Source: Quadrisphaera granulorum
GTDB taxonomy: Bacteria; Actinomycetota; Actinomycetes; Actinomycetales; Quadrisphaeraceae
Assembly (NCBI RefSeq): GCF_003149145.1
Contig: NZ_QGDQ01000002.1
Location: 1 to 64,000, forward strand
Direction of reading: 5' to 3'
Length of the DNA stretch: 64,000 nt
Part shown: in pieces, positions 1 through 64,000 of the stretch
Position numbering within the stretch: position 1 is the stretch's first letter
Layout of the letters: every line of letters begins with the position of its first letter
Translations under genes and position numbers: made by a program
The notes under the pieces: generated by a model
The model's database searches: none
Told to the model about the DNA's origin: nothing
What the model saw: the letters and a program-made list of their open reading frames with translations, nothing else

Positions 1-56
1 CCATCGTCGCCGCAGCGCTGGTGGTGCTGCACCTGGAGTACCACCGCACCGTGTGA
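1..56 (+). CDS. C-terminal end of an upstream gene (partial)
   Basis: The window opens inside a reading frame that ends at the TGA at 54-56. The 17 visible codons are rich in Val, Ala and Leu and end HLEYHRTV, which could be the end of a membrane segment followed by a short basic tail. Too little is visible to name a family. The frame is open to the window edge but could be chance. Confidence 0.3.
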   Translation, partial: IVAAALVVLHLEYHRTV

Positions 57-82
57 CGCAGCGTCACCACTCAAAGTCCTAG

Positions 83-439
83 TGGCAAAGGCTCAGTGAC
101 TCCGAAGTCGCTGTCGCTCACGTGAGTCTGCCTGACGAGGGTGACCGACATGTGCTCGCGGCCGCGGTCGCCGTCGACGCCGACGTGCTCTGCACCGACA
201 ACCTCAAGGACTTCCCGACCGACGTGATGGCGGAGTTCGGCATCCGACCCATGTCGGCGGACGCCCTGCTGGCCCACCTTGTCGCCGAGTTCCCGGTCGG
301 CATGCTCGCCGCACACCGACTTGCGGTGTCGCGACTCCCTGGCGCGACCGACGCCTCGACTCTTGCCGCACTCCGCCGTGTGGGGGCACCGAACACGGCT
401 GACCTCATGGCCGTGCTCCTCCGCGCCGATACGGGATGA
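83..439 (+). pseudogene. PIN-domain protein fragment, 5' truncated
   Basis: The frame is open from the stop at 80-82 to the TGA at 437-439. A GTG at 122 would give 105 aa. The sequence PDEGDRHVLAAAV followed by CTDNLKDFP is the C-terminal half of a PIN ribonuclease domain, with the conserved Asp pair and the N-x-x-D-F end. The N-terminal strand carrying the first catalytic Asp is absent upstream, so an active nuclease is unlikely. PIN proteins are typically VapC-like toxins, but no antitoxin gene precedes it. The start is not real in the ordinary sense. It looks like a decayed toxin gene at the edge of an accessory patch. Confidence 0.6.
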
Positions 440-558
440 ACCGCCACCGCTGGCTGCTCCTTCTGGAGCAGGTCGCCGAGCTGGAGCGGAGCCGGTTCGA
501 GGGTGGCCGCGCCTTCATCGGCCCTAGGCCGACGTGGGTCGCGTCCCGCGAGGCCTAG
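436..558 (+). CDS. Small ORF of 40 aa overlapping the PIN fragment
   Basis: An ATG at 436 overlaps the TGA of the PIN fragment (ATGA) and opens a 40-codon frame beginning MNRHRWLLLLEQVAELERSR. The coupling-type overlap is the only support. There is no domain I recognise. It may be a remnant of the gene that followed the intact PIN gene. Confidence 0.25.
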   Translation: MNRHRWLLLLEQVAELERSRFEGGRAFIGPRPTWVASREA

Positions 559-569
559 GTTGCTGCGCC

Positions 570-1667
570 GTGCTGCGTGACCCCGTCGACGTCGTCGTCG
601 ACGATGTCTCTTCCCGCCACCGGGAGGTCTGCAGAGACTGCCTGTGGGAACTGCTCGACGGGCGGCGGGTGCACCTGCACGCCGACAACCCGCGCCGCTG
701 GCGTGCCGGTGATGTGAGGGCCGTCCTGGAGCTGACCGCCACCCGGCTTGTCGACTACTGCGACCTGCCGGCGCACGCCGTCCCCGCGTTGCGCGCCTAC
801 CTGGACGACCTCTCAACGCGCGACACGCTGCACCCCGGCAGCGCTCGCCCTGCTGCCCTGCAGAAGGAACTCGACAGAGAGGGGGAGACCTTCCCGGAGG
901 CCATCACCGACAGGTCTCGCTGGATGTTGGCCAAGACGATCTACGCCGCCATGCGCGAGGACGGCGTCGACCTGCGCGATCCCCAGGCCACCGACCGGTG
1001 GGCCGCACGGTTCACCCAGCTCTCACCCGCCCAACGGGAACCGATCCTCGGTCACCTCGCCACGGAGCAGCCTGGGCTGCTGGTCGGTGAGCTGTTCGCC
1101 GCCGATGGCATCGCGGTCTTCGTCGAACCGCTCCCCCACGGCGAGCGGACGGCGACCAGCACCGAAGTGCTGGACGATATGCTGGACAGACCTGGCCCCG
1201 AGCTGGGCGTCGCCGCCGCCATGGCCGCTCTCAGCGGCGCCAACCGGCTCGCGGCGATCCTCGTGGCCCGAGACTCCGAACTGCTGGCTCACCTGCTCAC
1301 GGTGAGCCACTGGCTCATCGGCAGGACGACGACGACGCGCGGCGGCCTGGTTCCCGCGGACATCACCGCGCTCGTCCACATCACGGGCGAGACGACGGCA
1401 GCGCAGCGCCCGCGATCTCCCGAGGAAGCCCCTCACTCCTCGCGTCTGGTGCGCATCGCCGAGGAGGTGGGGCTGGTGGTGGCCGGCACACCGCGATGGG
1501 CGCCGGGGCCTCGGCTGATCTCCGACCCGGAGGACGTCGACGGCGACGTCCTGCTCGACCTGTGGGTGGCCGTACTCGACGTGCTGTCACGCGAGACATG
1601 GGCACGTCCAGCGGCCACAGCCTCCGAGAACTCCGCGCTGAACGCCGGGTCCGCCCTCAACTGGTGA
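570..1667 (+). CDS. Conserved-looking hypothetical protein (365 aa)
   Basis: I do not recognise this family. The start at GTG 570 (MLRDPVDVVV) is preferred over GTG 534 because the longer form overlaps the small upstream ORF and adds a Gly/Cys-rich stretch. The protein is acidic, Leu/Ala-rich and apparently soluble, with no membrane segment or signal peptide. The last 90 residues (EEVGLVVAGTPRWAPG, then a helical end) resemble a winged-helix layout, but I cannot assign it. It faces the AAA+ gene at 1702-2838 tail to tail with a 34-bp gap, and both sit beside a broken PIN gene. This suggests acquired accessory DNA. Confidence 0.55.
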   Translation: MLRDPVDVVVDDVSSRHREVCRDCLWELLDGRRVHLHADNPRRWRAGDVRAVLELTATRLVDYCDLPAHAVPALRAYLDDLSTRDTLHPGSARPAALQKELDREGETFPEAITDRSRWMLAKTIYAAMREDGVDLRDPQATDRWAARFTQLSPAQREPILGHLATEQPGLLVGELFAADGIAVFVEPLPHGERTATSTEVLDDMLDRPGPELGVAAAMAALSGANRLAAILVARDSELLAHLLTVSHWLIGRTTTTRGGLVPADITALVHITGETTAAQRPRSPEEAPHSSRLVRIAEEVGLVVAGTPRWAPGPRLISDPEDVDGDVLLDLWVAVLDVLSRETWARPAATASENSALNAGSALNW

Positions 1668-1701
1668 GCCCGCAGCCGCGGGCGATTCCCCGCCGGCTTC
1701 G

Positions 1702-2838
1702 TCAGAGCGGTCCGAGCGCCTCGGTCGCGGCGTGCTCACGCAGGTAGTCGCGGACATAGGGCAGCGTGAAGTCGACCTTGCCATGGCCGACCGGCTCGAT
1801 CAGCTCTGCGGCGATCAGCCTGAGCCGGTACTGGCTGGCGTACGTGGCGTCGACACCGAGACGTTGAGCGATCACACCCATCGCTGAAGGGCCGTCGTCG
1901 ACAGCCATGGCAGCGAGGAACGACTTGTCGACCGCTGACAGCGATGAGAGGGCGGGCTCATGCACAAGGTGGCCGACGCGTCGCACCGACCGCTCGATTC
2001 CCTCACGGACATGCTCCGCGGTCACTTCGGTGCTGCCTGGGTCGGCTCTCCACGAGTGGAAACCCACGAGCTGGACAAGGAAGGGGTAACGCTGCGTGCC
2101 CTCGACGGCCAGCGATAAGGCGTCATCGCCAATGGCCCGGCCCGACGACTCGATGGGCTCGCGCAGGGCGCGAGCGACGTCAGACGCCGGCACCTTGCCC
2201 AGGGTGAACCGCTCAGCACGACGTAGGAACGTCAGCACGTCGTCGTTGAGCAGGTCCGTGACAGCGGAGGGCAGCCCCGCAGCGACCAATGCGACCTCGC
2301 GGCCTTCTCGAAAGGCGTGCTGGACCGTGTGCGCGAGCTCGCGAAGGTCAGTGATGGCCGACCGGTGGACCTCATCGAGCGAGATGAGCACTCCGCTGCC
2401 GCGCGGGGCGATGGCCTCGGTGAGCTCATCCAGCCTGGACCGGAGCGACGCCGCGACAGGGTGGCGGTCCTCGTGGTGTCGGGTGACGCCACCGCCAACT
2501 CCGAAGACCGAGGCGCTTGCCTGGGTGAGACGGCGCCGCACAGCCTCGTCAGTGTGCTGCGCGAGGAGGGCGGTGAGGTGCGTGTCGGCGATGCGCTGGG
2601 CCACTCCCGGGCGCACCGTCTCCGAAACGACGAGCCAGCCCCGGTTCCGGGCGAGATCCTCCACGGCGTTGAGCAGAGCAGTCTTGCCGCATCCTCGGAC
2701 GCCCGTGAAGAGCGTCGCTCGCGCTGGCGAACCGGGGCCGCCGTCAAGAGACTCAGCAACGGCTTCCAGCTCAGCATCGCGCCCCACGAGGAGCGGCGGG
2801 GAGACCCCGAAGGACGGGGTGAAGGGATTGGAAGCCAC
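1702..2838 (-). CDS. AAA+ ATPase of the Orc1/Cdc6-like (AAA_16) type
   Basis: The 378-aa protein has a Walker A motif GVRGCGKT at residues 46-53 and a Walker B motif LISLDEVH near 150-157, then a helical lid and a C-terminal winged-helix region (about 310-375) with SAMGVIAQRLGVD as the likely recognition segment. This layout is typical of the actinobacterial ATP-binding proteins that carry an ORC-like AAA domain and a winged helix. Their cellular role is mostly unknown. The GTG start at 2838 has GGAGGG 3 nt upstream. The promoter region is a distinctive AT-rich palindrome (2843-2888). No partner gene is adjacent in the same direction. Confidence 0.75.
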   Translation of the reverse strand: MASNPFTPSFGVSPPLLVGRDAELEAVAESLDGGPGSPARATLFTGVRGCGKTALLNAVEDLARNRGWLVVSETVRPGVAQRIADTHLTALLAQHTDEAVRRRLTQASASVFGVGGGVTRHHEDRHPVAASLRSRLDELTEAIAPRGSGVLISLDEVHRSAITDLRELAHTVQHAFREGREVALVAAGLPSAVTDLLNDDVLTFLRRAERFTLGKVPASDVARALREPIESSGRAIGDDALSLAVEGTQRYPFLVQLVGFHSWRADPGSTEVTAEHVREGIERSVRRVGHLVHEPALSSLSAVDKSFLAAMAVDDGPSAMGVIAQRLGVDATYASQYRLRLIAAELIEPVGHGKVDFTLPYVRDYLREHAATEALGPL

Positions 2839-2842
2839 GAGC

Positions 2843-2888
2843 CCTCCAGCTTTAGACCCTTTTAGATCTTTTAGATATTAGCTGGAGG
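2843..2888 (-). promoter_or_regulatory. AT-rich palindromic promoter/operator of the AAA+ gene
   Basis: A perfect 9-bp inverted repeat (CCTCCAGCT at 2843-2851, AGCTGGAGG at 2880-2888) flanks three copies of TTTAGA at 2851, 2861 and 2870, so they are spaced about one helical turn apart. On the minus strand this reads TAATATC, a good -10. The inner arm contains the ribosome binding site. The design fits an autoregulated promoter and stands out sharply in the GC-rich background. Confidence 0.5.
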
Positions 2889-2897
2889 AGGTTGGTG

Positions 2898-2939
2898 GCA
2901 GCGGTGGTCTCGGTGGGGAAGTCACGAGACCACCGCTGC
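2898..2939 (-). terminator. Terminator hairpin after fliA
   Basis: A perfect 15-bp stem (2898-2912 with 2925-2939) and a 12-nt loop lie 13 bp past the fliA stop. There is no T tract, as is usual in actinobacteria. It also separates fliA from the divergent-facing promoter of the AAA+ gene. Confidence 0.7.
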
Positions 2940-2952
2940 TGCTTGGGGGACC

Positions 2953-3882
2953 TCAGGCCAGCGCGGCCCAGGTGCCGGGCTCGGCCGGTGCGGCCGGAGC
3001 GGGGATTGCCGGCACGGGGCCGCGCACAACGGCTTCGGCCGTCTCGGGCAGGGCTGCGACCGGCATGACAGCCGCATGGGCAGCAACGGCCGCAAAGTAG
3101 GCCTGGCGGCGGCGGTCCACCACTCCCCCGGGCCGCTCGGCTGGCGTCACCAGCGATGGCTCGAGAGCGGAGTTCATGCCGTCGCGCATGAGCTGCAGCG
3201 CCTCGGTGCGCAGCTGGCTGATCCGCGACTCGGTGACGCTGAGCTCAGCGGCCACCTCGGCCACCGACCGGTCCTCGAGGAACAGGGCCTGCACCACGGT
3301 GCGCAGCCGCATGGGCAGCGACTCGATGGCCGCATGCAGGTAACGAACCTGCTCGTTCTGCAGCAGGTGCTCCTCAGGTCCGGGACCCTCGTGGGGCAGC
3401 ACCTCGGCAACGACGCCGTCGTAGGCGTCCATGCTCACGAGCGCCCGCTCGGTGGTGGCGCGGGCGGCGTCCAGCTCTTCCGGCGAGCACCCCAGGGCCG
3501 CCGCCAGCTCTGCGCGCTCGGGCTTGCGCCCGAGCTGGCCGGCCAGCGTCTCCTCCGCGACGGCGAGCTGCCGCGTGCGGGTGCGGGCACCACGAGGAGC
3601 CCAGTCCATAGAGCGGAGCTCGTCGAGTAGCGCCCCGCGGATACGCAACGTGGCGTAGCGGCTGAAGGGCACGCCCGTCTCGGCGTCGTAGCTCATCGCG
3701 GCCTGCGCCAGCGCCGCCATGCCGGCGGAGACAAGGTCGTCACGCAGCACGTGCCCGGGAAGTCGAGCCATGGTCTCGCTGACCTGATACCCGACGATGG
3801 GCAGGTGGGCGCGGACAAGCTCGTCCACCTCACGGCCCGACCGGCGCGGCCGGCTGGCTGGGGTGCTCGCTGAGTTGCTCAC
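2953..3882 (-). CDS. fliA: RNA polymerase sigma factor FliA (sigma-28/WhiG family)
   Basis: The 309-aa protein has sigma region 2 (about 20-95, with VPFSRYATLRIRGALLDELR), region 3 (about 105-160) and region 4 (about 185-236, helix-turn-helix SVAEVAAELSVTESRISQL). This order and the RGALLDELR motif are diagnostic of the FliA/WhiG group. It should direct transcription of late flagellar and chemotaxis genes, and FliA-type promoters lie upstream of four operons in this window. It is divergent from the flgN operon. Residues 237-309 form an Ala/Pro-rich C-terminal extension absent from enterobacterial FliA. No flgM anti-sigma gene is visible nearby. Confidence 0.9.
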   Translation of the reverse strand: MSNSASTPASRPRRSGREVDELVRAHLPIVGYQVSETMARLPGHVLRDDLVSAGMAALAQAAMSYDAETGVPFSRYATLRIRGALLDELRSMDWAPRGARTRTRQLAVAEETLAGQLGRKPERAELAAALGCSPEELDAARATTERALVSMDAYDGVVAEVLPHEGPGPEEHLLQNEQVRYLHAAIESLPMRLRTVVQALFLEDRSVAEVAAELSVTESRISQLRTEALQLMRDGMNSALEPSLVTPAERPGGVVDRRRQAYFAAVAAHAAVMPVAALPETAEAVVRGPVPAIPAPAAPAEPGTWAALA

Positions 3883-4019
3883 GGAGAGTGTTTCGGCCGC
3901 CCGGGTGACTTCCTTGAGCCACTCGGGTCACACGCGCCTCCGTAGCCTCGGGAACGAGCAGTGAGAGCCGAGAGAACGGTGTGGTCCGCCCCGTGACGAG
4001 GTGAGCGGACCGCAGAACC

Positions 4020-4047
4020 CTCAGGGACGGGGGGTCACCGCCGATGG
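4020..4047 (+). promoter_or_regulatory. FliA-type promoter of the flgN-flgK-flgL-fliW operon
   Basis: CTCA at 4020-4023, a 16-bp spacer and GCCGATGG at 4040-4047 match the sigma-28/WhiG promoter form known from actinobacteria. The motif ends 36 bp before the flgN start. Confidence 0.7.
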
Positions 4048-4083
4048 ACTGGCGAGGAAGACCCGACCGAAAGTTCCAAGGGG

Positions 4084-4569
4084 GTGTTCGTGGGCGTCGC
4101 CGAAGTGTCCAACGTGCTGTGGCGCGAGCGAGAGCAGCTGGACCTACTGCTGTTCAAGCTCGAGGAGGAGCAGCTGGTGCTCAACAGCGGACGCACCCGC
4201 TGGGTGGCTCACGCCACCCGTGAGGTGGAGATCGTGCTGGAGCAGGTGCGCCAGAGCGAGCTCCTGCGCGCCGTCGAGGTGGACGCCTACGCCGAGTCTG
4301 TCGGCCTGGGCCCCAACCCGAGCCTCAAGGACCTAGCAACCGCCGCTGGGGAGCCGTGGAGCGAGCTGCTGCTCGCCCACCGCGATGCCCTGGTCGAGGT
4401 GACGGATGAGATCCGGCGCCTGTCCGAGAGCAATCGGATCATCCTCTCCGCCGCTGCGCGGGCCACCCACGAGACGCTCCTGAGCATCAACGGGACACTC
4501 GAAACCTACGCCCCGACGGGACGGACGACCTCTGCCGCCCCCGCCAACCTCGTCGACCGATCCCTGTAG
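4084..4569 (+). CDS. flgN: Flagellar export chaperone FlgN family protein
   Basis: This 161-aa, all-helical acidic protein is the first gene of the operon flgN-flgK-flgL-fliW. FlgN proteins bind the hook-filament junction proteins FlgK and FlgL in the cytoplasm and deliver them to the flagellar type III export gate. The sequence REREQLDLLLFKLEEEQLVL and the later SESNRIILSAAARATHETLL match the FlgN helix pattern. The GTG at 4084 is taken as the start, and a GTG at 4090 is possible. It ends 12 bp before flgK. Assignment rests on both the sequence pattern and the position. Confidence 0.8.
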   Translation: MFVGVAEVSNVLWREREQLDLLLFKLEEEQLVLNSGRTRWVAHATREVEIVLEQVRQSELLRAVEVDAYAESVGLGPNPSLKDLATAAGEPWSELLLAHRDALVEVTDEIRRLSESNRIILSAAARATHETLLSINGTLETYAPTGRTTSAAPANLVDRSL

Positions 4570-4581
4570 AGGACCCCACCC

Positions 4582-5985
4582 ATGAGCTCCTTCTCCGGCC
4601 TGTCGACGGCGCTGTCCGCGCTGCAGGCGACCCGCAAGGCCCTCGACGTCACGGGCAACAACATCGCCAACGTGGCGACGCCGGGCTACACCCGTCAGCG
4701 GGTGGACCTCCAGCCGGCCACCACGGCCGTCGGTCTCATGACCACCGGGCAGCAGGGTGGCAATGGCGTCATGCTGACCGGCGTCAGCCGGCTGGCCAGC
4801 GCCTTCTGGGACGCCCAGGTGCGCTCCCAGACGTCCCTGCACGCTGACCTGGCCTCCCGCGCTGACACCCTCAATACCCTTCAGGACCTCACCGGCGAGC
4901 CCAGCGACACGGCCCTGGCCGGCAGCTTGTCGAAGATGTGGTCAGCGTTCGCCAACCTGGCTAGCAACGCGACCGGCACCAACAAGGACGCCGCGCGCTC
5001 CGTGGTGGTCTCTTCCGCCGAGAACGTCGCCAACTCCCTCAAGAACGGCTACGCCGGCATCGTGGCGATGTGGAACGACCAGCGCACACAGGCCACCTCC
5101 ATCGCCAACGAGGTGAACGCCACCGCCCAGGCCGTCGCCACCTTCAACCAGCAGATCAAGACGGCGGTCGCCGCCGGCAACAGCGCCAACGAGCTGATGG
5201 ACCAGCGCGACCAGCTCGTGGTCCGCCTCGCCGAGCTGACCGGCGCGACCACCGTTCAGGCGCCGAACGGCGTGGTGGACGTCTACCTGGGGTCCAACGC
5301 TCTGGTTCAGGGCGGCTCCTCCTACACCGTCGCGATGAGCGCCCCGACCACCACCAACACGCTGCCGCCGACCGGCTCGCCGTCGCTGAAGTTCACCGAC
5401 GGCTCCGTGGCCTCGGTCCGCGGCGGCCAGCTGGCCGGCGTGCTCGACGCCCTGCGGGTGGGCGGCACGCTGGACACGGCGGCCGCCCAGTACGACACCG
5501 TCGCCAACACGGTCAAGTCTGTGGTCAACACCGCCTACGCCGCGACGCAGGTCGCCGCTGACGGCGCCACGGTGCCCGTCTTCTTTTCCACCAGCGGCAC
5601 CGGCGCGACCGGCCTGTCCGTCGCGGTGACGACGTCGACCCTGCGGACCGGCAATACCGACACCAAGGGCGCCGGAGACGCGTCGGTCGCGCTAGCCATG
5701 AGCACGCTCGGCAAGGCCACGGGAAGCCCCGACAGCCTCTGGACGACCTACGTCTCCCAGCTCGGAGCCGACGCCGCCGGCGCCACCTCCCGTACCACGG
5801 CGACGGCCGCGACGCTAGCCAACTCGGTCTCGTCCAAGCAGTCCGAGACCGGCGTCTCCCTCGATGAGGAGACCGCCAACCTGCTCACACTCCAGCGCGC
5901 CTACCAGGCCGCTGCCCGAGTGCTCACGTCCGTGGACGAGGCACTCGACACCCTCATCAACAAGACCGGTCTGGTCGGGAGGTAA
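4582..5985 (+). CDS. flgK: Flagellar hook-associated protein FlgK (HAP1)
   Basis: FlgK forms the first hook-filament junction ring after export. The N terminus SALQATRKALDVTGNNIAN is the flagellar rod/hook signature, and the C terminus NLLTLQRAYQAAARVLTSVD is the matching heptad region that coils with it. Length 467 aa is near the usual range. The middle is a Thr/Ala-rich variable domain. The ATG at 4582 follows GAGGA by 8 nt. It is co-transcribed with flgN and flgL, with only 5 bp between flgK and flgL. Confidence 0.95.
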   Translation: MSSFSGLSTALSALQATRKALDVTGNNIANVATPGYTRQRVDLQPATTAVGLMTTGQQGGNGVMLTGVSRLASAFWDAQVRSQTSLHADLASRADTLNTLQDLTGEPSDTALAGSLSKMWSAFANLASNATGTNKDAARSVVVSSAENVANSLKNGYAGIVAMWNDQRTQATSIANEVNATAQAVATFNQQIKTAVAAGNSANELMDQRDQLVVRLAELTGATTVQAPNGVVDVYLGSNALVQGGSSYTVAMSAPTTTNTLPPTGSPSLKFTDGSVASVRGGQLAGVLDALRVGGTLDTAAAQYDTVANTVKSVVNTAYAATQVAADGATVPVFFSTSGTGATGLSVAVTTSTLRTGNTDTKGAGDASVALAMSTLGKATGSPDSLWTTYVSQLGADAAGATSRTTATAATLANSVSSKQSETGVSLDEETANLLTLQRAYQAAARVLTSVDEALDTLINKTGLVGR

Positions 5986-5990
5986 CGGAC

Positions 5991-6905
5991 ATGAGCGGAC
6001 TTAGCCGCGTCACCCACCGCACGATCCAGGAGCAGTCGCTCGCGAACCTGCAGAGCAACCTGTCGGCGATGGCCACACTCAGCGAGCAGCTGTCGACGGG
6101 CAAGCGCATCAACAGGCCGTCGGACGACCCGACCGGCACCGTCGACGCGCTGCGCCTGCGCACGCTGCAGCGCGACAACGAGCAGTACGGCAAGAACGCG
6201 AACGACGGGCTCGCCTGGCTCGGCGCCACCGACAGGGCGCTGCAGTCCACGCTGTCCCAGCTCAACGTCGCGACCAACCGTGCGATGCAGGCCCTCAACA
6301 GCGGCACCCAGAACACGACGTCGCGGGCTGCGCTCGCGGCGGAGGTCGACGGTGTGCTGTCCGCGGTCAAGGGGATGGCCAACAGCACCTACTCCGACCG
6401 TAACCTCTTCGCCGGAACCGCCACCGGTGACGCGGTCACGGCCACGGGCACGGCTCCGACTCAGACGTTCACCTGGGGAACGATCGGTCTCGGCACGGTC
6501 ATGCGCCAGATCGGTCCGAACGACAGCGTGCGCGTGGACACCGACGGCAGGGACGTCTTCGGAGACGGAGCGACGTCCGTCTTCAAGACTCTGGAGGGCT
6601 TGGCCGCCGCCATCCGCTCCGGTGACGACGCCACCACCCGCACGCTGTACAGCCAGCTGCAGGACCGGCAGTCCACCGTCACCACGGCCCTGACCGAGGT
6701 CGGTGCTCGCTACAACCGGGTCACCGCTGCGCAGAACGCCGTGGCCGACCGCGACGTGGAGCTCACCAAGCAGCTCTCCGACGTGCAGGACCTCGACTTC
6801 CCGAAGGCTGTCATCGCCATGCAGTCGCAGAAGACCGCGTACGACGCGGCGCTGCAGGTCACGGCGAAGACGCTGCAGACGAGCCTGATGGACTTCATTC
6901 GATGA
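5991..6905 (+). CDS. flgL: Flagellar hook-associated protein FlgL (HAP3)
   Basis: FlgL is the second junction protein, placed between FlgK and flagellin. The 304-aa protein has the flagellin-like N-terminal domain (ANLQSNLSAMATLSEQLSTG, then RINRPSDDPTGTVDALRLR) and the C-terminal helix (KAVIAMQSQKTAYDAALQV). The strong Shine-Dalgarno GGAGGTAA is 6 nt from the ATG. Its stop overlaps the fliW start (ATGA at 6902-6905). Confidence 0.95.
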   Translation: MSGLSRVTHRTIQEQSLANLQSNLSAMATLSEQLSTGKRINRPSDDPTGTVDALRLRTLQRDNEQYGKNANDGLAWLGATDRALQSTLSQLNVATNRAMQALNSGTQNTTSRAALAAEVDGVLSAVKGMANSTYSDRNLFAGTATGDAVTATGTAPTQTFTWGTIGLGTVMRQIGPNDSVRVDTDGRDVFGDGATSVFKTLEGLAAAIRSGDDATTRTLYSQLQDRQSTVTTALTEVGARYNRVTAAQNAVADRDVELTKQLSDVQDLDFPKAVIAMQSQKTAYDAALQVTAKTLQTSLMDFIR

Positions 6906-7390
6906 CGGTCACAACGGGGGGTACGGTCACGATGACGAGCATGAGCGTTCAGGAGACCACGGAGGACCAGGTGTCCGTGATCGAGAGCACCGACGACGCC
7001 GCCTCGGCGCCCGAGGTCCGCTTCTCAGCGCCCCTGCTGGGTCTGGAGCACCTCACCCGGTTCGCCCTGGAGCAGGTCGAGGCTGACAGCCCGCTCTTCT
7101 CCCTGCGCAGCCTCGAGGACAACGACGTGAGCCTGCTCCTGCTCGCGCCGGACGCCGTCTTCGACGGGTACGCCCCGAAGATGGACGCCGTCTCCCGCGC
7201 CGCCGTGGGCCTGCCCACCGGTGACGACGGCATCATCCTCAACGTGGTCAACGCCGCCGGGGCGAAGTCCCTGGAGGAGGCCACGGTGAACCTGCTCGCG
7301 CCGATCCTCATCAACCCCAACAGCGGCACGGCGGCCCAGATCGTGCTGACCGGCAGCGACTACCCGCTGCGCCAGCCGCTGGCCGGCTGA
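6902..7390 (+). CDS. fliW: Flagellar assembly factor FliW
   Basis: FliW binds flagellin and, in species studied, antagonises the translational repressor CsrA. The conserved core starts near residue 40 (VRFSAPLLGLEHLTRFAL) and includes SLRSLEDNDVSLLLLAP, NVVNAAGAKSLEEATVNLLAPILIN and a terminal YPLRQPL, all typical of FliW. The N-terminal 38 residues are a Thr/Ser-rich extension, and internal ATGs at 6932 and 6941 could be the real start. A csrA gene often follows fliW, but here only 30 bp separate it from the convergent coiled-coil gene. Confidence 0.9.
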   Translation: MTVTTGGTVTMTSMSVQETTEDQVSVIESTDDAASAPEVRFSAPLLGLEHLTRFALEQVEADSPLFSLRSLEDNDVSLLLLAPDAVFDGYAPKMDAVSRAAVGLPTGDDGIILNVVNAAGAKSLEEATVNLLAPILINPNSGTAAQIVLTGSDYPLRQPLAG

Positions 7391-7420
7391 CGCCGTCTTC
7401 CGCTCGTCCTTCGCCGCGGG

Positions 7421-10400
7421 TCAGCCCGCGGCGAGGGACGACGCCGAACCCGACAGGTCCGACAACTCGCTGAGAATGCGCAGGTGCCGGGCCCGGATGG
7501 CCTCGACGTCGGCGGCGGCGCGCGCCAGCGCGGCCTTCGCTTCTTCACGCATCCGCTCTGCCTCAGCGGCGGCCTCCTCACGCAGCGAGGCGGCCGCCGC
7601 TGAGGCGTCGGCGAGCAGCTCGTCGCGCTCGGCGCGGGCAGCGGCGCGGTCACTCTCGGCCTCGGTGCGCAGCTGCTGGGCTGCGGCCTGCTCAGCAGCA
7701 GCGCGCTCGCTCGAGGCGGCAGCCTCTGAGAGCGCCTCGTGCAGGATGCGCTCCGCCTCCGCGCGGGCGGCGGAGAGGGCGTGTGCGGCAGCCTCGACCT
7801 GCTCCTCGGCCTGGGCCCGGAGCTCCTCGGCCTCCTCCTCAGCGGCCTCACGGACCGCGAGGGCGTGCGCCTTCGAGTCCGCGCGCAGACGCGCGGCCTC
7901 GTCCAGGAGCTCGCACGCCCGCTGCTCGGCGCTGACCAGGACGGCGTCAGCCTCCTCGCGGGACTCGCTGCGCAGCGTGGCTGCCTCGTCGAGGATCTCA
8001 TCGGCGCGTTCCTGCGCAGCAGCCAGCGCATCGGCCGCCTCCTGCGAAGCGCGCGCCAGCTCCGCCTCACCCTCAGCACGAAGACCCGCCGCCTCAGACT
8101 CCGCAGCAGCACGCACCGCCGCAGCATCCTCATCAGCAGCCCCACGCACCGCCACGGCCTCCTGCGAGGCACGAACCAGCTCCGCCTCACCCTCAGCACG
8201 AAGAACCGCCGCCTCAGACTCCGCAGCAGCACGCACGCCGGCGGCATCCTGCGAGGCACGAACCAGCTCCGCCTCACCCTCAGCACGAAGAACCGCCGCC
8301 TCAGACTCCGCAGCAGCACGCACCGCCGCAGCGTCGTCATCAGCAGCCCCACGCACCGCCACGGCCTCCTGCGAGGCACGAACCAGCTCCGCCTCACCCT
8401 CAGCACGAAGACCCGCCGCCTCAGACTCCGCAGCAGCACGCACCGCCGCAGCGTCGTCCTCCGCCGCGGCCAGCAGCTGGGCGACGCGTGCATTGGCGCG
8501 CTCGCGCAGCGCGTGGAGGCGCTCCCGCACCTCTCGCGCGTGCTCGGCGGCGTCGGCGTGGCTGCGCTGGTCAGCGTCGGCGAGCATCGCTGCGACCTGC
8601 TCGGCGGCCTGCACGCGCTGCAGATCAGCCTCGGCGGTGAGGGCCTCGGCCCGCTCCAGGGTGTCCGCGAGCTGCTTCTCCGCCTCGGCCACCACACGTG
8701 CAGCGTCCTGCGCGGCAGCGGTCATGACCCGCGAGGCATCCTCGTGCGCGTCCCGCATGACCTGCTCGGCATCGCCGTGGGTACGGACGAGTACGGCGGC
8801 AGCCTCGGCCTCCGCGTGCTGCAGGGCAGCGTGCGCGCGCTCCTTGAGCCGGGCGACCTCGGCGCGCAGCTCCCCCGCCTGCGACATCGCCTTGGCGACG
8901 ACCTCTTCGGCCTCGGCCTCGGCGCGCTGACGCACCTGCTCGGCCTCCGCCTCGGTACGCCCGAGCTCCACGCGAGCCTGCGCGAGCTCCGCGCGGGCCT
9001 GCTCGGCCTCTTCCTCGGCCTGCTCACGGATCGCAGCTGCCTCGCGCACCATGCGCTGCACCTGCTGCTGAGCCTGAACGCGAGCGCCCTCGACGAGCGC
9101 CTCGGCCGCGGCAGCGGCCCCCGCCTCGACCGCCTCACGGGCCCCCTCGGCGTCCTTGAGGAGCGCAGCCCCGCGCTCACGGGCGCGAGCAAGCATCTTG
9201 TCGGCATCGAGGTGTGCTGCGGCACGGATCTCCGCGGCGGCAGCAGCGGCAGAGGCAGCGATCTTGTCCGCTTCCACGTGCGCATCGGCCATAACCTGGT
9301 CGGCCAACTGCACGGTGTCTGCGTTGAGCCCGTCGGCGTCATCGGCAGCGATGCGCCAGAGACGGTCGGCTTCCTCGCGAGCCTCAGCCACCAGCTGGAC
9401 GGCACGCTCGCGGTCTCGATCAGCCTCCGCCTGGAGCAGGTTCGCCGCGGCGCGCGCCGCCTGCAGCACCTCCTCGGCGTCACGCTGGACGTCGTCGCGC
9501 AGCGCCTGGACGTGGTTGCGTGACGTGGTGGCGTGCTCGCGCGCGCCGGCAAGCAGGTGATCGGCTTCGGCGCGGACCTCGACGGCGGTGGCGCGCGCCC
9601 GTGCGACCGCGGCCGTGGCCTCCTCGCGGAGCGTCGAAGCCTCGACACGAGCCGTGGCTAGCAGCTGCTCCGCCTCGCCACGCGCGACGAGACCCTGCCG
9701 GCGAGCGGCCTCGGTCTGCTCCTCGGCAGTGGAGCGCGACGCCGCCAGCAGCTCCTCTGCCTGGTCCCGCGCCGACTCGAGTAGCTTCTTCGCCCCGACG
9801 CGAGCCGCTTCCAGCAGGGCCTCGGACTCCGCGCGGCTGGAGGCGAGCACCTGCTCGGCCTCGGCCCGCACGGCCAGCCCTTGCAGACGGGCTGCCTCGG
9901 ACTGCTCCTGCGCACTCGAACGCGTCGACTCCAGCAGCGCGTCGGACTCCGCACGCGCACGCTCGAGCAGCGCCTCGGCCTCGACGCGACTCGAGGCGAG
10001 CACCTGCTCGGCCTCAGCCCGAACAGCCGCACTCTCCTGACGCGAAACCTCCGACTGCTCCTGCGCACTCGACCGCGTCGACTCCAGCAGCGCCTCAGCC
10101 TCCAGGCGCGCCGACTCCAGCAGCGCCTCAGCCTCCACACGACTCGCCGCCAACACCTGCTCGGCCTCAGCCCGAACAGCCGCACTCTCCTGACGCGAAA
10201 CCTCCGACTGCTCCTGCGCACTCGACCGCGTCGACTCCAGCAGCGCCTCAGCCTCCAGGCGCGCCGACTCCAGCAGCGCCTCAGCCTCCACACGACTCGC
10301 CGCCAACACCTGCTCGGCCTCAGCCCGAACAGCCGCACTCTCCTGACGCGAAACCTCCGACTGCTCCTGCGCACTCGACCGCGTCGACTCCAGCAGCGCC

Positions 10401-12073
10401 TCAGCCTCCAGGCGCGCCGACTCCAGCAGCGCCTCAGCCTCCACACGACTCGCCGCCAACACCTGCTCGGCCTCAGCCCGAACAGCCGCACTCTCCTGAC
10501 GCGCAGCCTCGACCTGCCCCTCAGCCGTTGACCGCGTAGTGGCCAGCAGCTGCTCGGACTCGGCGCGGGCGCGCTCCAGCAGCACCTCCGCCTCGCTGCG
10601 GGCAGCGAAGAGCAGACGCTCGAGGTCTTCTTGGGCCCGCTCGCGGTCGGCGTCCAGCGACTGCAGCACCGCAGCGCGCTCGGCGTCGAGCTCCTCACGG
10701 ACCCGGGCCTTCTCCTGCGCCGAGGCGGTGGCCGCCTCCACGCGGATGGCTTCAGCCTCGACGGCGGCGTCGGTGCGGAGGACCTCGGCCTCCGCACGCA
10801 GCAGCTCGGCCTCCGCGCGCAGCTGCTCTGCCAGCGAGGTGGCCTCGGCGCGCAGCCGGTGAGCGTCCTCCTCGGCGTCGGCCAGCAGCTGGCGCGAGTC
10901 CTGACGGGCCTGAGCCATGGCGCGGTCAGCGGCGTCAGCCGCCTCCGCGGCACGTGCCACGGCCTGGGCGCGGAGACGCTCCGCCTCCGCGAGGGCCTGG
11001 TCGCGCTGCTCCTCGGCCCGGACGACGAGCCTGATCGACTCGGTGCGCACCGCGTCGCGGTCAAGCTCGGCCCGCTCGCGTCGGCGCTGGACATCCCGCA
11101 GGTCGCCGACGACGTCGTCCGTGAGGCGTGACGCCCGCTGAGATGCCTCGTTGATGACGACGTCGGCGATCGACCGCAGCACGCTGATGCGGTCCTGCAG
11201 CGCCAGCGCCTGCGCGCTGACGCGCTGACGGCGGTCACGCAGGGCGCCGAGGTCGGTGCGCAGCAGCGTCACCTGCTCGCGCAGCTCGGCGTGCTGGGAG
11301 TGGACGGCGTTGAGCGCGCTAAAGCTCTCAGCGACGCGGGCCTCCGCCGCCTCCAGCACCTGGGCCGCCTCCTCGGCGGCACGGGCGCGCTCGGCAGCGC
11401 TGGCCTCGGCGCCGGCGTGGACGTCAGCCTCGGCCTCTTCGAGGATCTCCTCCGCGCGGGCTTCCGCCGCCCGCAGCACCTCGGCGGCCTCCTCGGCAGC
11501 ACGAGCACGCTCGGCATCGGCCTCCTCGGCAGCACGAGCACGCTCGGCTGCGGCCTCCTCGGCAGCACGGGCACGCAGCTCGGCGGCCTCCTCGGCAGCA
11601 CGAGCGCGCTCCTCTGCACTCGCCCCGGCGCGGGCCTCGGCATCCCCGACCACCTCGGCAGCGCGGGCCTCGGCGGCGCGGACCACGTCGGCGGCCTCCG
11701 CCGCGGCACGGGCGCGCGCCTCGGCGGCCTCCTCGGCAGCGCGGGCCAGCACGGTGCGGGCTTCTGCCTCGGCCTGGGCCCTGACCTGGTCGGCCCGCCC
11801 CTGAGCGAGGTCGAGCAGCATCGCCGCGTGCTCGTAGCTGGTGGGGGTCGCGACCGGTTCAGGCTGGCGGACGCCGTCGCGAAGGTCGATGACGGGCTGG
11901 CGGCGCTGTCGCGGAACGGCCGGCATGGAGCCTGTGCACTCGGGGCAGGCCCCGCATCCACCGCATCCGTCGGTATCAGCCAGGAAGTCGACGTCGTCGA
12001 GTCCGCTGCCGTAGCCGTCCCGCGTGTTCCACGGGGACAGCGGGGCGTGACGCCCGGTGCGGTCGCTGTCCAT
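7421..12073 (-). CDS. Giant Scy/FilP-like coiled-coil protein
   Basis: The protein is about 1550 aa. The ATG at 12073 (MDSDRTGRHAPL) is chosen over an in-frame start at 12322 because the extra 83 residues are low-quality Arg-rich sequence running into a terminator. After a 55-residue head with two CxxC pairs (CGGC and CPEC), nearly the whole chain is Ala/Glu/Arg coiled coil. Residues in the 10.0-10.5 kb part repeat with an exact period of 51 aa, and the 8.0-8.5 kb part with periods of 40 and 29 aa. There is no membrane segment. Streptomyces Scy and FilP, polar cytoskeletal scaffolds, are known for 51-residue coiled-coil repeats. A polar scaffold role is therefore likely but inferred. It is convergent with fliW and lies downstream of the che operon terminator. 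Confidence 0.8.
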   Translation of the reverse strand: MDSDRTGRHAPLSPWNTRDGYGSGLDDVDFLADTDGCGGCGACPECTGSMPAVPRQRRQPVIDLRDGVRQPEPVATPTSYEHAAMLLDLAQGRADQVRAQAEAEARTVLARAAEEAAEARARAAAEAADVVRAAEARAAEVVGDAEARAGASAEERARAAEEAAELRARAAEEAAAERARAAEEADAERARAAEEAAEVLRAAEARAEEILEEAEADVHAGAEASAAERARAAEEAAQVLEAAEARVAESFSALNAVHSQHAELREQVTLLRTDLGALRDRRQRVSAQALALQDRISVLRSIADVVINEASQRASRLTDDVVGDLRDVQRRRERAELDRDAVRTESIRLVVRAEEQRDQALAEAERLRAQAVARAAEAADAADRAMAQARQDSRQLLADAEEDAHRLRAEATSLAEQLRAEAELLRAEAEVLRTDAAVEAEAIRVEAATASAQEKARVREELDAERAAVLQSLDADRERAQEDLERLLFAARSEAEVLLERARAESEQLLATTRSTAEGQVEAARQESAAVRAEAEQVLAASRVEAEALLESARLEAEALLESTRSSAQEQSEVSRQESAAVRAEAEQVLAASRVEAEALLESARLEAEALLESTRSSAQEQSEVSRQESAAVRAEAEQVLAASRVEAEALLESARLEAEALLESTRSSAQEQSEVSRQESAAVRAEAEQVLASSRVEAEALLERARAESDALLESTRSSAQEQSEAARLQGLAVRAEAEQVLASSRAESEALLEAARVGAKKLLESARDQAEELLAASRSTAEEQTEAARRQGLVARGEAEQLLATARVEASTLREEATAAVARARATAVEVRAEADHLLAGAREHATTSRNHVQALRDDVQRDAEEVLQAARAAANLLQAEADRDRERAVQLVAEAREEADRLWRIAADDADGLNADTVQLADQVMADAHVEADKIAASAAAAAAEIRAAAHLDADKMLARARERGAALLKDAEGAREAVEAGAAAAAEALVEGARVQAQQQVQRMVREAAAIREQAEEEAEQARAELAQARVELGRTEAEAEQVRQRAEAEAEEVVAKAMSQAGELRAEVARLKERAHAALQHAEAEAAAVLVRTHGDAEQVMRDAHEDASRVMTAAAQDAARVVAEAEKQLADTLERAEALTAEADLQRVQAAEQVAAMLADADQRSHADAAEHAREVRERLHALRERANARVAQLLAAAEDDAAAVRAAAESEAAGLRAEGEAELVRASQEAVAVRGAADDDAAAVRAAAESEAAVLRAEGEAELVRASQDAAGVRAAAESEAAVLRAEGEAELVRASQEAVAVRGAADEDAAAVRAAAESEAAGLRAEGEAELARASQEAADALAAAQERADEILDEAATLRSESREEADAVLVSAEQRACELLDEAARLRADSKAHALAVREAAEEEAEELRAQAEEQVEAAAHALSAARAEAERILHEALSEAAASSERAAAEQAAAQQLRTEAESDRAAARAERDELLADASAAAASLREEAAAEAERMREEAKAALARAAADVEAIRARHLRILSELSDLSGSASSLAAG
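8041..8460. repeat. Tandem repeats (120 bp and 87 bp units) in the coiled-coil gene
   Basis: Near-identical DNA units encode VRAAAESEAA..LRAEGEAEL blocks. Two long units of 120 bp flank one 87-bp unit, and only a few bases differ between copies. Such identity implies recent unequal exchange. Confidence 0.8.
10000..10503. repeat. Exact 153-bp tandem repeats in the coiled-coil gene
   Basis: About 3.3 copies of a 153-bp unit are essentially identical; the marker CGCGAAA recurs at 10041, 10194 and 10347. Each unit encodes one 51-residue coiled-coil repeat. Flanking units on both sides keep the protein pattern but have diverged in DNA. Confidence 0.9.
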
Positions 12074-12168
12074 GCACGGATCGTGACACTGGGAGAGCGC
12101 GGAGTGTGGGACTTCCGTCGTCGTCGGCCTGTCACCGATCTTCGATGCCCTTGTCGAAGGCACGAGAA

Positions 12169-12200
12169 GAGGGGGCCGGGCCCGTAGGCCCGACCCCCTC
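12169..12200 (-). terminator. Terminator after the che operon
   Basis: A 14-bp stem with one mismatch (12169-12182 with 12187-12200) and a CGTA tetraloop lie about 50 bp past the stop of the receiver-CheX gene. It divides the che operon from the coiled-coil gene read in the same direction. Confidence 0.7.
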
Positions 12201-12251
12201 CCCCGCTCGTCCTGGACCCGCCCGGCCCGGTGTTCGACCTGCGACGGGACC

Positions 12252-13130
12252 TCAGACGAGGACGATCGACAGCGTTCCCGTGCCGTAGCCCTTGACCGAC
12301 ACGGCCCAGTCCACGCGACCACCGAGAGCGGTCAGGTGGCCGATGACGTCGGTGGGGATCTGCTCGCCGAGCGCGTGGTGGGAGTACAGCTTCAGGTGCG
12401 CGGCGTCACCGACGTTGAACAGCGCCGCCATGACGTTGAGCACCTCGGCTGCGTTGGTGCGCAGGTTGGGGAACAGCTCCTTGTCGTCGACGGCGTCCGC
12501 CGCGGCGCCCGGGGGCAGCAGACCGATGGCCGCGCCGATGTACGCCGCCATCGGCAGGTCGAACGCGACCACGGCGCGCAGCTTGGTGGTCGAGTCGACG
12601 TAGGTGCCGACGACGCCGACGTTGCCCGAGGGACGGTTGCCGTCGGCGAAGGTGCACTCCTTGTTGAGGAGGCCCTCGAGCATGTCGCGCGCGTCCTTCG
12701 CCACCGGCAGCTGCGTGGCGCCGGTGCCGGTGGTGGTGACGTGCTCCAGCTCGGCGCTGGCGCTGCCGCCACCGAGCACCGGCCCGAGGGCCGCCTCGAA
12801 CGTGTCGGCGGAGAACGGCTTGGCGATGAGGAACAGCGCGCCCGCGGCGGCCGCGGCGGAGCGCATCTCTTCGCTGCCCTCGGAGGTCACGAAGCCGAAC
12901 GGCACGTCGGCGCCCGACGCGCGCAGCGCGCGCAGGCACTCGATGCCGGTCATCTCGGGCATGTTCCAGTCGGACAGCAGGAGGTCGGGAGCCTCGGAGC
13001 TGACCTTCTCGAAGGCGTCGCGGCCGTTCTCCGCCTCGATGACCTCGTGGTCGTCGAAGCCGGCCTGACGCAGGGTGCGGATCACGATCTGCCGCATGAC
13101 GCGGCTGTCGTCAGCGATCAGGATCTTCAC
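12252..13130 (-). CDS. Response regulator fused to a CheX-like phosphatase domain
   Basis: Residues 1-120 are a CheY-like receiver with the acidic pair ADDS at 6-9, phospho-acceptor Asp54 (LLSDWNMPEMTG) and the conserved Lys in LIAKPF. Residues about 150-292 are a CheX/CheC-like domain, including the ExxN motif in AAEVLNVMAALFN that positions the water for CheY-P hydrolysis. A protein carrying both the phosphorylatable receiver and a phosphatase-type domain could either destroy its own phosphoryl group or have its phosphatase gated by phosphorylation. It is the last gene of cheB-cheR-cheY-cheX-rec/cheX, and 69 bp separate it from cheX. Confidence 0.8.
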   Translation of the reverse strand: MKILIADDSRVMRQIVIRTLRQAGFDDHEVIEAENGRDAFEKVSSEAPDLLLSDWNMPEMTGIECLRALRASGADVPFGFVTSEGSEEMRSAAAAAGALFLIAKPFSADTFEAALGPVLGGGSASAELEHVTTTGTGATQLPVAKDARDMLEGLLNKECTFADGNRPSGNVGVVGTYVDSTTKLRAVVAFDLPMAAYIGAAIGLLPPGAAADAVDDKELFPNLRTNAAEVLNVMAALFNVGDAAHLKLYSHHALGEQIPTDVIGHLTALGGRVDWAVSVKGYGTGTLSIVLV

Positions 13131-13199
13131 GGTGGGGTTCCTCGGGTCGTGGTGATCGGATGGGCGGGCGGGTACAGCGGGATGGTGCTAGGTCGGGTC

Positions 13200-13700
13200 T
13201 CAGTACTGCAGCGGCACGCTGGAGATGACGATGTCGACGCTCTGCCCGCGCCAGATGCTCTGGATGACGAACATGTCCTCGCCGTGGGCGGGCGGGTTGG
13301 CGCCGACCAGCGGCAGGGTCAGCCGCGAGGCCTCCGGCAGGAGGGCCTTGAGGCCGCCACCGACGACGTTGGCGAGCTCGCCGAAGCCGTCCTCGACGTC
13401 GTCCTGGGACAGCTCGCCGACGGTCTCCTCACCGAGGAGGCAGCGGGTGAGGTCCTGCGCGACGCTCTCGTCGCACGTGATGACCACGCGACCGCGCCAC
13501 GGACCGTCGATGCCGACCCAGGCGCTGAACGGGTTGGCCGGAGCCTCGCCGTCCAGGGGGATGAGGAACTCCTCCTCACCGATGAAGGACAGCCAGATCT
13601 CCTCGGCCACCGCGCGCACCGACTCCTCGGGCAGCAGCTCCGCGGCGGACAGGGTGCAGGCCCCGTCCTGCGTGGTCGCCTCAAGCAGGTGCTCGCTCAC
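13200..13700 (-). CDS. cheX: Chemotaxis phosphatase CheX
   Basis: CheX dephosphorylates CheY-P and so ends the motor signal in bacteria lacking CheZ. The 166-aa protein has the family signature DGFGELANVVGGGLKALL, with the catalytic Glu and Asn of the ExxN motif. It is soluble. The GTG start overlaps the stop of cheY by 4 bp (GTGA), which indicates coupled translation with its likely substrate. Confidence 0.85.
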   Translation of the reverse strand: MSEHLLEATTQDGACTLSAAELLPEESVRAVAEEIWLSFIGEEEFLIPLDGEAPANPFSAWVGIDGPWRGRVVITCDESVAQDLTRCLLGEETVGELSQDDVEDGFGELANVVGGGLKALLPEASRLTLPLVGANPPAHGEDMFVIQSIWRGQSVDIVISSVPLQY

Positions 13701-14077
13701 GGCACCTCCACCGGCACCAGGCCGAGCAGCGACAGCTTGTCGCGCAGGGCGTCGGGCGTGAACGGCTTGATGAGGTACTCGTGAGCACCGGCGGCAAGGG
13801 CACGGACGATCTGCCCGTGCTCGCTCTCGGTGGTCACCATCATGAGCGTCATGTCGCGCCAGGCCGGGTTGGCCCGCACGGCGCTGACGAAGGACAACCC
13901 GTCCATGACGGGCATGTTCCAGTCGACGCAGGCCAGGTCGGGGACGCGCCCCGCCTCCAGCACGTTGAGCGCCTCCTGACCATCGCCGGCCTGCTCGACC
14001 TCGTAGCCGAGGTCACTGAGGATGCCGCCGACGATCCGGCGCATCGCGCGCGAGTCGTCGATCACCAGAGCGTGCAC
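13697..14077 (-). CDS. cheY: Chemotaxis response regulator CheY
   Basis: This is a stand-alone 126-aa receiver domain with the acidic pair at 7-8 (VIDDSRAMRR), phospho-acceptor Asp52 (ACVDWNMPVMDG), the switch Thr in VTTESE and Lys in LIKPF. It should carry the signal from CheA to the flagellar motor. The GTG at 14077 is preceded by AAGGGGAG at good spacing; longer in-frame forms run into unrelated sequence. It overlaps cheX and lies about 120 bp downstream of cheR in the same direction. Confidence 0.9.
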   Translation of the reverse strand: MHALVIDDSRAMRRIVGGILSDLGYEVEQAGDGQEALNVLEAGRVPDLACVDWNMPVMDGLSFVSAVRANPAWRDMTLMMVTTESEHGQIVRALAAGAHEYLIKPFTPDALRDKLSLLGLVPVEVP

Positions 14078-14141
14078 TGCACTCCCCTTTTCCGTGGATC
14101 CCCGCGCCGGTCGGCGCGAGGGGGTGTGGTTGGTCATGTCA

Positions 14142-14171
14142 ACCGGCCGGTCAGTCGACCAGTCGGCCGGT
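14142..14171. repeat. Inverted repeat between cheR and cheY
   Basis: ACCGGCCG at 14142-14149 pairs with CGGCCGGT at 14164-14171 around a 14-nt loop. The surrounding 80 bp are full of GTCAG and CCGG repeats. It may attenuate transcription or stabilise the downstream message. Confidence 0.4.
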
Positions 14172-14198
14172 GAGTCAGATGGGGAATCAGCCGACGGG

Positions 14199-15023
14199 TC
14201 AGCCGGCGATGGGCCGGTACGCGGAGGTGCGGCCGAGAGCGACGCGCTCCCAGCCGGCGTCGACGCCGAGGGTGGTCTCCGCCGCGCCGAGGAACAGCCA
14301 GCCGTCGGGGCGCATGAGGGTGCGAACCCGGCGCAGGATGTCCTGCTTGGTGGGCACGTCGAAGTAGATGAGCACGTTGCGCAGGAAGACCACGTCGAAC
14401 GGGCCCATCCGCGGGTACGGCTGCGCGAGGTTGAGCTGGCTCGCGGTGACCATGGCGCGCAGCGCAGCCGCGACCTCCCACTCGGCGCCGGCGCGGGTGA
14501 AGTGCCGGACGAGCATGGGGGCGGGCAGGCCGCGGTTGACCTCGAGCTGGCTGAAGCGGCCGGCGCGAGTGCGCTCCACCATCTCCGTCGACAGGTCGGT
14601 GGCGGTGATCGCCACACGCGAGCTGCCGCCCGGGATGGTCTCGGAGGCGACCATCGCGATGGTGTACGGCTCCTGGCCACTGGACGACGCCGCCGACCAG
14701 ATCCGCAGCTTCTCGCCCGCGGGCCGCGCGGCGAGCAGCTGCGGGAAGACCGTGGTGCCCAGCTGGGAGAACGGGTCTCCGTCGCGGTACCAGGAGGTCT
14801 CGTTCGTGGTCAGCGCCTCGACGATCGACTGCGTGGTGGCGCGGTCGGGGTGGCGACGGGCCTTCTCCACGAGCTCGGACACACCGGCGGCACCGGCCTT
14901 GCGGGCCAGGGGCAGCAGGCGCGCCTCGACGAGGTACTCCTTGCCGGGCGCCAGGACGATGGAGCTCTCACGTCGGACGAGGTCCGAGACGAAGGAGAAG
15001 TCCGCTGCGGCGAGCGTCATCAC
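14199..15023 (-). CDS. cheR: Chemotaxis protein methyltransferase CheR
   Basis: CheR methylates glutamates on receptor signalling helices with S-adenosylmethionine, setting adaptation. The 274-aa protein has the helical N-terminal domain (SIVEALTTNETSWYRD, the CheR signature), the SAM-binding segment IWSAASSSGQEPYTIAM, DLSTEMVERTRAGRFSQLE, and FDVVFLRNVLIYFD. The start overlaps the cheB stop by 4 bp (ATGA). None of the three MCPs here ends in an NWETF-type docking peptide, so CheR probably binds substrates directly. Confidence 0.95.
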   Translation of the reverse strand: MMTLAAADFSFVSDLVRRESSIVLAPGKEYLVEARLLPLARKAGAAGVSELVEKARRHPDRATTQSIVEALTTNETSWYRDGDPFSQLGTTVFPQLLAARPAGEKLRIWSAASSSGQEPYTIAMVASETIPGGSSRVAITATDLSTEMVERTRAGRFSQLEVNRGLPAPMLVRHFTRAGAEWEVAAALRAMVTASQLNLAQPYPRMGPFDVVFLRNVLIYFDVPTKQDILRRVRTLMRPDGWLFLGAAETTLGVDAGWERVALGRTSAYRPIAG

Positions 15024-16192
15024 ACACCTCCGGGGGTGGACGTGGGGGTCGGGAACGCGGTGGAACCCGCGGAGGCGGGCAGGGGCTGGCGAGGCAGGCG
15101 ACGGATGATGGCGTCGGCGACGGAGCCCAGGGGCACGACCTCGTCGGCGAAGCCCGCGGTGGTGACGGCACCGGGCATGCCCCAGACCACCGAAGTCTCC
15201 CGGTCCTGGGCGATGACGTAGCCGCCCGCGGCGCGCACACGCCCCGCGCCGGCCTTGCCGTCAGAACCCATACCTGTGAGGACGACGGCGAGCACTCCGC
15301 CGTCGTAGGCGTCCACCGCGGACCGGAACAGCGGGTCGACGGCGGGCCGGCAGAAGTTCTCGCGGGCGCCCTGGGTCAGCACGGTGCGCCGGTCGCGCTT
15401 GTCCCCGGACACCGTGAGGTGCCAGTCACCAGGAGCCAGGTGGATGGTGCCGGGCTTGAGCGGCGTGCCGTCCTTGGCCTCGACGACGTCGAGGGCGCAC
15501 AGCCTGTCGAGGCGCGCGGCGAACTGCGTGGTGAACACCGGCGGCATGTGCTGCACCAGCAGCACCGGCACGGGGAGGTTGCGGGGCAGCTTCGGCAGCA
15601 CTGCCGAGAGCGCCTCGGGGCCCCCCGTGGAGGAGCCGATGACGAGGACGGCCGGCTGGCGGACGGCGCCGTTGCGGGGTGCGGGCACCACGGTCGGGGT
15701 GACGGGGGCCGGGGCGCCAGCTGCGGCAGCGCCAGCGTGGCCACCCGCGCCACCGGCACCGGGAGCACCGGCGACGGAGGGGGTGCGGCCGGTGAGGGCC
15801 AGCAGCTTGGGCAGCAGCTCCTCGCGCACCTGCGCCATGGAGGCCTGCACGCTGCCGACGTTGGCCGGCTTGGTGACGTAGTCCGACGCACCCGAGCTCA
15901 GGGCCTCCAGCGTGGCGCTGGCGCCGCGCTCGGTGAGCGTGCTGAACATGATGATCGGCAAGCGCTTGTTGAACTTGCGGATCTCCTTGACCGCGGAGAT
16001 GCCATCCATCTCGGGCATCTCGATGTCCATGGTGACCACGTCAGGCTTCAGCGCGGTGATCTTGCCCAGGGCGAGCCGCCCGTTAGAGGCGGTCCCGACG
16101 ACCTCGACCTGAGGGTCACCCGACAGACAGTCAGTGACGATCTTGCGGATGACGACTGAGTCGTCAACCACCAGGACCTTGACCGGCGTCAC
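15020..16192 (-). CDS. cheB: Chemotaxis methylesterase/deamidase CheB
   Basis: CheB removes receptor methyl groups when phosphorylated. Residues 1-120 are a receiver with phospho-acceptor Asp56 (VVTMDIEMPEMDG). After an Ala/Pro/Gly-rich linker, the C-terminal esterase domain has the catalytic Ser in GSSTGGPEAL, the His in VQHMPPVFTTQF and the Asp in VLTGMGSDG. The GTG at 16192 is chosen because GGGGAGG precedes it by 6 nt; an in-frame start at 16222 adds only ten residues. A FliA-type promoter lies about 50 bp upstream. Confidence 0.95.
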   Translation of the reverse strand: MTPVKVLVVDDSVVIRKIVTDCLSGDPQVEVVGTASNGRLALGKITALKPDVVTMDIEMPEMDGISAVKEIRKFNKRLPIIMFSTLTERGASATLEALSSGASDYVTKPANVGSVQASMAQVREELLPKLLALTGRTPSVAGAPGAGGAGGHAGAAAAGAPAPVTPTVVPAPRNGAVRQPAVLVIGSSTGGPEALSAVLPKLPRNLPVPVLLVQHMPPVFTTQFAARLDRLCALDVVEAKDGTPLKPGTIHLAPGDWHLTVSGDKRDRRTVLTQGARENFCRPAVDPLFRSAVDAYDGGVLAVVLTGMGSDGKAGAGRVRAAGGYVIAQDRETSVVWGMPGAVTTAGFADEVVPLGSVADAIIRRLPRQPLPASAGSTAFPTPTSTPGGV

Positions 16193-16239
16193 GCGGAGCC
16201 TCCCCACTTCAGGACGCCCCACGGTGCGGCGTACTGAGG

Positions 16240-16268
16240 GGATCGGCGGAAGACCCCGGGGAGTTGAG
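16240..16268 (-). promoter_or_regulatory. FliA-type promoter of the cheB operon
   Basis: On the minus strand CTCA (16265-16268), a 17-bp spacer and GCCGATCC (16240-16247) form a sigma-28-type promoter 48 bp before cheB. Confidence 0.7.
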
Positions 16269-16365
16269 CAGTCCGTTCGACTTTGTGCCAGCTGTCCGCC
16301 GAGCGGGTGGCTAGCCCGTGCTCACCGCGTGCTGGGAGAGCGCTGGGCGAGCACGGGAAGGCTGG

Positions 16366-17364
16366 TCAGCGACCCACGGGAGCCTGACCTGTCACGACCG
16401 TCCACGGACGGGAGAGCACCTCGAGCGACTCCTCACCGAGCAGATCGCCCACGAGGGCCGCCTGCACGCACCCTGCGACGGCGTTCCAGGCGCCCGTGGC
16501 GCCGTCGTCGGGAGTGAACCCCCCGTCGAGGAAGGCCTGGACAGCCAGCATCTGCGCGGCGGCGGCAGCCTCGATGCGGCCGGAGGTGTGCGCGGCCCAG
16601 CACGCGTCGTGCATGGCGAGGGTCCAGCTGCGCTGCTCTGCGCCGGCACCGGCTGCGCCGCGACCGTGGGCACGTCCGGCCTCGACGGCGCGACGCCACC
16701 GCTGCCGGCCCGCCGCGTCGAGTTCGCGCAGCGACACGAGCAGCTCAGATAGGGCGGGTCCCCACGGGACGGCGGGGTCGGGGGCGACGTCGAACGTGCC
16801 GGGCACCGCCCCGGCGACGGCGCGCTCGTAGGGCTCCGACAGACGACGACGCAGCAAGCGCGGCAGCTGGCGGGCGGCGTACGCGGCCACGGCGGCGTCC
16901 GCGAGGACGTCGGCGGCCAACGCCCGGTCGAGAGCGGCGCCGTCGGGCCCGTCGGGGTGGTCGGTCGGCCAGGACGGGTCGGCCGGGTCGAGCGCCTGCT
17001 CGCGGATCAGACGCTCCAGGGAGGCGGCACTGCCGACCATGGAGCTGCGCAGGTGCTCGGCGAGGGCCGCCAGGCGCACCTGCTCCCCCGTGGGGCCCTC
17101 GGCGGGGGCCGTGGCGACCGGGTTCATCTCCGAGAGCTTGGGAGCCTGCTCGGCCAGCTCACGAGCGCTCGCGGCGTCGTCGGCGGCGGACAGCGGGTCG
17201 CTGGAAGGGTCGGAGGTGCGCAGCGGGTGGTGTGCGGCCAGGAGTCCCCACTCCGAGGGGCCACTACGGAGGGCGGCGACGACGACGCCCGCCGCCTGGC
17301 GCCCTCCCGGAAGCCGCACGAGGTCGTAACCGAGAGTGGCGGCGCTGGTGAGGGTGTACGGCAT
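16366..17364 (-). CDS. Hypothetical protein of unknown function (332 aa)
   Basis: I do not recognise this protein. The ATG at 17364 (MPYTLTSAATLGYDLV) is preferred; a GTG at 17460 would add 32 residues and sits right against a dispersed repeat. The chain is Ala/Leu-rich and mostly helical, apparently soluble, with blocks such as RQLPRLLRRRLSEPYERAVAG and a Gly/Ala stretch. It ends 98 bp before the cheB promoter and is read in the same direction, but has its own upstream region. Nothing in the sequence ties it to chemotaxis beyond position. Confidence 0.6.
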   Translation of the reverse strand: MPYTLTSAATLGYDLVRLPGGRQAAGVVVAALRSGPSEWGLLAAHHPLRTSDPSSDPLSAADDAASARELAEQAPKLSEMNPVATAPAEGPTGEQVRLAALAEHLRSSMVGSAASLERLIREQALDPADPSWPTDHPDGPDGAALDRALAADVLADAAVAAYAARQLPRLLRRRLSEPYERAVAGAVPGTFDVAPDPAVPWGPALSELLVSLRELDAAGRQRWRRAVEAGRAHGRGAAGAGAEQRSWTLAMHDACWAAHTSGRIEAAAAAQMLAVQAFLDGGFTPDDGATGAWNAVAGCVQAALVGDLLGEESLEVLSRPWTVVTGQAPVGR

Positions 17365-17467
17365 GGACGGAGTCTGCCCGTCACTCTCAGCCACGACCAC
17401 CGCTCGGAGCGTGGTCTCACCCAGACGCGCTAACGCAGCGTGACGACTCTCGCCCCCCACCCCCGGG

Positions 17468-17520
17468 CGTGATCATGGGCGTCCGCCACCCCAGGGCGTG
17501 ATCATGGGCGTCCGCCACCC
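17468..17520. repeat. TGATCA-type dispersed element, two direct copies
   Basis: Two identical 24-bp units starting CGTGATCATGGGCG lie at 17468-17491 and 17497-17520. The same 24 bp recurs at 37953-37976, and shorter versions occur at several other loci. Confidence 0.85.
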
Positions 17521-17524
17521 ATCG

Positions 17525-17650
17525 CCGTGATCGAGCCTGTTGCGAAATGCGATCTGAGGCGACCTGCGCTGAGAATCACCGCAGGTCAGAGCTTTGCCCT
17601 CATGCGCCGAAGGGCCCGGAATGGCCATTTCGCAACAGGATCGATCACGG
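17525..17650. repeat. Long inverted repeat with TTGCGAAATG arms
   Basis: 25-bp arms with one mismatch (17525-17549 and 17626-17650) carry CCTGTTGCGAAATG. Nested inside is an 8-bp perfect repeat (GACCTGCG at 17561-17568, CGCAGGTC at 17580-17587). The outer ends read CCGTGATC, as in the adjacent dispersed element. Confidence 0.8.
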
Positions 17651-17755
17651 GCGGTTGGCCACCTCGGCGACAGCGAGTTCACGCCATGTCGGCCAGCCAC
17701 CGACCGCTTCGCCGAGCCCACCACCGACTCAAGCCGGCCCACGATGTCAGTATCC

Positions 17756-17800
17756 GGCCGCAGGTGTCGGAATCGAGACGCCATTCCGACACCTGCGGCC
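17756..17800. repeat. Perfect 18-bp inverted repeat with 9-nt loop
   Basis: GGCCGCAGGTGTCGGAAT at 17756-17773 pairs perfectly with 17783-17800. There is no T run beside it. Confidence 0.85.
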
Positions 17801-17910
17801 ACATTGCTGCACCTACGGAACCGTCAACCCCGGCCAATGGGGCTCACCGGGAGTCCATGGGGCCGAGCGGGCGCCTCCATGACGCTGAGGACCCCGCCCA
17901 GATGCAGTTC

Positions 17911-17979
17911 GCGCCCCTTCGCCGCAGTTGACGCCCCATCACGCCGACTGATGGGGCGTCAACTGCGGCGAAGGGGCGC
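17911..17979. repeat. Perfect 31-bp inverted repeat with 7-nt loop
   Basis: The arms 17911-17941 and 17949-17979 are perfect complements over 31 bp (outer end GCGCCCCTTCGCCGC). This is the longest perfect hairpin seen in the window. TTTC follows it on the plus strand, but no plus-strand gene precedes it. Confidence 0.9.
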
Positions 17980-18075
17980 TTTCTGCTGGGCTCTCATCAG
18001 GGCGCGGCATCCCGATGCGACGTGCGGAACCTCTGCACCGACCCCAGAGAGGCCCCGGCGGGAAGTGCGCGGGAA

Positions 18076-18120
18076 GCCCATGATCACGGGCTGAAAGTGC
18101 TTCGGACGCCCATGATCACG
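18076..18120. repeat. TGATCA-type dispersed element, two copies in inverse orientation
   Basis: GCCCATGATCACG occurs at 18076 and again at 18108, both in the orientation opposite to the copies at 17468-17520. They lie just beyond the cheW terminator. Confidence 0.8.
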
Positions 18121-18126
18121 GCGGGG

Positions 18127-18174
18127 GACGACGGAAGGCCCCCGCCCTGGGGAGGGCGGGGGCCTTTCGTCGTC
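18127..18174 (-). terminator. Terminator after cheW
   Basis: A 22-bp stem with one mismatch (18127-18148 and 18153-18174) and a GGGG loop lie 11 bp past the cheW stop. The core GGCCCCCGCCCT is very GC-rich. Confidence 0.85.
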
Positions 18175-18184
18175 GTCAGAACTG

Positions 18185-18649
18185 TCAGCCGGCGACGGCG
18201 CGCTGCACGTCGAGCGCCAGCAGCAGCCGGCCCTCGGTCTTGTACGCGCCGCGCAGGAGCTCGCGCACGTCACCGTCGAGGGTGTCGGGCACGGGCTCGA
18301 AGCTGCGGTCGTCGAGTTCGACGACGTCGGCGATCGAGTCGACGAGCAGGCTGATCGACTCGCCGTGCAGCCGCACGACGATGTTCACGGCGTCCTGGCC
18401 CTCGGGCCGGGGCGCCAGGGACAGGCGCGCCCGCAGGTCGATGGCCGTGACCACCTCACCACGCAGGTTGATCAGCCCGGCGATCGCGGCGCCGTGCAGC
18501 GGCACGCGAGTGACCTTCTGGGCCCGCAGCACCTCCTGCACGTGCTCGACCTCGAGTCCATACAGGCCTCCCGCCAGCTCGAAGGTGAGCAGGCGGGCGG
18601 CGGCCGCACCGGTGGCGGCGTTCGGCTTCGTCTTCGTCAAGCCAGACAT
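18185..18649 (-). CDS. cheW: Chemotaxis coupling protein CheW
   Basis: CheW links receptors to CheA in the membrane array. The 154-aa protein is one CheW domain with VEHVQEVLRAQKVTRVPLHGAAIAGLINLRGEVVTAIDLR split over its two barrels. The ATG at 18649 (MSGLTKTKPN) leaves 1 bp after the cheA stop; a longer in-frame start would overlap cheA. It is the last gene of the MCP-cheA-cheW operon, closed by a strong hairpin. Confidence 0.95.
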   Translation of the reverse strand: MSGLTKTKPNAATGAAAARLLTFELAGGLYGLEVEHVQEVLRAQKVTRVPLHGAAIAGLINLRGEVVTAIDLRARLSLAPRPEGQDAVNIVVRLHGESISLLVDSIADVVELDDRSFEPVPDTLDGDVRELLRGAYKTEGRLLLALDVQRAVAG

Positions 18650-18650
18650 G

Positions 18651-21128
18651 TCAGACCTCCACCACGTCGGCGCCGAGGGCGCCATCCAGCTGGGCGCCGA
18701 GGGCGCTGTGCGAGAAGAACCCGGGGTCGGCGGTGAGGATCGCGGCCCTCACGTCGAGCATCTCGGTCACGTGACCGGCGATGACCGCCGAGCCGAGCAG
18801 GCCGTGGTCGTCGATGTCCGACAGCACCGAGGCGCTGGCGCCGTCGACGACGTCGAGGATCGCTTCGACCACGATGGCGACACTGCGGCCGCCCTGGTGC
18901 GCGTCGGCGTAGACGACGACCTCGAGGTCTTCGCGGTCCGCCTCCGCATAGGCGCCGAGGAACCTGTCCAGACGGACGATCGGCAGGATCTCGCCGCGGT
19001 ACTGGACCACCTCGCGGGAGCCCACCACCTCCAGGGTCTTCGCCGGGATGCGCTCCAGGCGGGTGACCATGTCGAGCGGGATCGCCACCTGGCGCGCGCC
19101 GCCGATGCCGGCCACGAGCAGCCGGTCACCGCCGCCGGCAACCTGGTCGGCGTGCTCGTAGCGCTCGGCCTCGAGGCGCTCCGCCGAGATGCCGCGCATG
19201 GCGCGACGCGCCAGCGACTGCACGTCGAGGATCAGCGCGACGGCGCCGTCGCCGAGGATGGTGGCCCCGGAGAACAGGCCCACCGCCTTCAGCTGGTTGC
19301 CGAGCGCCTTGACGACGATCTCCTCGGTGTTGAGCACCTTGTCGACCACGAGACCGAAGCGACGACCCTCGGAGGCGAGGACGGCGATGGTGATGCGGCC
19401 ACCGTCGCGCGTGCCGGAGGTGACGCCCAGCACGTCGGCGAGGTTCACCAGCGGCAGCAGCTCACCGCGCAGGCGGTAGACGGGAGCCCCGCCGACCTCC
19501 TCGATGAGGCGGGGGTCGGCCTCGACGTCGAGGGTCACGAGCTCCTGCAGGTTGACCTGCGGGATCGCGTACTGCTCCGGCCCGGAGACCACGGTGAGCG
19601 CGGGCATGATCGCCAGCGTCAGCGGGATCCGGAGCCGGCAGGTGGTGCCGCGGCCCTTGGTCGACTCCACCTCGATGGTGCCGCCGATCGCCTCGACGTT
19701 GGTCTTCACCACGTCCATGCCCACACCACGGCCGGAGACGTTGGTGACGGCAGCGGCGGTGGAGAATCCGGGGGCGAAGATCAGCTGGAGGACGTCGTTC
19801 GGCGCCATACGGTCGAGGCGCTCCTGGGTGACGACGCCCTTGCGCACGGCCGAGGGGCCGATGATGTCGGGGTCGATGCCCTTGCCGTCGTCGGAGACCT
19901 CCACGACGACCTGGCCGCTCTCGTGACGGGCGGCCAGACGCAGCACACCCTCGCGGGGCTTGCCGGCGGCCTCACGGTCCGCGGGCGCTTCGATGCCGTG
20001 GTCGACGGCGTTGCGCACGAGGTGCGTCAGCGGGTCCTTCACGGCCTCGAGCAGCGTCCTGTCGAGCTCGGTCTCGCGGCCGATCATGTCCAGGCGGACC
20101 TGGCGGCCACACGTGGCTCCCAGGTCACGGACGACGCGCGGCAGCTTGGCCCACAGGGCGTCGATGGGCTGCATGCGCGTCTTCATGACGCCCTCCTGCA
20201 GCTCACCGGCGATGAGGTTCAGGCGCTGCGCGGCGCGGGTGAGCTCCAGGTCATCGGTAAGGATGGCGACCTGGCGCAGGATTTGGTTGCGGGCCAGCAC
20301 CAGCTCGCCGGTGAGGCGCATGAGGTCGTCGAGGACGTCGACGTCCACGCGGATGGAGGAGTCCGCAGCGCTGCGGCGGTGCTCACCCTCCGCGGCCGGC
20401 GGGTGAGCGGCCGGAGCCGGGGCAGGAGCGGGAGCGGGAGCGGGAGCCGGGGCCGGGGCCGGGGCGGCAGCCACCGGGGCAGGGGCCGGGGCAGGAGCGG
20501 GTGCCGGAGTGGACTCGACAGCCGGCTCGACAGCAGCTGCGGGCTCCGGCTCGGCGGCGGGCACCTCGGCGGGCACGTCGACCTCAGCAGTCGCTTCCAC
20601 GACCGGCTCAGCGGCAGCCTCGACGGCGGGCGCAGCAGCCGGCGCGTCAGCGGCGTCAGCCACGGGCGCAGCCTCGGCAGCAGGCGCCTCGACCTCGGCA
20701 GCGGGTGCAGCAGCCGGCGCAGCGGCGGGCGCTGCCGGCCCACGGCCCTCGAGCACGGCCTTGATCTGCTCGACCGTGGCGGTGACGTCGACGTCACCCT
20801 CGGAGCCCTGCTCCTCCAGGTTGCCCAGGAGCAGGCGGATGGTGTCGACCATCGCCAGCAGCGCGTCGGCGGTGGGCGGGTTCATGACCATCACGCCGTC
20901 GCGCAGCTTGGCGAGGAGGTTCTCGCCCACGTGCGCGACGCTCTCGAGCTTACTCAGGGCGAGGAAGCCACTGGTGCCCTTGATCGTGTGGATGGTGCGG
21001 AACACGCTCGCCAGCAGCTCTCGCGAGCCAGGCTCCTGCTCCAGGGCCACCAGGTCCCTGTCGAGCTGGTCGAGGTTCTCGTAGCTCTCGACGAGGAACT
21101 CGCCGATGATCTCATCCATGCCGTCCAT
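18651..21128 (-). CDS. cheA: Chemotaxis histidine kinase CheA with two C-terminal CheW-like domains
   Basis: The 825-aa kinase has an HPt domain with phospho-acceptor His47 (FRTIHTIKGTSGFL), a long Ala/Pro/Val-rich linker (about 130-260) in place of a clear P2 domain, a dimerisation helix pair (DDLMRLTGELVLARNQIL), an HATPase domain (RNAVDHGIEAPADR, DDGKGIDPD, GRGVGMDVVK) and a first CheW-like domain (YAIPQVNLQELVTL). A second CheW-like unit follows (VAIPLDMVTRLERI, VVQYRGEILPIVRLD). Single-CheW CheA is the common form; the tandem form is known in other bacteria. The spacing after the MCP gene is 47 bp. Confidence 0.95.
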   Translation of the reverse strand: MDGMDEIIGEFLVESYENLDQLDRDLVALEQEPGSRELLASVFRTIHTIKGTSGFLALSKLESVAHVGENLLAKLRDGVMVMNPPTADALLAMVDTIRLLLGNLEEQGSEGDVDVTATVEQIKAVLEGRGPAAPAAAPAAAPAAEVEAPAAEAAPVADAADAPAAAPAVEAAAEPVVEATAEVDVPAEVPAAEPEPAAAVEPAVESTPAPAPAPAPAPVAAAPAPAPAPAPAPAPAPAPAAHPPAAEGEHRRSAADSSIRVDVDVLDDLMRLTGELVLARNQILRQVAILTDDLELTRAAQRLNLIAGELQEGVMKTRMQPIDALWAKLPRVVRDLGATCGRQVRLDMIGRETELDRTLLEAVKDPLTHLVRNAVDHGIEAPADREAAGKPREGVLRLAARHESGQVVVEVSDDGKGIDPDIIGPSAVRKGVVTQERLDRMAPNDVLQLIFAPGFSTAAAVTNVSGRGVGMDVVKTNVEAIGGTIEVESTKGRGTTCRLRIPLTLAIMPALTVVSGPEQYAIPQVNLQELVTLDVEADPRLIEEVGGAPVYRLRGELLPLVNLADVLGVTSGTRDGGRITIAVLASEGRRFGLVVDKVLNTEEIVVKALGNQLKAVGLFSGATILGDGAVALILDVQSLARRAMRGISAERLEAERYEHADQVAGGGDRLLVAGIGGARQVAIPLDMVTRLERIPAKTLEVVGSREVVQYRGEILPIVRLDRFLGAYAEADREDLEVVVYADAHQGGRSVAIVVEAILDVVDGASASVLSDIDDHGLLGSAVIAGHVTEMLDVRAAILTADPGFFSHSALGAQLDGALGADVVEV

Positions 21129-21175
21129 GCGGCTTCCTCCTGCTCTCTGTCTCGTGCGCTTGTGCGTGGGGGGGG

Positions 21176-22756
21176 TCAGAGCTGGAACGAGCCGACGGCT
21201 GCCCGCAGCTCGTGAGCGGTGCGCGCCAGGTCGCTGGCCGTCGTCGTCGTCTCCGACGACGCGGCGGTGGTCTGCGCGGCAGCCGTGGCCACCCCGCTGA
21301 TGTTGGCGCTGATCTCCTGTGTGCCAGCGGAGACCTCGGTGACGGAGCGGACCATCTCCGCCGTCGTCGCCGACTGCTCCTCCACCGCCGAGGCCACCGT
21401 CGCCTGGAGGGCGTCGATGCGGGCGATCACCTCGCTGATCTGCTGAATCGCCGCGGTGGCGTCAGCGGCGTCCGCCTGGGTGGCGGAGACCTTCCCGACG
21501 ATCTCGTCGGTAGCTTGGGCGGTCTGGCGGGCCAGCTCCTTGACCTCGCCCGCCACGACGGCGAAGCCCTTGCCGAGCTCACCGGCCCGGGCGGCCTCGA
21601 TCGTCGCGTTGAGCGCGAGCAGGTTGGTCTGTTCGGCAATGGAGGTGATCAGCTTGACCACCTCGCCGATCTCTCGTGAGGACGTGCCGAGCCGCACGAG
21701 GATCGCGTTGGCCTCTTCGGCCGTGCTCACCGCGTCGGCGGCGGTCTGAGCGGCTGTCGCGGTGGAGGAGGCGATCTCGCCGATGGCGGACGTCATCTGC
21801 TCACCGGCAGCGGCGATGGTCGACATCGAGGAGGAGATCTCCTCCGACGCGGCGGCCACGAGGTTCGCCTGCACCGAGGACTCCTCCGCGCCCGCGGACA
21901 GCTGGGACGAGACCGTGGTGAGGTTCGCGGAGGCCTCGGAGACGTGGTCGGCGCGCAGGCCGATGTCCCGCACGACGCCGGAGAGCTTGTCCAACGAGCT
22001 GTCGGTGGCGGCGGCCAGCTGGCCGACCTCGTCCGTGCTCGTGATGCCGGTGCGCTGGTCCAGGCGACCGTCGGCCATCGCCAGGACGACCGTCAGCACG
22101 CGGCTCAACGGGCGGGTGATGCCGCGGCTGATGGCCACCCCGAGCAGGATCACGAGCAGCAGGCCGGTGACGGCGATCACGCCGAAGGCGACGAGGCTCT
22201 GCCGGTACTCCGTCTTGCCGGCGACGACGAGGCGGTCAGCTGCTGTGGCCTCTGCCTTGAGCACGCTGGCGAGGGCCGTGAAAGCGGCGTCCGCCGCCGG
22301 CGTGACCTTGCTGTCACGCAGGGCCCTGTACCCGGCGGTGTCGCCGGCCACGGCCAGCTTCACGGACTGATCCCGCACCGTGCCCCAGGCGCCGACGGCG
22401 TCCCAGAGGGCCGTGCGGTCAGCCTCGGTGGCCTGCGGGGCACTGTCCTGGTAGGTCTTCCACGCCTCGCTGAGGACCTCGACGTCCTTCGCGAGAAGGT
22501 CCGCCGCCGCCTGCTTCTTGTCAGAATCGGCGAGGGCGACGAGCAGCACGTCAGTGCGCACGGTCAGCATGCCGGCGCGCACACTCGCGATATCCGACAC
22601 GGAGTCGAGCTGGGAGTTGACTGCCTCAGTGCGCTCCTGAGCGTCCATGAGCTGCACCACGGCCGCCACGACGATGACGCCGACGAGCAGCACGCTCGAC
22701 ACCAGCATGATTGCGAGCTTGACCGCGATCTTCAGGTTGGCAAAGCGCTGAGACAT
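21176..22756 (-). CDS. Methyl-accepting chemotaxis protein, 4HB type (MCP 1)
   Basis: The 526-aa receptor has a first membrane helix (about 13-36, [22 protein letters not shown]), a periplasmic-side four-helix bundle, a second membrane helix (about 190-210), HAMP and the cytoplasmic signalling domain with the hairpin tip [24 protein letters not shown]. The ligand cannot be predicted. It is the first gene of the operon with cheA and cheW and has a FliA-type promoter. The C terminus (AVGSFQL) lacks a CheR-docking pentapeptide. Confidence 0.95.
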
Positions 22757-22805
22757 CGTGCTACACCTCCACTTCGGTCCTCGACTCCGGAGGACTGCAA
22801 GCTCT

Positions 22806-22834
22806 TCATCGGCTGCCAGTGGGTCGGACCTGAG
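22806..22834 (-). promoter_or_regulatory. FliA-type promoter of the MCP-cheA-cheW operon
   Basis: CTCA (22831-22834), a 17-bp spacer and GCCGATGA (22806-22813) on the minus strand lie 50 bp before the MCP start. Confidence 0.7.
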
Positions 22835-22928
22835 GAGGTCGGCGCACGGAGTAGTGCCCGGTCACCGAACGTGCGGTCTCCCGGATGGCCGACGCCTCGA
22901 TCGGCCCCACCACTCCTCAACGGGGATC

Positions 22929-24785
22929 ATGCTCGTACCGATGACTTCGGCTATGCGCTCCCCGCTACGCCAGCGAGCCCCGTGGCCGCTGCGTCGCGCC
23001 GGCACCCAGACCCCCCTGGTGGTCAAGGTGGCCGGCCCGGTGGTGGCGCTGTGCCTCGGAGCAGCTCTCGTGCTCGACGTCGGTCTGGCGAACCTCACCT
23101 GCACGACATCCGACTGCCAGCGGGTGAGCGACCGCCTCTCCTGGGGTGCCGCTGCGGGGACGGCGTTCGCCGTCGTCGTCCTCTGGGTGGTCTTCGTGGC
23201 GGTGGTCGGTCGTCCGACGCGGCGCCTCGCGGAGGTCGCTCGGCGCGTTGCCGACGGTGACCTGTCGGCGCGGGTCGGCGTCACGACCGACCCGACGCGA
23301 CCGCCGCGGGACGAGCTCGTGCTCGTGGGCGACCAGTTCGACAGGATGCTCGACGCGCTCGTGGCGGAACAGGAGCGCCTGCGCCGGCTCACCGAGGAGC
23401 TGGAGCACCGAGCCACGCACGACCCCGCCTCCGGGCTGGGCAACCGTGCCCTGCTGAGCCATCAGCTGGACGCGGCGCTGACCACCCCCCGCAGCGCCCC
23501 GCTGGCCGTGGTGAAGCTGGAGCTGGACGGCGTCGACGTCATCGACGCGACGATCGGCCACGGCGTCGGCGAGCTCGTCATCAGCACCACCGCACTGCGC
23601 CTGTCGGCTGCGGTGCGCAGCGGTCAGTCCGTCTACCGCGCGGGCGGGTCGACGTTCGCCGTCGTCATCGACCATGCCACCGACGAGGCGACCGCCGCGG
23701 CGATCGCGCGGCGGCTGTTGGAGGTGGTGGAGCAGCCGGTAGACGTGGACGGGGCGACCGTCGTGCTCACCGCCTGCACGGGCACGGTGCTGCACCGCCC
23801 CGGCGACGTCAGGACGGCGGAGGACGTGCTGCGCGACGCCGCCCTGGCGCTGCACTCGGCCCAGACGACGACGTCAGCGGGCACCTCCGAGGTCCGCTCG
23901 GCGATGTACACGCCGTGCCTGCGCGAGGTCGCCGTGGAGCGCTCTCGCACGGCTGACGAGCTGCGCGCCGCGCTGGCCGGGACACCCGGCGCCGGTGAGC
24001 TGCTGGTGCACTACCAGCCGTACGTGCTGCTCAGCGACCCCTCGACGGTGGCCGGCTTCGAGGCACTCGTGCGCTGGCAGCACCCCGAGCGCGGGCTCGT
24101 CTCCCCCGCCGACTTCGTGCCGGTGGCCGAGGAGGTCGGCCTCATCCGCCCGATCGGGCTGCGGGTGCTGGAGCAGGCGGCCGCGCGCTCCGCCGCCTGG
24201 CACGGCCTCGACAGATCACGGCCGTGGACGACGAGCGTCAACCTCTCGCCGCAGCAGCTGCTCGACGTCGACCTCGTGCGCCGCGTCCGCGAGGTGCTGG
24301 ACCGTACGGGCCTCCCGGCGGAGCTGCTCACCCTCGAGCTCACCGAGACGGCCATGATGCTCGACCTGGACGGCGCGGCCCGGCGCCTGCAGACGCTGCG
24401 CGACCTCGGCGTGCGCATCGCGCTGGACGACTTCGGCACCGGATCGTCGTCGCTGTCGTACCTGCACCAGCTGCCCGTCGACGTCGTCAAGCTCGACCAG
24501 GCCTTCATCTCCCGGCTGGGGCAGGACGCGACAGCGCTGGCCCTCGTGCGGGCTGTACTGGACATCGCCTCCGCCCTGGGCCTGACGACCATCGCCGAGG
24601 GCGTCGAGACGCCCAGCCAGCTCCGCATGCTCACCGAGCTGGGCTGCGACAAGGCGCAGGGGTACCTGCTCTCGCGCCCGGTGCCGGCTGACGTGGCGCA
24701 GGAGCTGCTGGTCGGCACCCGCGCGCTCGGCGGGGTTGGCGCCTTCACCTCAGGGGCTGTTGGCGGCGCGGCTCCGCGTCGCTAG
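22929..24785 (+). CDS. Membrane GGDEF-EAL protein, probable c-di-GMP phosphodiesterase
   Basis: The 618-aa protein has two membrane helices (near 25-45 and 70-92), a HAMP-like linker, a GGDEF domain and an EAL domain. The GGDEF signature is degenerate (RAGGSTFAVV in place of RxGGDEF), so cyclase activity is unlikely. The EAL domain keeps FEALVRW, NLSPQQL, ELTET, DDFGTG, KLDQAF and AEGVET, the residues needed for metal binding and hydrolysis of c-di-GMP. The ATG at 22929 has CGGGG 4 nt upstream; ATGs at 22941 and 22953 are alternatives. It is divergent from MCP 1, which fits a role in motility control. Confidence 0.88.
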   Translation: MLVPMTSAMRSPLRQRAPWPLRRAGTQTPLVVKVAGPVVALCLGAALVLDVGLANLTCTTSDCQRVSDRLSWGAAAGTAFAVVVLWVVFVAVVGRPTRRLAEVARRVADGDLSARVGVTTDPTRPPRDELVLVGDQFDRMLDALVAEQERLRRLTEELEHRATHDPASGLGNRALLSHQLDAALTTPRSAPLAVVKLELDGVDVIDATIGHGVGELVISTTALRLSAAVRSGQSVYRAGGSTFAVVIDHATDEATAAAIARRLLEVVEQPVDVDGATVVLTACTGTVLHRPGDVRTAEDVLRDAALALHSAQTTTSAGTSEVRSAMYTPCLREVAVERSRTADELRAALAGTPGAGELLVHYQPYVLLSDPSTVAGFEALVRWQHPERGLVSPADFVPVAEEVGLIRPIGLRVLEQAAARSAAWHGLDRSRPWTTSVNLSPQQLLDVDLVRRVREVLDRTGLPAELLTLELTETAMMLDLDGAARRLQTLRDLGVRIALDDFGTGSSSLSYLHQLPVDVVKLDQAFISRLGQDATALALVRAVLDIASALGLTTIAEGVETPSQLRMLTELGCDKAQGYLLSRPVPADVAQELLVGTRALGGVGAFTSGAVGGAAPRR

Positions 24786-24793
24786 CGTCGCAA

Positions 24794-24836
24794 TTCGACA
24801 ACTTTTCTTGTCAAACGCAGCCGTGTCGCCGATGGT
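24794..24836 (+). promoter_or_regulatory. Promoter/operator of the toxin-antitoxin-like pair
   Basis: An 8-bp inverted repeat with one mismatch (24794-24801 and 24808-24815) overlaps a -35-like TTGTCA (24808-24813), which is followed after 17 bp by GATGGT (24831-24836). The GTG at 24843 is 7 nt past this hexamer, so the transcript would be leaderless. Confidence 0.4.
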
Positions 24837-24842
24837 TGTCAC

Positions 24843-25067
24843 GTGAGGATCGCTGCGAGCGCGCTGCGCCACGGGGTCACTCCCGAGGACATCGAGCACG
24901 CAGCCCGGTTCGCCATGCGCCGCATCGATCAAGACGACGACGTGACCATGCTGCTCCGCCCTGGCCAAGACGGCACCCTCCTGGAAGTCGGGATTTTGAC
25001 CCTCCATGGCCATGTGACCGTCATCCACGCCATGCCCGCCCGCCGCAAGTACCTGCGGCTGCTCTGA
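24843..25067 (+). CDS. Small toxin-like protein (74 aa)
   Basis: MRIAASALRHGVTPEDIEHA, then LLEVGILTLHGHVTVIHAMPARRKYL, matches a small actinobacterial family that resembles BrnT/RelE-fold toxins and is usually encoded upstream of a small DNA-binding partner. Here the partner begins 15 bp downstream. No Shine-Dalgarno is visible; the start appears leaderless. The function as a toxin is inferred from fold pattern and gene order only. Confidence 0.6.
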   Translation: MRIAASALRHGVTPEDIEHAARFAMRRIDQDDDVTMLLRPGQDGTLLEVGILTLHGHVTVIHAMPARRKYLRLL

Positions 25068-25082
25068 GACGAGGTGATCACG

Positions 25083-25391
25083 ATGACCCACATCACCACC
25101 GGACACGAGATCGTCGAAGACACCGACGAGATCCTGGCCGCCGCCCGCCGCCTTGAGTCGCAGGGTGATGACGACGCAACCATTGACCCGACCCATGTCA
25201 GCCGTCCCGACAATCCCATGACCCGTTTGGAAGACGCTGTGGCTGCGTCACACCGGGCCGACGTCGCTCTCTTCGAGGCCGTTCAGTCCGCCGCAGCGGC
25301 AGGCGCCTCATGGGCTGCCATCGGCGCGGTCCTCGGCGTCAGCCGGCAGGCCGTGCGGCAACGGTTCGGCCCACTCATCAAGACGAAGTAG
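25083..25391 (+). CDS. Small helix-turn-helix protein, likely antitoxin partner
   Basis: The 102-aa acidic protein ends in a helix-turn-helix, GASWAAIGAVLGVSRQAVRQRF. The N-terminal half is acidic and probably partly disordered. The ATG at 25083 follows GAGG by 8 nt; a GTG at 25074 is possible. Pairing with the upstream 74-aa protein in one transcript fits a toxin-antitoxin module in which the DNA-binding partner also represses the promoter. An inverted-repeat operator candidate lies at 24794-24815. Confidence 0.6.
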   Translation: MTHITTGHEIVEDTDEILAAARRLESQGDDDATIDPTHVSRPDNPMTRLEDAVAASHRADVALFEAVQSAAAAGASWAAIGAVLGVSRQAVRQRFGPLIKTK

Positions 25392-25408
25392 TCCGTCAAG
25401 AGCGAGCA

Positions 25409-25446
25409 GGGCCTCCCACCAGCGCGTGAGCGCCAGCGGGAGGCCC
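25409..25446. terminator. Terminator between the small-protein pair and tRNA-Ser
   Basis: GGGCCTCCC (25409-25417) pairs with GGGAGGCCC (25438-25446). It serves the plus-strand pair and the minus-strand tRNA, which converge here. Confidence 0.7.
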
Positions 25447-25456
25447 CGCGTCCGGG

Positions 25457-25541
25457 CGGAGGGCGTGGGATTCGAACCCACGGACTGTTTCCAGTCAACC
25501 GCTTTCAAGGCGGTCCAGTTCGGCCGCTCCTGCAGCCCTCC
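25457..25541 (-). tRNA. tRNA-Ser (anticodon UGA)
   Basis: The minus strand folds as a class II tRNA. The 7-bp acceptor stem is GGAGGGC with GCCCTCC, the anticodon loop is CTTGAAA (anticodon TGA), the long variable arm is GACTGGAAACAGTC, and the T loop is TTCGAAT. Discriminator base G is typical of tRNA-Ser. The CCA end is not encoded. Confidence 0.95.
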
Positions 25542-25603
25542 TCGGCGCGCCCATCCTGCCGCACCGTCGCCGTCGCTGTGCAGTCGGCAGGATCGGCGCG
25601 GCG

Positions 25604-26899
25604 TCAGAAGGACGTGCTGTACTGCGGTTCGCCGTCGCAGGCCAACGCGGAGTGGAGCCGAGCGACGACGGCGGGGGCGTCGGCCTGCACGAGCCCGGCC
25701 CGCGCCAGCGGCGCCAGACGCGGGCCGCCGAGGAACGCCGCGCCCAGGGTGCCCACGCCGAGGCGCACGTCGGCCGGGGTGTCGGTGCGCGTGCACTCCG
25801 CGCCGTCCGGGCCGCCGCGCAGGCGCACGCGGGCCGAGGCATCGACGCCGGGCAGGCCGCCGTCGTCGTCGACCTCCAGCACGACGTCGACCTCGCAGGC
25901 GTAGCTGCGGGCCGCGAGCGCGGCGGGCACGTCGAGCAGGCGCACCCACATGCCGTCGCGCAACGCGGTGGTGGTGACAGCCCGTGGGTCGGTGAGCAGG
26001 TGGGGCAGCGGGTCATCGAGGGGGACGGCGCGCCGGGCGACGACGTCCTCGACGAGGTCGAGGGCCAGCAGCGAGCGCCACAGGGAGGCGTGGGCGGCGG
26101 GCGTGGTGGCGACGACCTCGACGACGCGGGCGGTGTCGCCGTCGTCGGTGACCTGATAGGTCGCGTAACCGTCGGGGTGGACGAGCGCGAACAGTTCAGT
26201 GCCGCCGGAGCGCTGGTCCGGCGGGTCCGTAAGCACCCAGTCCCACCAGGCACTGCTGCGCGAGAGGGCCCCGGGGGTAGCGGCGCACCAGCGGTCATGG
26301 ACGGCGGCGAGGTGGTTCTTGGCTGCCGCGATGCTGGCGTGGCGAGCCACGGCTGCGCCGGCGAGGGCCTCGGCGGCCGGAGTGAAGCGGGCGCAGCGCC
26401 TGTCGATGCTCACCGAGCGGTTGGTGGTGGCGGCGCCGTAGCCGAAGCGGCCGTAGATGCCGGCCTCGCTGGCAGTGAGCACCGCGAGGGCGGCGCCTTC
26501 CGCGACGAGCCCGGTATGCAGATCAGCGAACATCCTTCGCAGCAGCCCGCGGCGGCGCTGGTGCAGGGCGACGGCGACCCACGTGACGCCGGGCACGGGC
26601 AGCTGGGCGCCGCCGGGGAGCGTCATGGTGAAGGGGTAGGCACCGGCGGTGCCGGCCAGGGCGTCGATGCCGTCGATGCCCTGGGCGGCGTGATCGCCGG
26701 GCTCGACGGCGACCACGAACCGCTCGGCCTCGAAGAGGGCTTCGAACCCGGCGAATTCGTCGTCGGGCCAGCTGGCGCCGAAGGCGCGGCTGTCGAGCGC
26801 ACGCAGGGCGGGGAGGTCGTCGCGGGTGGCGCGACGGATGACGGGGTCGACAGGAGCGCCGGCGGTGATGGCCGCGAGGGGGGTGGCGGTGGTGCTCAC
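25604..26899 (-). CDS. eis: Eis-like GNAT N-acetyltransferase
   Basis: The 431-aa protein has a GNAT fold at the N terminus (VIRRATRDDLPALRALD, acetyl-CoA loop HQRRRGLLRRM, LTASEAGIYGRFGYG), a second GNAT-like region and a C-terminal sterol-carrier-like domain ending in Phe, whose free carboxylate is catalytic in Eis proteins. Eis enzymes acetylate amines, including aminoglycosides in Mycobacterium; the natural substrate here is unknown. The GTG at 26899 gives the usual length; the longer ORF includes repeat DNA. Confidence 0.85.
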   Translation of the reverse strand: MSTTATPLAAITAGAPVDPVIRRATRDDLPALRALDSRAFGASWPDDEFAGFEALFEAERFVVAVEPGDHAAQGIDGIDALAGTAGAYPFTMTLPGGAQLPVPGVTWVAVALHQRRRGLLRRMFADLHTGLVAEGAALAVLTASEAGIYGRFGYGAATTNRSVSIDRRCARFTPAAEALAGAAVARHASIAAAKNHLAAVHDRWCAATPGALSRSSAWWDWVLTDPPDQRSGGTELFALVHPDGYATYQVTDDGDTARVVEVVATTPAAHASLWRSLLALDLVEDVVARRAVPLDDPLPHLLTDPRAVTTTALRDGMWVRLLDVPAALAARSYACEVDVVLEVDDDGGLPGVDASARVRLRGGPDGAECTRTDTPADVRLGVGTLGAAFLGGPRLAPLARAGLVQADAPAVVARLHSALACDGEPQYSTSF

Positions 26900-26949
26900 G
26901 CTGCCGAGCCTGTCAGGCCGTGTCACGGGCGCGCCACCGACTTCCCGTC

Positions 26950-26960
26950 CGTGATCATGG
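26950..26960. repeat. TGATCA-type dispersed element
   Basis: CCGTGATCATGGAC begins here, upstream of the eis-like gene. The similarity to the copy at 37921 extends through a CTG(T/C)GCAC tail. Confidence 0.65.
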
Positions 26961-27116
26961 ACTCTGTGCACGCTCGCATGGTCATGGTCATGGTCATGGT
27001 CATGAGGCGATGACGCTGCAAACCACCGACGATCAAGCACCGGAGCGCCACCAGTCGCTGGGGCTGCCGGCCACGTGGCCGCCCAGATGTGGCCCCCCGG
27101 ACCTGGTCTCAGAAGC

Positions 27117-27183
27117 GTGCGGATCTTGGCGATCAATCGGGGCCTTGCGCAGGCGCCGTCCGACCGAACGCCAAGATCTGCAC
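27117..27183. repeat. AGATCTTGGC-type inverted repeat, copy 1
   Basis: Arms of about 24 bp (27117-27140 and 27160-27183) share GATCTTGGCG and pair with a few mismatches. A second member at 38294-38357 has nearly the same arms but a different loop. Confidence 0.75.
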
Positions 27184-27303
27184 ATCAGCCATGGCAACTG
27201 AGCTCGGGCAGCCCGGCGATCTCGGGATGTGGCGCACACTCGCGTGATCGTGGCCGGGACGGCGACACAGGGCCTCATCGCCCCCGTCCCGAGATGTACG
27301 TAG

Positions 27304-27318
27304 CGCCCATGATCACGG
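27304..27318. repeat. TGATCA-type dispersed element
   Basis: CGCCCATGATCACGG lies about 75 bp before the PAC2 gene, in the orientation seen at 18076. Confidence 0.65.
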
Positions 27319-27391
27319 AGGGCGGGATGGATCTGGGGGGTCCGCGACGTTGAGCCGGGCAGACGCATGTCGCGCTGAGGACGGAGGAGCA

Positions 27392-28339
27392 GTGCTGGCA
27401 CCGGAAGACCTGTACGAGGTGACCGACGAACCGTCGCCGGGGTCCGTGCTCGTGCACGCCCTCACCGGCTTCGTCGACGCCGGCGCGGCCTCGCAGCTCG
27501 TCGCCACCCACCTGCTCGGCCGGTTGGAGTCGCGAGTCATCGCGCGCTTCGACGTCGACCTCATGCATGACTACCGCGGCCGTCGTCCCCCGATGACCTT
27601 CACCGGAGACCGATTCGAGGACGTCGACCTGCCCGAGCTCGTGCTCCATGAGCTCCGCGACGAGGCCGACACCCCGTTCCTGCTGCTCGCCGGCGCCGAG
27701 CCCGACCTGCACTGGCAGCGATTCGCCGCCGCCATCCACCAGCTCACCCAGCGCGCCGAGGTGCGCCTGGCGGTGTCACTGCAGGGCATCCCGTGGGCAG
27801 CGCCGCACACGCGCCCGGCCGCGCTCACCGCGCACGCCAGCGACCGCGCGCTCATCACGGGGCGTCCGCGGTGGTTCGACGCCGTCGTCGTCCCCGGTCA
27901 TGCCGGCGCCTTCGTGGAGCTTGCCCTCGCCAAGGCGGGGCTGCCGTCGATGGGCTTCTCCGTGCACGTGCCGCACTACCTGGGCGCCACTGCGTTCCCG
28001 CCGTCGGCGGTGGCGCTGCTGGAGGCGCTCTCCCAGGCCACGGGCCTGCAGCTGGACGGCGCCATCGCCGAGCTCGCCAACACCGGCGTGGCGGTGCTCG
28101 CCCAGGTCGACGAGCAGGTCGCGGCCTCGGCCGAGACCCGCGAGGCTGTCTCGGCGCTGGAGCACCAGTACGACGCCGTCGCCGCCGGCCGCGGCCTGAC
28201 CGGCCCGTCGCTGGTCTCCCCGCACCTCCCCGAGGACGAGGTGGCCGACGGCGACGAGCTCGCCGCGCAGCTCGAGGCCTTCCTGCGTGCCCAGGAAGGC
28301 CCGCCGCAGGGTCAGGACGGGTCGGCCGCCGGCTCCTGA
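27392..28339 (+). CDS. PAC2 family protein
   Basis: The 315-aa protein matches the PAC2 family, common in actinobacteria and related to proteasome assembly chaperone 2 of eukaryotes. Visible hallmarks are LVHALTGFVDAGAASQL, FDVDLMHDYRGRRPPM and MGFSVHVPHYLGATAFPPSAVALLEAL. The bacterial role is not established. The GTG at 27392 has GGAGGAG directly upstream, better than the TTG at 27350. Its last 28 bp overlap the convergent cysE gene. Confidence 0.85.
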   Translation: MLAPEDLYEVTDEPSPGSVLVHALTGFVDAGAASQLVATHLLGRLESRVIARFDVDLMHDYRGRRPPMTFTGDRFEDVDLPELVLHELRDEADTPFLLLAGAEPDLHWQRFAAAIHQLTQRAEVRLAVSLQGIPWAAPHTRPAALTAHASDRALITGRPRWFDAVVVPGHAGAFVELALAKAGLPSMGFSVHVPHYLGATAFPPSAVALLEALSQATGLQLDGAIAELANTGVAVLAQVDEQVAASAETREAVSALEHQYDAVAAGRGLTGPSLVSPHLPEDEVADGDELAAQLEAFLRAQEGPPQGQDGSAAGS

Positions 28340-28914
28340 GGCTTGCCGCCGCCGGAACGCGGGAGCAGCACCCGCGCGGGCACCCCGACGGCGGTAGCGC
28401 CGTCGGGCACGTCGACCAGGACGACGGCGCCCGCACCCACGCGCGCGTCGTCGCCGACCCTCACGGCCCCCAGCACCGTCGCGCCGGCCCCGAGGACCAC
28501 GCGGTCTCCGACCGCCGGGTGGCGGCGGCCCTGCTGCTCGGCCTGGAGGCCGCTGACGCGGCCCCCGAGCGTGGTGCCGTGGTACATGAGCACGTCGTCG
28601 CCGACGATCGCGGTCTCCCCGATCACCACGCCCATGCCGTGGTCGATGACGATGCGCCGACCCAGCCGCGCCGCGGGGTGCACCTCGACGCCGGTCCGCC
28701 GCCGCGCCCAGTGCGAGACCAGCCGCGCGGGCAACCGCCACGCCGGGCCCCGCTGCCACAGGACGTGCGCCACCCGGTGCGCCCACAGCGCGTGGAGCCC
28801 GGGGGCGGTGAGCACCACCTCCAGGCGCGAGCGGGCCGCGGGGTCGCGCAGGAGCACTGCGTCGACGTCTTCGCGGATCCGCTCGCGCCAGGAGGGCGGA
28901 GCATGGTCGATCAC
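28312..28914 (-). CDS. cysE: Serine O-acetyltransferase CysE
   Basis: CysE makes O-acetylserine from serine and acetyl-CoA, the first step of cysteine synthesis. The 200-aa protein has the short N-terminal helical domain and the left-handed beta-helix hexapeptide region, with IDHGMGVVIGETAIVGDDVLMYHGTTLGG containing the catalytic His residues, and VLGAGATVLGAVRVGDDARVGAGAVV. It follows cysK by 52 bp in the same direction, so the two form a cysteine operon. The C terminus overlaps the convergent PAC2 gene. Confidence 0.93.
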   Translation of the reverse strand: MIDHAPPSWRERIREDVDAVLLRDPAARSRLEVVLTAPGLHALWAHRVAHVLWQRGPAWRLPARLVSHWARRRTGVEVHPAARLGRRIVIDHGMGVVIGETAIVGDDVLMYHGTTLGGRVSGLQAEQQGRRHPAVGDRVVLGAGATVLGAVRVGDDARVGAGAVVLVDVPDGATAVGVPARVLLPRSGGGKPQEPAADPS

Positions 28915-28966
28915 GGCTGAGTCACTCCCGCGTCGTTGCTGGGGGGGCCAGCGTCATTGCTGGAGG

Positions 28967-29896
28967 TCACTGCATGAGGTCGCTGTAGAGGACCGTCGAC
29001 AGGTACCGCTCCCCGAAGCTGGGGATGACGACGACGACGAGCTTGCCCGCCATCTCCGGGCGGCTCGCCACCTGCACGGCGGCCGAGAGCGCGGCGCCGG
29101 AGGACAGGCCCGCGAGGATGCCCTCCTCGGCGGCCGCGCGGCGGGCCCAGGCGACGGAGGTGTCGATGTCGACGTCGACCACCTCGTCGTAGACGGAGGT
29201 GTCGAGGATCTCCGGCACGAAGTTGGGGCCGATGCCCTGGATCTTGTGGGGGCCGGGCTGCCCGCCGTTGAGGATCGGGCTCTCCTTCGGCTCCACCGCG
29301 ACGACGCGCAGCCCGGGCTTGCGCTCCTTCAGCACCTGCCCGACGCCGGTGATGGTGCCGCCGGTGCCGATACCGGCGACGACGACGTCGACGCGGCCGT
29401 CCGTGTCGTCCCAGATCTCCTGCGCCGTGGTGCGGCGGTGCACCTCGGGGTTGGCGGCGTTGGCGAACTGGCGCACCTGCACCGCGCCACGCTCGGTGGC
29501 GACCTCGACGGCCTTGGCGACGGCGCCCTTCATGCCCTCGCTGCCCGGCGTGAGCACCACCTCGGCGCCGTACGCCTTGAGCAGCGCGCGCCGCTCCAGG
29601 CTCATCGTCTCCGGCATGGTCAGCACCACGCGGTAGCCGCGCGCCGCACCCGCCATCGCGAGCCCGATGCCGGTGTTGCCGCTGGTCGCCTCGACGACGG
29701 TGCCGCCCGGCTTCAGCTCCCCCGACGCTTCGGCGGCGTCGAGCATGGCGACCGCGATGCGGTCCTTCACGCTGGCCGAGGGGTTGTAGAACTCGAGCTT
29801 GGCCACCACCTCGGCCACCGCGCCTTCGGCGAGGCGGCCCAGGCGCACCAGCGGGGTACGGCCGACCAGCTGCGTGACGTCGTCGTAGATGCGCAC
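28967..29896 (-). CDS. cysK: Cysteine synthase A (O-acetylserine sulfhydrylase)
   Basis: CysK joins O-acetylserine and sulfide to make cysteine with pyridoxal phosphate. The GTG at 29896 ([19 protein letters not shown]) gives 309 aa, the usual CysK length. The PLP Lys lies in [12 protein letters not shown], followed by [13 protein letters not shown] and [12 protein letters not shown]. An in-frame TTG at 29977 would add 27 Arg/Ser-rich residues reaching into the dispersed repeat, so it is rejected. No strong Shine-Dalgarno precedes the GTG. CysK and CysE normally form a complex, and the genes are adjacent here. Confidence 0.93.
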
Positions 29897-29968
29897 GCTG
29901 GCATCGAACACCGTGGAGCTCGCAGATCTTCCGCGGGACCCTCGTCCGGCCCTACCGGACTCGTCCGA

Positions 29969-30024
29969 GGTGGCCAACTTCCCATGATCACCGCGGTCGG
30001 GGTGATCATGGGCGGTTGGCCACC
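29969..30024. repeat. TGATCA-type element as a complete inverted repeat
   Basis: Arms 29969-29992 and 30001-30024 are 24 bp, complementary at 22 positions, around an 8-nt loop. Each arm carries a TGATCA core and a GGCCACC end. It lies between the 3' end of cvnD and the 5' side of cysK, both on the minus strand. Confidence 0.85.
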
Positions 30025-30025
30025 G

Positions 30026-30607
30026 TCACGCAGCGAGCTGCTGCACCGCCATCTGCACGAGGGTCACCAGCGTCTGTTTGGTGGCGGGCCGGGCCCGCGC
30101 GTCCGTGTAGAGCACCGGCACGTGCGCGGGGACGGCGAGTGCCTCCCGCACGTCGTCGAGTTCATGCCGCGCGATCCCGTCGAAGCAATTCACCGCCACG
30201 ACGAAGGGGATACCGCGCTGCTCGAAGTAGTCGACGGCGGCGAAGCACTGCTCCAGGCGCTCGGTGTCGACGAGGACGACGGCGCCGATCGCGCCGCGGA
30301 CCAGGTCGTCCCACATGAAGAGGAACCGGTCCTGGCCGGGCGTGCCGAACAGGTACAGCCAGAGGTTGCCCGGCAGGGCGATGCGTCCGAAGTCCATGGC
30401 CACCGTGGTGGTGGTCTTGCGGTCGCGGCCGCCGGCGTCGTCGAGGCCCACGGAGTGCTCCGTCATGGCCGCCTCGGTGCTCAGCGGCTCGATGTCGGAC
30501 AGCGAGCCGATGAACGTCGTCTTGCCGACCGCGAACCCACCGGCGATGACAATCTTGACGGTGGTGGGGGCGGCCTCCAGGGCCGTCTCAGAGGGTGCTG
30601 ATGCCAT
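30026..30607 (-). CDS. cvnD: Conservon GTPase CvnD (MglA-like)
   Basis: The 193-aa protein is a small Ras-like GTPase with the P-loop GGFAVGKTTF, a switch region TTTTVAMDFGRI and the GTPGQDRF segment that replaces the usual DxxGQ, followed by VAVNCFDG in the NKxD position. CvnD is the output GTPase of conservons, which in Streptomyces act with CvnA-C like a G-protein-coupled signalling complex. The ATG at 30607 overlaps the end of cvnC by 20 bp. Confidence 0.92.
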   Translation of the reverse strand: MASAPSETALEAAPTTVKIVIAGGFAVGKTTFIGSLSDIEPLSTEAAMTEHSVGLDDAGGRDRKTTTTVAMDFGRIALPGNLWLYLFGTPGQDRFLFMWDDLVRGAIGAVVLVDTERLEQCFAAVDYFEQRGIPFVVAVNCFDGIARHELDDVREALAVPAHVPVLYTDARARPATKQTLVTLVQMAVQQLAA

Positions 30608-31028
30608 CGAGGACGCTCTCCAGCAGTCGGCGGTCGGAGGTGGGCACCCACTCGCGGCGGTCCGCGGTACCCGAGCGCCGGTCTGCCGGCGGGAGGACGG
30701 GGGCGTGCACGCGCACGGCGCCCTGGCGTTGCAGGTCACCGATGACGACGCGCGCGACGGGCACCGGCAGACGCACGTGCGCCGACAGCTCAGCCACCGA
30801 CAGCCATCCCGACGCCGTGAGCTCGAGAATGCGGCGGCACTCGCGGGTCATGCCCGTCAGGGGCGTACTGAGGGCCTGCACGAGGGCCTCCAGCGGCAGC
30901 TCGGTGGCACTCGGAGCTCGGCGACCGCCTGCCACCGCGTAGGGGCGGACGGTGGGGAGGTCCTCGCCGTCGTCGTTGCTGTCGTCACTGCCGGCGGCGA
31001 CATGGCTGCCGGGGTGGCGGGCGGACAC
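30588..31028 (-). CDS. cvnC: Conservon protein CvnC (DUF742)
   Basis: The 146-aa protein has the DUF742 pattern: VRPYAVAGGR near the start, then a winged-helix-like region (CRRILELTASGWLSVAELSAHVRLPVPVARVVIGDL). It is the third gene of the conservon, with 2 bp separating it from cvnB and 20 bp overlapping cvnD. DUF742 proteins are presumed adaptors within the complex; their direct activity is not established. Confidence 0.92.
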   Translation of the reverse strand: MSARHPGSHVAAGSDDSNDDGEDLPTVRPYAVAGGRRAPSATELPLEALVQALSTPLTGMTRECRRILELTASGWLSVAELSAHVRLPVPVARVVIGDLQRQGAVRVHAPVLPPADRRSGTADRREWVPTSDRRLLESVLDGISTL

Positions 31029-31030
31029 CC

Positions 31031-31522
31031 TCAGCCCTCCCGGCTGGTGCGCCCGGGGCCGTCCACCGGGAGCGTGGCGCGCATCTCCGCCACGAGCTGC
31101 GGGGTGAGCGCGGCGTCGGCGCGGGAGACGAGCATCGCCATCTCGTAGCCGACCAGGCCCACGTCGCAGGTGGCATCGGCGACGACGGCGAGCACCGACC
31201 CGTCCGAGACGCTCATGGTGAACAGGAACAGCTCGTCCATCTCGACGATCGCCTGCCGCACCTCTCCCCCGCGCAGCTGCCGCGCCGCGCCGCGCGTCAG
31301 GCTCGACATGCCGGCCACGATGGCGGACAGCTGGTCACCCTCGGTGCGGTCGAGGTCGGCCGACATGGCCATGAGCAGGCCATCCGCGGAGACCGCGAGG
31401 GTGTTGCGGGCTCCGGGGACGCGACGGACAAAGTCGTCCAGGAGCCAGCTGAAGCCCGCGGCAGTGGTGGTGTCCCCTCCCGCCTGCGCCGACGTCGTCA
31501 CGCTGCCGGTCTGAGCTGTCAC
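31031..31522 (-). CDS. cvnB: Conservon roadblock/LC7 protein CvnB
   Basis: The 163-aa protein is a roadblock/LC7 domain (FSWLLDDFVRRVPGARNTLAVSADGLLMA, then SDGSVLAVVADATCDVGLVGYEMAML). Roadblock proteins act as GTPase-activating or scaffold partners of MglA-like GTPases. The GTG start overlaps the stop of cvnA by 3 bp, so translation is coupled. Confidence 0.93.
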   Translation of the reverse strand: MTAQTGSVTTSAQAGGDTTTAAGFSWLLDDFVRRVPGARNTLAVSADGLLMAMSADLDRTEGDQLSAIVAGMSSLTRGAARQLRGGEVRQAIVEMDELFLFTMSVSDGSVLAVVADATCDVGLVGYEMAMLVSRADAALTPQLVAEMRATLPVDGPGRTSREG

Positions 31523-34500
31523 CGGTCCTCCTTGGTCTGGGCTTCGCCCGGGACCCCGGCGGGGGCGCGACGGGCTCGACTGACACCGCTCGTGTACCCC
31601 GCCAGCATGCTGCGAACCTCGGAGGGCTCGCGCCGGCGGGGCGGGTGCTGCCCTCCGGGCGGACGCTGCGTCACGGTCGGAGCCGACGCGGTGGGAGCGC
31701 GGCGGGCGAGCGGGGCGCCACCTGCGGACACCGCGGCCGGGCGGTAGGGCTCCCGGGGGATGCGGCCCGTCTCGAAGGCGGCGAGGGCCGGGGCCACGCC
31801 CGTGGCGGGCGGCATCGATCGCAGGGGCCGCAGCGGCGCGCCCGGCTGCGCGTGCCAGCTCGAGGCAGAGCTCCCCGTGCTGGGCGTCGCGCCAGATGTC
31901 GTGCCCTCCGCGGAGGCGGCCGTGGCGGAGGTGCGTCGCGGCAGCGCCACCGGAGTGTCCCCCGTGGTGGCGGGGGCGGTGACCGGCGTGAAGAGCTGGG
32001 CGGGCATCGCGGCGGCGAACCCGGCGGGCAGTCCGGACGCCAGACCGGCCGCGGCCGCCCCGGCACCCGGCGCATGCACACCGGTGGGCTCCGGGACCAG
32101 CGGCGAGGCCACGGGCACTGTCTCGGGGCGCGGCGCCTGAGTCGGCTGGGACGGCAGCGCGGAGGATCCAGGACGCCGGGCGACCGATTCCGAGCGGGCA
32201 GGAACCGGAGGGTTCTGCCCGGTGCGCCGGTTGCGGACCGCGGTTAGCTTTCCGCTGGCTTCCAGGGCTCGCAGCTCTCGGCGTGTCATGGGCCGGACCT
32301 CCTCCGAGGCCGGCGCTGCCGGAGCCGGGGCCGCCGAGGCCGGCGCTGCCTTTGCCGGCGCTGCGGCCGCGATCTCGTGGCTCCGCGTCGGCAGCGACGG
32401 AGCTGCGCCGGTGTCCCGGCTGACCGGCGCGTACGGCTCGGCCACCGCCTCGTCGAGGGCGCTCAGGGAGGTCGGGCGCGGAGCGCTACCGGCGCCGGAC
32501 GGCCCGGTCGCCGTCGTCGTTCCCATCTCGGTCGCCGTCGCCGGGGAACTCGACGCGGACGCCGTGAGCGGCGAGCGCAGGGCGGTGAGGTCGATGTCGG
32601 GGACGGCGGTCGGGTCGAGCTGGCCGCGCCGGGCGGCGAAGGTCCGAAACACGGCGCTGCGCCGGGCGACGGCGGGATCGCCGGGCATGGCGGCCGGTGC
32701 GTCCTGCACGGCGTCCAACGATGCCGCAGGCACCGCGGGAAGCGCACCGGTGCGAGCTCGCCGAGCAGCCTGTGCCGCCTCCGCGGCCCGCGGGGCGCGG
32801 CGGGGTAGGCCACCGGTGGACCGCGTCCTCCCGGTGCTGGGCGCCACGGCGGAGGCCGGCTGGGCGCCACGGGCGACGGCGTGCTCCGGGACGGGTCCTG
32901 GGACGGCTGCGGGGCCCGTCTCGGGCAGACGCACTGCAGGCAGCGGCGCCGAGGGGAGTGGTGCCGCGGACAGCGCAGCGCCGGCAGCGGACACGGCCGG
33001 CAGGGCGCCGGTGGCGGTGCCGCGGACCGGCAGCGCCGGTCGGGCGGCCCGGTCGTCCGGGGCGATGGACTCCACGCTGCCCGCGAACACCGTCGCCGGG
33101 AGCGCCACCGCCACCACCGTGCCGCGGACGGCACCGGCGTGGACCTCCACGGAGGCACCGAGGCGCCGGGCGATGCGGCCCACCACGAAGTAGCCCAGCT
33201 CGGAAGCGCCGACCGCTGCGCTCGCCGAGGGGTCTGCCAGGCGGGCCGCCACCTCGGCGCGCTGCGTGGGCGTCATGCCGATGCCCTCGTCGGTGACGGT
33301 CAGCAGCACACCGGTCGGCATCGGGGAGGTCGCCACGCGCACGCGAGTGCTCGGGTCGGAGGAGCGGGTGGCGTTCTCGAGAAGCTCCGCCAGCAGGTGC
33401 GCCGCGGGCAGCGCGAGGTGTCCCAGCACCGCGGGGTCGGCCCCGAGGGCGAGGTCGACACGGCGGTAGTCCTCGATCTCGCTGGACGCCGTCCGCACGA
33501 CGTCCGACAGCGGCATGGGCACCCTCAGGCGCCGGCCGCTGTCGATGCCCGCGAGCACCAGCAGCGACTCGGCGTTGCGGCGCATGCGGGTGGCGAGGTG
33601 GTCGAGAGTGAAGAGGTCCTCCAGGGTGTGGGGGTCCTCCTCGGCGCGCTCAAGGGTGTCGATGAACGACAGCTGCCGATTGAGCAGCGCCTGGTCGCGC
33701 CGGGCGACCGTGACGAAGGTGCTGGCGATGGCGGCGCGCAGCGCGGCCTGCTCCTGGGCCACCTGCACCGTGGTGGCGTTCACCTCGTTGAAGGCCGCGG
33801 CCAGGCGGCCGATCTCGTCGCGCCCTCGCACCGGGATCGGCTCGAGCTCGACCTCCGGTGCTGCGCCAGCGGTGCCGTCGGTGCCGTCGCCGGAGTGGGC
33901 GGCCTCCACGAGGCGGGGCAGGCGCTCGCGCACCTGACCGGCCGCGCGGGTGAGGGCGCGCAGCGGCTCGGTGATGCTGCGGACGATGAGCAGGGCGATG
34001 AACAGGGGGACGACGACGGCGGCCAGCGCGCCGGCCCCCAGCGTCAACGCCGACCGACGGGCGTCGGCGGCCTCTCGGGCGACAGCATCGGCACTGGTGG
34101 CAGCGAGGGCCTGAGCGGACGGCGTGAGGGCGGCGATCTCGGCGTTCAAGGCCGACCGCCACGACTCGACCGAGGGCAGCGGGAAGCCGGAGTCGGGATC
34201 GCCCTCGACGGCGGCGCGCATCTGGACCACGGCAACGCTGGGCTGCGGGATCTGGACGCCAGCGCTGCGGGACAGGCGCACCGCCTCCGGACGCGTGGTG
34301 GCGATCTGCGCGGCGATGCCCACGAGCGTGGTCCGCTCGGCACTGTCGACGGCGGCACCGGTCTGCAGCGCGCGGGAGCCGACGTCGCGCTCGTCGGCGA
34401 GGAAGCCCACGAGCTGCTGCAGGGACGTCGAAGCCCGCAGAGCATCCGCGGCGGCTGGGCCCGCGTCATCGGCGAGCGCCCCCGGCAGCGCGCTCTGGGC

Positions 34501-34953
34501 GCCGATGGCGGTCTCGTACGTGGCGGAGACGAGCGTGCCGCTCTGCTGGCCCTGGTCGACGACGGCGCGGACGTCGTCCACCTGCCCGAAAGTGGCGACC
34601 GCAGCCGCGATGGCACGGGCGGGGCCCTCGCTGAGGCGGGAGGCGTCGACCTGCTGCAGACCGGTCGTGACACCCTGGAGCAGGGGGTCGGTGGTGGCCC
34701 GGGCGCGGATGACGTCCTCGCTGGCCGAGGAGTCACCGTCGAGCAGGCGCGCGGACGCCGTGCGCTCGGCGTCCAGCGCGGCGACCAGCGCCGGGACCTC
34801 GCGCACCGCCTGGACGGCGCGCTGCATCGCCGCGGCGTCACGGGCTGCGGTGAGGCCGTTCCAGGAGAAGGTGGCGGCCGCCGCCACGAGCACCAGGACC
34901 GGGAGGGCCAGCACGGCCAGGATCCGGGACCTGATGCTGAGGTTGCGGACCAT
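31519..34953 (-). CDS. cvnA: Conservon sensor histidine kinase CvnA with nitrate-sensing-type domain
   Basis: The 1144-aa membrane protein has an N-terminal membrane helix (ILAVLALPVLVLVAAAATF), an extracytoplasmic helical bundle of the NIT type (VQAVREVPALVAALDAERTASARLLDG), a second helix (LAAVVVPLFIALLIV), HAMP, a dimerisation region (ARRDQALLNRQLSFIDTLERAEEDP) and an HATPase domain (LLAELLENATRSSDPSTRVR, DEGIGMTPTQ). About 480 residues of Ala/Pro/Ser-rich, probably disordered tail follow. The ATG at 34953 has GGAAGG upstream. The tail is longer than in typical CvnA proteins. The signal is unknown. Confidence 0.9.
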   Translation of the reverse strand: MVRNLSIRSRILAVLALPVLVLVAAAATFSWNGLTAARDAAAMQRAVQAVREVPALVAALDAERTASARLLDGDSSASEDVIRARATTDPLLQGVTTGLQQVDASRLSEGPARAIAAAVATFGQVDDVRAVVDQGQQSGTLVSATYETAIGAQSALPGALADDAGPAAADALRASTSLQQLVGFLADERDVGSRALQTGAAVDSAERTTLVGIAAQIATTRPEAVRLSRSAGVQIPQPSVAVVQMRAAVEGDPDSGFPLPSVESWRSALNAEIAALTPSAQALAATSADAVAREAADARRSALTLGAGALAAVVVPLFIALLIVRSITEPLRALTRAAGQVRERLPRLVEAAHSGDGTDGTAGAAPEVELEPIPVRGRDEIGRLAAAFNEVNATTVQVAQEQAALRAAIASTFVTVARRDQALLNRQLSFIDTLERAEEDPHTLEDLFTLDHLATRMRRNAESLLVLAGIDSGRRLRVPMPLSDVVRTASSEIEDYRRVDLALGADPAVLGHLALPAAHLLAELLENATRSSDPSTRVRVATSPMPTGVLLTVTDEGIGMTPTQRAEVAARLADPSASAAVGASELGYFVVGRIARRLGASVEVHAGAVRGTVVAVALPATVFAGSVESIAPDDRAARPALPVRGTATGALPAVSAAGAALSAAPLPSAPLPAVRLPETGPAAVPGPVPEHAVARGAQPASAVAPSTGRTRSTGGLPRRAPRAAEAAQAARRARTGALPAVPAASLDAVQDAPAAMPGDPAVARRSAVFRTFAARRGQLDPTAVPDIDLTALRSPLTASASSSPATATEMGTTTATGPSGAGSAPRPTSLSALDEAVAEPYAPVSRDTGAAPSLPTRSHEIAAAAPAKAAPASAAPAPAAPASEEVRPMTRRELRALEASGKLTAVRNRRTGQNPPVPARSESVARRPGSSALPSQPTQAPRPETVPVASPLVPEPTGVHAPGAGAAAAGLASGLPAGFAAAMPAQLFTPVTAPATTGDTPVALPRRTSATAASAEGTTSGATPSTGSSASSWHAQPGAPLRPLRSMPPATGVAPALAAFETGRIPREPYRPAAVSAGGAPLARRAPTASAPTVTQRPPGGQHPPRRREPSEVRSMLAGYTSGVSRARRAPAGVPGEAQTKEDR

Positions 34954-34980
34954 GTCCACCTTCCGAGGAGCGTGCTCACG

Positions 34981-35853
34981 ATGAGTCCACCGATCACTCG
35001 ACCGGCCCACTCGGAGCACATCCTCCCCCAGGACAGCGCCCGCGTCGACGGGCGAGACGTTGTCCGCTCACCCGGCGCCGCCCGAGTAGTCACCGACGGT
35101 GGCAGTCACCGGGACTTCGCGGGAGCGTCCGCTCGGGGCATCGGTGCCTCGGACCACGGCCTCTGGGGTGTCGTCGTGCCGGCCGGTGGCGGGGGCTCCC
35201 GGCTGGGCGGAGCCGACAAGCCCGGGCTGCAGCTGAGTGGTCGCAGCCTGCTGGAACGCCTGGTAGACAGCCTGCCGCGCGACGTGCCGGTGGCCGTGGT
35301 GGGACCTGACCGCGAGCTGCGACTCGAGCGCGACCGGCCGGTGCTGTGGTGCCGGGAGGACCCGCCCGGAGGCGGACCGGCGGCGGCCGTGGGCGCCGGA
35401 CTCGCGGCCCTCGAGGACGACGACGCCGCCGGCCGGCTCGCCGTCGTCGTCGTCCTTCCTGGAGACGCTCCGTTCTCCGCGCTCGCCGTGCCCCGGCTGC
35501 TCGCCGCGCTCGACGCCGCGCCGCAGGCGCAGGCGGCGGTGGCCGTCGACGGCTCAGGACGGCGCCAGATGCTCCTCGCCGCGCAGCGGAGGACGGCGCT
35601 CGCCGCGCGCGTTGCGGCACTCCGCGCTCGCGACGGCGGCTTGGCGGGCCTGGCGGCGGCGCGGCTGCTGCCGAGCGACGGCGACCTCGTCGAGGTGACC
35701 GTGCCGGACACCGTGCTGGCCGACGTCGACCTGCCGGGAGACCTCGAGCGGCTCGCGTCCCTCGCCGCCGAGCTGCCGGGGCACCCCGACCAGCTCGACC
35801 GTCCCGACCAGCTCGACCAGCTCGGCCAGGCGCCGGGGTCTGCTCCTGCGTAG
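34981..35853 (+). CDS. MobA-like nucleotidyltransferase
   Basis: The core from about residue 66 has the signature PAGGGGSRLGGADKP of molybdenum cofactor guanylyltransferases, which attach GMP to molybdopterin, then VVVLPGDAPFSAL, the metal-binding Asp region. The only in-frame start is the ATG at 34981, giving 290 aa with a 60-residue low-complexity lead; a GTG at 35176 would cut into the first strand. No other molybdenum-cofactor genes are nearby, so another NTP-transferase substrate is possible. It is divergent from cvnA with 27 bp between starts. The C terminus has a repeated DQLDRPDQLDQLGQ. Confidence 0.7.
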   Translation: MSPPITRPAHSEHILPQDSARVDGRDVVRSPGAARVVTDGGSHRDFAGASARGIGASDHGLWGVVVPAGGGGSRLGGADKPGLQLSGRSLLERLVDSLPRDVPVAVVGPDRELRLERDRPVLWCREDPPGGGPAAAVGAGLAALEDDDAAGRLAVVVVLPGDAPFSALAVPRLLAALDAAPQAQAAVAVDGSGRRQMLLAAQRRTALAARVAALRARDGGLAGLAAARLLPSDGDLVEVTVPDTVLADVDLPGDLERLASLAAELPGHPDQLDRPDQLDQLGQAPGSAPA

Positions 35854-35863
35854 GGTCGACGAC

Positions 35864-36913
35864 GTGCGAGCTGTGCTGGTCCCCGAACCGGGTGGGCCGG
35901 AGGCGCTGGTCGTGGTGGAGCTGCCCGACCCGGAGCCCGGGCCTGGCGAGGTGCTGCTCGACGTCGTCGCTTCGGGGGTAAACCGCGCCGACCTCCTGCA
36001 GCGGCAGGGGCACTACCCGCCGCCGCCGGGGGCCAGCGACGTGCTCGGCCTGGAGGTCTCGGGCGTGGTGGCCGCGCTCGGCGAGGGCGTCGAGAACGCC
36101 ACCGAGCTGCGGGTCGGTGACGCCGCCTGCGCGCTGCTCGCCGGCGGCGGGTACGCCGAGCGGGTCGTGGTGCCCGCGGGCCAGGTCATGCCGGTGCCGA
36201 CGGGAGTCGACCTGGTCGACGCCGCCGCGCTGCCCGAGGTGGCCGCCACCGTCTGGTCCACCGTGTTCATGAGCGCCGGGTTGCGCCCCGGTGAGGTGCT
36301 GCTCGTCCACGGCGGCGGCAGCGGCGTCGGCACGATGGCTGTCCAGCTGGCACGCCAGCTGCTCGGCCGTCGTGCCGTCGTCGCCGTGACCGCCGGCAGC
36401 GAGCGGAAGCTCCGCGCGTGCGCCGACCTGGGTGCCAGCGTGCTCATCGACTACACCCGCCAGGACTTCGTCGCGGAGATCCGCGCGGCCACGGGCGGGC
36501 GCGGGGCCGACGTCGTCGTCGACGTCGTGGGGGGTCCCTACCTGGAGCGGAACCTCGCGGCGCTCGCCACCGGCGGGCGACTCGTGCAGCTGGGGATGCA
36601 GGGCGGGCGGCGCGGCGAGGTCGACCTGGGCCTCATGGTGTCGCGGCGGCTGTCGCTGCTGGGCATCGCGCTGCGCCCGCGTCCGGTCGACGGGCCGGAC
36701 GGCAAAGCGGCGATCTGCGCGAGCGTGGTCGAGCACGTGTGGCCACTGATCGCCGAGGGCACCGTGCGCCCGGTGGTCTCGGAGCGGGTGGTGATACCTG
36801 CCGGGGTCTCGGAGAGCGCAGCCGCGCAGGCGGTGGCGCGGGCCCACCGCGACCTGGAGGCGGGCGCGCACGTGGGCAAGGTCTTGCTGGTCTGGGAGAG
36901 GAGCGGTCGGTGA
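35864..36913 (+). CDS. NADPH:quinone oxidoreductase (zinc-free MDR family)
   Basis: The 349-aa protein has the N-terminal GroES-like domain (MRAVLVPEPGGPEALVVVELPDP, VASGVNRADLLQRQGHYPPPPG) and the Rossmann motif LLVHGGGSGVGTMAVQLARQL. This matches the QOR/TP53I3-like branch, which reduces quinones with NADPH and lacks the catalytic zinc ligands. Its stop overlaps the bpa start (GTGA), so the two are in one transcript. Confidence 0.88.
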   Translation: MRAVLVPEPGGPEALVVVELPDPEPGPGEVLLDVVASGVNRADLLQRQGHYPPPPGASDVLGLEVSGVVAALGEGVENATELRVGDAACALLAGGGYAERVVVPAGQVMPVPTGVDLVDAAALPEVAATVWSTVFMSAGLRPGEVLLVHGGGSGVGTMAVQLARQLLGRRAVVAVTAGSERKLRACADLGASVLIDYTRQDFVAEIRAATGGRGADVVVDVVGGPYLERNLAALATGGRLVQLGMQGGRRGEVDLGLMVSRRLSLLGIALRPRPVDGPDGKAAICASVVEHVWPLIAEGTVRPVVSERVVIPAGVSESAAAQAVARAHRDLEAGAHVGKVLLVWERSGR

Positions 36914-37449
36914 GCGAGCAGTCGCACGGTCAGGGTGGCGAGCCGGTGGTGGTCGTGTCGGGGACGGCGCTCTCGCACGGCGGAGGCGAAGACTCCGACG
37001 CCGCCCGCGCCGTCGGCAGCGTGGAGCAGCCGGCCAAGGTCATGCGGATCGGCAGCATGGTGCGCCAGCTGCTGGAGGAGGTGCGCGGGGCGCCCCTGGA
37101 CGACGCTGGCCGGGCGCGTCTCGCGCAGGTGCACGAACGGTCGCTGGTCGAGCTGGAAGACGGCCTCTCGCCTGAGCTGGTGGCGGAGCTGCGCCGCATC
37201 ACCCTCCCGTTCGGCGAGGGCGAGACCCCCACGGACGCGGAGCTGCGGATCGCCCAGGCGCAGCTGGTCGGCTGGCTGGAAGGGCTCTTCCACGGCATCC
37301 AGACGGCGCTCGTGGCGCAGCAGGTGGCGGCGCGCTCTCAGCTGGAGCAGATGCGGCGGGCGTTGCCGCCGGGCGCGGGCGGCCCGGACGGGCCCGGCGG
37401 GCCGCCGGCTCCGCCATCTCCCCCCTCGTCGACCGGCCAGTACCTGTAG
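36910..37449 (+). CDS. bpa: Bacterial proteasome activator Bpa
   Basis: Bpa forms a ring that opens the 20S proteasome gate independently of ATP. The 179-aa protein has the family core MRIGSMVRQLLEEVRGAPLD, DAELRIAQAQLVGWLEGLFHG and ARSQLEQMRRALPPG, a Pro/Gly-rich linker and the C-terminal GQYL, the motif that docks into the proteasome alpha ring. The GTG at 36910 overlaps the upstream stop. The gene implies that the organism carries proteasome core genes elsewhere. Confidence 0.95.
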   Translation: MSEQSHGQGGEPVVVVSGTALSHGGGEDSDAARAVGSVEQPAKVMRIGSMVRQLLEEVRGAPLDDAGRARLAQVHERSLVELEDGLSPELVAELRRITLPFGEGETPTDAELRIAQAQLVGWLEGLFHGIQTALVAQQVAARSQLEQMRRALPPGAGGPDGPGGPPAPPSPPSSTGQYL

Positions 37450-37456
37450 CTGGCCC

Positions 37457-37912
37457 GTGCCTGCGCGGAGGCGGCTACGCGACGTCCTCGCGCGCCGCTC
37501 CCCCGACGACCTCGAGCTCGGTGAGGGCGGCGTCTGGCGTCGCCTGCACGACAGGTTCCGCCGCGCCGTCGACAGATACCACCAGCTGCTCGAGGGCGTG
37601 CCGGACGGCGCGCTGCGCGACGCACTGGAGGGGTGCGGAGCGCGGCTAGCCATCTGCCTCGACGACGTGCGCGCCGCATGCGTGGCCGAGCAGGCCTCCT
37701 CCCCCAGCTCGGGGCTCGAGGTGCCCGGCGGCGCGGCGGGCGAGCATCACGCCCGTCTGTCGCGTGCCGCCACGCTCGCGGCGCAGGCCGCTGAGGCCGT
37801 GACGATGGCGCGGGTGCGCGCCCGGACCGACTCGACGGTGCTGTCGGACGCCTCCGCCGCAGAGGCTGCTGACCGCGCGGTGGCGCAGGTCGAGGCACTC
37901 GTCCACACCTGA
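37457..37912 (+). CDS. Hypothetical protein downstream of bpa (151 aa)
   Basis: I do not recognise a family. The GTG at 37457 (MPARRRLRDVLARRSPDDLEL) follows the bpa stop by 7 bp, so it is probably co-translated. The protein is helical, Arg/Ala/Glu-rich and soluble, with GVWRRLHDRFRRAVDRYHQLLEGVPDG as its most distinctive part. Position suggests a link to Bpa or to the oxidoreductase, but nothing in the sequence proves it. Confidence 0.65.
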   Translation: MPARRRLRDVLARRSPDDLELGEGGVWRRLHDRFRRAVDRYHQLLEGVPDGALRDALEGCGARLAICLDDVRAACVAEQASSPSSGLEVPGGAAGEHHARLSRAATLAAQAAEAVTMARVRARTDSTVLSDASAAEAADRAVAQVEALVHT

Positions 37913-37920
37913 CACCCCGT

Positions 37921-37976
37921 CCGTGGTCATGGACGCTGCGCACACCTCCGTGCGTGATCATGGGCGTCCGCCACCC
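37921..37976. repeat. TGATCA-type dispersed element, two copies
   Basis: A variant CCGTGGTCATGGACG begins at 37921. A full 24-bp copy at 37953-37976 is identical to the two at 17468-17520, 20 kb away. Confidence 0.85.
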
Positions 37977-37980
37977 TGGC

Positions 37981-38061
37981 GCGTGACGACGGACGTGCAG
38001 AAGTCTGCTCGACACCCCTCTGACGCGGCGTGGGTGGACTTCTGCCCGTCGGTCGTCACGC
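37981..38061. repeat. GCAGAAGTC-type inverted repeat
   Basis: 25-bp arms (37981-38005 and 38037-38061) match at 23 positions. They carry GTGACGAC and GCAGAAGTC segments. Confidence 0.75.
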
Positions 38062-38083
38062 GGCCCTTACCTCGGCATCCCGT

Positions 38084-38146
38084 CGAGCATGCAGAACGTG
38101 GCCGAACCAGCCTCAGGCCGCCCGGGGCGCGACTTCTGCATGCTCG
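38084..38146. repeat. GCATGCAGAA-type inverted repeat
   Basis: CGAGCATGCAGAA (38084-38096) pairs perfectly with 38134-38146. GACTTCTGC at the inner right end echoes the preceding repeat. Confidence 0.7.
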
Positions 38147-38293
38147 GCGGGACGAGCTTCCTTGAACGACCCTGGCCGGGGGCCGTCTCAGGCCTGGAAA
38201 AAGCGGACGCGTCACCGCATCCCTTGACGATCAAGGACGTGAGCGCCACAGCGCTGTCGTTGCGGCGTGGAGGGACCTGCCCATCAGAGATCA

Positions 38294-38357
38294 CGCAGAT
38301 CTTGGCAATCGATCGGCTCCCCGTGCGGGAGATCCCGATCGATCGCCAAGATCTGCG
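38294..38357. repeat. AGATCTTGGC-type inverted repeat, copy 2
   Basis: 23-bp arms with one mismatch (38294-38316 and 38335-38357) contain CGCAGATCTTGGC and ATCGATCGG. The loop holds a second small stem (CTCCC with GGGAG). It is the same family as 27117-27183. Confidence 0.85.
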
Positions 38358-38500
38358 ACCCATTGCTGCAGTAACTGTCCAGGTCACGGGCTGTTGTGAC
38401 GCACATTTCCTTGATCGTCACCGAGGGGGCGGGACGACGACTTCTGCGACCAGGGAGAGGCATTTTCGAGTGATCGGGCCGGGGAGGTGGCGCGGGCAGG

Positions 38501-39322
38501 TCAGGGCGTGAGCTGCAGGAGTCGCTCCACGACCTGCGCGACGCCGTCCTCCTCGCACGGCGGCGTCACGCCGCTCGCCGCGGCGAGCACATCAGGATGA
38601 CCGCCACCGACCGCGTAGGAGTGCCCCGCCCAGCGGAGCATGGGCACGTCGTTGGGCATGTCGCCGAACGCGGCGACCTCGGCGGCGTCGATGCCCAGGT
38701 CAGCAGCGAGCGCCGCGAGCGCGCTGGCCTTGCTGACGCCGCGGGCGGAGACCTCCACGAGACCGTCCATGCCCGAGTGGGTCGGTTCCACAAGATGGCC
38801 GGCGGCGCGCTGGACGACGGTGAGGAGCCGGTCCGACGGTGTGGACTCCTCGCGCAGCAGCAGCTTGACGACGCCGGGGTCGTCGCTGAGCAGTTCCGGC
38901 AGCTCCCCCACCACCGCGGTGCGGCGGGCGTCGTAGCGGGGCACGTACGCCGGCTCGTGCCGGAACCCCGCGAGGGTCTCCAGGGCGGCCGAGACGCCGG
39001 GCAGCTCGCGGCGCACCGCGGGCACGGCCTCGAGCACGGCGGCCGGGGGGACGGTGCGCGAGCTCAGCACCGAGCTCGTCGCGAGGTCGAAGGTGATCGC
39101 GCCGTTGGCGCAGACCACCACCACGGGGCCGAAGAGGTCGGCGAGGTCGACCACCCACCGCGGCGGGCGCCCGGTCACCGCGACCACGTGGACGCCGGCA
39201 GCGCGGCAGGCGTCGAAGGCGGCGCGGGTGCGGGGCGAGATAGTGCCGTCGCCACGGACGACGGTGCCGTCGAGGTCGGTGGCGACGAGCCGCACGCCCG
39301 CCGATCCGCTCGACCCGCTCAT
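38501..39322 (-). CDS. Cof-type HAD-IIB hydrolase 1
   Basis: The 273-aa phosphatase has motif I VATDLDGTVVRGDG, motif II VVAVTGRPP, the motif III Lys region and motif IV VAAFGDMPNDVPMLRWAG. Cof-type enzymes dephosphorylate sugar phosphates or cofactor precursors; the substrate cannot be read from sequence. It is the second gene of a coupled pair: its start overlaps the stop of the upstream paralogue by 4 bp (ATGA at 39319-39322). Confidence 0.88.
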   Translation of the reverse strand: MSGSSGSAGVRLVATDLDGTVVRGDGTISPRTRAAFDACRAAGVHVVAVTGRPPRWVVDLADLFGPVVVVCANGAITFDLATSSVLSSRTVPPAAVLEAVPAVRRELPGVSAALETLAGFRHEPAYVPRYDARRTAVVGELPELLSDDPGVVKLLLREESTPSDRLLTVVQRAAGHLVEPTHSGMDGLVEVSARGVSKASALAALAADLGIDAAEVAAFGDMPNDVPMLRWAGHSYAVGGGHPDVLAAASGVTPPCEEDGVAQVVERLLQLTP

Positions 39323-40116
39323 GAGGCGGCCCGGACGAGCAGCCCTTCGAGCACGTCGGCGAGACCGTCCTCGTCGACAGGGGCGGTGACCTCGTCCGCA
39401 GCCTCCCGCACCTCCAGCGGCCCCTGGCCCATGGCGACGCCGCGGGCCGCCCAGCGGAGCATCTCGATGTCGTTGCGGCCGTCCCCCACGGCCAGCGTGG
39501 CCCGCGACGGCACGCCCAGGCGCACCCTGACCTGCTCCAACGCGCTGGCCTTCGTGACGCCCAGGGGCGCGAGGTCGAGCCAGGCGGTCCAGCCGACGGC
39601 ATAGTTGACGCCGTGCAGGCCGACCCTGCCGACCAGCTCGACGAAGTCGGCGGTGGTGTGCTCGGGGCTGCGGACCACCACGCGCGTGGCCTGCGCGCCC
39701 GCCAGCTCGGCGAACTCCACCGTGCGGAGGACGCCGTCGAGCTCCCCGGCGGGGAAGTCACCGGCGACGAGCACGCCACCGTCGGCGAGTTCGACGGCGA
39801 AGGCGGCGTCCGGGAGTTCGGCGTGCAGCAGGGACAGCGCCTCGGACGGGTCGAACGTCACGACGTCCACCACCTCGTAGCCGTTCGGGAGCTGCGGATC
39901 GAGCCGGGCGGTGACAGCACCGTTGCTGCACACGAGGTACCCGGAGTCGAGGCCGAGGGCGGCGAGGATCGGCCGTGTGGACGCCACCGAGCGTCCCGTG
40001 GCCACCACCACGTGGTGACCGGAAGCGGCGACGGCGCGGACGGCGTCGCGGACGCGCGCCGACAGGCCGAGGTCGTGGTCGACGATCGTCCCGTCGACAT
40101 CCAGGGCCACGAGCAC
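39319..40116 (-). CDS. Cof-type HAD-IIB hydrolase 2
   Basis: The 265-aa paralogue of the next gene has VALDVDGTIVDHD, VVATGRS, the Lys of GVTKASALEQV and LAVGDGRNDIEMLRWAA. The two proteins are clearly related but far from identical, so the duplication is old or they serve different substrates. It is read from upstream of the pair, 33 bp after the LacI gene stop in the same direction. Confidence 0.88.
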   Translation of the reverse strand: MLVALDVDGTIVDHDLGLSARVRDAVRAVAASGHHVVVATGRSVASTRPILAALGLDSGYLVCSNGAVTARLDPQLPNGYEVVDVVTFDPSEALSLLHAELPDAAFAVELADGGVLVAGDFPAGELDGVLRTVEFAELAGAQATRVVVRSPEHTTADFVELVGRVGLHGVNYAVGWTAWLDLAPLGVTKASALEQVRVRLGVPSRATLAVGDGRNDIEMLRWAARGVAMGQGPLEVREAADEVTAPVDEDGLADVLEGLLVRAAS

Positions 40117-40149
40117 GCCGCCACCCTACGAGGCCGCGCGCAGCCAGGA

Positions 40150-41211
40150 TCAGCGCGGCGCGCGCGGGGGGAGTTCCCCGGAGCCGCGCACGATGAGCTT
40201 CAGCGGCACCTGCTCGTGAACAGGCGGCGTGCGGTCACCGTCGATGCGGGCGAACAGCAGCTGCGCGGCGCGCGCACCGATGGCCTCGACGTCCTGCTCC
40301 AGCACCGTCAGGGGCGGGCTGAAGGCGTCGGCGCCGGCGAGGTCGTCGATGGCGGCGAAGGCGAGGTCGCGCAAGCCGAGGTGGGCCATGGCCGAGGCCA
40401 GCCCCATGGTGACGCGCGCGACGCCGGACAGGACGGCGGTGATGCCGCCGTCCTGAGCGCCCGGGTCGGTCAGTTCGCGCAGCACCGCCACCGCCCGCTC
40501 GGTGGTCTCACTGGGCAGGTACCCCAGCATGGTCGAGACGGGCTCCAGGCCGGCCGCGCGCATGGCCGCCTCGTAACCGCGGCGGCGGATCTCGACGGTG
40601 GTGGCGGCAGGCCCCGACCCGACAAAGAGGATCCGCCGGTGGCCGTGGGCGATGAGGTGCTCGGTGAGCAGCCGGCCGGCGGCCTCGTTGTCGATGCCGA
40701 CGGTGTCGGAGGACGCGCTCGGCGCCGGGGCGTCGACCTGGACGACGGGCAGTTCCGCAGCCAGCTCCGCCAGGTACCCCTCGGGGGCACCTGCGGTTCC
40801 GGTGGCGACGACGAGCCCCGCGACGCTACGGGAGAGCAGCGGCTCGACGGCCTCTTCCTCCGAGCGCCCCGCTCCCGCGCACGTGATGACCACCCCGTAG
40901 CCGCGCTCGTGGGCGGCGCGCTCGACCTGCGCGACGATGCGCCCGAAGAACGGGATGGTGAAGTCCTCGCACGCCACGCCGATGGCGGTGTCCTTGCCGC
41001 GCCGCAGGGTGCGCGCCTGACGGTTGACGGAGTAGCCGAGCTCCCGGGCAGCCCGGCGCACACGTTCGGACAGCTCGTCGGTGACGCCGGCGCCGCCGTG
41101 CAGCACCCGCGAGACGGTCGAGGCGCTGGTACCCGCCGCTGTGGCGACGTCGACGAGGGTGGCTCGCGCTGCGCGCGGGGCGCGGGGCGCTGACGGTGGG
41201 ATGCCGGTCAT
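40150..41211 (-). CDS. LacI family transcriptional regulator
   Basis: The N-terminal helix-turn-helix (TLVDVATAAGTSASTVSRVLHGGAGVTDELSERV) and the periplasmic-binding-like C-terminal domain (GVACEDFTIPFFGRIVAQVERAA, then ILFVGSGPAATTVEIRRRGYEAAM) define the family. It lies downstream of mannitol dehydrogenase in the same direction and probably represses the polyol operon. A LacI-type palindrome with a central CG lies at 47938-47951 before the substrate-binding protein. The ATG at 41211 is chosen, although starts at 41220 and 41283 are possible. Confidence 0.88.
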   Translation of the reverse strand: MTGIPPSAPRAPRAARATLVDVATAAGTSASTVSRVLHGGAGVTDELSERVRRAARELGYSVNRQARTLRRGKDTAIGVACEDFTIPFFGRIVAQVERAAHERGYGVVITCAGAGRSEEEAVEPLLSRSVAGLVVATGTAGAPEGYLAELAAELPVVQVDAPAPSASSDTVGIDNEAAGRLLTEHLIAHGHRRILFVGSGPAATTVEIRRRGYEAAMRAAGLEPVSTMLGYLPSETTERAVAVLRELTDPGAQDGGITAVLSGVARVTMGLASAMAHLGLRDLAFAAIDDLAGADAFSPPLTVLEQDVEAIGARAAQLLFARIDGDRTPPVHEQVPLKLIVRGSGELPPRAPR

Positions 41212-41329
41212 GGTGATCACGCTCGCGGACGTCGTCGTGGTGACTGGCTGAGGCGAGATCGAACCACGCGTGCCTGCGGACATCGCGCGAAGGTCCCCCC
41301 GATGGACGACGCATCAGCCTGTCAGCGGG

Positions 41330-42829
41330 TCAGCGCAGCCGCCGCAGCGTGGCGCGGGCGCCGTCGTCGTGAAGTCCTCGCAGTGCGTCGAGGTAGGCGT
41401 CGGTGAACCGAGCGTCGTCGACGAGGTCACCGAAGAGCTCGCGGTCGCGCAGGAAGGCCAGGGGGTCGTCCCCGAGCTGGCGCTGGGCGGCGGCCATGAC
41501 GCGGTCGCGCCGCCGGTCGACGACGGTGATCGACTCGCCGTGCTCGTCGACGCCCTCGGCGTAGCGCGCCCAGCTCGCCACCACCGCGGCGGAGCGGTGC
41601 ACGTCACGGCCTGCGGCGAGGTTGGCCCGCACCACCGGCACCAGCCACTTGGGGATGCGGTCCGAGCTCTCCGCGGCCAGGCGTGCGGTGGTGTCGCGCA
41701 CGTGGGGGTTGCCGAACCGCTCCTCGAGGGTGTCCTTGTACTCGTCCAGGTCGACCCCGGGCACGGGCGCGAGCGTCGGGGTGGCCTCGGCGTCCATGTA
41801 GGCGCGCACGAACGGCTTCAGGTCGGGATCGGTGGCGGCGCCGTCGACCAGCTCGTGGTCGAGCAGGCGCCCGAAGTAGGCCAGCGCCTGGTGGCTGGCG
41901 TTGAGCAGCCGCAGCTTCATCAGCTCGTACGGCTCGACGTCGGGTACCACCTGCACGCCGACCTCCTCCAGCGGCGGACGACCGGCCCCGAAGGAGTCCT
42001 CCAGGGCCCACTGGGTGAAGGGCTCGCACACCACCGGCCAGGCGTCGACGATGCCGAACTCCCGCTCCACCAGCGCCACGTCGTCACCCGTGGTGGCCGG
42101 GGTGATCCTGTCGACCATGGAGTTGGGGAAGTGCACGTGCTCGCGCACCCACTCCCCCAGGGCCTCCTCGCGCAGGTCCGCGAAGGCGGCGAAGGCCGTC
42201 CGCGCGAGGTGGCCGTTGCCCTGGAGGTTGTCGCAGCTCATCACCGTGAACGGCTCCAGGCCGCGCTCCCGGCGGCGCACGAGCGCCTCGACCACGAGCC
42301 CGAAGACCGTGGTGAGCTTCCCGGCGTCGGACCCGGCGGCCGCGTCGGCGGCCACCGCGGGGGTGTCGGTGACGAACTCGCCGGTGATGTCGTCGAGGTT
42401 GTAGCCGCCCTCGGTGACCGTCAGCGAGACGATCCGTGTGGTGGGCGCGGCGAGCTTCTCGACCACGGCCTCGGGGTCGTCGGGGGCGAAGAGGTACTCG
42501 ACGATCGAGCCGACGATGCGCGGCTCCAGCGAACCGTCGGGGTGCTTGAGCACGAGCGTGTAGAGGCAGTCCTGGGAGGCCATGGTGTCGCGCATGCGCG
42601 CGTCTCCGGGGAGCACGCCGACGCCGCAGATGCCGTAGTCCTTGGCGGCCTCGACGTCTTTGCTGAGCAGCCTGTCGAGGTACATCGCCTGGTGGGCCCG
42701 GTGGAACCCGCCCACGCCGAAGTGCACGACGCCGGCGGTGACGGCGGACCTGTCGTACCCGGGCACCGGGACGCGGGAGCCCACCTCCGCCAGGTTCTGG
42801 GCGTTGAGTGCGGTGGCGTGGTCAGGCAT
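41330..42829 (-). CDS. Mannitol 2-dehydrogenase family protein
   Basis: This 499-aa long-chain dehydrogenase probably oxidises mannitol or a related polyol to a ketose with NAD+. Visible motifs are VVHFGVGGFHRAHQAMYLDRLL (nucleotide-binding N terminus), VMSCDNLQGNG, and KLRLLNASHQALAYFG, with the catalytic Lys of the KxxxxNxxH signature. The ATG at 42829 has TTGGAGG 6 nt upstream. It is the penultimate gene of the polyol operon before lacI. The exact polyol (mannitol, arabitol, sorbitol) cannot be decided. Confidence 0.88.
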   Translation of the reverse strand: MPDHATALNAQNLAEVGSRVPVPGYDRSAVTAGVVHFGVGGFHRAHQAMYLDRLLSKDVEAAKDYGICGVGVLPGDARMRDTMASQDCLYTLVLKHPDGSLEPRIVGSIVEYLFAPDDPEAVVEKLAAPTTRIVSLTVTEGGYNLDDITGEFVTDTPAVAADAAAGSDAGKLTTVFGLVVEALVRRRERGLEPFTVMSCDNLQGNGHLARTAFAAFADLREEALGEWVREHVHFPNSMVDRITPATTGDDVALVEREFGIVDAWPVVCEPFTQWALEDSFGAGRPPLEEVGVQVVPDVEPYELMKLRLLNASHQALAYFGRLLDHELVDGAATDPDLKPFVRAYMDAEATPTLAPVPGVDLDEYKDTLEERFGNPHVRDTTARLAAESSDRIPKWLVPVVRANLAAGRDVHRSAAVVASWARYAEGVDEHGESITVVDRRRDRVMAAAQRQLGDDPLAFLRDRELFGDLVDDARFTDAYLDALRGLHDDGARATLRRLR

Positions 42830-42868
42830 CGGTGCCTCCAAGGGAAATGGCGAGAGAGAGCCGACAGG

Positions 42869-43519
42869 TCAGCGGGCGGCCTCGAGGAAGCGCCGGTCGG
42901 CGTCCAGGGTCTGGGGGTGGGTGAGGAGCTCCTCGGCGAGCGCCGTGCCCAGGGTCGCGGCGGGCACGCCCGCGGCGGCCAGCGCCCCGACAGCGGCCAG
43001 GCTCCGCAGGCTGGCCGCGAGAACAGCGCACCCACTGCCGGTGCCGGTCCCACTGGAAAGGGCACGGTGCATGGCGACGACGACGTCGACGGCGGCGCCC
43101 TCGTCGTCGTCGACCTTGCTGACGTAGGGCGCCACCCACTGCGCACCGACAGCCCCCGCAAGAACAGCGTGGGCAACCGTGTGGGCTGCGGTGAGCAGCG
43201 TGGGAACGCCTTCGGCCGCGAGGCGCGCACACGCGGTGGTGCCGTCGAGCGTGGCGGGCAGCTTCACCACCACGTGGTCGCTGAGGGCGCGCAGCTGCCG
43301 CCCCCGCGCGGCCAGCTCGTCGGCGCTGGTGCCCCAGGTCTGGAGGAACACCAGCTCCGCGCCGTGCTCGACCGCCCACGCGTGGACGGCGGGGATGTCG
43401 GCGCTGCCCAGGCCCGCCCGCTGGAGGATCACCGGGTTGGTGGTGATGCCGCGGAACGCGCCGGTGACCAGCAGCGGCACGGCGGCGGCGCGGTCGGCGG
43501 TGTCGAGGTAGAGCTGCAC
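42869..43519 (-). CDS. Fructose-6-phosphate aldolase/transaldolase-like protein
   Basis: The 216-aa protein starts MQLYLDTADRAAAVPLL and has TTNPVILQRAG, the Schiff-base Lys in VVVKLPAT, GVPTLLTAAHT and GAQWVAPYVSKVDDD, all typical of the small FSA/TalC subgroup, which cleaves fructose 6-phosphate to dihydroxyacetone and glyceraldehyde 3-phosphate. The short length excludes full transaldolases. The GTG at 43519 matches the family N terminus. It sits between SDR and mannitol dehydrogenase genes, so it may feed the polyol-derived sugar into glycolysis. Confidence 0.85.
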   Translation of the reverse strand: MQLYLDTADRAAAVPLLVTGAFRGITTNPVILQRAGLGSADIPAVHAWAVEHGAELVFLQTWGTSADELAARGRQLRALSDHVVVKLPATLDGTTACARLAAEGVPTLLTAAHTVAHAVLAGAVGAQWVAPYVSKVDDDEGAAVDVVVAMHRALSSGTGTGSGCAVLAASLRSLAAVGALAAAGVPAATLGTALAEELLTHPQTLDADRRFLEAAR

Positions 43520-43589
43520 GGGTCTTTCACGGTCCTCACGGTCGGGGTGGGGCGGGAGATCGAGCGGGCGGTGGCGTGGGCGGCAGCCT

Positions 43590-44402
43590 TCAGGAGAACC
43601 ACATGCCGCCGTCGACGACGACGGACTGGCCCGTGATGTACGCCGCGTCGGGCGATGCGAGGAAGGACACCACACCCGCGACGTCGTCCGGGGTCTGCAG
43701 CCGCCCGAGCGCGATCTGGCCGGTCATCGCGGCCATCGGCGCCCCCGGCTGCGCGCCGGTCCGCTCGGCGACAGCGGCGTCGATGCCGTCCCACATGGCG
43801 GTCTGCACCACGCCGGGGCTGTAGCAGTTGGCGGTGATCTGGTGCTCGGCGAGCTCCAGGGCCACGGCCTGCGTGAGCCCCCGGACGGCGAACTTGGAGG
43901 CGGAGTAGGCGCTCTGCCAGCGGCCCGCGCGGTGGGCGGCCACGGAGGCCGCGCCGATGAGCCGCCCGCCGCGCCCCTGGGCGATCATGAGGCGAGCGCC
44001 GGACCGGTAGCAGTTGGCGACGCCGCGCACGTTGACGGCCATGGTGGTGTCCCACTGCTGCGTGGTGGTCTCCAGCAGTGGCGCCGTCATCGCGATGCCG
44101 GCATTGGCGACGACGACGTCGAGCCCTCCGAACGCCTCGGCGTGGGCCTGCAGCGCCCGTTCGACGGAGTGCTCGTCGGTCACGTCGGCGTGGTCGCTGC
44201 GCACCTGCGCGCCTGCGGCCTCCTGCAGGCGGTCCTCGACCGCGGCGAGCGCCGCGGCGCTGCGTTCGAGGTCGAGCAGGGTGACCGCGAGGCCGTCGGC
44301 GGCCAGGCGCGCAGCCACGGCCTGCCCGATCCCGCCCGCCGCTCCGGTGACGACGGCGGAGCGCCGTCCAGTCGGTCCGCTCGGTTGGCTCGGTCCGCTC
44401 AC
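43590..44402 (-). CDS. Short-chain dehydrogenase/reductase
   Basis: The 270-aa protein has the NAD(P) motif TGAAGGIGQAVA, NAG in VVVANAGIAM, the catalytic Ser in IGAASVAAH and the YxxxK in AYSASKFAV. An Asp (LLDLERS) after the second strand suggests NAD+ preference. It resembles acetoin/sorbitol dehydrogenases and probably oxidises a polyol taken up by the adjacent importer. The GTG at 44402 overlaps the permease stop by 4 bp, showing that it belongs to the transport operon. Confidence 0.88.
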   Translation of the reverse strand: MSGPSQPSGPTGRRSAVVTGAAGGIGQAVAARLAADGLAVTLLDLERSAAALAAVEDRLQEAAGAQVRSDHADVTDEHSVERALQAHAEAFGGLDVVVANAGIAMTAPLLETTTQQWDTTMAVNVRGVANCYRSGARLMIAQGRGGRLIGAASVAAHRAGRWQSAYSASKFAVRGLTQAVALELAEHQITANCYSPGVVQTAMWDGIDAAVAERTGAQPGAPMAAMTGQIALGRLQTPDDVAGVVSFLASPDAAYITGQSVVVDGGMWFS

Positions 44403-45280
44403 TTGACGGCGCCGAGGGAGAGGCCCTGGACGAGCTTGTCCTGCGCGGCGAAGCCCGCGGCGAGCACCGGCAGGGAGATGACGACGGCGGCCGCGCACAC
44501 CTGCGCCAGGAACAGGCCCTGGCTGGTGGCGAAGCTCGTGAGGAACACCGGGGAGGTGCTCGCCACCGTCGACGTGAGGGTGCGCGCGAGCAGCAGCTCG
44601 TTCCAGCTGAAGATGAAGCAGATCAGCGAGGTCGCGGCGATGCCGGGCAGTGCCACCGGCGCCACCACCGAGCGGAGCATCGTGATGAGCCCGGCGCCGT
44701 CGAGCTGGGCCGCTTCCATCATCTCGACCGGCACCTCGGCGAGGAAGCTGCGCATCATCCACACCGCGATGGGCAGGTTCATCGAGGTGTAGAGCAGTAC
44801 CAGGAAGCTGATGTTGTCGAGCACGCCGACGGAGTTGGCGAACAGGTACAGCGGCAGCAGACCCGCCACGATCGGCAGGAACTTGGTGGAGAGGAAGAAG
44901 AACAGCACGTCGGTCCACTTCTCGACCGGCTTGATGCTCAGCGCGTACGCCGCGGGCACCGCCAGCACCAGCACCAGCAGCGTGGAGACCACCGAGGCGG
45001 TGAGGGAGTTGATGAGCGGCGGCCACGGCTGGCCCGCGAAGAACGAGCGGTAGCCGTCGAGGGTGAGGGGCGCCAGCAGCGACGGCGGGTTGGTGGCCGC
45101 GTCGGTCTCGGAGTGGAACGACGTCAGCACCATGAACAGCACGGGAGCGGCGAAGAGGAGCCCGACCGCCCAGGCGGCGATGCCCCAGGCCGGGTGCCCG
45201 CCCTGCTCAGGCGTTCGCCGCTTCATGCGCGGACCCTTGAACGAGGTGGCGGCCACAGCGCTATTGGTGTGCGTGCTCAT
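44399..45280 (-). CDS. ABC sugar/polyol transporter permease (MalG type)
   Basis: The 293-aa inner-membrane protein has six predicted membrane helices and the EAA loop MMEAAQLDGAGLITMLRSVVAPVALPG that contacts the ATPase. ATG at 45280 (MSTHTNSAVA) overlaps the upstream permease stop by 4 bp. It pairs with the MalF-type permease to form the channel. Confidence 0.9.
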   Translation of the reverse strand: MSTHTNSAVAATSFKGPRMKRRTPEQGGHPAWGIAAWAVGLLFAAPVLFMVLTSFHSETDAATNPPSLLAPLTLDGYRSFFAGQPWPPLINSLTASVVSTLLVLVLAVPAAYALSIKPVEKWTDVLFFFLSTKFLPIVAGLLPLYLFANSVGVLDNISFLVLLYTSMNLPIAVWMMRSFLAEVPVEMMEAAQLDGAGLITMLRSVVAPVALPGIAATSLICFIFSWNELLLARTLTSTVASTSPVFLTSFATSQGLFLAQVCAAAVVISLPVLAAGFAAQDKLVQGLSLGAVK

Positions 45281-46254
45281 CGGCCGGTCTCCTCGTCGAA
45301 CAGGCTGGACACGGTGCGCAGCGCGAAGGTCGCGATGATGATCGTTCCGATGACGACGACCACGCCCTGCGCCGAGGCCAGGCCGTAGTTCTGCTGCTGG
45401 AAGAAGGTCGCGTAGATCGTGTACGGCAGGTTCGCCGTGCCCAGGGCGCCGGCGGTCATGATGAAGACGGAGTCGAAGGCCTGGACGATGTAGATCGACC
45501 CGAGCAGGCCGCCCAGCTCCAGGTAGCGGCGCAGGTGCGGGAACGTGATGTAGCGGAAGATCTGCCACGCGCCGGCGCCGTCCATGCGGGCCGCCTCGAC
45601 GACGTCACCTGGCTTGGACTGCAGGCCCGCCAGCAGGATCAGCATCATGAACGGCGTCCACTGCCAGATGAGCGACAGCTCGATGGACACGAGCGGGTAG
45701 TCGCTCAACCACTGGGGCTGCGGAGGGTTGCTGCATCCGAACAGGGACCAGATCCACGTCAGGACACCGTTGATGAGGCCGTAGCCGGAGTTGAGGATGC
45801 CGTGCTTCCACAGCAGCGCGGAGGCGACGGGGACGACGAGGAACGGCGCGATCATCATCGTGCGGACCGCTCCGCGGCCGATGAACTTGCGGTCCAGGAG
45901 CAGCGCGATGGCCGTTCCGAGGATCAGGCTGACGATGACGACGGTGGCCGTCAGCAGGATCGTGGTGAGCACCGCCTGGCGGATCGCCGGGTTGGTGAAG
46001 ACCTGGACGTAGTTGTCGAAGCCGGTGAAGCCGCGCTGGTCGGGACGCAGGGCCCGGTAGTCCATGAACGAGATGACGATCGTCGCGAGGAACGGCAGCT
46101 GCGTGGCGGCGATGGTGAAGACGAGCGCCGGCAGCAGCGGGATCCGGCGGCGCCGGGCCTCCCGCCGGTCGCGGGCGGCCTGCCCCTGGGGGGCTTGGTA
46201 GGTGGTGCGCTGTTCCGGCGTCAGCTCCGACGCCGCAGGTGTGGCTGTGGTCAC
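45277..46254 (-). CDS. ABC sugar/polyol transporter permease (MalF type)
   Basis: The 325-aa protein has six or more membrane helices and the EAA loop VVEAARMDGAGAWQIFRYITFPHLR. The N terminus is cytoplasmic and Arg-rich. It lies 106 bp after the substrate-binding protein and overlaps the next permease. No ATP-binding subunit gene is in this operon, so a shared MsmK/MalK-type ATPase from elsewhere is expected. Confidence 0.9.
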   Translation of the reverse strand: MTTATPAASELTPEQRTTYQAPQGQAARDRREARRRRIPLLPALVFTIAATQLPFLATIVISFMDYRALRPDQRGFTGFDNYVQVFTNPAIRQAVLTTILLTATVVIVSLILGTAIALLLDRKFIGRGAVRTMMIAPFLVVPVASALLWKHGILNSGYGLINGVLTWIWSLFGCSNPPQPQWLSDYPLVSIELSLIWQWTPFMMLILLAGLQSKPGDVVEAARMDGAGAWQIFRYITFPHLRRYLELGGLLGSIYIVQAFDSVFIMTAGALGTANLPYTIYATFFQQQNYGLASAQGVVVVIGTIIIATFALRTVSSLFDEETGR

Positions 46255-46360
46255 GGGAGTCCTTCTTCCGCCGGGTGGGCGTCCCCGCCGTCCGCCGTCC
46301 TCACACCGCAGGGCTCGAGGAGGACGGATGGCGGGGAGCGCTCACCACCGGATGGGGGGC

Positions 46361-47737
46361 CTACTTGTTGGCGTCGGCGGCGGCCTGCGCCAGCGGCTGC
46401 CCGGCGTCGAGGGCCTGCTGGACGGTCTGCTGACCGGCGATCGCCGCGCTCACACCCTGGGAGACCTGGGTCGCCATGCCGGCGAACTCGGGGATGGCGA
46501 CGAACTGGATGCCCGGCGCCGGACGGGGCTGCACGCCCGGGTTGTTGGGGTCGGCCGCGTTGATGGCCGCCTCGGTGGCCGCGTAGAAGGCCTGCGCCGA
46601 CGCCTGGTAGTCGGCGTTCTGGTAGGTCGAGGAGCGCTTGCCGGCGGGGACGTTGGACCAGCCGATCTGCTCACCGACCAGCTGCTCGTACTCCTTGCTG
46701 GTGGCCCAGGAGATGAACTTCCAGGCGGCGTCCTTCTTGGTGGAGGACTCCTGCGTGGCGAACGCCCAGCTGTACAGCCACCCGGAGGATGCGGTCTCCT
46801 TCACCGGGGCGGCGGCGTAGCCCATCTTGCCCTTGACCGGCGAGCTGTCGGCCTCGAGTGAGCCGGCGGCGGAGGTCGCGTCGTACCACATGGCCACGCC
46901 GCCCTGGGTCATGGCGTTGAGGCACTCGGTGAAGCCGGCGTTGGCGGCGTCGGGCTCACCGTGCTGCTGCACGAGGTTGACGTAGAAGTTGGTCGCCTCG
47001 ACGAACGGCGGGGCGTTGACCTGGGCGTTCCAGTCCTTGTCGAACCAGGTGCCGCCGAAGGTGTTGACCACCGTGGTGAGCGGGGCGAAGACCTGGCCCC
47101 AGCCGGCCTGGCCGCGCAGGCAGATGCCGCGCATCTTGCCCGGGCCCTCGTCGACCTGGGCGGCGAGCTGGGCGACCTGGTCCCACGTGGGCTTCTCCGG
47201 CATCGTCAGGCCCTTGGCCGCGAAGACGTCCTTGCGGTACATGAGGAAGGAGCTCTCGCCGTAGAACGGCTCGGCGTACTGGGAGCCGTCGGCGCCCTTG
47301 AGGCCATCGGCGATGGGCTTGAGGATGTCGTTCTGGTCGTAGGCGGAGTCCGCGGCGATGTTCTCGTCGAGGTTGGCGATCCACTTGTTCGCCGAGAAGA
47401 ACGGCACCTCGTAGTTGGAGATCGTGGCGACGTCGTACTGACCGGACTGCTGGCTGAAGTCGGTCTGGATGGTGTCGCGGGCGTCGTTCTCGGGCAGCAC
47501 CTTGTAGTTGACCGTGATGCCGGTCTCCTTGGTGAAGTTGTCTGCCGTCAGCTTCTGCAGGTCGACCATCTGCGGGTTGTTGACCATCACCACGTTGATG
47601 GAGTTGGCCTCACCGCCACCGGTGCCGCCACCACTGCCGCTGCCACCGCCGCCTCCGGCGCCGGCGCAGCCCGAGGCGAGCACGGCGACGCCTGCGGCGG
47701 CGGCGATGGAGGCGAGGACACGTCGTCGTGCTGCCAT
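46361..47737 (-). CDS. ABC sugar/polyol-binding lipoprotein
   Basis: The 458-aa protein has a signal peptide (RRRVLASIAAAAGVAVLASG) and lipobox LASGC, so it is a membrane-anchored solute-binding protein. A Gly/Ser linker precedes the family-1 binding fold (INVVMVNNPQMVDLQKL, YGESSFLMYRKDVF, MTQGGVAMWYDATSAAG). It resembles the sorbitol/mannitol-binding group (SmoE-like). It is first in the operon; an upstream LacI-type operator overlaps a -35 TTGACA. The ATG at 47737 has AAGAAGG upstream. Confidence 0.9.
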   Translation of the reverse strand: MAARRRVLASIAAAAGVAVLASGCAGAGGGGGSGSGGGTGGGEANSINVVMVNNPQMVDLQKLTADNFTKETGITVNYKVLPENDARDTIQTDFSQQSGQYDVATISNYEVPFFSANKWIANLDENIAADSAYDQNDILKPIADGLKGADGSQYAEPFYGESSFLMYRKDVFAAKGLTMPEKPTWDQVAQLAAQVDEGPGKMRGICLRGQAGWGQVFAPLTTVVNTFGGTWFDKDWNAQVNAPPFVEATNFYVNLVQQHGEPDAANAGFTECLNAMTQGGVAMWYDATSAAGSLEADSSPVKGKMGYAAAPVKETASSGWLYSWAFATQESSTKKDAAWKFISWATSKEYEQLVGEQIGWSNVPAGKRSSTYQNADYQASAQAFYAATEAAINAADPNNPGVQPRPAPGIQFVAIPEFAGMATQVSQGVSAAIAGQQTVQQALDAGQPLAQAAADANK

Positions 47738-47937
47738 GGGAGACCTTCTTCCTCGGAGGTGACCGAGCGCCGCCGTCGGCGCCGGGGTCGAGCTGTCGGT
47801 CGGTGGACGACCCGCCGGGAGTGCCGGTGGGTGCCGTCTGGGGGTGTGTGGGTGCTGCGGTGGTGTCTCGGGGCGGGCCTCTTGCGGCTCGCCCTCTCGA
47901 CGTCGTCGTCGTGATGCACAGGAGTCTGCCGACATTC

Positions 47938-47952
47938 TGCAAACGTTGTCAA
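47938..47952 (-). promoter_or_regulatory. LacI-type operator overlapping the -35 of the polyol operon
   Basis: TGCAAACGTTGTCA (47938-47951) is a near-palindrome (10 of 14 positions) around AACGTT. On the minus strand TTGACA (47947-47952) overlaps it. The site lies about 200 bp before the substrate-binding protein gene. Confidence 0.5.
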
Positions 47953-48005
47953 CGCGAGCTGAGTCACGAACAGGTCACGCTGAGTCTCTCTTTCGGGGGT
48001 GGGTC

Positions 48006-49010
48006 TCAGCTGGCGACGAGGAGCGCGCGCGCCAGCGAAGCGTGGGTGACGAGGGTGTCGACGAGGCCGCTACGGACCACGGAACGCACGGCGAGGGCGC
48101 GCGAAGCGCCCACCGCCACGGCGACGACGCGGGCCCGGCGCAGCTGCGTCTCGCCCACCGCGACGACGCGGTCCGGGAGCGCATCGACGACGACACCCTC
48201 GGCGGTCAGCAGCAGCCCGGTCGTCTCGGCGACCACTCCGGCGCCGGTCACGCGGTCACGGTCGGCTTCCTCGAGGGCGTCATAGACCGTCGACTCCCGC
48301 GGTGACCACGCGCCGATGCTGACAACGGCTTTGGTGAGGCCGTCGAGGAGCCCGAAGGCCTCACGCACCCCGATCTGCTGCTGCAGCGCCGTGGCACTAC
48401 CGGCGTCCGGCAGCACGATGGGGGCGTAGTAGCAGGCAGCCCGGCCGCCGGCGCGCTCCGCGGTGGTCCGCACCAGCTCCGGGGCGCCGAGGGCGAGGTC
48501 GGGGCGTGCGATGGAACCCGCCAGCTGGACGAAGGTGGCCGCGACCCGCTCGCTCCATGCACCGCCGAGAGCGGCCATGGCGTGCCCCCAGGCGAGCCCG
48601 ACGACGTCGTCGGGGCCGACGAGGTGCTGCAGGTAGTCGCACGCGAGCTTGCCGACGGCGGCGCCGAGAGGTCCGCGCTCGCCGCCGTCGTCGTCATCGC
48701 CGTCGTCGTCGTCGGAGGACTTGCCGACTGGACCACGACCATCGGCCAGGACGACGGCGTGACGCAGGTCCAACGCGCGCCGCAGGCCCGCCGACAGGTA
48801 CGGATCGACCTGCGGCGGCGCCCCGATGGTGATCTGCACGAGCCCAGCGGCCCGTGCGGTGTCGAGCAGGCGGGCCACCTTGAACCGGCTGACGCCGAGC
48901 TCATCGGCGATCTGGACCTTGGAGGCGCCCTCCACGTAGAAGCGGCGGGCCGCCTCCACCGCGAGGGCGAGGCCACCCGCCCCGTAGGAGCCGCCAGCCT
49001 TCGTCGCCAC
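48006..49010 (-). CDS. SorC family sugar-binding transcriptional regulator
   Basis: The 334-aa protein has an N-terminal helix-turn-helix (VEGASKVQIADELGVSRFKVARLLD) and the SorC/DeoR-type sugar-phosphate sensor domain (GVREAFGLLDGLTKAVVSIGAWS, then GVVAETTGLLLTAEG). An Asp-rich insert, SSDDDDGDDDD, sits in the sensor domain. The GTG at 49010 is chosen because GGGAGG lies 8 nt upstream; an ATG at 49091 would add 27 residues. It is divergent from the alcohol dehydrogenase gene and probably controls it and perhaps the transporter operon. Confidence 0.85.
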   Translation of the reverse strand: MATKAGGSYGAGGLALAVEAARRFYVEGASKVQIADELGVSRFKVARLLDTARAAGLVQITIGAPPQVDPYLSAGLRRALDLRHAVVLADGRGPVGKSSDDDDGDDDDGGERGPLGAAVGKLACDYLQHLVGPDDVVGLAWGHAMAALGGAWSERVAATFVQLAGSIARPDLALGAPELVRTTAERAGGRAACYYAPIVLPDAGSATALQQQIGVREAFGLLDGLTKAVVSIGAWSPRESTVYDALEEADRDRVTGAGVVAETTGLLLTAEGVVVDALPDRVVAVGETQLRRARVVAVAVGASRALAVRSVVRSGLVDTLVTHASLARALLVAS

Positions 49011-49066
49011 GCGGTCAACCTCCCACAGCGTTGACACGCTGGACTTCTGCCGCCGAGACTGGTGCT

Positions 49067-49095
49067 GCTCATCTGAAGCATAGGCGCTCATCTGA
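49067..49095. promoter_or_regulatory. Direct-repeat operator candidate between sorC-type gene and adh
   Basis: GCTCATCTGA occurs at 49067-49076 and again at 49086-49095, 19 bp apart, in the short divergent intergenic region. Confidence 0.45.
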
Positions 49096-49124
49096 GCGCG
49101 CCACACGACGTCGTGGAGGTCCCA

Positions 49125-50189
49125 GTGCGTGCAGCGTTCTTGCCGGGAGGCAGCCGGGTCGACCTGCGAGAGGTCCCCGACCCCACCCCCGGCCACGGCC
49201 AGGTGCTGCTGGCCACCAAGGCCTCCACCATCTGCGGGTCGGACCTGCGGGCGATCTACCGCGAGCACCTTGGTGAGGGCCCGGAGGCCTACCAGGGCGT
49301 GGTCGGCGGCCACGAGCCCGCAGGCCTGGTGATCGCCGTCGGCACCGGGGTCGAGCGCATCACCGTGGGTGACCGCGTGGTCGTCTACCACATCTCCGGC
49401 TGCGGGCAGTGCGACGAGTGCCGGGCCGGCTACCAGATCTCCTGCACCGGCACCGGGCGCGCGGCCTACGGCTGGCAGCGCGACGGCGGGCACGCCGACC
49501 TGCTGCTGGCCGAGGAGCGCGACCTGCTCGTGCTGCCGGAGTCGCTGACCTACCTGGACGGTGCGGTGGTGGCCTGCGGCTTCGGCACCGCCTACGAGGC
49601 GTTGTGCCGGGTGGACGTCTCCGGGCGCGACCGGGTGCTCGTCACGGGGCTCGGCCCGGTCGGGTGCGCGGTCGGGCTGCTGGCCAAGGCGATGGGCTCG
49701 CCGCTGGTGGTGGGCACCGACCCCAGCCCCGAGCGCCGCGCCCTCGCACTGGACCTGGGCGCGGTGGACGTGGCGGTCTCGGGTGCCGATGACGACCTCG
49801 ACGCCCTGCTCGACGGGCCCGGCGGTGGCGCGGAGGTGGCGGTCGACTGCTCCGGCAACGGCCGCGGGCAGCTGACGGCGCTGCGCCACACCCGCCGCTG
49901 GGGCCGTGTCGCACTGGTCGGCGAGGGCGGGCAGCTGTCGGTGGACGTGTCCGAGGTGCTCATCCACCGCCAGCTGACGGTGCACGGCTCATGGGTGACC
50001 TCGACCGGGCGGATGAGCGAGCTGCTGACCAACCTGGCCCGGTGGGGATTGCACCCCGAGCGCCTCGTCAGCGACACGTTCGGCATCACCGAGGCCGCGA
50101 AGGCCTACGAGGTGGCCGACGCCGCCACCGGCGGCAAGGTCGGCATCACCTGGCCCGACGACGACGCACCGGTGGCCGACCGTCCATGA
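49125..50189 (+). CDS. Zinc-dependent alcohol/polyol dehydrogenase
   Basis: The 354-aa medium-chain dehydrogenase has catalytic zinc ligands in STICGSD and GGHEPAG, four structural-zinc Cys residues in SGCGQCDECRAGYQISC, and the Rossmann motif GLGPVGCAVGLLAKAM. The NAD-binding Asp (GTDPSPERR) fits NAD+ use. It resembles sorbitol/threonine dehydrogenases. The GTG at 49125 follows GGAGG by 5 nt; an upstream GTG at 49113 overlaps that site. Its last codons and stop lie inside a TGATCA element (50181-50195). Confidence 0.88.
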   Translation: MRAAFLPGGSRVDLREVPDPTPGHGQVLLATKASTICGSDLRAIYREHLGEGPEAYQGVVGGHEPAGLVIAVGTGVERITVGDRVVVYHISGCGQCDECRAGYQISCTGTGRAAYGWQRDGGHADLLLAEERDLLVLPESLTYLDGAVVACGFGTAYEALCRVDVSGRDRVLVTGLGPVGCAVGLLAKAMGSPLVVGTDPSPERRALALDLGAVDVAVSGADDDLDALLDGPGGGAEVAVDCSGNGRGQLTALRHTRRWGRVALVGEGGQLSVDVSEVLIHRQLTVHGSWVTSTGRMSELLTNLARWGLHPERLVSDTFGITEAAKAYEVADAATGGKVGITWPDDDAPVADRP

Positions 50190-50200
50190 TCACGGCGGGG
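50181..50200. repeat. TGATCA-type dispersed element spanning the adh stop
   Basis: CCATGATCACGG begins at 50184. The TGA within it is the stop codon of the alcohol dehydrogenase gene. Confidence 0.7.
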
Positions 50201-50297
50201 GTCTCCGGCTTCGTCCTGACATACGGCCTTCCGGTCCTCTGGACCACAGAGTCGTCGGTGCTGGTGACGGAGGCCTCCCGCCTGCGATGATGCGCCG

Positions 50298-51059
50298 ATG
50301 AGCAGCCCGGCCGCGCCAGATGTCGCTGCGCTGCTGGCTCGCGGCATCGACAGGTCCAGTCCGGTTCCGCTCTACCACCAGCTCGCGGAGCGGCTCCGCG
50401 CCGCCATCGCCGACGGGACGCTGCCCCCGGGGTCACGCCTCGAGAACGAGGTGGCGCTCGCCGGCAAGCTGGGACTGTCACGCCCGACCATGCGCCAGGC
50501 GCTGCAGGAGCTGGTCGACAAGGGCCTTCTCGTGCGACGACGCGGGGTCGGCACCCAGGTGGTGCATCCCCACGTCAACAGGTCGATGGCGCTGACCAGC
50601 CTCCACGACGACCTCGCCCGCAGCGGACGGGTCCCCACCACGGAGGTGCTCGACTACGCGCTGGCACCCGCACCCCGCGAGCTGGCCGAGGCGCTGGCCA
50701 TCGCAGCGGGAGTGGAGGTGGTGACGGTGCGGCGCCTGCGCTCTGCCGACGGTGAACCACTGGCCCTTATGATCAACCACATCCCCGCCAGTACGGCACC
50801 GACGCGCGAGCAGCTCGAGACCGAAGGGCTCTACGAGGCGATGCGGGCCCGCGGCATGCAGTTCCGGGTGGCACGGCAGACCGTAGGCGCCCGTCTCGCC
50901 ACGGCGGCGGAGGCCCGCCTGCTGCACGAGCGGCCGCGCGCGGCGCTGGTGACCATGCACCGCACCGCTTACGACGACGCCGGCTCCGTCATCGAGGTGG
51001 GCGACCACATCTACCGGGCCAGCCGGTACGCCTTCGAGACTACCCTCGTCGACCGCTGA
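50298..51059 (+). CDS. GntR family regulator, HutC/UTRA type
   Basis: The 253-aa protein has a GntR winged helix (PLYHQLAERLRAAIADGTLPPG, LGLSRPTMRQALQELVDKGLL) and a UTRA ligand-binding domain (VTVRRLRSADGEPLALMINHIPA, ending with the GDHIYRASRY strand). UTRA regulators sense sugars, sugar phosphates or amino-acid derivatives. It follows adh by 108 bp in the same direction and may belong to the polyol region, but its target is unknown. Confidence 0.88.
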   Translation: MSSPAAPDVAALLARGIDRSSPVPLYHQLAERLRAAIADGTLPPGSRLENEVALAGKLGLSRPTMRQALQELVDKGLLVRRRGVGTQVVHPHVNRSMALTSLHDDLARSGRVPTTEVLDYALAPAPRELAEALAIAAGVEVVTVRRLRSADGEPLALMINHIPASTAPTREQLETEGLYEAMRARGMQFRVARQTVGARLATAAEARLLHERPRAALVTMHRTAYDDAGSVIEVGDHIYRASRYAFETTLVDR

Positions 51060-51077
51060 GACGGCCGGTCCGGCTGC

Positions 51078-52670
51078 TCAGACGGTGAAGCGCCCGGTGA
51101 GCTCCTGCAACCTGCTCGCGGAGGCGTTCAGGTCAACGGCCATGGACGCGGTCTCGCCGGCACTGCCCTTGTTCTGCTCGGCGCCTGCGGCGATCCCGGC
51201 GATGTTCGCCGAGATCTGCGCCGAGCCGGTGGAGACCTCGGTGACGTTCCTGACCATCTCCGACGTGGTGGCGGACTGCTCCTCCACTGCCGCCGCAATG
51301 GTCGACTGCAGCGCATCGACCTCACCGATGACGTCGCCGATGCCGCTCACCGCGGCGGCAGCCGCCGCCGCGTCACCCTGAGTGGCCGACACCTTGGCGG
51401 TGATGTCCTCGGTGGCCTGCGCCGTCTGACGTGCGAGCTCCTTGACCTCCCCCGCGACGACGGCGAAGCCCTTACCCAGCTCACCAGCGCGAGCCGCCTC
51501 GATGGTCGCGTTCAACGCCAGCAGGTTCGTCTGCTCGGCGATGCTCGTGATGAGCTTGACGACGTCACCGATCTCCTGGCTGGAGGCACCCAGCCGCTCG
51601 ATCGCGTCACCAGCCTGACCCGCAGCGCGGACCGCCGAGGCGGCCATCGTCGAGGCATTGGCGGTAGCCGAAGCGATCTGGGAGATGGCGGCGGTCATCT
51701 CCTCCCCCGCGGCGGCCACGGTGGAGATGGAGACCGTGACCTCCTCGGAGGCGGCAGCCACCACCTGGGACTGGGCGGAGGACTCCTGGGCCCCCGTGGC
51801 GAGCTGGGCCGAGACACCGCTCAGGGAGACAGCGGAGGCGCTCAGAGCCGCCGCCTCGTCGCGGATCTCGCGCATCGCACCGGCGAGCGAGTCCAGAGAG
51901 GCGTCCGTGGACGAGGCGAGCTGGCCGACCTCGTCCTTGCGGACCAGACCCACCCGGCGGTCCAAGCGACCCTGGGCCACCCCGCGCATGACGTCGACGA
52001 CCCGGGCCAGCGGACGCGTCACGGAGCGAGCCACCGTGAAGGCGATGCCGACGGCGAGCGCCAGGGCGACCACGGCGCACGCGACGAGCACAGCGACCGC
52101 CGTGCGGTGGTCAGCGCGGCCGTCAGCGGCGATGCGCAGCGCCGCCTGCTTCTCGGTCTTCGTCAGCTCCTCCAGGGCCGCGCTCGCGGCGGACGCGGCG
52201 GGGTCGGCGTTCGTCGTCCTCACGGTCACGAAGCCTGTGAGGTCGTTGGCCTCGGCCAGCGGGACCAGCTGGTCGGCCACCGTCCGCCAGGTGCCGAGCG
52301 CCGTGGTGAACGCCTCCTGCTGGGCCTTGCTGCCGGACGGGTCGCTGTCGAGGTAGGCCTTCCAGCGGACGTCGAGCTCCTTCTGGTCAGCGGCCAAACG
52401 GTCCAGCGCCTTCTGGGTGCCAGCGGCATCAGGCGTGAGCGCGGCATTGGCCAGGTCGAGCTGCACCTGGGTGAAGGCCTTGGCGGCGATGTCGGCGGCG
52501 TCCACGGACTCCAGCCCGCTCGTCGCGAGGTAGTCCATCCGCTCCTGGGCCGCCCCGAGGCGGCTGATGCCCAAGCCGGAGACCACGGCCAGGAGCAGGC
52601 ACACGACACCGAAGCCGACGTAGAGCTTGTGAGCGATCTTCAAATCGGCGATGCGACGCATCTCTCTCAC
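51078..52670 (-). CDS. Methyl-accepting chemotaxis protein, 4HB type (MCP 2)
   Basis: The 530-aa receptor has a first membrane helix (LYVGFGVVCLLLAVVSGLGI), a four-helix-bundle sensor, a second helix (AVLVACAVVALALAVGIAF), HAMP and a signalling domain with the tip [30 protein letters not shown]. The C terminus is LTGRFTV, identical to MCP 3. A FliA-type promoter lies about 52 bp upstream. The sensor bundle is diverged from the other two MCPs, so the stimulus differs. Confidence 0.95.
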   Translation of the reverse strand: MREMRRIADLKIAHKLYVGFGVVCLLLAVVSGLGISRLGAAQERMDYLATSGLESVDAADIAAKAFTQVQLDLANAALTPDAAGTQKALDRLAADQKELDVRWKAYLDSDPSGSKAQQEAFTTALGTWRTVADQLVPLAEANDLTGFVTVRTTNADPAASAASAALEELTKTEKQAALRIAADGRADHRTAVAVLVACAVVALALAVGIAFTVARSVTRPLARVVDVMRGVAQGRLDRRVGLVRKDEVGQLASSTDASLDSLAGAMREIRDEAAALSASAVSLSGVSAQLATGAQESSAQSQVVAAASEEVTVSISTVAAAGEEMTAAISQIASATANASTMAASAVRAAGQAGDAIERLGASSQEIGDVVKLITSIAEQTNLLALNATIEAARAGELGKGFAVVAGEVKELARQTAQATEDITAKVSATQGDAAAAAAAVSGIGDVIGEVDALQSTIAAAVEEQSATTSEMVRNVTEVSTGSAQISANIAGIAAGAEQNKGSAGETASMAVDLNASASRLQELTGRFTV

Positions 52671-52721
52671 CTCCTGCTCGAGACTGGGTAGGTCCGCTGC
52701 TCGGACAGACCCCTGTTCAGG

Positions 52722-52749
52722 ACATCGGAACTCTCAGCGCCCTTTTGAC
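52722..52749 (-). promoter_or_regulatory. FliA-type promoter of MCP 2
   Basis: GTCA (52746-52749), a 16-bp spacer and TCCGATGT (52722-52729) on the minus strand match the other FliA sites, with two weaker positions. Confidence 0.55.
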
Positions 52750-52812
52750 CTTGCACGCACAGCGACGGACGGCCGCCCGTGATGATCGGTCGGGGCGCTC
52801 CGGAACCCTGGC

Positions 52813-54399
52813 TCAGACGGTGAAGCGTCCGGTCAGCTCCTGCAGCCGACTCGCCGCGGAGGCCAGGTCACCCGCCGTGGTGGCGGTGTGACCCGCGGAC
52901 TCGCGGTTCTGCTCGGTGCCCGCGGCGATGTCGGAGACGTTCTCCGAGATCTGCGCCGAGCCGGTGGCGACCTCGGTGACGTTCCTGACCATCTCCGACG
53001 TGGTGGCCGACTGCTCCTCCACGGCCGCGGCGATGGTGGCCTGCACCTCATCGATACGGGCGATGACGTCGCTGATCTGGGTCACGGCGGCCGCCGCTGC
53101 GGCGGCGTCGTTCTGGGTGGCCGAGACCTTGCCGACGATCTCGTCGGTGGCCTGCGCGGTCTGACGGGCCAGCTCCTTGACCTCACCGGCCACCACGGCG
53201 AAGCCCTTGCCGAGCTCTCCGGCCCGGGCGGCTTCGATGGTGGCGTTCAAGGCAAGCAGGTTGGTCTGCTCGGCGATGGAGGTAATGAGCTTGACGACAT
53301 CACCGATCTCGCGGGAGGACACCCCGAGCCGCTCGATGGCCTGACCCGCCGACCCGGCTGCGCCTACCGCAGACGTGGCCATCTGGGAGGCCTCGCTCGT
53401 GGCCGAGGCGATCTGCGCGATCGCCGCGGTCATCTCCTCACCGGCGGCGGCGACGGTGGCGATCGAGACGGTGACCTCCTCGGATGCTGCGGCGACCACC
53501 TGGGTCTGGCTGGCGGCGTCCTGCACGCCGGAGGCCATCTGCGCGGAGACGCTGCTCAGCGTCGCCGAAGAGGCTGCCAGTGCCTGAGCCTCGGTGGTGA
53601 TCTCGCGCATGGCCGCCGACAGGGCGTCCAGTGACTCGTCGGTGGAACCCGCGAGCTGACCGATCTCGTCCTTGCGCTGCAGTCCGACCCGGCGGTCCAA
53701 CCGGCCCTGAGCGACGCTCTTCATGATTCCGACGACCTTGGACAGCGGGCTGGTGATGGAGCGGGACACCATGACCCCGATGACCACGGCCAGGACGACG
53801 GCGAGCGCCGAGATCCCGATGAGGAGAGCCAGCGCGGCGCGGTAGGCGCTCCGGCCCTCCTCCGCGATAGCCAGAGCAGCGCTGGTCTCAGTCTCCACGA
53901 GCGTCGTCAGCGCGGCCTCAGTGTCGGCAGCCGCGGGGATCATCGTGTCGGCCCGGGCCTGCATGAAGTCGTCCAGGTCAGAGTTGATCGCCAGGGGCTT
54001 CGCCTTCTCCCACGCCGCGATGAACCGGGCGGCCGCTGTCGTGTAGGCCTCCTGCTCGGCCTTCGAACTCGCGGGGTCGGTGCCCAGGTACTCCGTCCAC
54101 GCTTGGTCGAGGGCTTTCTCTTCGGCCTGCAAGTCCTGGAGAGCCTTCTGGGTACTCGCCTCGTCGACGGCCAGGGCGACCGCGAGGCCATCGAGGCGGA
54201 TCGCGCGGAACGCCAGTGCGGTCTGCTTGGCCGCGGACACCGACGCGATGCCGCTACCGGCGAGGTACTCGGTGGTCTCCTGCGCCTTCTGGAGCCGGAA
54301 GACCCCGACGCCACTCACCACGAGCAGGAGAAGACAGACAGTGGCGAAGCCGGCCGCAAGCTTGTGCGCAACCCGAAGATCAGCGAATCGCTGGAACAC
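52813..54399 (-). CDS. Methyl-accepting chemotaxis protein, 4HB type (MCP 3)
   Basis: The 528-aa receptor has the same plan as MCP 2: membrane helices near 12-32 and 190-212, 4HB sensor, HAMP and an almost identical signalling domain ([31 protein letters not shown]). The GTG at 54399 follows GGGAGACC. It lies upstream of MCP 2 in the same direction with a 142-bp gap that contains the MCP 2 promoter. The two genes look like a tandem duplication with diverged sensors. Confidence 0.95.
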
Positions 54400-54442
54400 G
54401 AGGTCTCCCGAGGACGTGGACGTGGCGGTGCTGACAACAAGA

Positions 54443-54874
54443 TCATCGACACCCGCCTCCCACTCTTTCGATCATCCTCCGTCTGCCCTTCGGGAGATAC
54501 CGGAGAACCTGACGCCTGAGCGGTGGACGCCCCCTCGGGAGGGCCCCGTTGCGTACGCGCCCCGCACCGGACCACTTCCTCTTGACCTCCACCGCGACGT
54601 GATGCGCCCCGCACCGGAGTGCGTCCGCACCGTGGTGGGGCTCGCGCTGCCACTCGTCGAGCAGGACTGGTGGGGTCGCTCGAACGACTCGTTCGGGGTC
54701 GGCCAAGAACAGCTCGCGTGTCGCCGGCTCGTCCAGGCGGACGGTGGTGGATGCTCGCTGGCTCGCCGTAGCGGTCTTCCCGACACCCTTCGGACCATTG
54801 AGGCAGAGGGCGGGCAGCGCCACGAGGAGGTCGTCGAGCTCGTCGTCGATGACGCGCCGCCGGTAGCCGTCCAC
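54443..54874 (-). pseudogene. Remnant of an AAA_14/DUF4143 ATPase
   Basis: The first 75 residues have the family start, YRRRVIDDELDDLLVALPALCLNGPKGVGKTATA (Walker A GPKGVGKT) and Walker B VLLDEWQRE. Full-length members have about 400 residues. Here the sequence jumps to VAVEVK, which resembles a segment of the C-terminal nuclease-like domain, and then runs out in a shifted frame. This indicates a large internal deletion and probable loss of function. The upstream region keeps short CTATAG and TCTAG palindromes (about 54900-54930). Confidence 0.65.
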
Positions 54875-54948
54875 CTCTCAGGACGACCTTGAGCAGCCTT
54901 TCTAGGCTACCTATAGCAGGCCCTCTAGACGACCATCAGCAGAACCCG

Positions 54949-54980
54949 TGGGCCCGGGGAGGCCGGGCCCCCCGGGCCCA
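54949..54980 (-). terminator. Terminator after ppsA
   Basis: TGGGCCCGGGG (54949-54959) pairs perfectly with 54970-54980 around a 10-nt loop, 5 bp past the ppsA stop. Confidence 0.8.
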
Positions 54981-54985
54981 GGACC

Positions 54986-57436
54986 TCAGCGGGCTCCCGC
55001 TGCCTCGGGCCGCAGGTCAAGGAGCAGGGGCGCCTCGACGTCGTCCCCCGCCGCCGGAGGCGCGCTGGTGGCGCGCTCGGCGAGGCGCAGCCAGGTGGCC
55101 ACCACCGTGTCGGGGTTGAGCGAGACCGACGAGATGCCCTGGTCGACCAGCCACTCCGCGAGGTCGGGGTGGTCACTGGGGCCCTGACCACAGATGCCCA
55201 CGTACTTCCCGCGCTCGCGCGCCGCACTGATGGCCATCGAGAGCAGCTTGAGGACGGCGGGGTCGCGCTCGTCGAAGCCGGCCGCCACGAGGGCGCTGTC
55301 CCTGTCGAGGCCGAGGGTGAGCTGCGTCATGTCGTTGGAACCGATAGAGAAGCCGTCGAAGTGCTCGAGGAACTCCTCCGCCAGCAGCGCGTTGGAGGGC
55401 AGCTCGCACATCATGACGACCTCGAGCCCGTTCTCTCCTCGCACGAGGCCGTTCTGCGCGAGCAGCTCGACCACCGCCTCGCCCTCGGTGACCGTCCGCA
55501 CGAACGGCACCATGATCTTGACGTTGGTGAAGCCCATCGCGTCGCGGACGTGCTTGAGGGCTTCGCACTCCATCTCGAAGCAGGGCGTGAAGTCGGGCGA
55601 GAGGTACCGCGAGGCGCCGCGGTAGCCCAGCATCGGGTTCTCCTCGTGCGGCTCGTAGAGCTCCCCGGCCACGAGGTTGGCGTACTCGTTGGACTTGAAG
55701 TCGCTCAGGCGCACGATGACCGGCTCGGGCCAGAACGCCGCGGCGATGGTGGAGACCCCTTCGGCCACCCGGCGCACGAAGTACTCCCGCGGCGAGGGGT
55801 GCGCGGCGGTGCGCTGGTCGATCTGCGCAGCGACGTCCTCGGGCAGCTGGTCGCGCTCGAGCAGCGCGCGCGGGTGCACGCCGATCTGCCGGTTGATGAT
55901 GAACTCCAACCGCGCTAGGCCGACCCCGGCGTTCGGCAGGCGGGAGAAGGAAAACGCCTGGTCGGGCGTCCCGACGTTCATCATGATCTTGACCGGGCTC
56001 TCGGGCATCGAGTCCAGCTGGGTGACGACCTCCTCGAAGGGAAGCAGCCCCTCGTAGACGAGCCCGGTGTCACCCTCGGCGCACGAGACAGTCACCTCGG
56101 TGCCCTCGGCCAGCAGACGCGTGGCATCACCGGTACCGACGACGGCGGGGATACCGAGCTCGCGAGCGATGATCGCGGCGTGGCAGGTGCGCCCGCCACG
56201 GTCGGTGACGATGGCGCTGGCCCGCTTCATGATCGGCTCCCAGTCGGGATCGGTCATGTCGGCCACGAGCACGTCGCCCGCGCGGAACTCGTGCATCTGC
56301 TCCACGCTGCGTAGCACTCTCACCGCACCAGCGCCGATGCGCTGGCCGATGGCCCGTCCGGAGACCAGCACGTCACTGCTGCCCTGCAGCTCGAAGCGGC
56401 GCAGCGCCCCGTGACCGGTCCGCGAGACCACCGTCTCGGGCCGCGCCTGGAGTACGTACAACTGGCCGTCAAGGCCGTCCTTGGCCCACTCGACGTCCAT
56501 CGGACGGCCGTAGTGCTCCTCGATGACAAGGGCGTGCCGAGCGAGCTGCTCCACCTCCTCATCGGTGAGCGAGAAACGCAACCGCTGCTCGGCGGGCACG
56601 TCCTCGAAGGCAGTGCTGGCCCCGGCCACGCGGGAGTCGGTGTAGCGCATGGCGATCGCCTTCTCCCCCACCGAGCGGCTCAGCACCGCCGGCCGCCCGG
56701 CGCGCAGCGCCCGCTTGGAGACGTAGAACTCATCGGGGTTCACCGCCCCCTGCACCACGGCCTCACCAAGACCGTAGGAGCTGGTTACGAAGACCACCTC
56801 GTCGAAACCGGACTCAGTGTCCACCGTGAAGAGGACGCCGGACGCGCCCACGTCGGACCTCACCATGCGCTGCACACCCGCGGACAGCGCGACGTCGTGG
56901 TCGAAGCCGTGGTGGGCCCGGTAGGCGATGGCCCGGTCGTTGTAGAGGGAGGCGTAGACGCTGCGGACGGCGGCGAGCACGTTCTCCACCCCGCCCACGT
57001 TGAGGAACGTCTCCTGCTGGCCCGCGAAGGAGGCGTCGGGCAGATCCTCGGCGGTAGCCGAGGAGCGCACCGCCCACGTCACCGCATCGGGGTCGGGCTC
57101 GCGCTCCAGCAGCGCGGCGTAGGCGCGGCGGATCTCGGCCTCGAGATCGGCGGGGAACGGCTGCTCCTCCACCCAGCCGCGCACCTGCGCCCCGACACGT
57201 GCCAGCTGGGTAACGTCCTCGACGTCGACGGCGTTGACGGCGTCGATGATGCGGGCGTCCAGCCCCTCGTGCGCCAGGAACCGCCGGTAGGCGTCGGAGG
57301 TGGTGGCAAAGCCACCGGGCACCTTCACCCCCAGCGAGGCAAGGTGGCTGACCATCTCCCCGAGGGAGGCGTTCTTGCCACCGACCCGGGGCAGGTCGGC
57401 CATGGTGATCTGCTCGAACCACAGGACGTCGGTCAT
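54986..57436 (-). CDS. ppsA: Phosphoenolpyruvate synthase
   Basis: PpsA makes PEP, AMP and phosphate from pyruvate and ATP, allowing gluconeogenesis. The 816-aa protein has the ATP-binding N domain ([34 protein letters not shown]), the phosphohistidine domain with His419 in [23 protein letters not shown], and the PEP/pyruvate barrel ([43 protein letters not shown]). Thr417, two residues before the His, is the site phosphorylated by the regulatory protein encoded just upstream. The ATG at 57436 overlaps that gene's stop by 4 bp. Confidence 0.96.
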
Positions 57437-58266
57437 GACGGCTCTTCTCCGGACAGGCGCTCGCGGCGCAGCTCGAGGGACTGGAGGATCACGGCGGACA
57501 TCTCCTCCACGCTCTTGGTGGAGGAGTTCACGAAGGGGACGCGGTTGCGCTGGTAGAGCTGCTCGGCGCGGCGCAGCTCGAGCGTGCACTGCGCGAGGCT
57601 GGCGTAGCGGGACTGCGGGCGGCGCTCGTGCCGCACCTGGCTGAGCCGCAGTGGCGTGGTGGTCACCCCGAAGCAGCGGTGCGTGTAGGGGGCGATGAGC
57701 GGCGGCAGGCCGTCGGTGGGGAAGTCGTCGTCGGTGAGCGGGTAGTTGGCCACGAGCACCCCGTGCTGCAGCGCGAGGTACATCGTCGTGGGCGTCTTCC
57801 CGCACCGGCTCGGCGCCACGATGATCACCTCCGCTTGGTCGAGGGCACGGGCGCTCTGCCCGTCGTCGTGCTCGATGGCGAACTCCACCGCTCGCATCCG
57901 CGCGAAGTAGGCGGTGGTGTCGCCCAGGGTGTGGAACTGCCCGAGCTGCTCGGACGCCGTCGTCCCGAGCACCTCCTCCAGCTCGGTGAGGTGCCCACCG
58001 AGCAGGTCGATGCGGGCCCCCGGTGCCGCGGCCAGCGCCGCCCGCACCGCCGGGTCCTTCACCGTGGTGAAGACGATCGGCGCGAGGCCGGCCGCCTCGG
58101 CGCGCTCCAGCGCCTTCACCATCTGCGCGGCGCCCGAGGCCCCGGAGACGAACGGCAGCGTCCGTCGCTGGAACTGCACCCCGGGGAAGTTGGCGAGCAG
58201 TGCGCTACCGAGGGTCTGGGCGGTGATGCCGGTGCCGTCGGAGACGAAGAACGCCGCGCGGCGCAC
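57433..58266 (-). CDS. ppsR: PEP synthase regulatory protein (kinase/pyrophosphorylase, DUF299)
   Basis: This bifunctional enzyme inactivates PEP synthase by ADP-dependent Thr phosphorylation and reactivates it by phosphorolysis. The protein has [21 protein letters not shown] at the N terminus, the P-loop [19 protein letters not shown], and NYPL with a basic end. GTG at 58266 gives 277 aa, the usual family length; an ORF start at 58350 would add a Pro-rich lead that overlaps the upstream gene. The coupled order with ppsA supports the assignment. Confidence 0.9.
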
Positions 58267-58316
58267 CGGTGGCGCGCCCGGAGGTGGTGAAGGGTCCGGT
58301 GGGTCTGGCTGCGCCG

Positions 58317-59027
58317 TCAGGCCCACGCGACCGGGGAGCCGCAGGTCCACACCTCGGTGCCGGAGCGCAGCTCACCGGCGAAGCGGGTACCGCACGGCCA
58401 GGGGACGTCGTCGCGTACGGGCTGGCCGTCCTCGTCGTCGAGGGGCAGACCCACCGAGTGCACGTACGCCGTCCACGGCGCACCGTCCTCGATGCGCCGC
58501 AGCGGGCCGGCGCCCACTTCGGCGCGCTCCTGGAGGGCCAGCACCGCGACGAGCGAATCGGTGACCAGCACGCCCAGGGCGCCCGTCGGCAGGGCGAACG
58601 GGACCAACCACGCGGTGCGTCCGCGGCTGACGCCGGAGAAAGCACGCAGCACGTGCGCCTCGACGGTGGCCTCGTCGGGGTTCCCCTCGAGGCTGCCGGC
58701 CGGCTCCGGGGCGGTGGCGAGTTCCAGGTCGTGCAGCTCGCGATGTGCGGCGGGGAGCAGGTCCTCCAGGCGCAGCTCCGACAGGTCGGCACGCGAGTCG
58801 GTGCGAGAGGCGGTCGCGTGCGGTACCTCGAGCATGCCGCGACGCACCCCGGCGGCGACCAGCCGGTGCCGCTGCGCGCTCGTGCCGTCGACCAGCTCCA
58901 CGGTGACCGGCCGCAGGATCCTGCGGACCCGGGCCTCCCAGACGTGAACGTCGCGGGAGGTGGCCGCGCGGGAGGTGGCCGCGCGGGGGGCGGTCGTGGT
59001 GGCACTGCGGTGGGCCAGGACGGTCAC
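58317..59027 (-). CDS. Hypothetical protein upstream of ppsR (236 aa)
   Basis: I do not recognise a family. The GTG at 59027 (MTVLAHRSATTTAP) has GAGGAG 6 nt upstream, better than the longer start at 59135. Near the N terminus RAATSRAATSR comes from a short tandem DNA repeat. The remainder has alternating strands and helices (VWEARVRRILRPVTVELVDGT, TAWLVPFALPTGALGVLVTDSLVAV, then a Cys-containing end). It is soluble and lies 50 bp before ppsR in the same direction. Confidence 0.6.
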   Translation of the reverse strand: MTVLAHRSATTTAPRAATSRAATSRDVHVWEARVRRILRPVTVELVDGTSAQRHRLVAAGVRRGMLEVPHATASRTDSRADLSELRLEDLLPAAHRELHDLELATAPEPAGSLEGNPDEATVEAHVLRAFSGVSRGRTAWLVPFALPTGALGVLVTDSLVAVLALQERAEVGAGPLRRIEDGAPWTAYVHSVGLPLDDEDGQPVRDDVPWPCGTRFAGELRSGTEVWTCGSPVAWA

Positions 59028-59189
59028 GCTGTCTCCTCGTGGTCCGGACGACGGGTTCATGAGCATGACCGTGGAGGAGGCGAGATCACCAGGGGTTGAT
59101 GACGTCAAGAAATGCACTTCTTGCGCTCCCGTCATGCATGACAGAGCGCGACCATTCAGTCACTCCGACCGAAAACCGCCTGCGCGGAT

Positions 59190-59663
59190 TCAGGCCGGTT
59201 CGTTGACGCGCGGGAACGCCGCAGCGGGCATGCGGTGCCGCGGCACCCTGTCGCGGGCGTAGGTGACCTCGGTGTAGCCGTGCGGGGCGGGCCGGCCGTC
59301 GTCGCCGAGGTTGACGAACACGATCTCGTCGATGGTGACGATCTCCTCGCGGGTCACCATGTTGCGGACCTCGGCGCGCAGGGTCAGCGACGTCCGCCCG
59401 AACCGCACCACGCGCAGGCCGAGCTCGATGAGATCGCCGACCTGCGCGGGCGCGCTGAACGCCGCCGACGAGATGAGCTTGGTGACCACCCGGTAGCTGC
59501 CCAACTGGAGGAACGCGTAGATCGACGCCTCCTCGTCGACCCAACGCACGATGCTGCCCGCGGACGTGGTCCCGTTGGCGTTGAGGTGCTCGGGTCGCAC
59601 CCACGTCCGTGTGCGGAAGCTGATGGGCGCGACGTCCTCAGCACCCTCTACAGAGCCGATCAC
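59190..59663 (-). CDS. Acyl-CoA thioesterase (hotdog fold)
   Basis: The 157-aa protein has the hotdog thioesterase signature HLNANGTTSAGSIVRWVDEEASIYAFL, followed by LISSAAFSAPAQVGDLIELGLRVVRFGRTSLTLRAEVRN. These YciA/BACH-like enzymes hydrolyse acyl-CoA to free acid and CoA; the chain-length preference cannot be read. The GTG at 59663 is 26 bp after the stop of the receptor-like gene in the same direction, so it could be the last gene of that operon. Confidence 0.85.
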   Translation of the reverse strand: MIGSVEGAEDVAPISFRTRTWVRPEHLNANGTTSAGSIVRWVDEEASIYAFLQLGSYRVVTKLISSAAFSAPAQVGDLIELGLRVVRFGRTSLTLRAEVRNMVTREEIVTIDEIVFVNLGDDGRPAPHGYTEVTYARDRVPRHRMPAAAFPRVNEPA

Positions 59664-59689
59664 GCCACCGAAACTACCTGGCCTCCCCC

Positions 59690-60751
59690 TCAGAACAGCT
59701 CGATGGCCACGGCCGGAGCAGTAGCCGCCACCTCGGGGGCATGCGATGCACCGGCCGACGACACCCGGCCAGCACTGCCGTGCACCTGCCGCTGACGTGC
59801 GGAGACGTAGGAGGCGAAGAGGGTCTCGACGGCGTCGTCGAGTGCTGCGAGGGCGGCGGAGTCCGCCGTCCCCTCGAGGTGGTCGCGCAGCGTGCCGAGG
59901 TTGCCGCTCAGCCCGTCGAGCGACCCGACGATGCCCTCGACGGACTGCCGCGTCATGTCCTGGAACTGGGCCTGCGCCAGCACCTGGGACGTGCGACCGC
60001 TCAGCGAGGTCACCGACGTCGCCATGGACCGCGCCGCCCCCTCGATGCCGCGGCCACTGTCGGCCAACGTCTGCGCCGCGCTCCGCTGCGCCGCGGCCAG
60101 CGCCTCCAGGCGCTGCGCCAGGTAGGCGGCCGTGCCGACGTCCTGGCTCTCCCCGCCCACGCCGAGCCGCTCCTCCATGAGGCCGGTGACCCGCGCGATG
60201 CCGGCGCGGATGGTCTCCGCGGCCAGGCTCGACTGGCTGGACAGGTCGCGCACCTCGTCGGCGACGACGGAGAAGCCGCGCCCCGCCTCGCCGGCGCGAG
60301 CTGCCTCGATCTTGGCGTTGAGCGCGAGGAGCGCGGTGGTCTTGGCGATGGCGTTCACCGCCTCGATGTCCTGGTCCAGGCTGCGGACCTGGCCGATGAG
60401 CTCGAGCACGGCGGCGTCGCGGTCGGTGACCACGCCCACCAGGTGCGCCACCTCTTCGGAGGCGTCGTCGCTGGCGGCGAGCACGGTGTCGGCGCCCTGC
60501 TGGCACTGCGCCACGAGCCCGTCGAGCTCGGCGGACAGCTCCAGCAAGCCGGAGGTCGCCTCGTCGATGCCGAGCACGCCCTCCATGACGCCGAAGGCGG
60601 CCTCCTCGGTGACGGACACGACGTCACCGAGCTGGCCGGTGAGGATGCCGAGCAGCTCCTGGGAACGCGCGAGCAGCGCCGTCGACTTCTCGGTGTCGAC
60701 GACGCCGGCGGGGTCAGCCACCTGTCCCCGCCTCCAGAACACCCATGCCAC
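59690..60751 (-). CDS. Soluble chemoreceptor-like signalling protein
   Basis: The 353-aa protein has no membrane helix and starts with a helical region. Its signalling hairpin [37 protein letters not shown] (about 130-175) is clearly MCP-like but with K replacing the usual EQT..NAT pattern. The C-terminal segment [19 protein letters not shown] resembles the QD..RQ motif of CheZ-like phosphatases and related cytoplasmic receptors. It directly abuts the cheY stop and belongs to the second cheA operon, so it probably controls or is controlled by that kinase. Confidence 0.85.
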
Positions 60752-61120
60752 TCATGCCCCCGGGACCACTTGGCGGACGACGGCGAGCAGCGCGTCGGCC
60801 TGGATGGGCTTGACGAGCCAGCCGGTGGCGCCGGCGGTCTTGGCCGCGTCGCGCTTGGTCTGCTCGGACTCCGTGGTCAGCATGAGGATGGGCGTGAACC
60901 GCAGCCCCGCCTTGCGCGCCTCACGGACGAAGCTGATGCCGTCGAGGCGAGGCATGTTCACGTCGGAGATGACGAGGTCGGGCTTGAGGCCGCCCTTCAC
61001 GCGGTCGAGCGCCTCCTGCCCGTCCGCAGCCGTCTCCACCCCCAGGCCGCCCTTGGTGAGCATCGACTTGACGCTCATGAGCATGGTCGGCGAGTCGTCG
61101 ATCAACAGGACGGTCTTCAC
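60752..61120 (-). CDS. cheY: CheY-like response regulator of the second che operon
   Basis: The 122-aa single receiver has acidic pair LIDDSPTM at 8-9, phospho-acceptor Asp53 (LVISDVNMPRLDG), the switch Thr in LTTESE and the Lys in LVKPIQ. Start overlaps the STAS-like gene's stop by 4 bp. The output may be the motor or a different target; no effector domain is fused. Confidence 0.9.
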   Translation of the reverse strand: MKTVLLIDDSPTMLMSVKSMLTKGGLGVETAADGQEALDRVKGGLKPDLVISDVNMPRLDGISFVREARKAGLRFTPILMLTTESEQTKRDAAKTAGATGWLVKPIQADALLAVVRQVVPGA

Positions 61121-61491
61121 TCGGACTCCTCAGTCGTGAGGGCGACCTCTTCACCCTCGGCTCCAGCAGTGCCGTCAGCCGAGTCGGTGACGGTGTCTTC
61201 GGGGGAGACGGCCTCGGGTTCCGGGGTCGGCTCGACAGTGGGCTCGGCGAGTTCCTGGGTCCGCAGGATCGGGACGACGACGTCACGCAGGAACGGGTCG
61301 GTGGGCTCCGCCACGACGGCCGCCCCTGCGGCCATCACTGCCTGCAGCACCGCGGTGTGCAGGTGCTCGCAGCCGGACAGGTCGACCTGCGGCTCGACGG
61401 TGCCGCGCAGCCAGGCGGCCAAGCTCTCGGCGTCTTCGACGGTCACCGCACCCGTGAGCACGGCGGTGCGGTCAGCGGTGGTCAGCGGCAC
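61117..61491 (-). CDS. STAS-like small protein in the second che operon
   Basis: Residues 1-75 look like a STAS/anti-anti-sigma-type domain (AVLTGAVTVEDAESLAAWLRG, VDLSGCEHLHTAVLQAVMAAGA). No Ser at the usual phosphorylated position is obvious; His and Thr occupy the loop. Residues 80-124 are an acidic Glu/Thr/Pro tail. The start overlaps cheA by 20 bp. STAS-like proteins in chemosensory operons are known in other bacteria, with unclear roles. Confidence 0.65.
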   Translation of the reverse strand: MPLTTADRTAVLTGAVTVEDAESLAAWLRGTVEPQVDLSGCEHLHTAVLQAVMAAGAAVVAEPTDPFLRDVVVPILRTQELAEPTVEPTPEPEAVSPEDTVTDSADGTAGAEGEEVALTTEESE

Positions 61492-63910
61492 GGGAGTTCA
61501 GCTCCTTGACGTCGAGGACGAGCAGGACCAGGCCGTCACCCAGGAGGGCCGTGCCGCAGTAGCCGGGGGTGCCGGCGAGCAGGCCTTCCAGCGGTTTGAG
61601 GATGACGTCGGTGTTCTGGTGGAAGGTGTCCACCACCAGGCCCAGCGGTCCGGTGGCGGTGCGGACCACCAGCACGTTGAGCGGAGCGTCGGTGGTCTGG
61701 TCGCCCAAGGCACTGAGCTTGTCCAGTGCGCGGGGTGTCGCTCCGAGCAGCTCGTCGAGCCGCACCAGCGGCACCACCGTGTCGCGCAGCGCGAGGGCGG
61801 GATACCCGGCGACGCGCGTGACCTCGTGACGGTCCACCCGGACGGTCTCGACGACGTCGTCCAGCGGCACCCCGAACCGCTGCGCGCCCGTGGTGAGCAG
61901 CAGCACGCGGGAGACGGCCATGGTCAGCGGCAGGCGCAGCCTCACCAGGAGGCCCTCGCCGGGGCGGTTCACCGTGACCACCGAGCCACCGAGGCCCTCG
62001 ATGAAGGCGCGGACGGCGTCCATGCCCACGCCGCGGCCCGAGACGTCGGAGACGACGGCGGCGGTGGAGAAGCCGGGCGCGAAGATCAGCGCGGCGGCGT
62101 CCTCGTCGGACATCGTCTCCAGCGCGCTCTCGTCGATGAGACCGCGCTCGTAGGCCTTGCGACGGACGACGGCGGTGTCGATGCCGCGTCCGTCGTCCTC
62201 GATCTCGATGACCACCGAGTCGCCGTCGGGAGCAGCGCGCAGGGTGAGAATGGCCTCCTCGGGCTTGCCCGCTGCGAGACGGCTCTCGGGGGTCTCGATG
62301 CCGTGGTCGAGGCTGTTGCGCACGAGGTGCACGAGCGGCTCGGCGAGCTGCTCGATGACGTCCTTGTCCGCGGCGGTGTCCTCGCCCTCCTGCACCAGCC
62401 GGACCTTCTTGCCCAGCTTGTGCGACAGGTCGCGGACCAGACGGGGTACGCGGGCGAAGGCGGTGGAGACCGGCAGCATCCGGACCTCCATGACCGCCGC
62501 CTGCAGCTCCTCGCTGACGCGGCTGACCACGGCGTACTCGTCCATGACCCGGCGGGCCAGGCCGCGGGATCCGGCGGTCTCGGCCTCGGCCGCCACGAAC
62601 GGCAGGGCGTTCTTGGCGACGGCGAGCTCCCCGACGAGGTCGAGCAGCTTGTCGACCTTCGCCTGGTCAATCTTGAGGATGCGGGTGCGGGGGACGTCGT
62701 CCCCGCTGGTGGCCGGTGCCTCGGTCACGGGACCCGTGGTGGCTCCGGAGCTGGCCCCCGCGGGGGCTGCGGAGGCGGCCTCGGCGGACGCCCGCGGCGC
62801 CGGCACGGCGGCAGTGGCCGGGTGTGAAGCCCCGGGAGCGCCGCCCGTGGGAACAGCAGCCGCAGCGGCGCGAGCGCCCCCGCTGGTGTCCGCCTCGCCC
62901 ACGAGGTCGAGCACGAGCAGCGCCGAGCGGACGGCGGCCTCGCTGACTCCCTCGCGCTCGAGCAGCCTGTCCTGCCAGACCATGAGCTGGCCCAGCAGCG
63001 CGTCGGACTCGGCGGGAGCGTCGCTGGCTCCGGTGGAGGCCGCACCGTCGATCGCGCTGTCGTTCAGCGGCCCAGCGGGCACCCCGTCGATCAGGCGCCC
63101 GAGCCCGAGCGCACCGACCTCGACGACCTCGACCTGGTCCGGCACGTAGCGGAACACATGCGCCAGCTCGCCCGCCGCGGCGCGCGTCAGCGCCGTGAAA
63201 CGCAGCAGGCACTCGTACTCGTCGAGCTCGGCCATCGGCGCGAACGGTTCCTCGGGCGCCACGTGGAGCAGCTCGAGGGCCGGCACCTGGCGGAACAGGG
63301 AGAGCGGGTCGTCGCCGCGGAAGTAGCAGCCGGCATCGGGCTCGTAGCGCACCGCGCGCACGGTCGAGGAGGTGGTCTCCAGCCAGGTGCGCAGCTGCGC
63401 GAGGTGCTCGGAGGGCAGGTCGGCCACCCAGCCGGGCAGGTCGGCGGGAGCAGCGGCGGTACCGCTGACCGTCGCCGTCGCCGTCGTCGTCCCACTCGCC
63501 GACGCAGCGACCGGCTCCGGCTCGGCGCCGGTGAAAGAGCGCAGCACACCGGCGCGGAACGCCGTCACGGCGGCGGCGTCGTCAGGGGTGCGGCCGGTCG
63601 CCTCGATGGTGGGCATCCAGCGGCGCACGGTGTCGAAGGCCTGCAGCAGCGCGTCGACCATCTCGGTGGTCAGCGCCAGCTGGCCCGAACGCACCTGGTC
63701 GAGGAGGTCCTCGGCGGCGTGGGTGAGGCGGGTCAGCTCGGGCAGGTCGAACAGGCCCGAGGAGCCCTTGAAGGTGTGCGCGGCCCGGAAGACCGCATTG
63801 ACGATCTCGGCGTCCTCAGGGTCGGCCTCCAGGCGCAGCAGGCCGGAGTCGACGTCGGCCAGCAGGTCGGCCGACTCGTTGATGAACTGCTCGAGCAGCG
63901 GGTTGCTCAC
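61472..63910 (-). CDS. cheA: Second CheA-type histidine kinase
   Basis: The 812-aa kinase has an HPt domain with His45 (FRAAHTFKGSSGLF), a distinct middle region (about 160-300) rich in aromatic and acidic residues (WVADLPSEHLAQLRTWLETTSS, GCYFRGDDPLSLFRQVPAL) that is not a classical P2, a dimerisation helix, an HATPase domain (RNSLDHGIETPESR, DDGRGIDTA, GRGVGMDAVR) and one CheW-like domain (RFGVPLDDVVETVRV). It differs from the CheA at 18651-21128, which has two CheW-like domains. The GTG at 63910 overlaps the stop of an upstream gene, so the operon starts outside the window. Confidence 0.93.
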   Translation of the reverse strand: MSNPLLEQFINESADLLADVDSGLLRLEADPEDAEIVNAVFRAAHTFKGSSGLFDLPELTRLTHAAEDLLDQVRSGQLALTTEMVDALLQAFDTVRRWMPTIEATGRTPDDAAAVTAFRAGVLRSFTGAEPEPVAASASGTTTATATVSGTAAAPADLPGWVADLPSEHLAQLRTWLETTSSTVRAVRYEPDAGCYFRGDDPLSLFRQVPALELLHVAPEEPFAPMAELDEYECLLRFTALTRAAAGELAHVFRYVPDQVEVVEVGALGLGRLIDGVPAGPLNDSAIDGAASTGASDAPAESDALLGQLMVWQDRLLEREGVSEAAVRSALLVLDLVGEADTSGGARAAAAAVPTGGAPGASHPATAAVPAPRASAEAASAAPAGASSGATTGPVTEAPATSGDDVPRTRILKIDQAKVDKLLDLVGELAVAKNALPFVAAEAETAGSRGLARRVMDEYAVVSRVSEELQAAVMEVRMLPVSTAFARVPRLVRDLSHKLGKKVRLVQEGEDTAADKDVIEQLAEPLVHLVRNSLDHGIETPESRLAAGKPEEAILTLRAAPDGDSVVIEIEDDGRGIDTAVVRRKAYERGLIDESALETMSDEDAAALIFAPGFSTAAVVSDVSGRGVGMDAVRAFIEGLGGSVVTVNRPGEGLLVRLRLPLTMAVSRVLLLTTGAQRFGVPLDDVVETVRVDRHEVTRVAGYPALALRDTVVPLVRLDELLGATPRALDKLSALGDQTTDAPLNVLVVRTATGPLGLVVDTFHQNTDVILKPLEGLLAGTPGYCGTALLGDGLVLLVLDVKELNSRAADHR

Positions 63911-64000
63911 GAGGCGCTCCCCACGCTGACAGGGCTGCTGACAGGGCTGCTGACAGGGCCAGCGACACGGGCGGTGAGCACCTGCGCGATGCGCACGAGC
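63907..64000 (-). CDS. C-terminal end of a gene upstream of the second cheA (partial)
   Basis: The last 30 codons read LVRIAQVLTARVAG, then PVSS repeats encoded by a 12-bp tandem repeat, ending in TGA at 63907-63909, which overlaps the cheA start. It belongs to the same operon, but the family cannot be told from this tail. Confidence 0.6.
   Translation of the reverse strand, partial: LVRIAQVLTARVAGPVSSPVSSPVSVGSAS

What the first reader, a model, noticed from the sequence alone, without database searches (positions are those of the whole stretch)
7421..12073. Giant 51-residue-repeat coiled-coil protein between flagellar and chemotaxis operons
The sequence shows a protein of about 1550 aa, almost entirely coiled coil, with exact 51-aa repeats. 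Streptomyces Scy and FilP, which organise the growing pole, are built on 51-residue repeats. This organism is flagellated, and the gene sits head-on against flgN-flgK-flgL-fliW and directly after the che operon. A polar scaffold for flagella or chemoreceptor arrays in a motile actinobacterium would be new. The link to polarity is inference.
Basis: partly seen in the sequence, partly recalled or inferred. Interest (0 to 1): 0.8.

Follow-up and report, generated by a model that had tools for sequence, protein, structure and literature searches.

The report
Giant coiled-coil rod beside motility genes
A real 1,550-residue rod-shaped protein gene sits between flagellar and chemotaxis genes; it is an extra, recently stretched copy of a rod protein found only in this genus in our sample, built like bacterial skeleton proteins but not shown to belong to the known Scy family, and no link to motility or cell poles has been shown.

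Summary
The gene is real: minus strand 12073→7421, 1550 aa, a disordered leader (1–78), then proline-free hendecad/heptad coil (3.64 residues/turn, as in Scy and FilP). The exact 51-aa repeats are a recent 153-bp tandem duplication, absent from six other complete relatives.

Scy/FilP membership fails: no RGYD DivIVA-like head, NCBIfam Scy 36.8 bits against a 1040 cut-off, comparison with Scy barely above reversed decoys (35.4 against 34.0), no FilP C-terminal match. A separate FilP-like gene lies on another contig, beside a coiled-coil protein that does share the giant's N-terminal box.

The giant is one of two paralogues. A copy at a non-flagellar locus occurs in all 6 sampled genomes of the genus; the flagellar-locus copy occurs in 2 of 6, between fliW and the che genes, where six relatives have only 0.4–0.7 kb. 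It has its family's own upstream element, follows a terminator-like hairpin, and lacks the FliA-like site seen before some flagellar/che genes.

Best reading: a lineage-specific, headless, intermediate-filament-like rod duplicate. A motility role is possible but unproven.

The parts
7421..12073 (-). Giant coiled-coil gene, 1550 aa
   Evidence: orthologue P0002 in G001; codon-position pattern
11840..12073 (-). Residues 1-78: predicted disordered, all prolines; conserved start (RTGR.APLSPW..DGYGSGLDD shared with G001) and VIDLRD
11936..11965 (-). Residues 37-46: four-cysteine cluster CxxCxxCxxC, only in this copy among the members aligned
11744..11836 (-). Residues 80-110: N-terminal box (YEHAAMLLDLAQGRADQVRAQAEAEA...), conserved in the family and in the FilP-adjacent protein
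11096..11284 (-). Residues 264-326: conserved non-repetitive coil segment (LREQVTLLRTDLGALRDRR...DRISVLRSIAD)
9899..10510 (-). Residues 522-725: four 51-aa (153-bp) tandem copies, two of them identical in DNA
8032..8458 (-). Second tandem array, 207/120/87-bp (69/40/29-aa) units
7439..7516 (-). Residues 1520-1545: conserved C-terminal cap (AADVEAIRARHLRILSELSDLSGSAS)
12074..12089 (-). 16-bp upstream element GTGTCACGATCCGTGC directly before the ATG, invariant in the six members aligned
12163..12204 (-). Terminator-like hairpin between the cheY-cheX gene and the giant; G001 has it with a two-sided pair change (read from the alignment)

Best explanation
It is a lineage-specific paralogue of a giant coiled-coil rod protein family that is confined to this genus in the sample. 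It most likely works as an intermediate-filament-like cytoskeletal element. Two chains would pair in register into a nearly straight rod about 0.2 µm long (1463 residues × 0.1485 nm, a recalled rise per residue, gives about 217 nm). The rods would bundle through their repetitive charged faces. The disordered N-terminal leader plus box and the conserved C-terminal cap would act as docking ends. Unlike Scy and FilP it has no DivIVA-like head, so it cannot use that route to the pole and probably depends on self-assembly or on partners such as the genome's separate FilP-like protein. Its place between flagellar and che genes is a derived or transferred insertion with its own upstream element. Rod length seems to evolve by duplications that keep the helix in phase. 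Shown: gene, repeats, copy distribution in the sample, absence of the head, shared helical period, conserved upstream element. Inferred: dimerisation, bundling, partners, any location in the cell.
For: Family and copies: giants of 1901, 1816 and 1809 aa at a non-flagellar locus in G003, G004 and G002, the two ends of one on separate contigs in G005, and shorter ones (700 and 982 aa) in G000 and G001, which also have the flagellar-locus copy (1550 and 1315 aa) (some starts were set by me at the conserved M next to the upstream element). A profile of the N-terminal region over 396 genomes of the order gives strong hits (best 238-330 bits) in the 6 genomes of this genus only; 8 others give 19-30 bits; at most 7 candidates per genome were scored, so absence is soft. 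Empty site in 6 relatives. Upstream element identical in 6 of 6 aligned members. The FilP-like RGYD gene and its coiled-coil neighbour are elsewhere; that neighbour matches the giants' N-terminal profile at its own box in the 4 genomes scored (23.4-33.9 bits), against at most 18.3 for reversed decoys; a fifth candidate (G013) was not picked up and not scored. Helical period 3.638-3.654 in the seven giants, 3.642 in Scy. All seven near-exact repeat lags are multiples of 3 and near whole helical turns. A FilP piece without head and first coil (aa 71-310) still makes striated filaments, with a weaker major band (PMC6599971, passages seen).
Against: No function, localisation or expression data. 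The giants' profile does not reach Scy itself (10.1 bits, below the 18.3 of reversed Scy) nor the FilP-like protein (4.9, equal to its reverse), so descent from the known IF-like proteins is not shown. A rod could equally be a spacer, a nucleoid-associated protein or something else. The flagellar-locus copy shares a divergent FlgL and CheX half with G001 only, which could mean it was selected together with motility genes.
Confidence: 0.6

Rival explanations
1. A motility-dedicated scaffold: the rod positions flagella or the chemoreceptor array, and was recruited together with a distinct flgL/cheX-half allele block.
For: Both genomes that carry the flagellar copy share FlgL 77-80% and a CheY-CheX protein 92-93% identical, while this genome's FlgL is 37-49% and its CheX half 55-57% identical to the four congeners without it. 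The location between fliW and the che genes is shared by both.
Against: Own upstream element shared with the non-flagellar paralogues, a terminator-like hairpin after the che genes, no CTCA-N14-17-GCCGA site before it although 4 of the 9 such sites in the window lie just before fliA, flgN, cheB and an mcp, and 4 of 6 genomes of the genus have fliW and the CheY/CheX genes without it. No FlhF over the cut-off in 7 of 7 genomes.
Confidence: 0.17
2. A true Scy/FilP orthologue that acts in the polar growth complex.
For: NCBIfam Scy E 8.6e-10 over part of the rod; same helical period; FilP window comparison 35.7 against 26.9 for reversed windows and FilP whole-alignment comparison with probability 66.7%, aligned at the box; the N-terminal fragment hits RGYD (FilP-like) genes shortly after their RGYD domain in 3 other families, at E 3e-5 to 2.4e-4.
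Against: 36.8 bits against 1040; sub-cut-off matches occur in 70 of 197 genomes of the class and in the Thermotoga and Corynebacterium controls, over-cut-off matches in 15, all of one genus; the same model searched in six frames over this genome lists P0008 (23.2 bits), not the giant. No RGYD motif. Scy comparison: probability 11.5% for the whole alignment, at a place late in Scy's rod, not near its start; windows 35.4 against 34.0 reversed. The best FilP window was not the box but a later one; the box window came second. The FilP box profile finds no unique place, and the FilP C-terminal profile matches no giant, though it matches Scy at 10.3 bits. The FilP-like gene is on another contig.
Confidence: 0.05
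3. A neutral or decaying passenger: a duplicated gene stuck in a gap, expanding by repeat slippage without function in its new place.
For: Fast evolution (55% identity to G001 while the adjacent CheY-CheX is 92%), private exact repeats, restriction to 2 of 6 genomes.
Against: Intact frame in both genomes, third-position excess (204/169/380) and conserved N-terminus, box, mid segments and C-terminal cap.
Confidence: 0.13

Closest known systems
Scy (Streptomyces polarity coiled-coil protein; NCBIfam NF041483)
   Same: Over 1200 residues, hendecad-type coil with the same helical period (3.642 against 3.638); an 'xxLLxxAQxxADQxR' stretch near the start of the rod is visible by eye in both, without statistical support.
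   Different: Scy begins with the RGYD-type DivIVA-like coil (PMC9858780, Results section read) and its C-terminus matches the FilP C-terminal profile; the giant has neither, scores far below the family cut-off and is not next to filP.
FilP (IF-like protein) and the genome's own FilP-like protein P0009
   Same: Hendecad rod; weak profile similarity above reversed decoys.
   Different: FilP-type proteins seen here are mostly about 310-340 aa (some up to 591), with an RGYD DivIVA-like head; the giant is several times longer and headless.
FilP-adjacent coiled-coil protein P0008 (sits directly before the FilP-like gene, as the over-cut-off Scy gene does in L071)
   Same: Homologous N-terminal box and following coil (23-34 bits in the 4 genomes scored); no RGYD in its translation; same period.
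   Different: 661 aa in this genome against 1550; no near-exact tandem repeats.
PolyDIV proteins (PMC9858780)
   Same: Actinobacterial, built of repeated units.
   Different: They carry 2-8 DivIVA-like domains; the giant carries none.

Membership tests
Scy | Reaches the curated NCBIfam Scy cut-off (1040 bits) | tested here: not met
   36.8 bits, two stretches, the best at profile positions 445-792 of 1293; over cut-off in 15 of 197 genomes of the class, all one genus
Scy / FilP | N-terminal DivIVA-like domain with RGYDxxEVD motif (definition of PMC9858780) | tested here: not met
   No RGYD in P0001, visible in the translation; no Pfam DivIVA, whereas P0009 has RGYDPLQVD and a DivIVA match at 1.8e-5, 25.2 bits, just below Pfam's cut-off of 28
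Scy / FilP | Hendecad-type coil, 51 residues per 14 turns (PMC3718342, passages seen) | tested here: met
   Period 3.638 against 51/14 = 3.643; lag 11, 29, 40, 51 peaks; met for periodicity, but the exact 51-mers are a private duplication
Scy / FilP | Profile-profile similarity above composition-matched decoys | tested here: inconclusive
   Scy windows 35.4 against 34.0 reversed; FilP windows 35.7 against 26.9 reversed; whole alignments: probability 11.5% (Scy) and 66.7% (FilP); FilP box profile does not land uniquely on the N-terminal box
Scy / FilP | C-terminal cap of FilP/Scy | tested here: not met
   FilP C-terminal profile (8 distinct sequences): best 0.5 bits in the eight giant sequences searched, one of them (G005) without its C-terminus; 10.3 bits in Scy
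Scy | Gene adjacent to filP | tested here: not met
   FilP-like gene is on G000:C27, giant on C2
Scy / FilP | Polar localisation, interaction with DivIVA | not testable with these tools
   No experiment
FliA-controlled motility gene | FliA-like site (CTCA-N14-17-GCCGA, recalled consensus) upstream | tested here: not met
   None between 12074 and 12252; 4 of 9 sites in the window lie just before fliA, flgN, cheB, mcp; the total of 9 is not above chance (5.9 expected, 12 of 100 shuffles reach it)

The most novel reading that the evidence does not exclude
A headless, more than 200-nm IF-like rod has been recruited into a motility locus and moves between species with a distinct hook-junction (FlgL, probably FlgK) and CheX allele block, acting as a length-adjustable ruler or scaffold for flagella or chemoreceptor arrays; its length changes by duplications restricted to whole numbers of helical turns.
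Probability: 0.13. Interest if true: 0.75.

Novelty: new variant of a known kind. Interest (0 to 1): 0.42.

Why it matters
It suggests that some actinobacteria make Scy-scale hendecad rods that lack the DivIVA-like head shared by Scy and FilP. It gives a natural series (700 to 1901 aa) in which rod length varies strongly between close relatives. In two species one copy sits in the motility locus together with divergent flagellar alleles, so a simple deletion could tell whether such rods serve motility or general cell architecture.

Tried and rejected
Scy orthology was considered first because of the NCBIfam hit. It was rejected after the class-wide control and the reversed-decoy comparison.

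The idea that the N-terminal box is the FilP post-head box was tested with a FilP box profile. In the eight giant sequences the best place was the box only in P0007; in the other seven it lay elsewhere. So common descent with FilP is left open. The reverse test, giant N-terminal profile on the FilP-like protein, gave 4.9 bits, equal to its reverse.

Loss of csrA at the insertion was considered, since csrA often follows fliW (recalled). CsrA is on another contig here and lies about 37–52 kb from fliW in the eight relatives with both on one contig, so nothing of that kind was displaced.

The upstream element as a regulon signal: only the two paralogues match exactly in the genome, and 11 hits with up to 2 mismatches are not above the 10 of the control. 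No regulon claim is made.

FlhF: below cut-off in 7 of 7 genomes, so canonical polar flagellation is neither shown nor excluded.

Solved structures: none at E ≤ 0.001.

Literature: six searches. Among the papers they listed (8–15 each, out of 29 to 7,326 that held the terms) I saw none on this family or on a hendecad rod at a flagellar locus. Subscription journals are mostly missing from the library. The 2010 paper that described the 51-residue repeat was not read; its result is cited through passages of PMC3718342. PMC6224456 and PMC10746217 were only searched for terms and gave nothing used here.

Name of the organism: not established. G002's contig equals NZ_VDMJ01000004.1 'Streptomyces sp. 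NP160' in length (167075) and G005's contig equals MAG contig JAKONK010000242.1 in length (26740). The genus name stays open.

Full report
Observation. The window holds a 1550-aa ORF on the minus strand, 12073→7421. It has no Pfam family. It is rich in A, E and R, all nine prolines lie at or before residue 77, and a single-sequence AlphaFold model of residues 1–420 (mean pLDDT 77, pTM 0.37) shows a disordered stretch to 78 and then helix to 419 with short breaks at 148–152, 223–226 and 336–340. Amphipathic periodicity peaks at 3.635–3.638 residues per turn, close to 51/14 = 3.643. The frame is real: the G001 orthologue (1315 aa) differs from it mainly at third codon positions (204/169/380 in 849 codons of well-aligned blocks).

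Repeats. The exact 51-aa repeats lie at residues 522–725. Copies 573–623 and 624–674 are identical in DNA (153/153), and the flanking copies are 151/153 and 134/153. A second array has 69-, 40- and 29-aa units. A scan for near-exact repeats (at least 90% over 75 nt, lags 20–899) found seven lags in this gene and none in six other giants, in P0008 or in one Scy gene. The 51-mers are therefore a recent, private tandem duplication. Without residues 481–770 the lag-51 signal drops to z 2.1. The seven lags (87, 120, 153, 207, 306, 327, 459 bp) are not independent; all are multiples of 3 and within 0.06 of a whole number of helical turns. About 10–14% of possible lengths fall that close. Selection for register, or slippage between existing hendecads, would both give this. 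In assemblies from short reads (the method used here is not known) the copy number of exact repeats is uncertain.

The family. Relatives exist in all 6 sampled genomes of the genus. At a non-flagellar locus they measure 1816 (G004), 1809 (G002), 1901 (G003), 982 (G001) and 700 aa (G000); G005 has the two ends on separate contigs. That locus shares an upstream gene in G000, G001, G002, G003 and G004, and an M17 aminopeptidase plus FAD oxidoreductase downstream in G000, G001 and G004; in G003 and G002 these two were not found in the stretch fetched (G002's stretch ends with its contig). The six members aligned share parts of the N-terminal start, an IDLR-like stretch, a box (YxxAxxLLxLA), a non-repetitive coil segment and a C-terminal cap. 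A profile of the N-terminal region over 396 genomes of the order found 6 strong genomes, all of this genus, and 8 with weak matches (19–30 bits); at most 7 candidates per genome were scored, and G008, whose FilP-adjacent protein does match, gave no match there, so distant members can be missed.

The insertion. Only G000 and G001 carry a copy between fliW and the che genes. In six relatives where both genes are neighbours on one contig (G002, G003, G004, G005 of the genus; G008, G010 of other genera) fliW and the CheX-like gene lie about 0.4–0.7 kb apart. I read the ORFs of three of these gaps (G003, G004, G008) and saw no relative of the giant. In G006, G007, G009, G011 and G012 the two genes are not adjacent or lie on different contigs, so the site could not be judged. 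The giant follows a hairpin (−52.9 kcal/mol for 81 nt, z −4.4) that G001 also has, with a two-sided pair change (read). The 16 bp before the ATG are invariant in the six members aligned, from both loci, so the upstream element was copied with the gene. FliA-like sites (consensus recalled) lie just before fliA, flgN, cheB and an mcp (4 of 9 in the window) but not before the giant; the total of 9 is not above chance.

History. On 429 gapless columns the two flagellar-locus proteins form one group and the five others another (support 100; G005 left out as incomplete). Within the second, G000 and G001 do not group together, but with supports of 54–87 only. FilP-like and aminopeptidase-locus genes of G000 are about as similar to G001 as to G004 (81/81%, 75/71%, 87/86%), but most flagellar and che genes are closer to G001 (for example CheA 95/87%, CheX 85/63%, FlgL 80/40%; one CheY, 92/94%, goes the other way; best local pieces). 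On its shared C-terminal part FlgL is 69–94% identical among G002–G005, 77% between G000 and G001, and 44–49% across the two groups, about the level of another genus (42–44%). FlgK could be compared only with G001 (79%) and G005 (39%). The CheX half next to the insertion is 55–57% identical to congeners; of the other genera G008 gives 63% and G007 56%. FliW, which lies between, is 59–67% to congeners and 56% to G008 and so does not show the pattern clearly. This fits exchange of a motility block carrying the giant, or old alleles kept in two lineages. It is the main evidence for a link with motility, and it is only linkage.

Scy/FilP. The Results section of PMC9858780 defines the group by an RGYDxxEVD DivIVA-like domain and describes hendecads in Scy and FilP. 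The giant lacks the motif. The genome has a separate FilP-like protein with the motif (P0009), found in 9 of 13 genomes, directly after a coiled-coil protein (P0008), as the FilP gene follows the over-cut-off Scy gene in L071. The giants' N-terminal profile matches P0008 and its relatives at their N-terminal box (31.1, 25.3, 23.4 and 33.9 bits in G000, G002, G004 and G008) against at most 18.3 bits for reversed sequences (that one being reversed Scy), 10.1 for Scy and 4.9 for the FilP-like protein; a candidate in G013 was not picked up by the pattern and not scored. So the giants are related to the FilP-adjacent protein; descent from Scy itself is not shown. The Scy model scores 36.8 bits on the giant, in the range of the 70 genomes of the class with sub-cut-off matches (85 of 197 matched, 15 over cut-off; controls Thermotoga and Corynebacterium also match below it). 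Whole-alignment comparison gave probability 11.5% for Scy and 66.7% for FilP. By windows it gave 35.4 for Scy with reversed windows at 34.0, and 35.7 for FilP with reversed at 26.9, the best FilP window being a later one and the box window second. The FilP C-terminal profile matched Scy (10.3 bits) and no giant.

Mechanism. A FilP construct without head and first coil (aa 71–310) still forms striated filaments, with a weaker major band (PMC6599971, passages), so a headless rod of this kind can in principle bundle on its own. I infer an in-register dimer about 0.2 µm long that bundles, with the ends as docking sites. Location, partners and any role in motility are open.

Verdict. New variant of a known kind.

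Noticed in passing
4582-6905: FlgL of this genome and G001 is only about 37-49% identical to that of four congeners, which are 69-94% identical to each other; FlgK is 39% to the one congener compared (G005). CheA, CheB, CheW and the CheYs next door are 74-94% identical (CheX 63-66%, the 364-aa ORF 61-68%).
   Followed up: partly
12252-13130: CheY and a CheX-like half form one open frame here and in G001, while the matches in G002, G003, G004, G007, G008 and G010 contain a stop; the CheX-like half is unusually divergent from congeners.
   Followed up: partly
11936-11965: Four cysteines spaced CxxCxxCxxC in the disordered leader, absent from the leaders of the other five aligned members including G001; a metal site is conceivable.
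   Followed up: no
L002:1411-4420: FilP-like RGYD protein preceded by a coiled-coil protein without RGYD; a related neighbour occurs at the FilP locus in G002, G004 and G008, and perhaps in G013, suggesting that scy's place is taken by a headless protein in this family.
   Followed up: partly
11876-11893 and L002 (P0009 C-terminus): The short stretch VIDLRD occurs in the leader of the giant and at the C-terminal end of the FilP-like protein P0009; it may be a shared docking motif or chance.
   Followed up: no
4020-4044, 3893-3918, 16243-16268, 22809-22834: CTCA-N-GCCGA sites just upstream of flgN, fliA, cheB and an mcp, possible FliA promoters.
   Followed up: partly
7421-12073: Third-position GC of the giant is 0.82, lower than in the seven neighbouring genes measured (0.90-0.95) and than in the G001 copy (0.96).
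   Followed up: no
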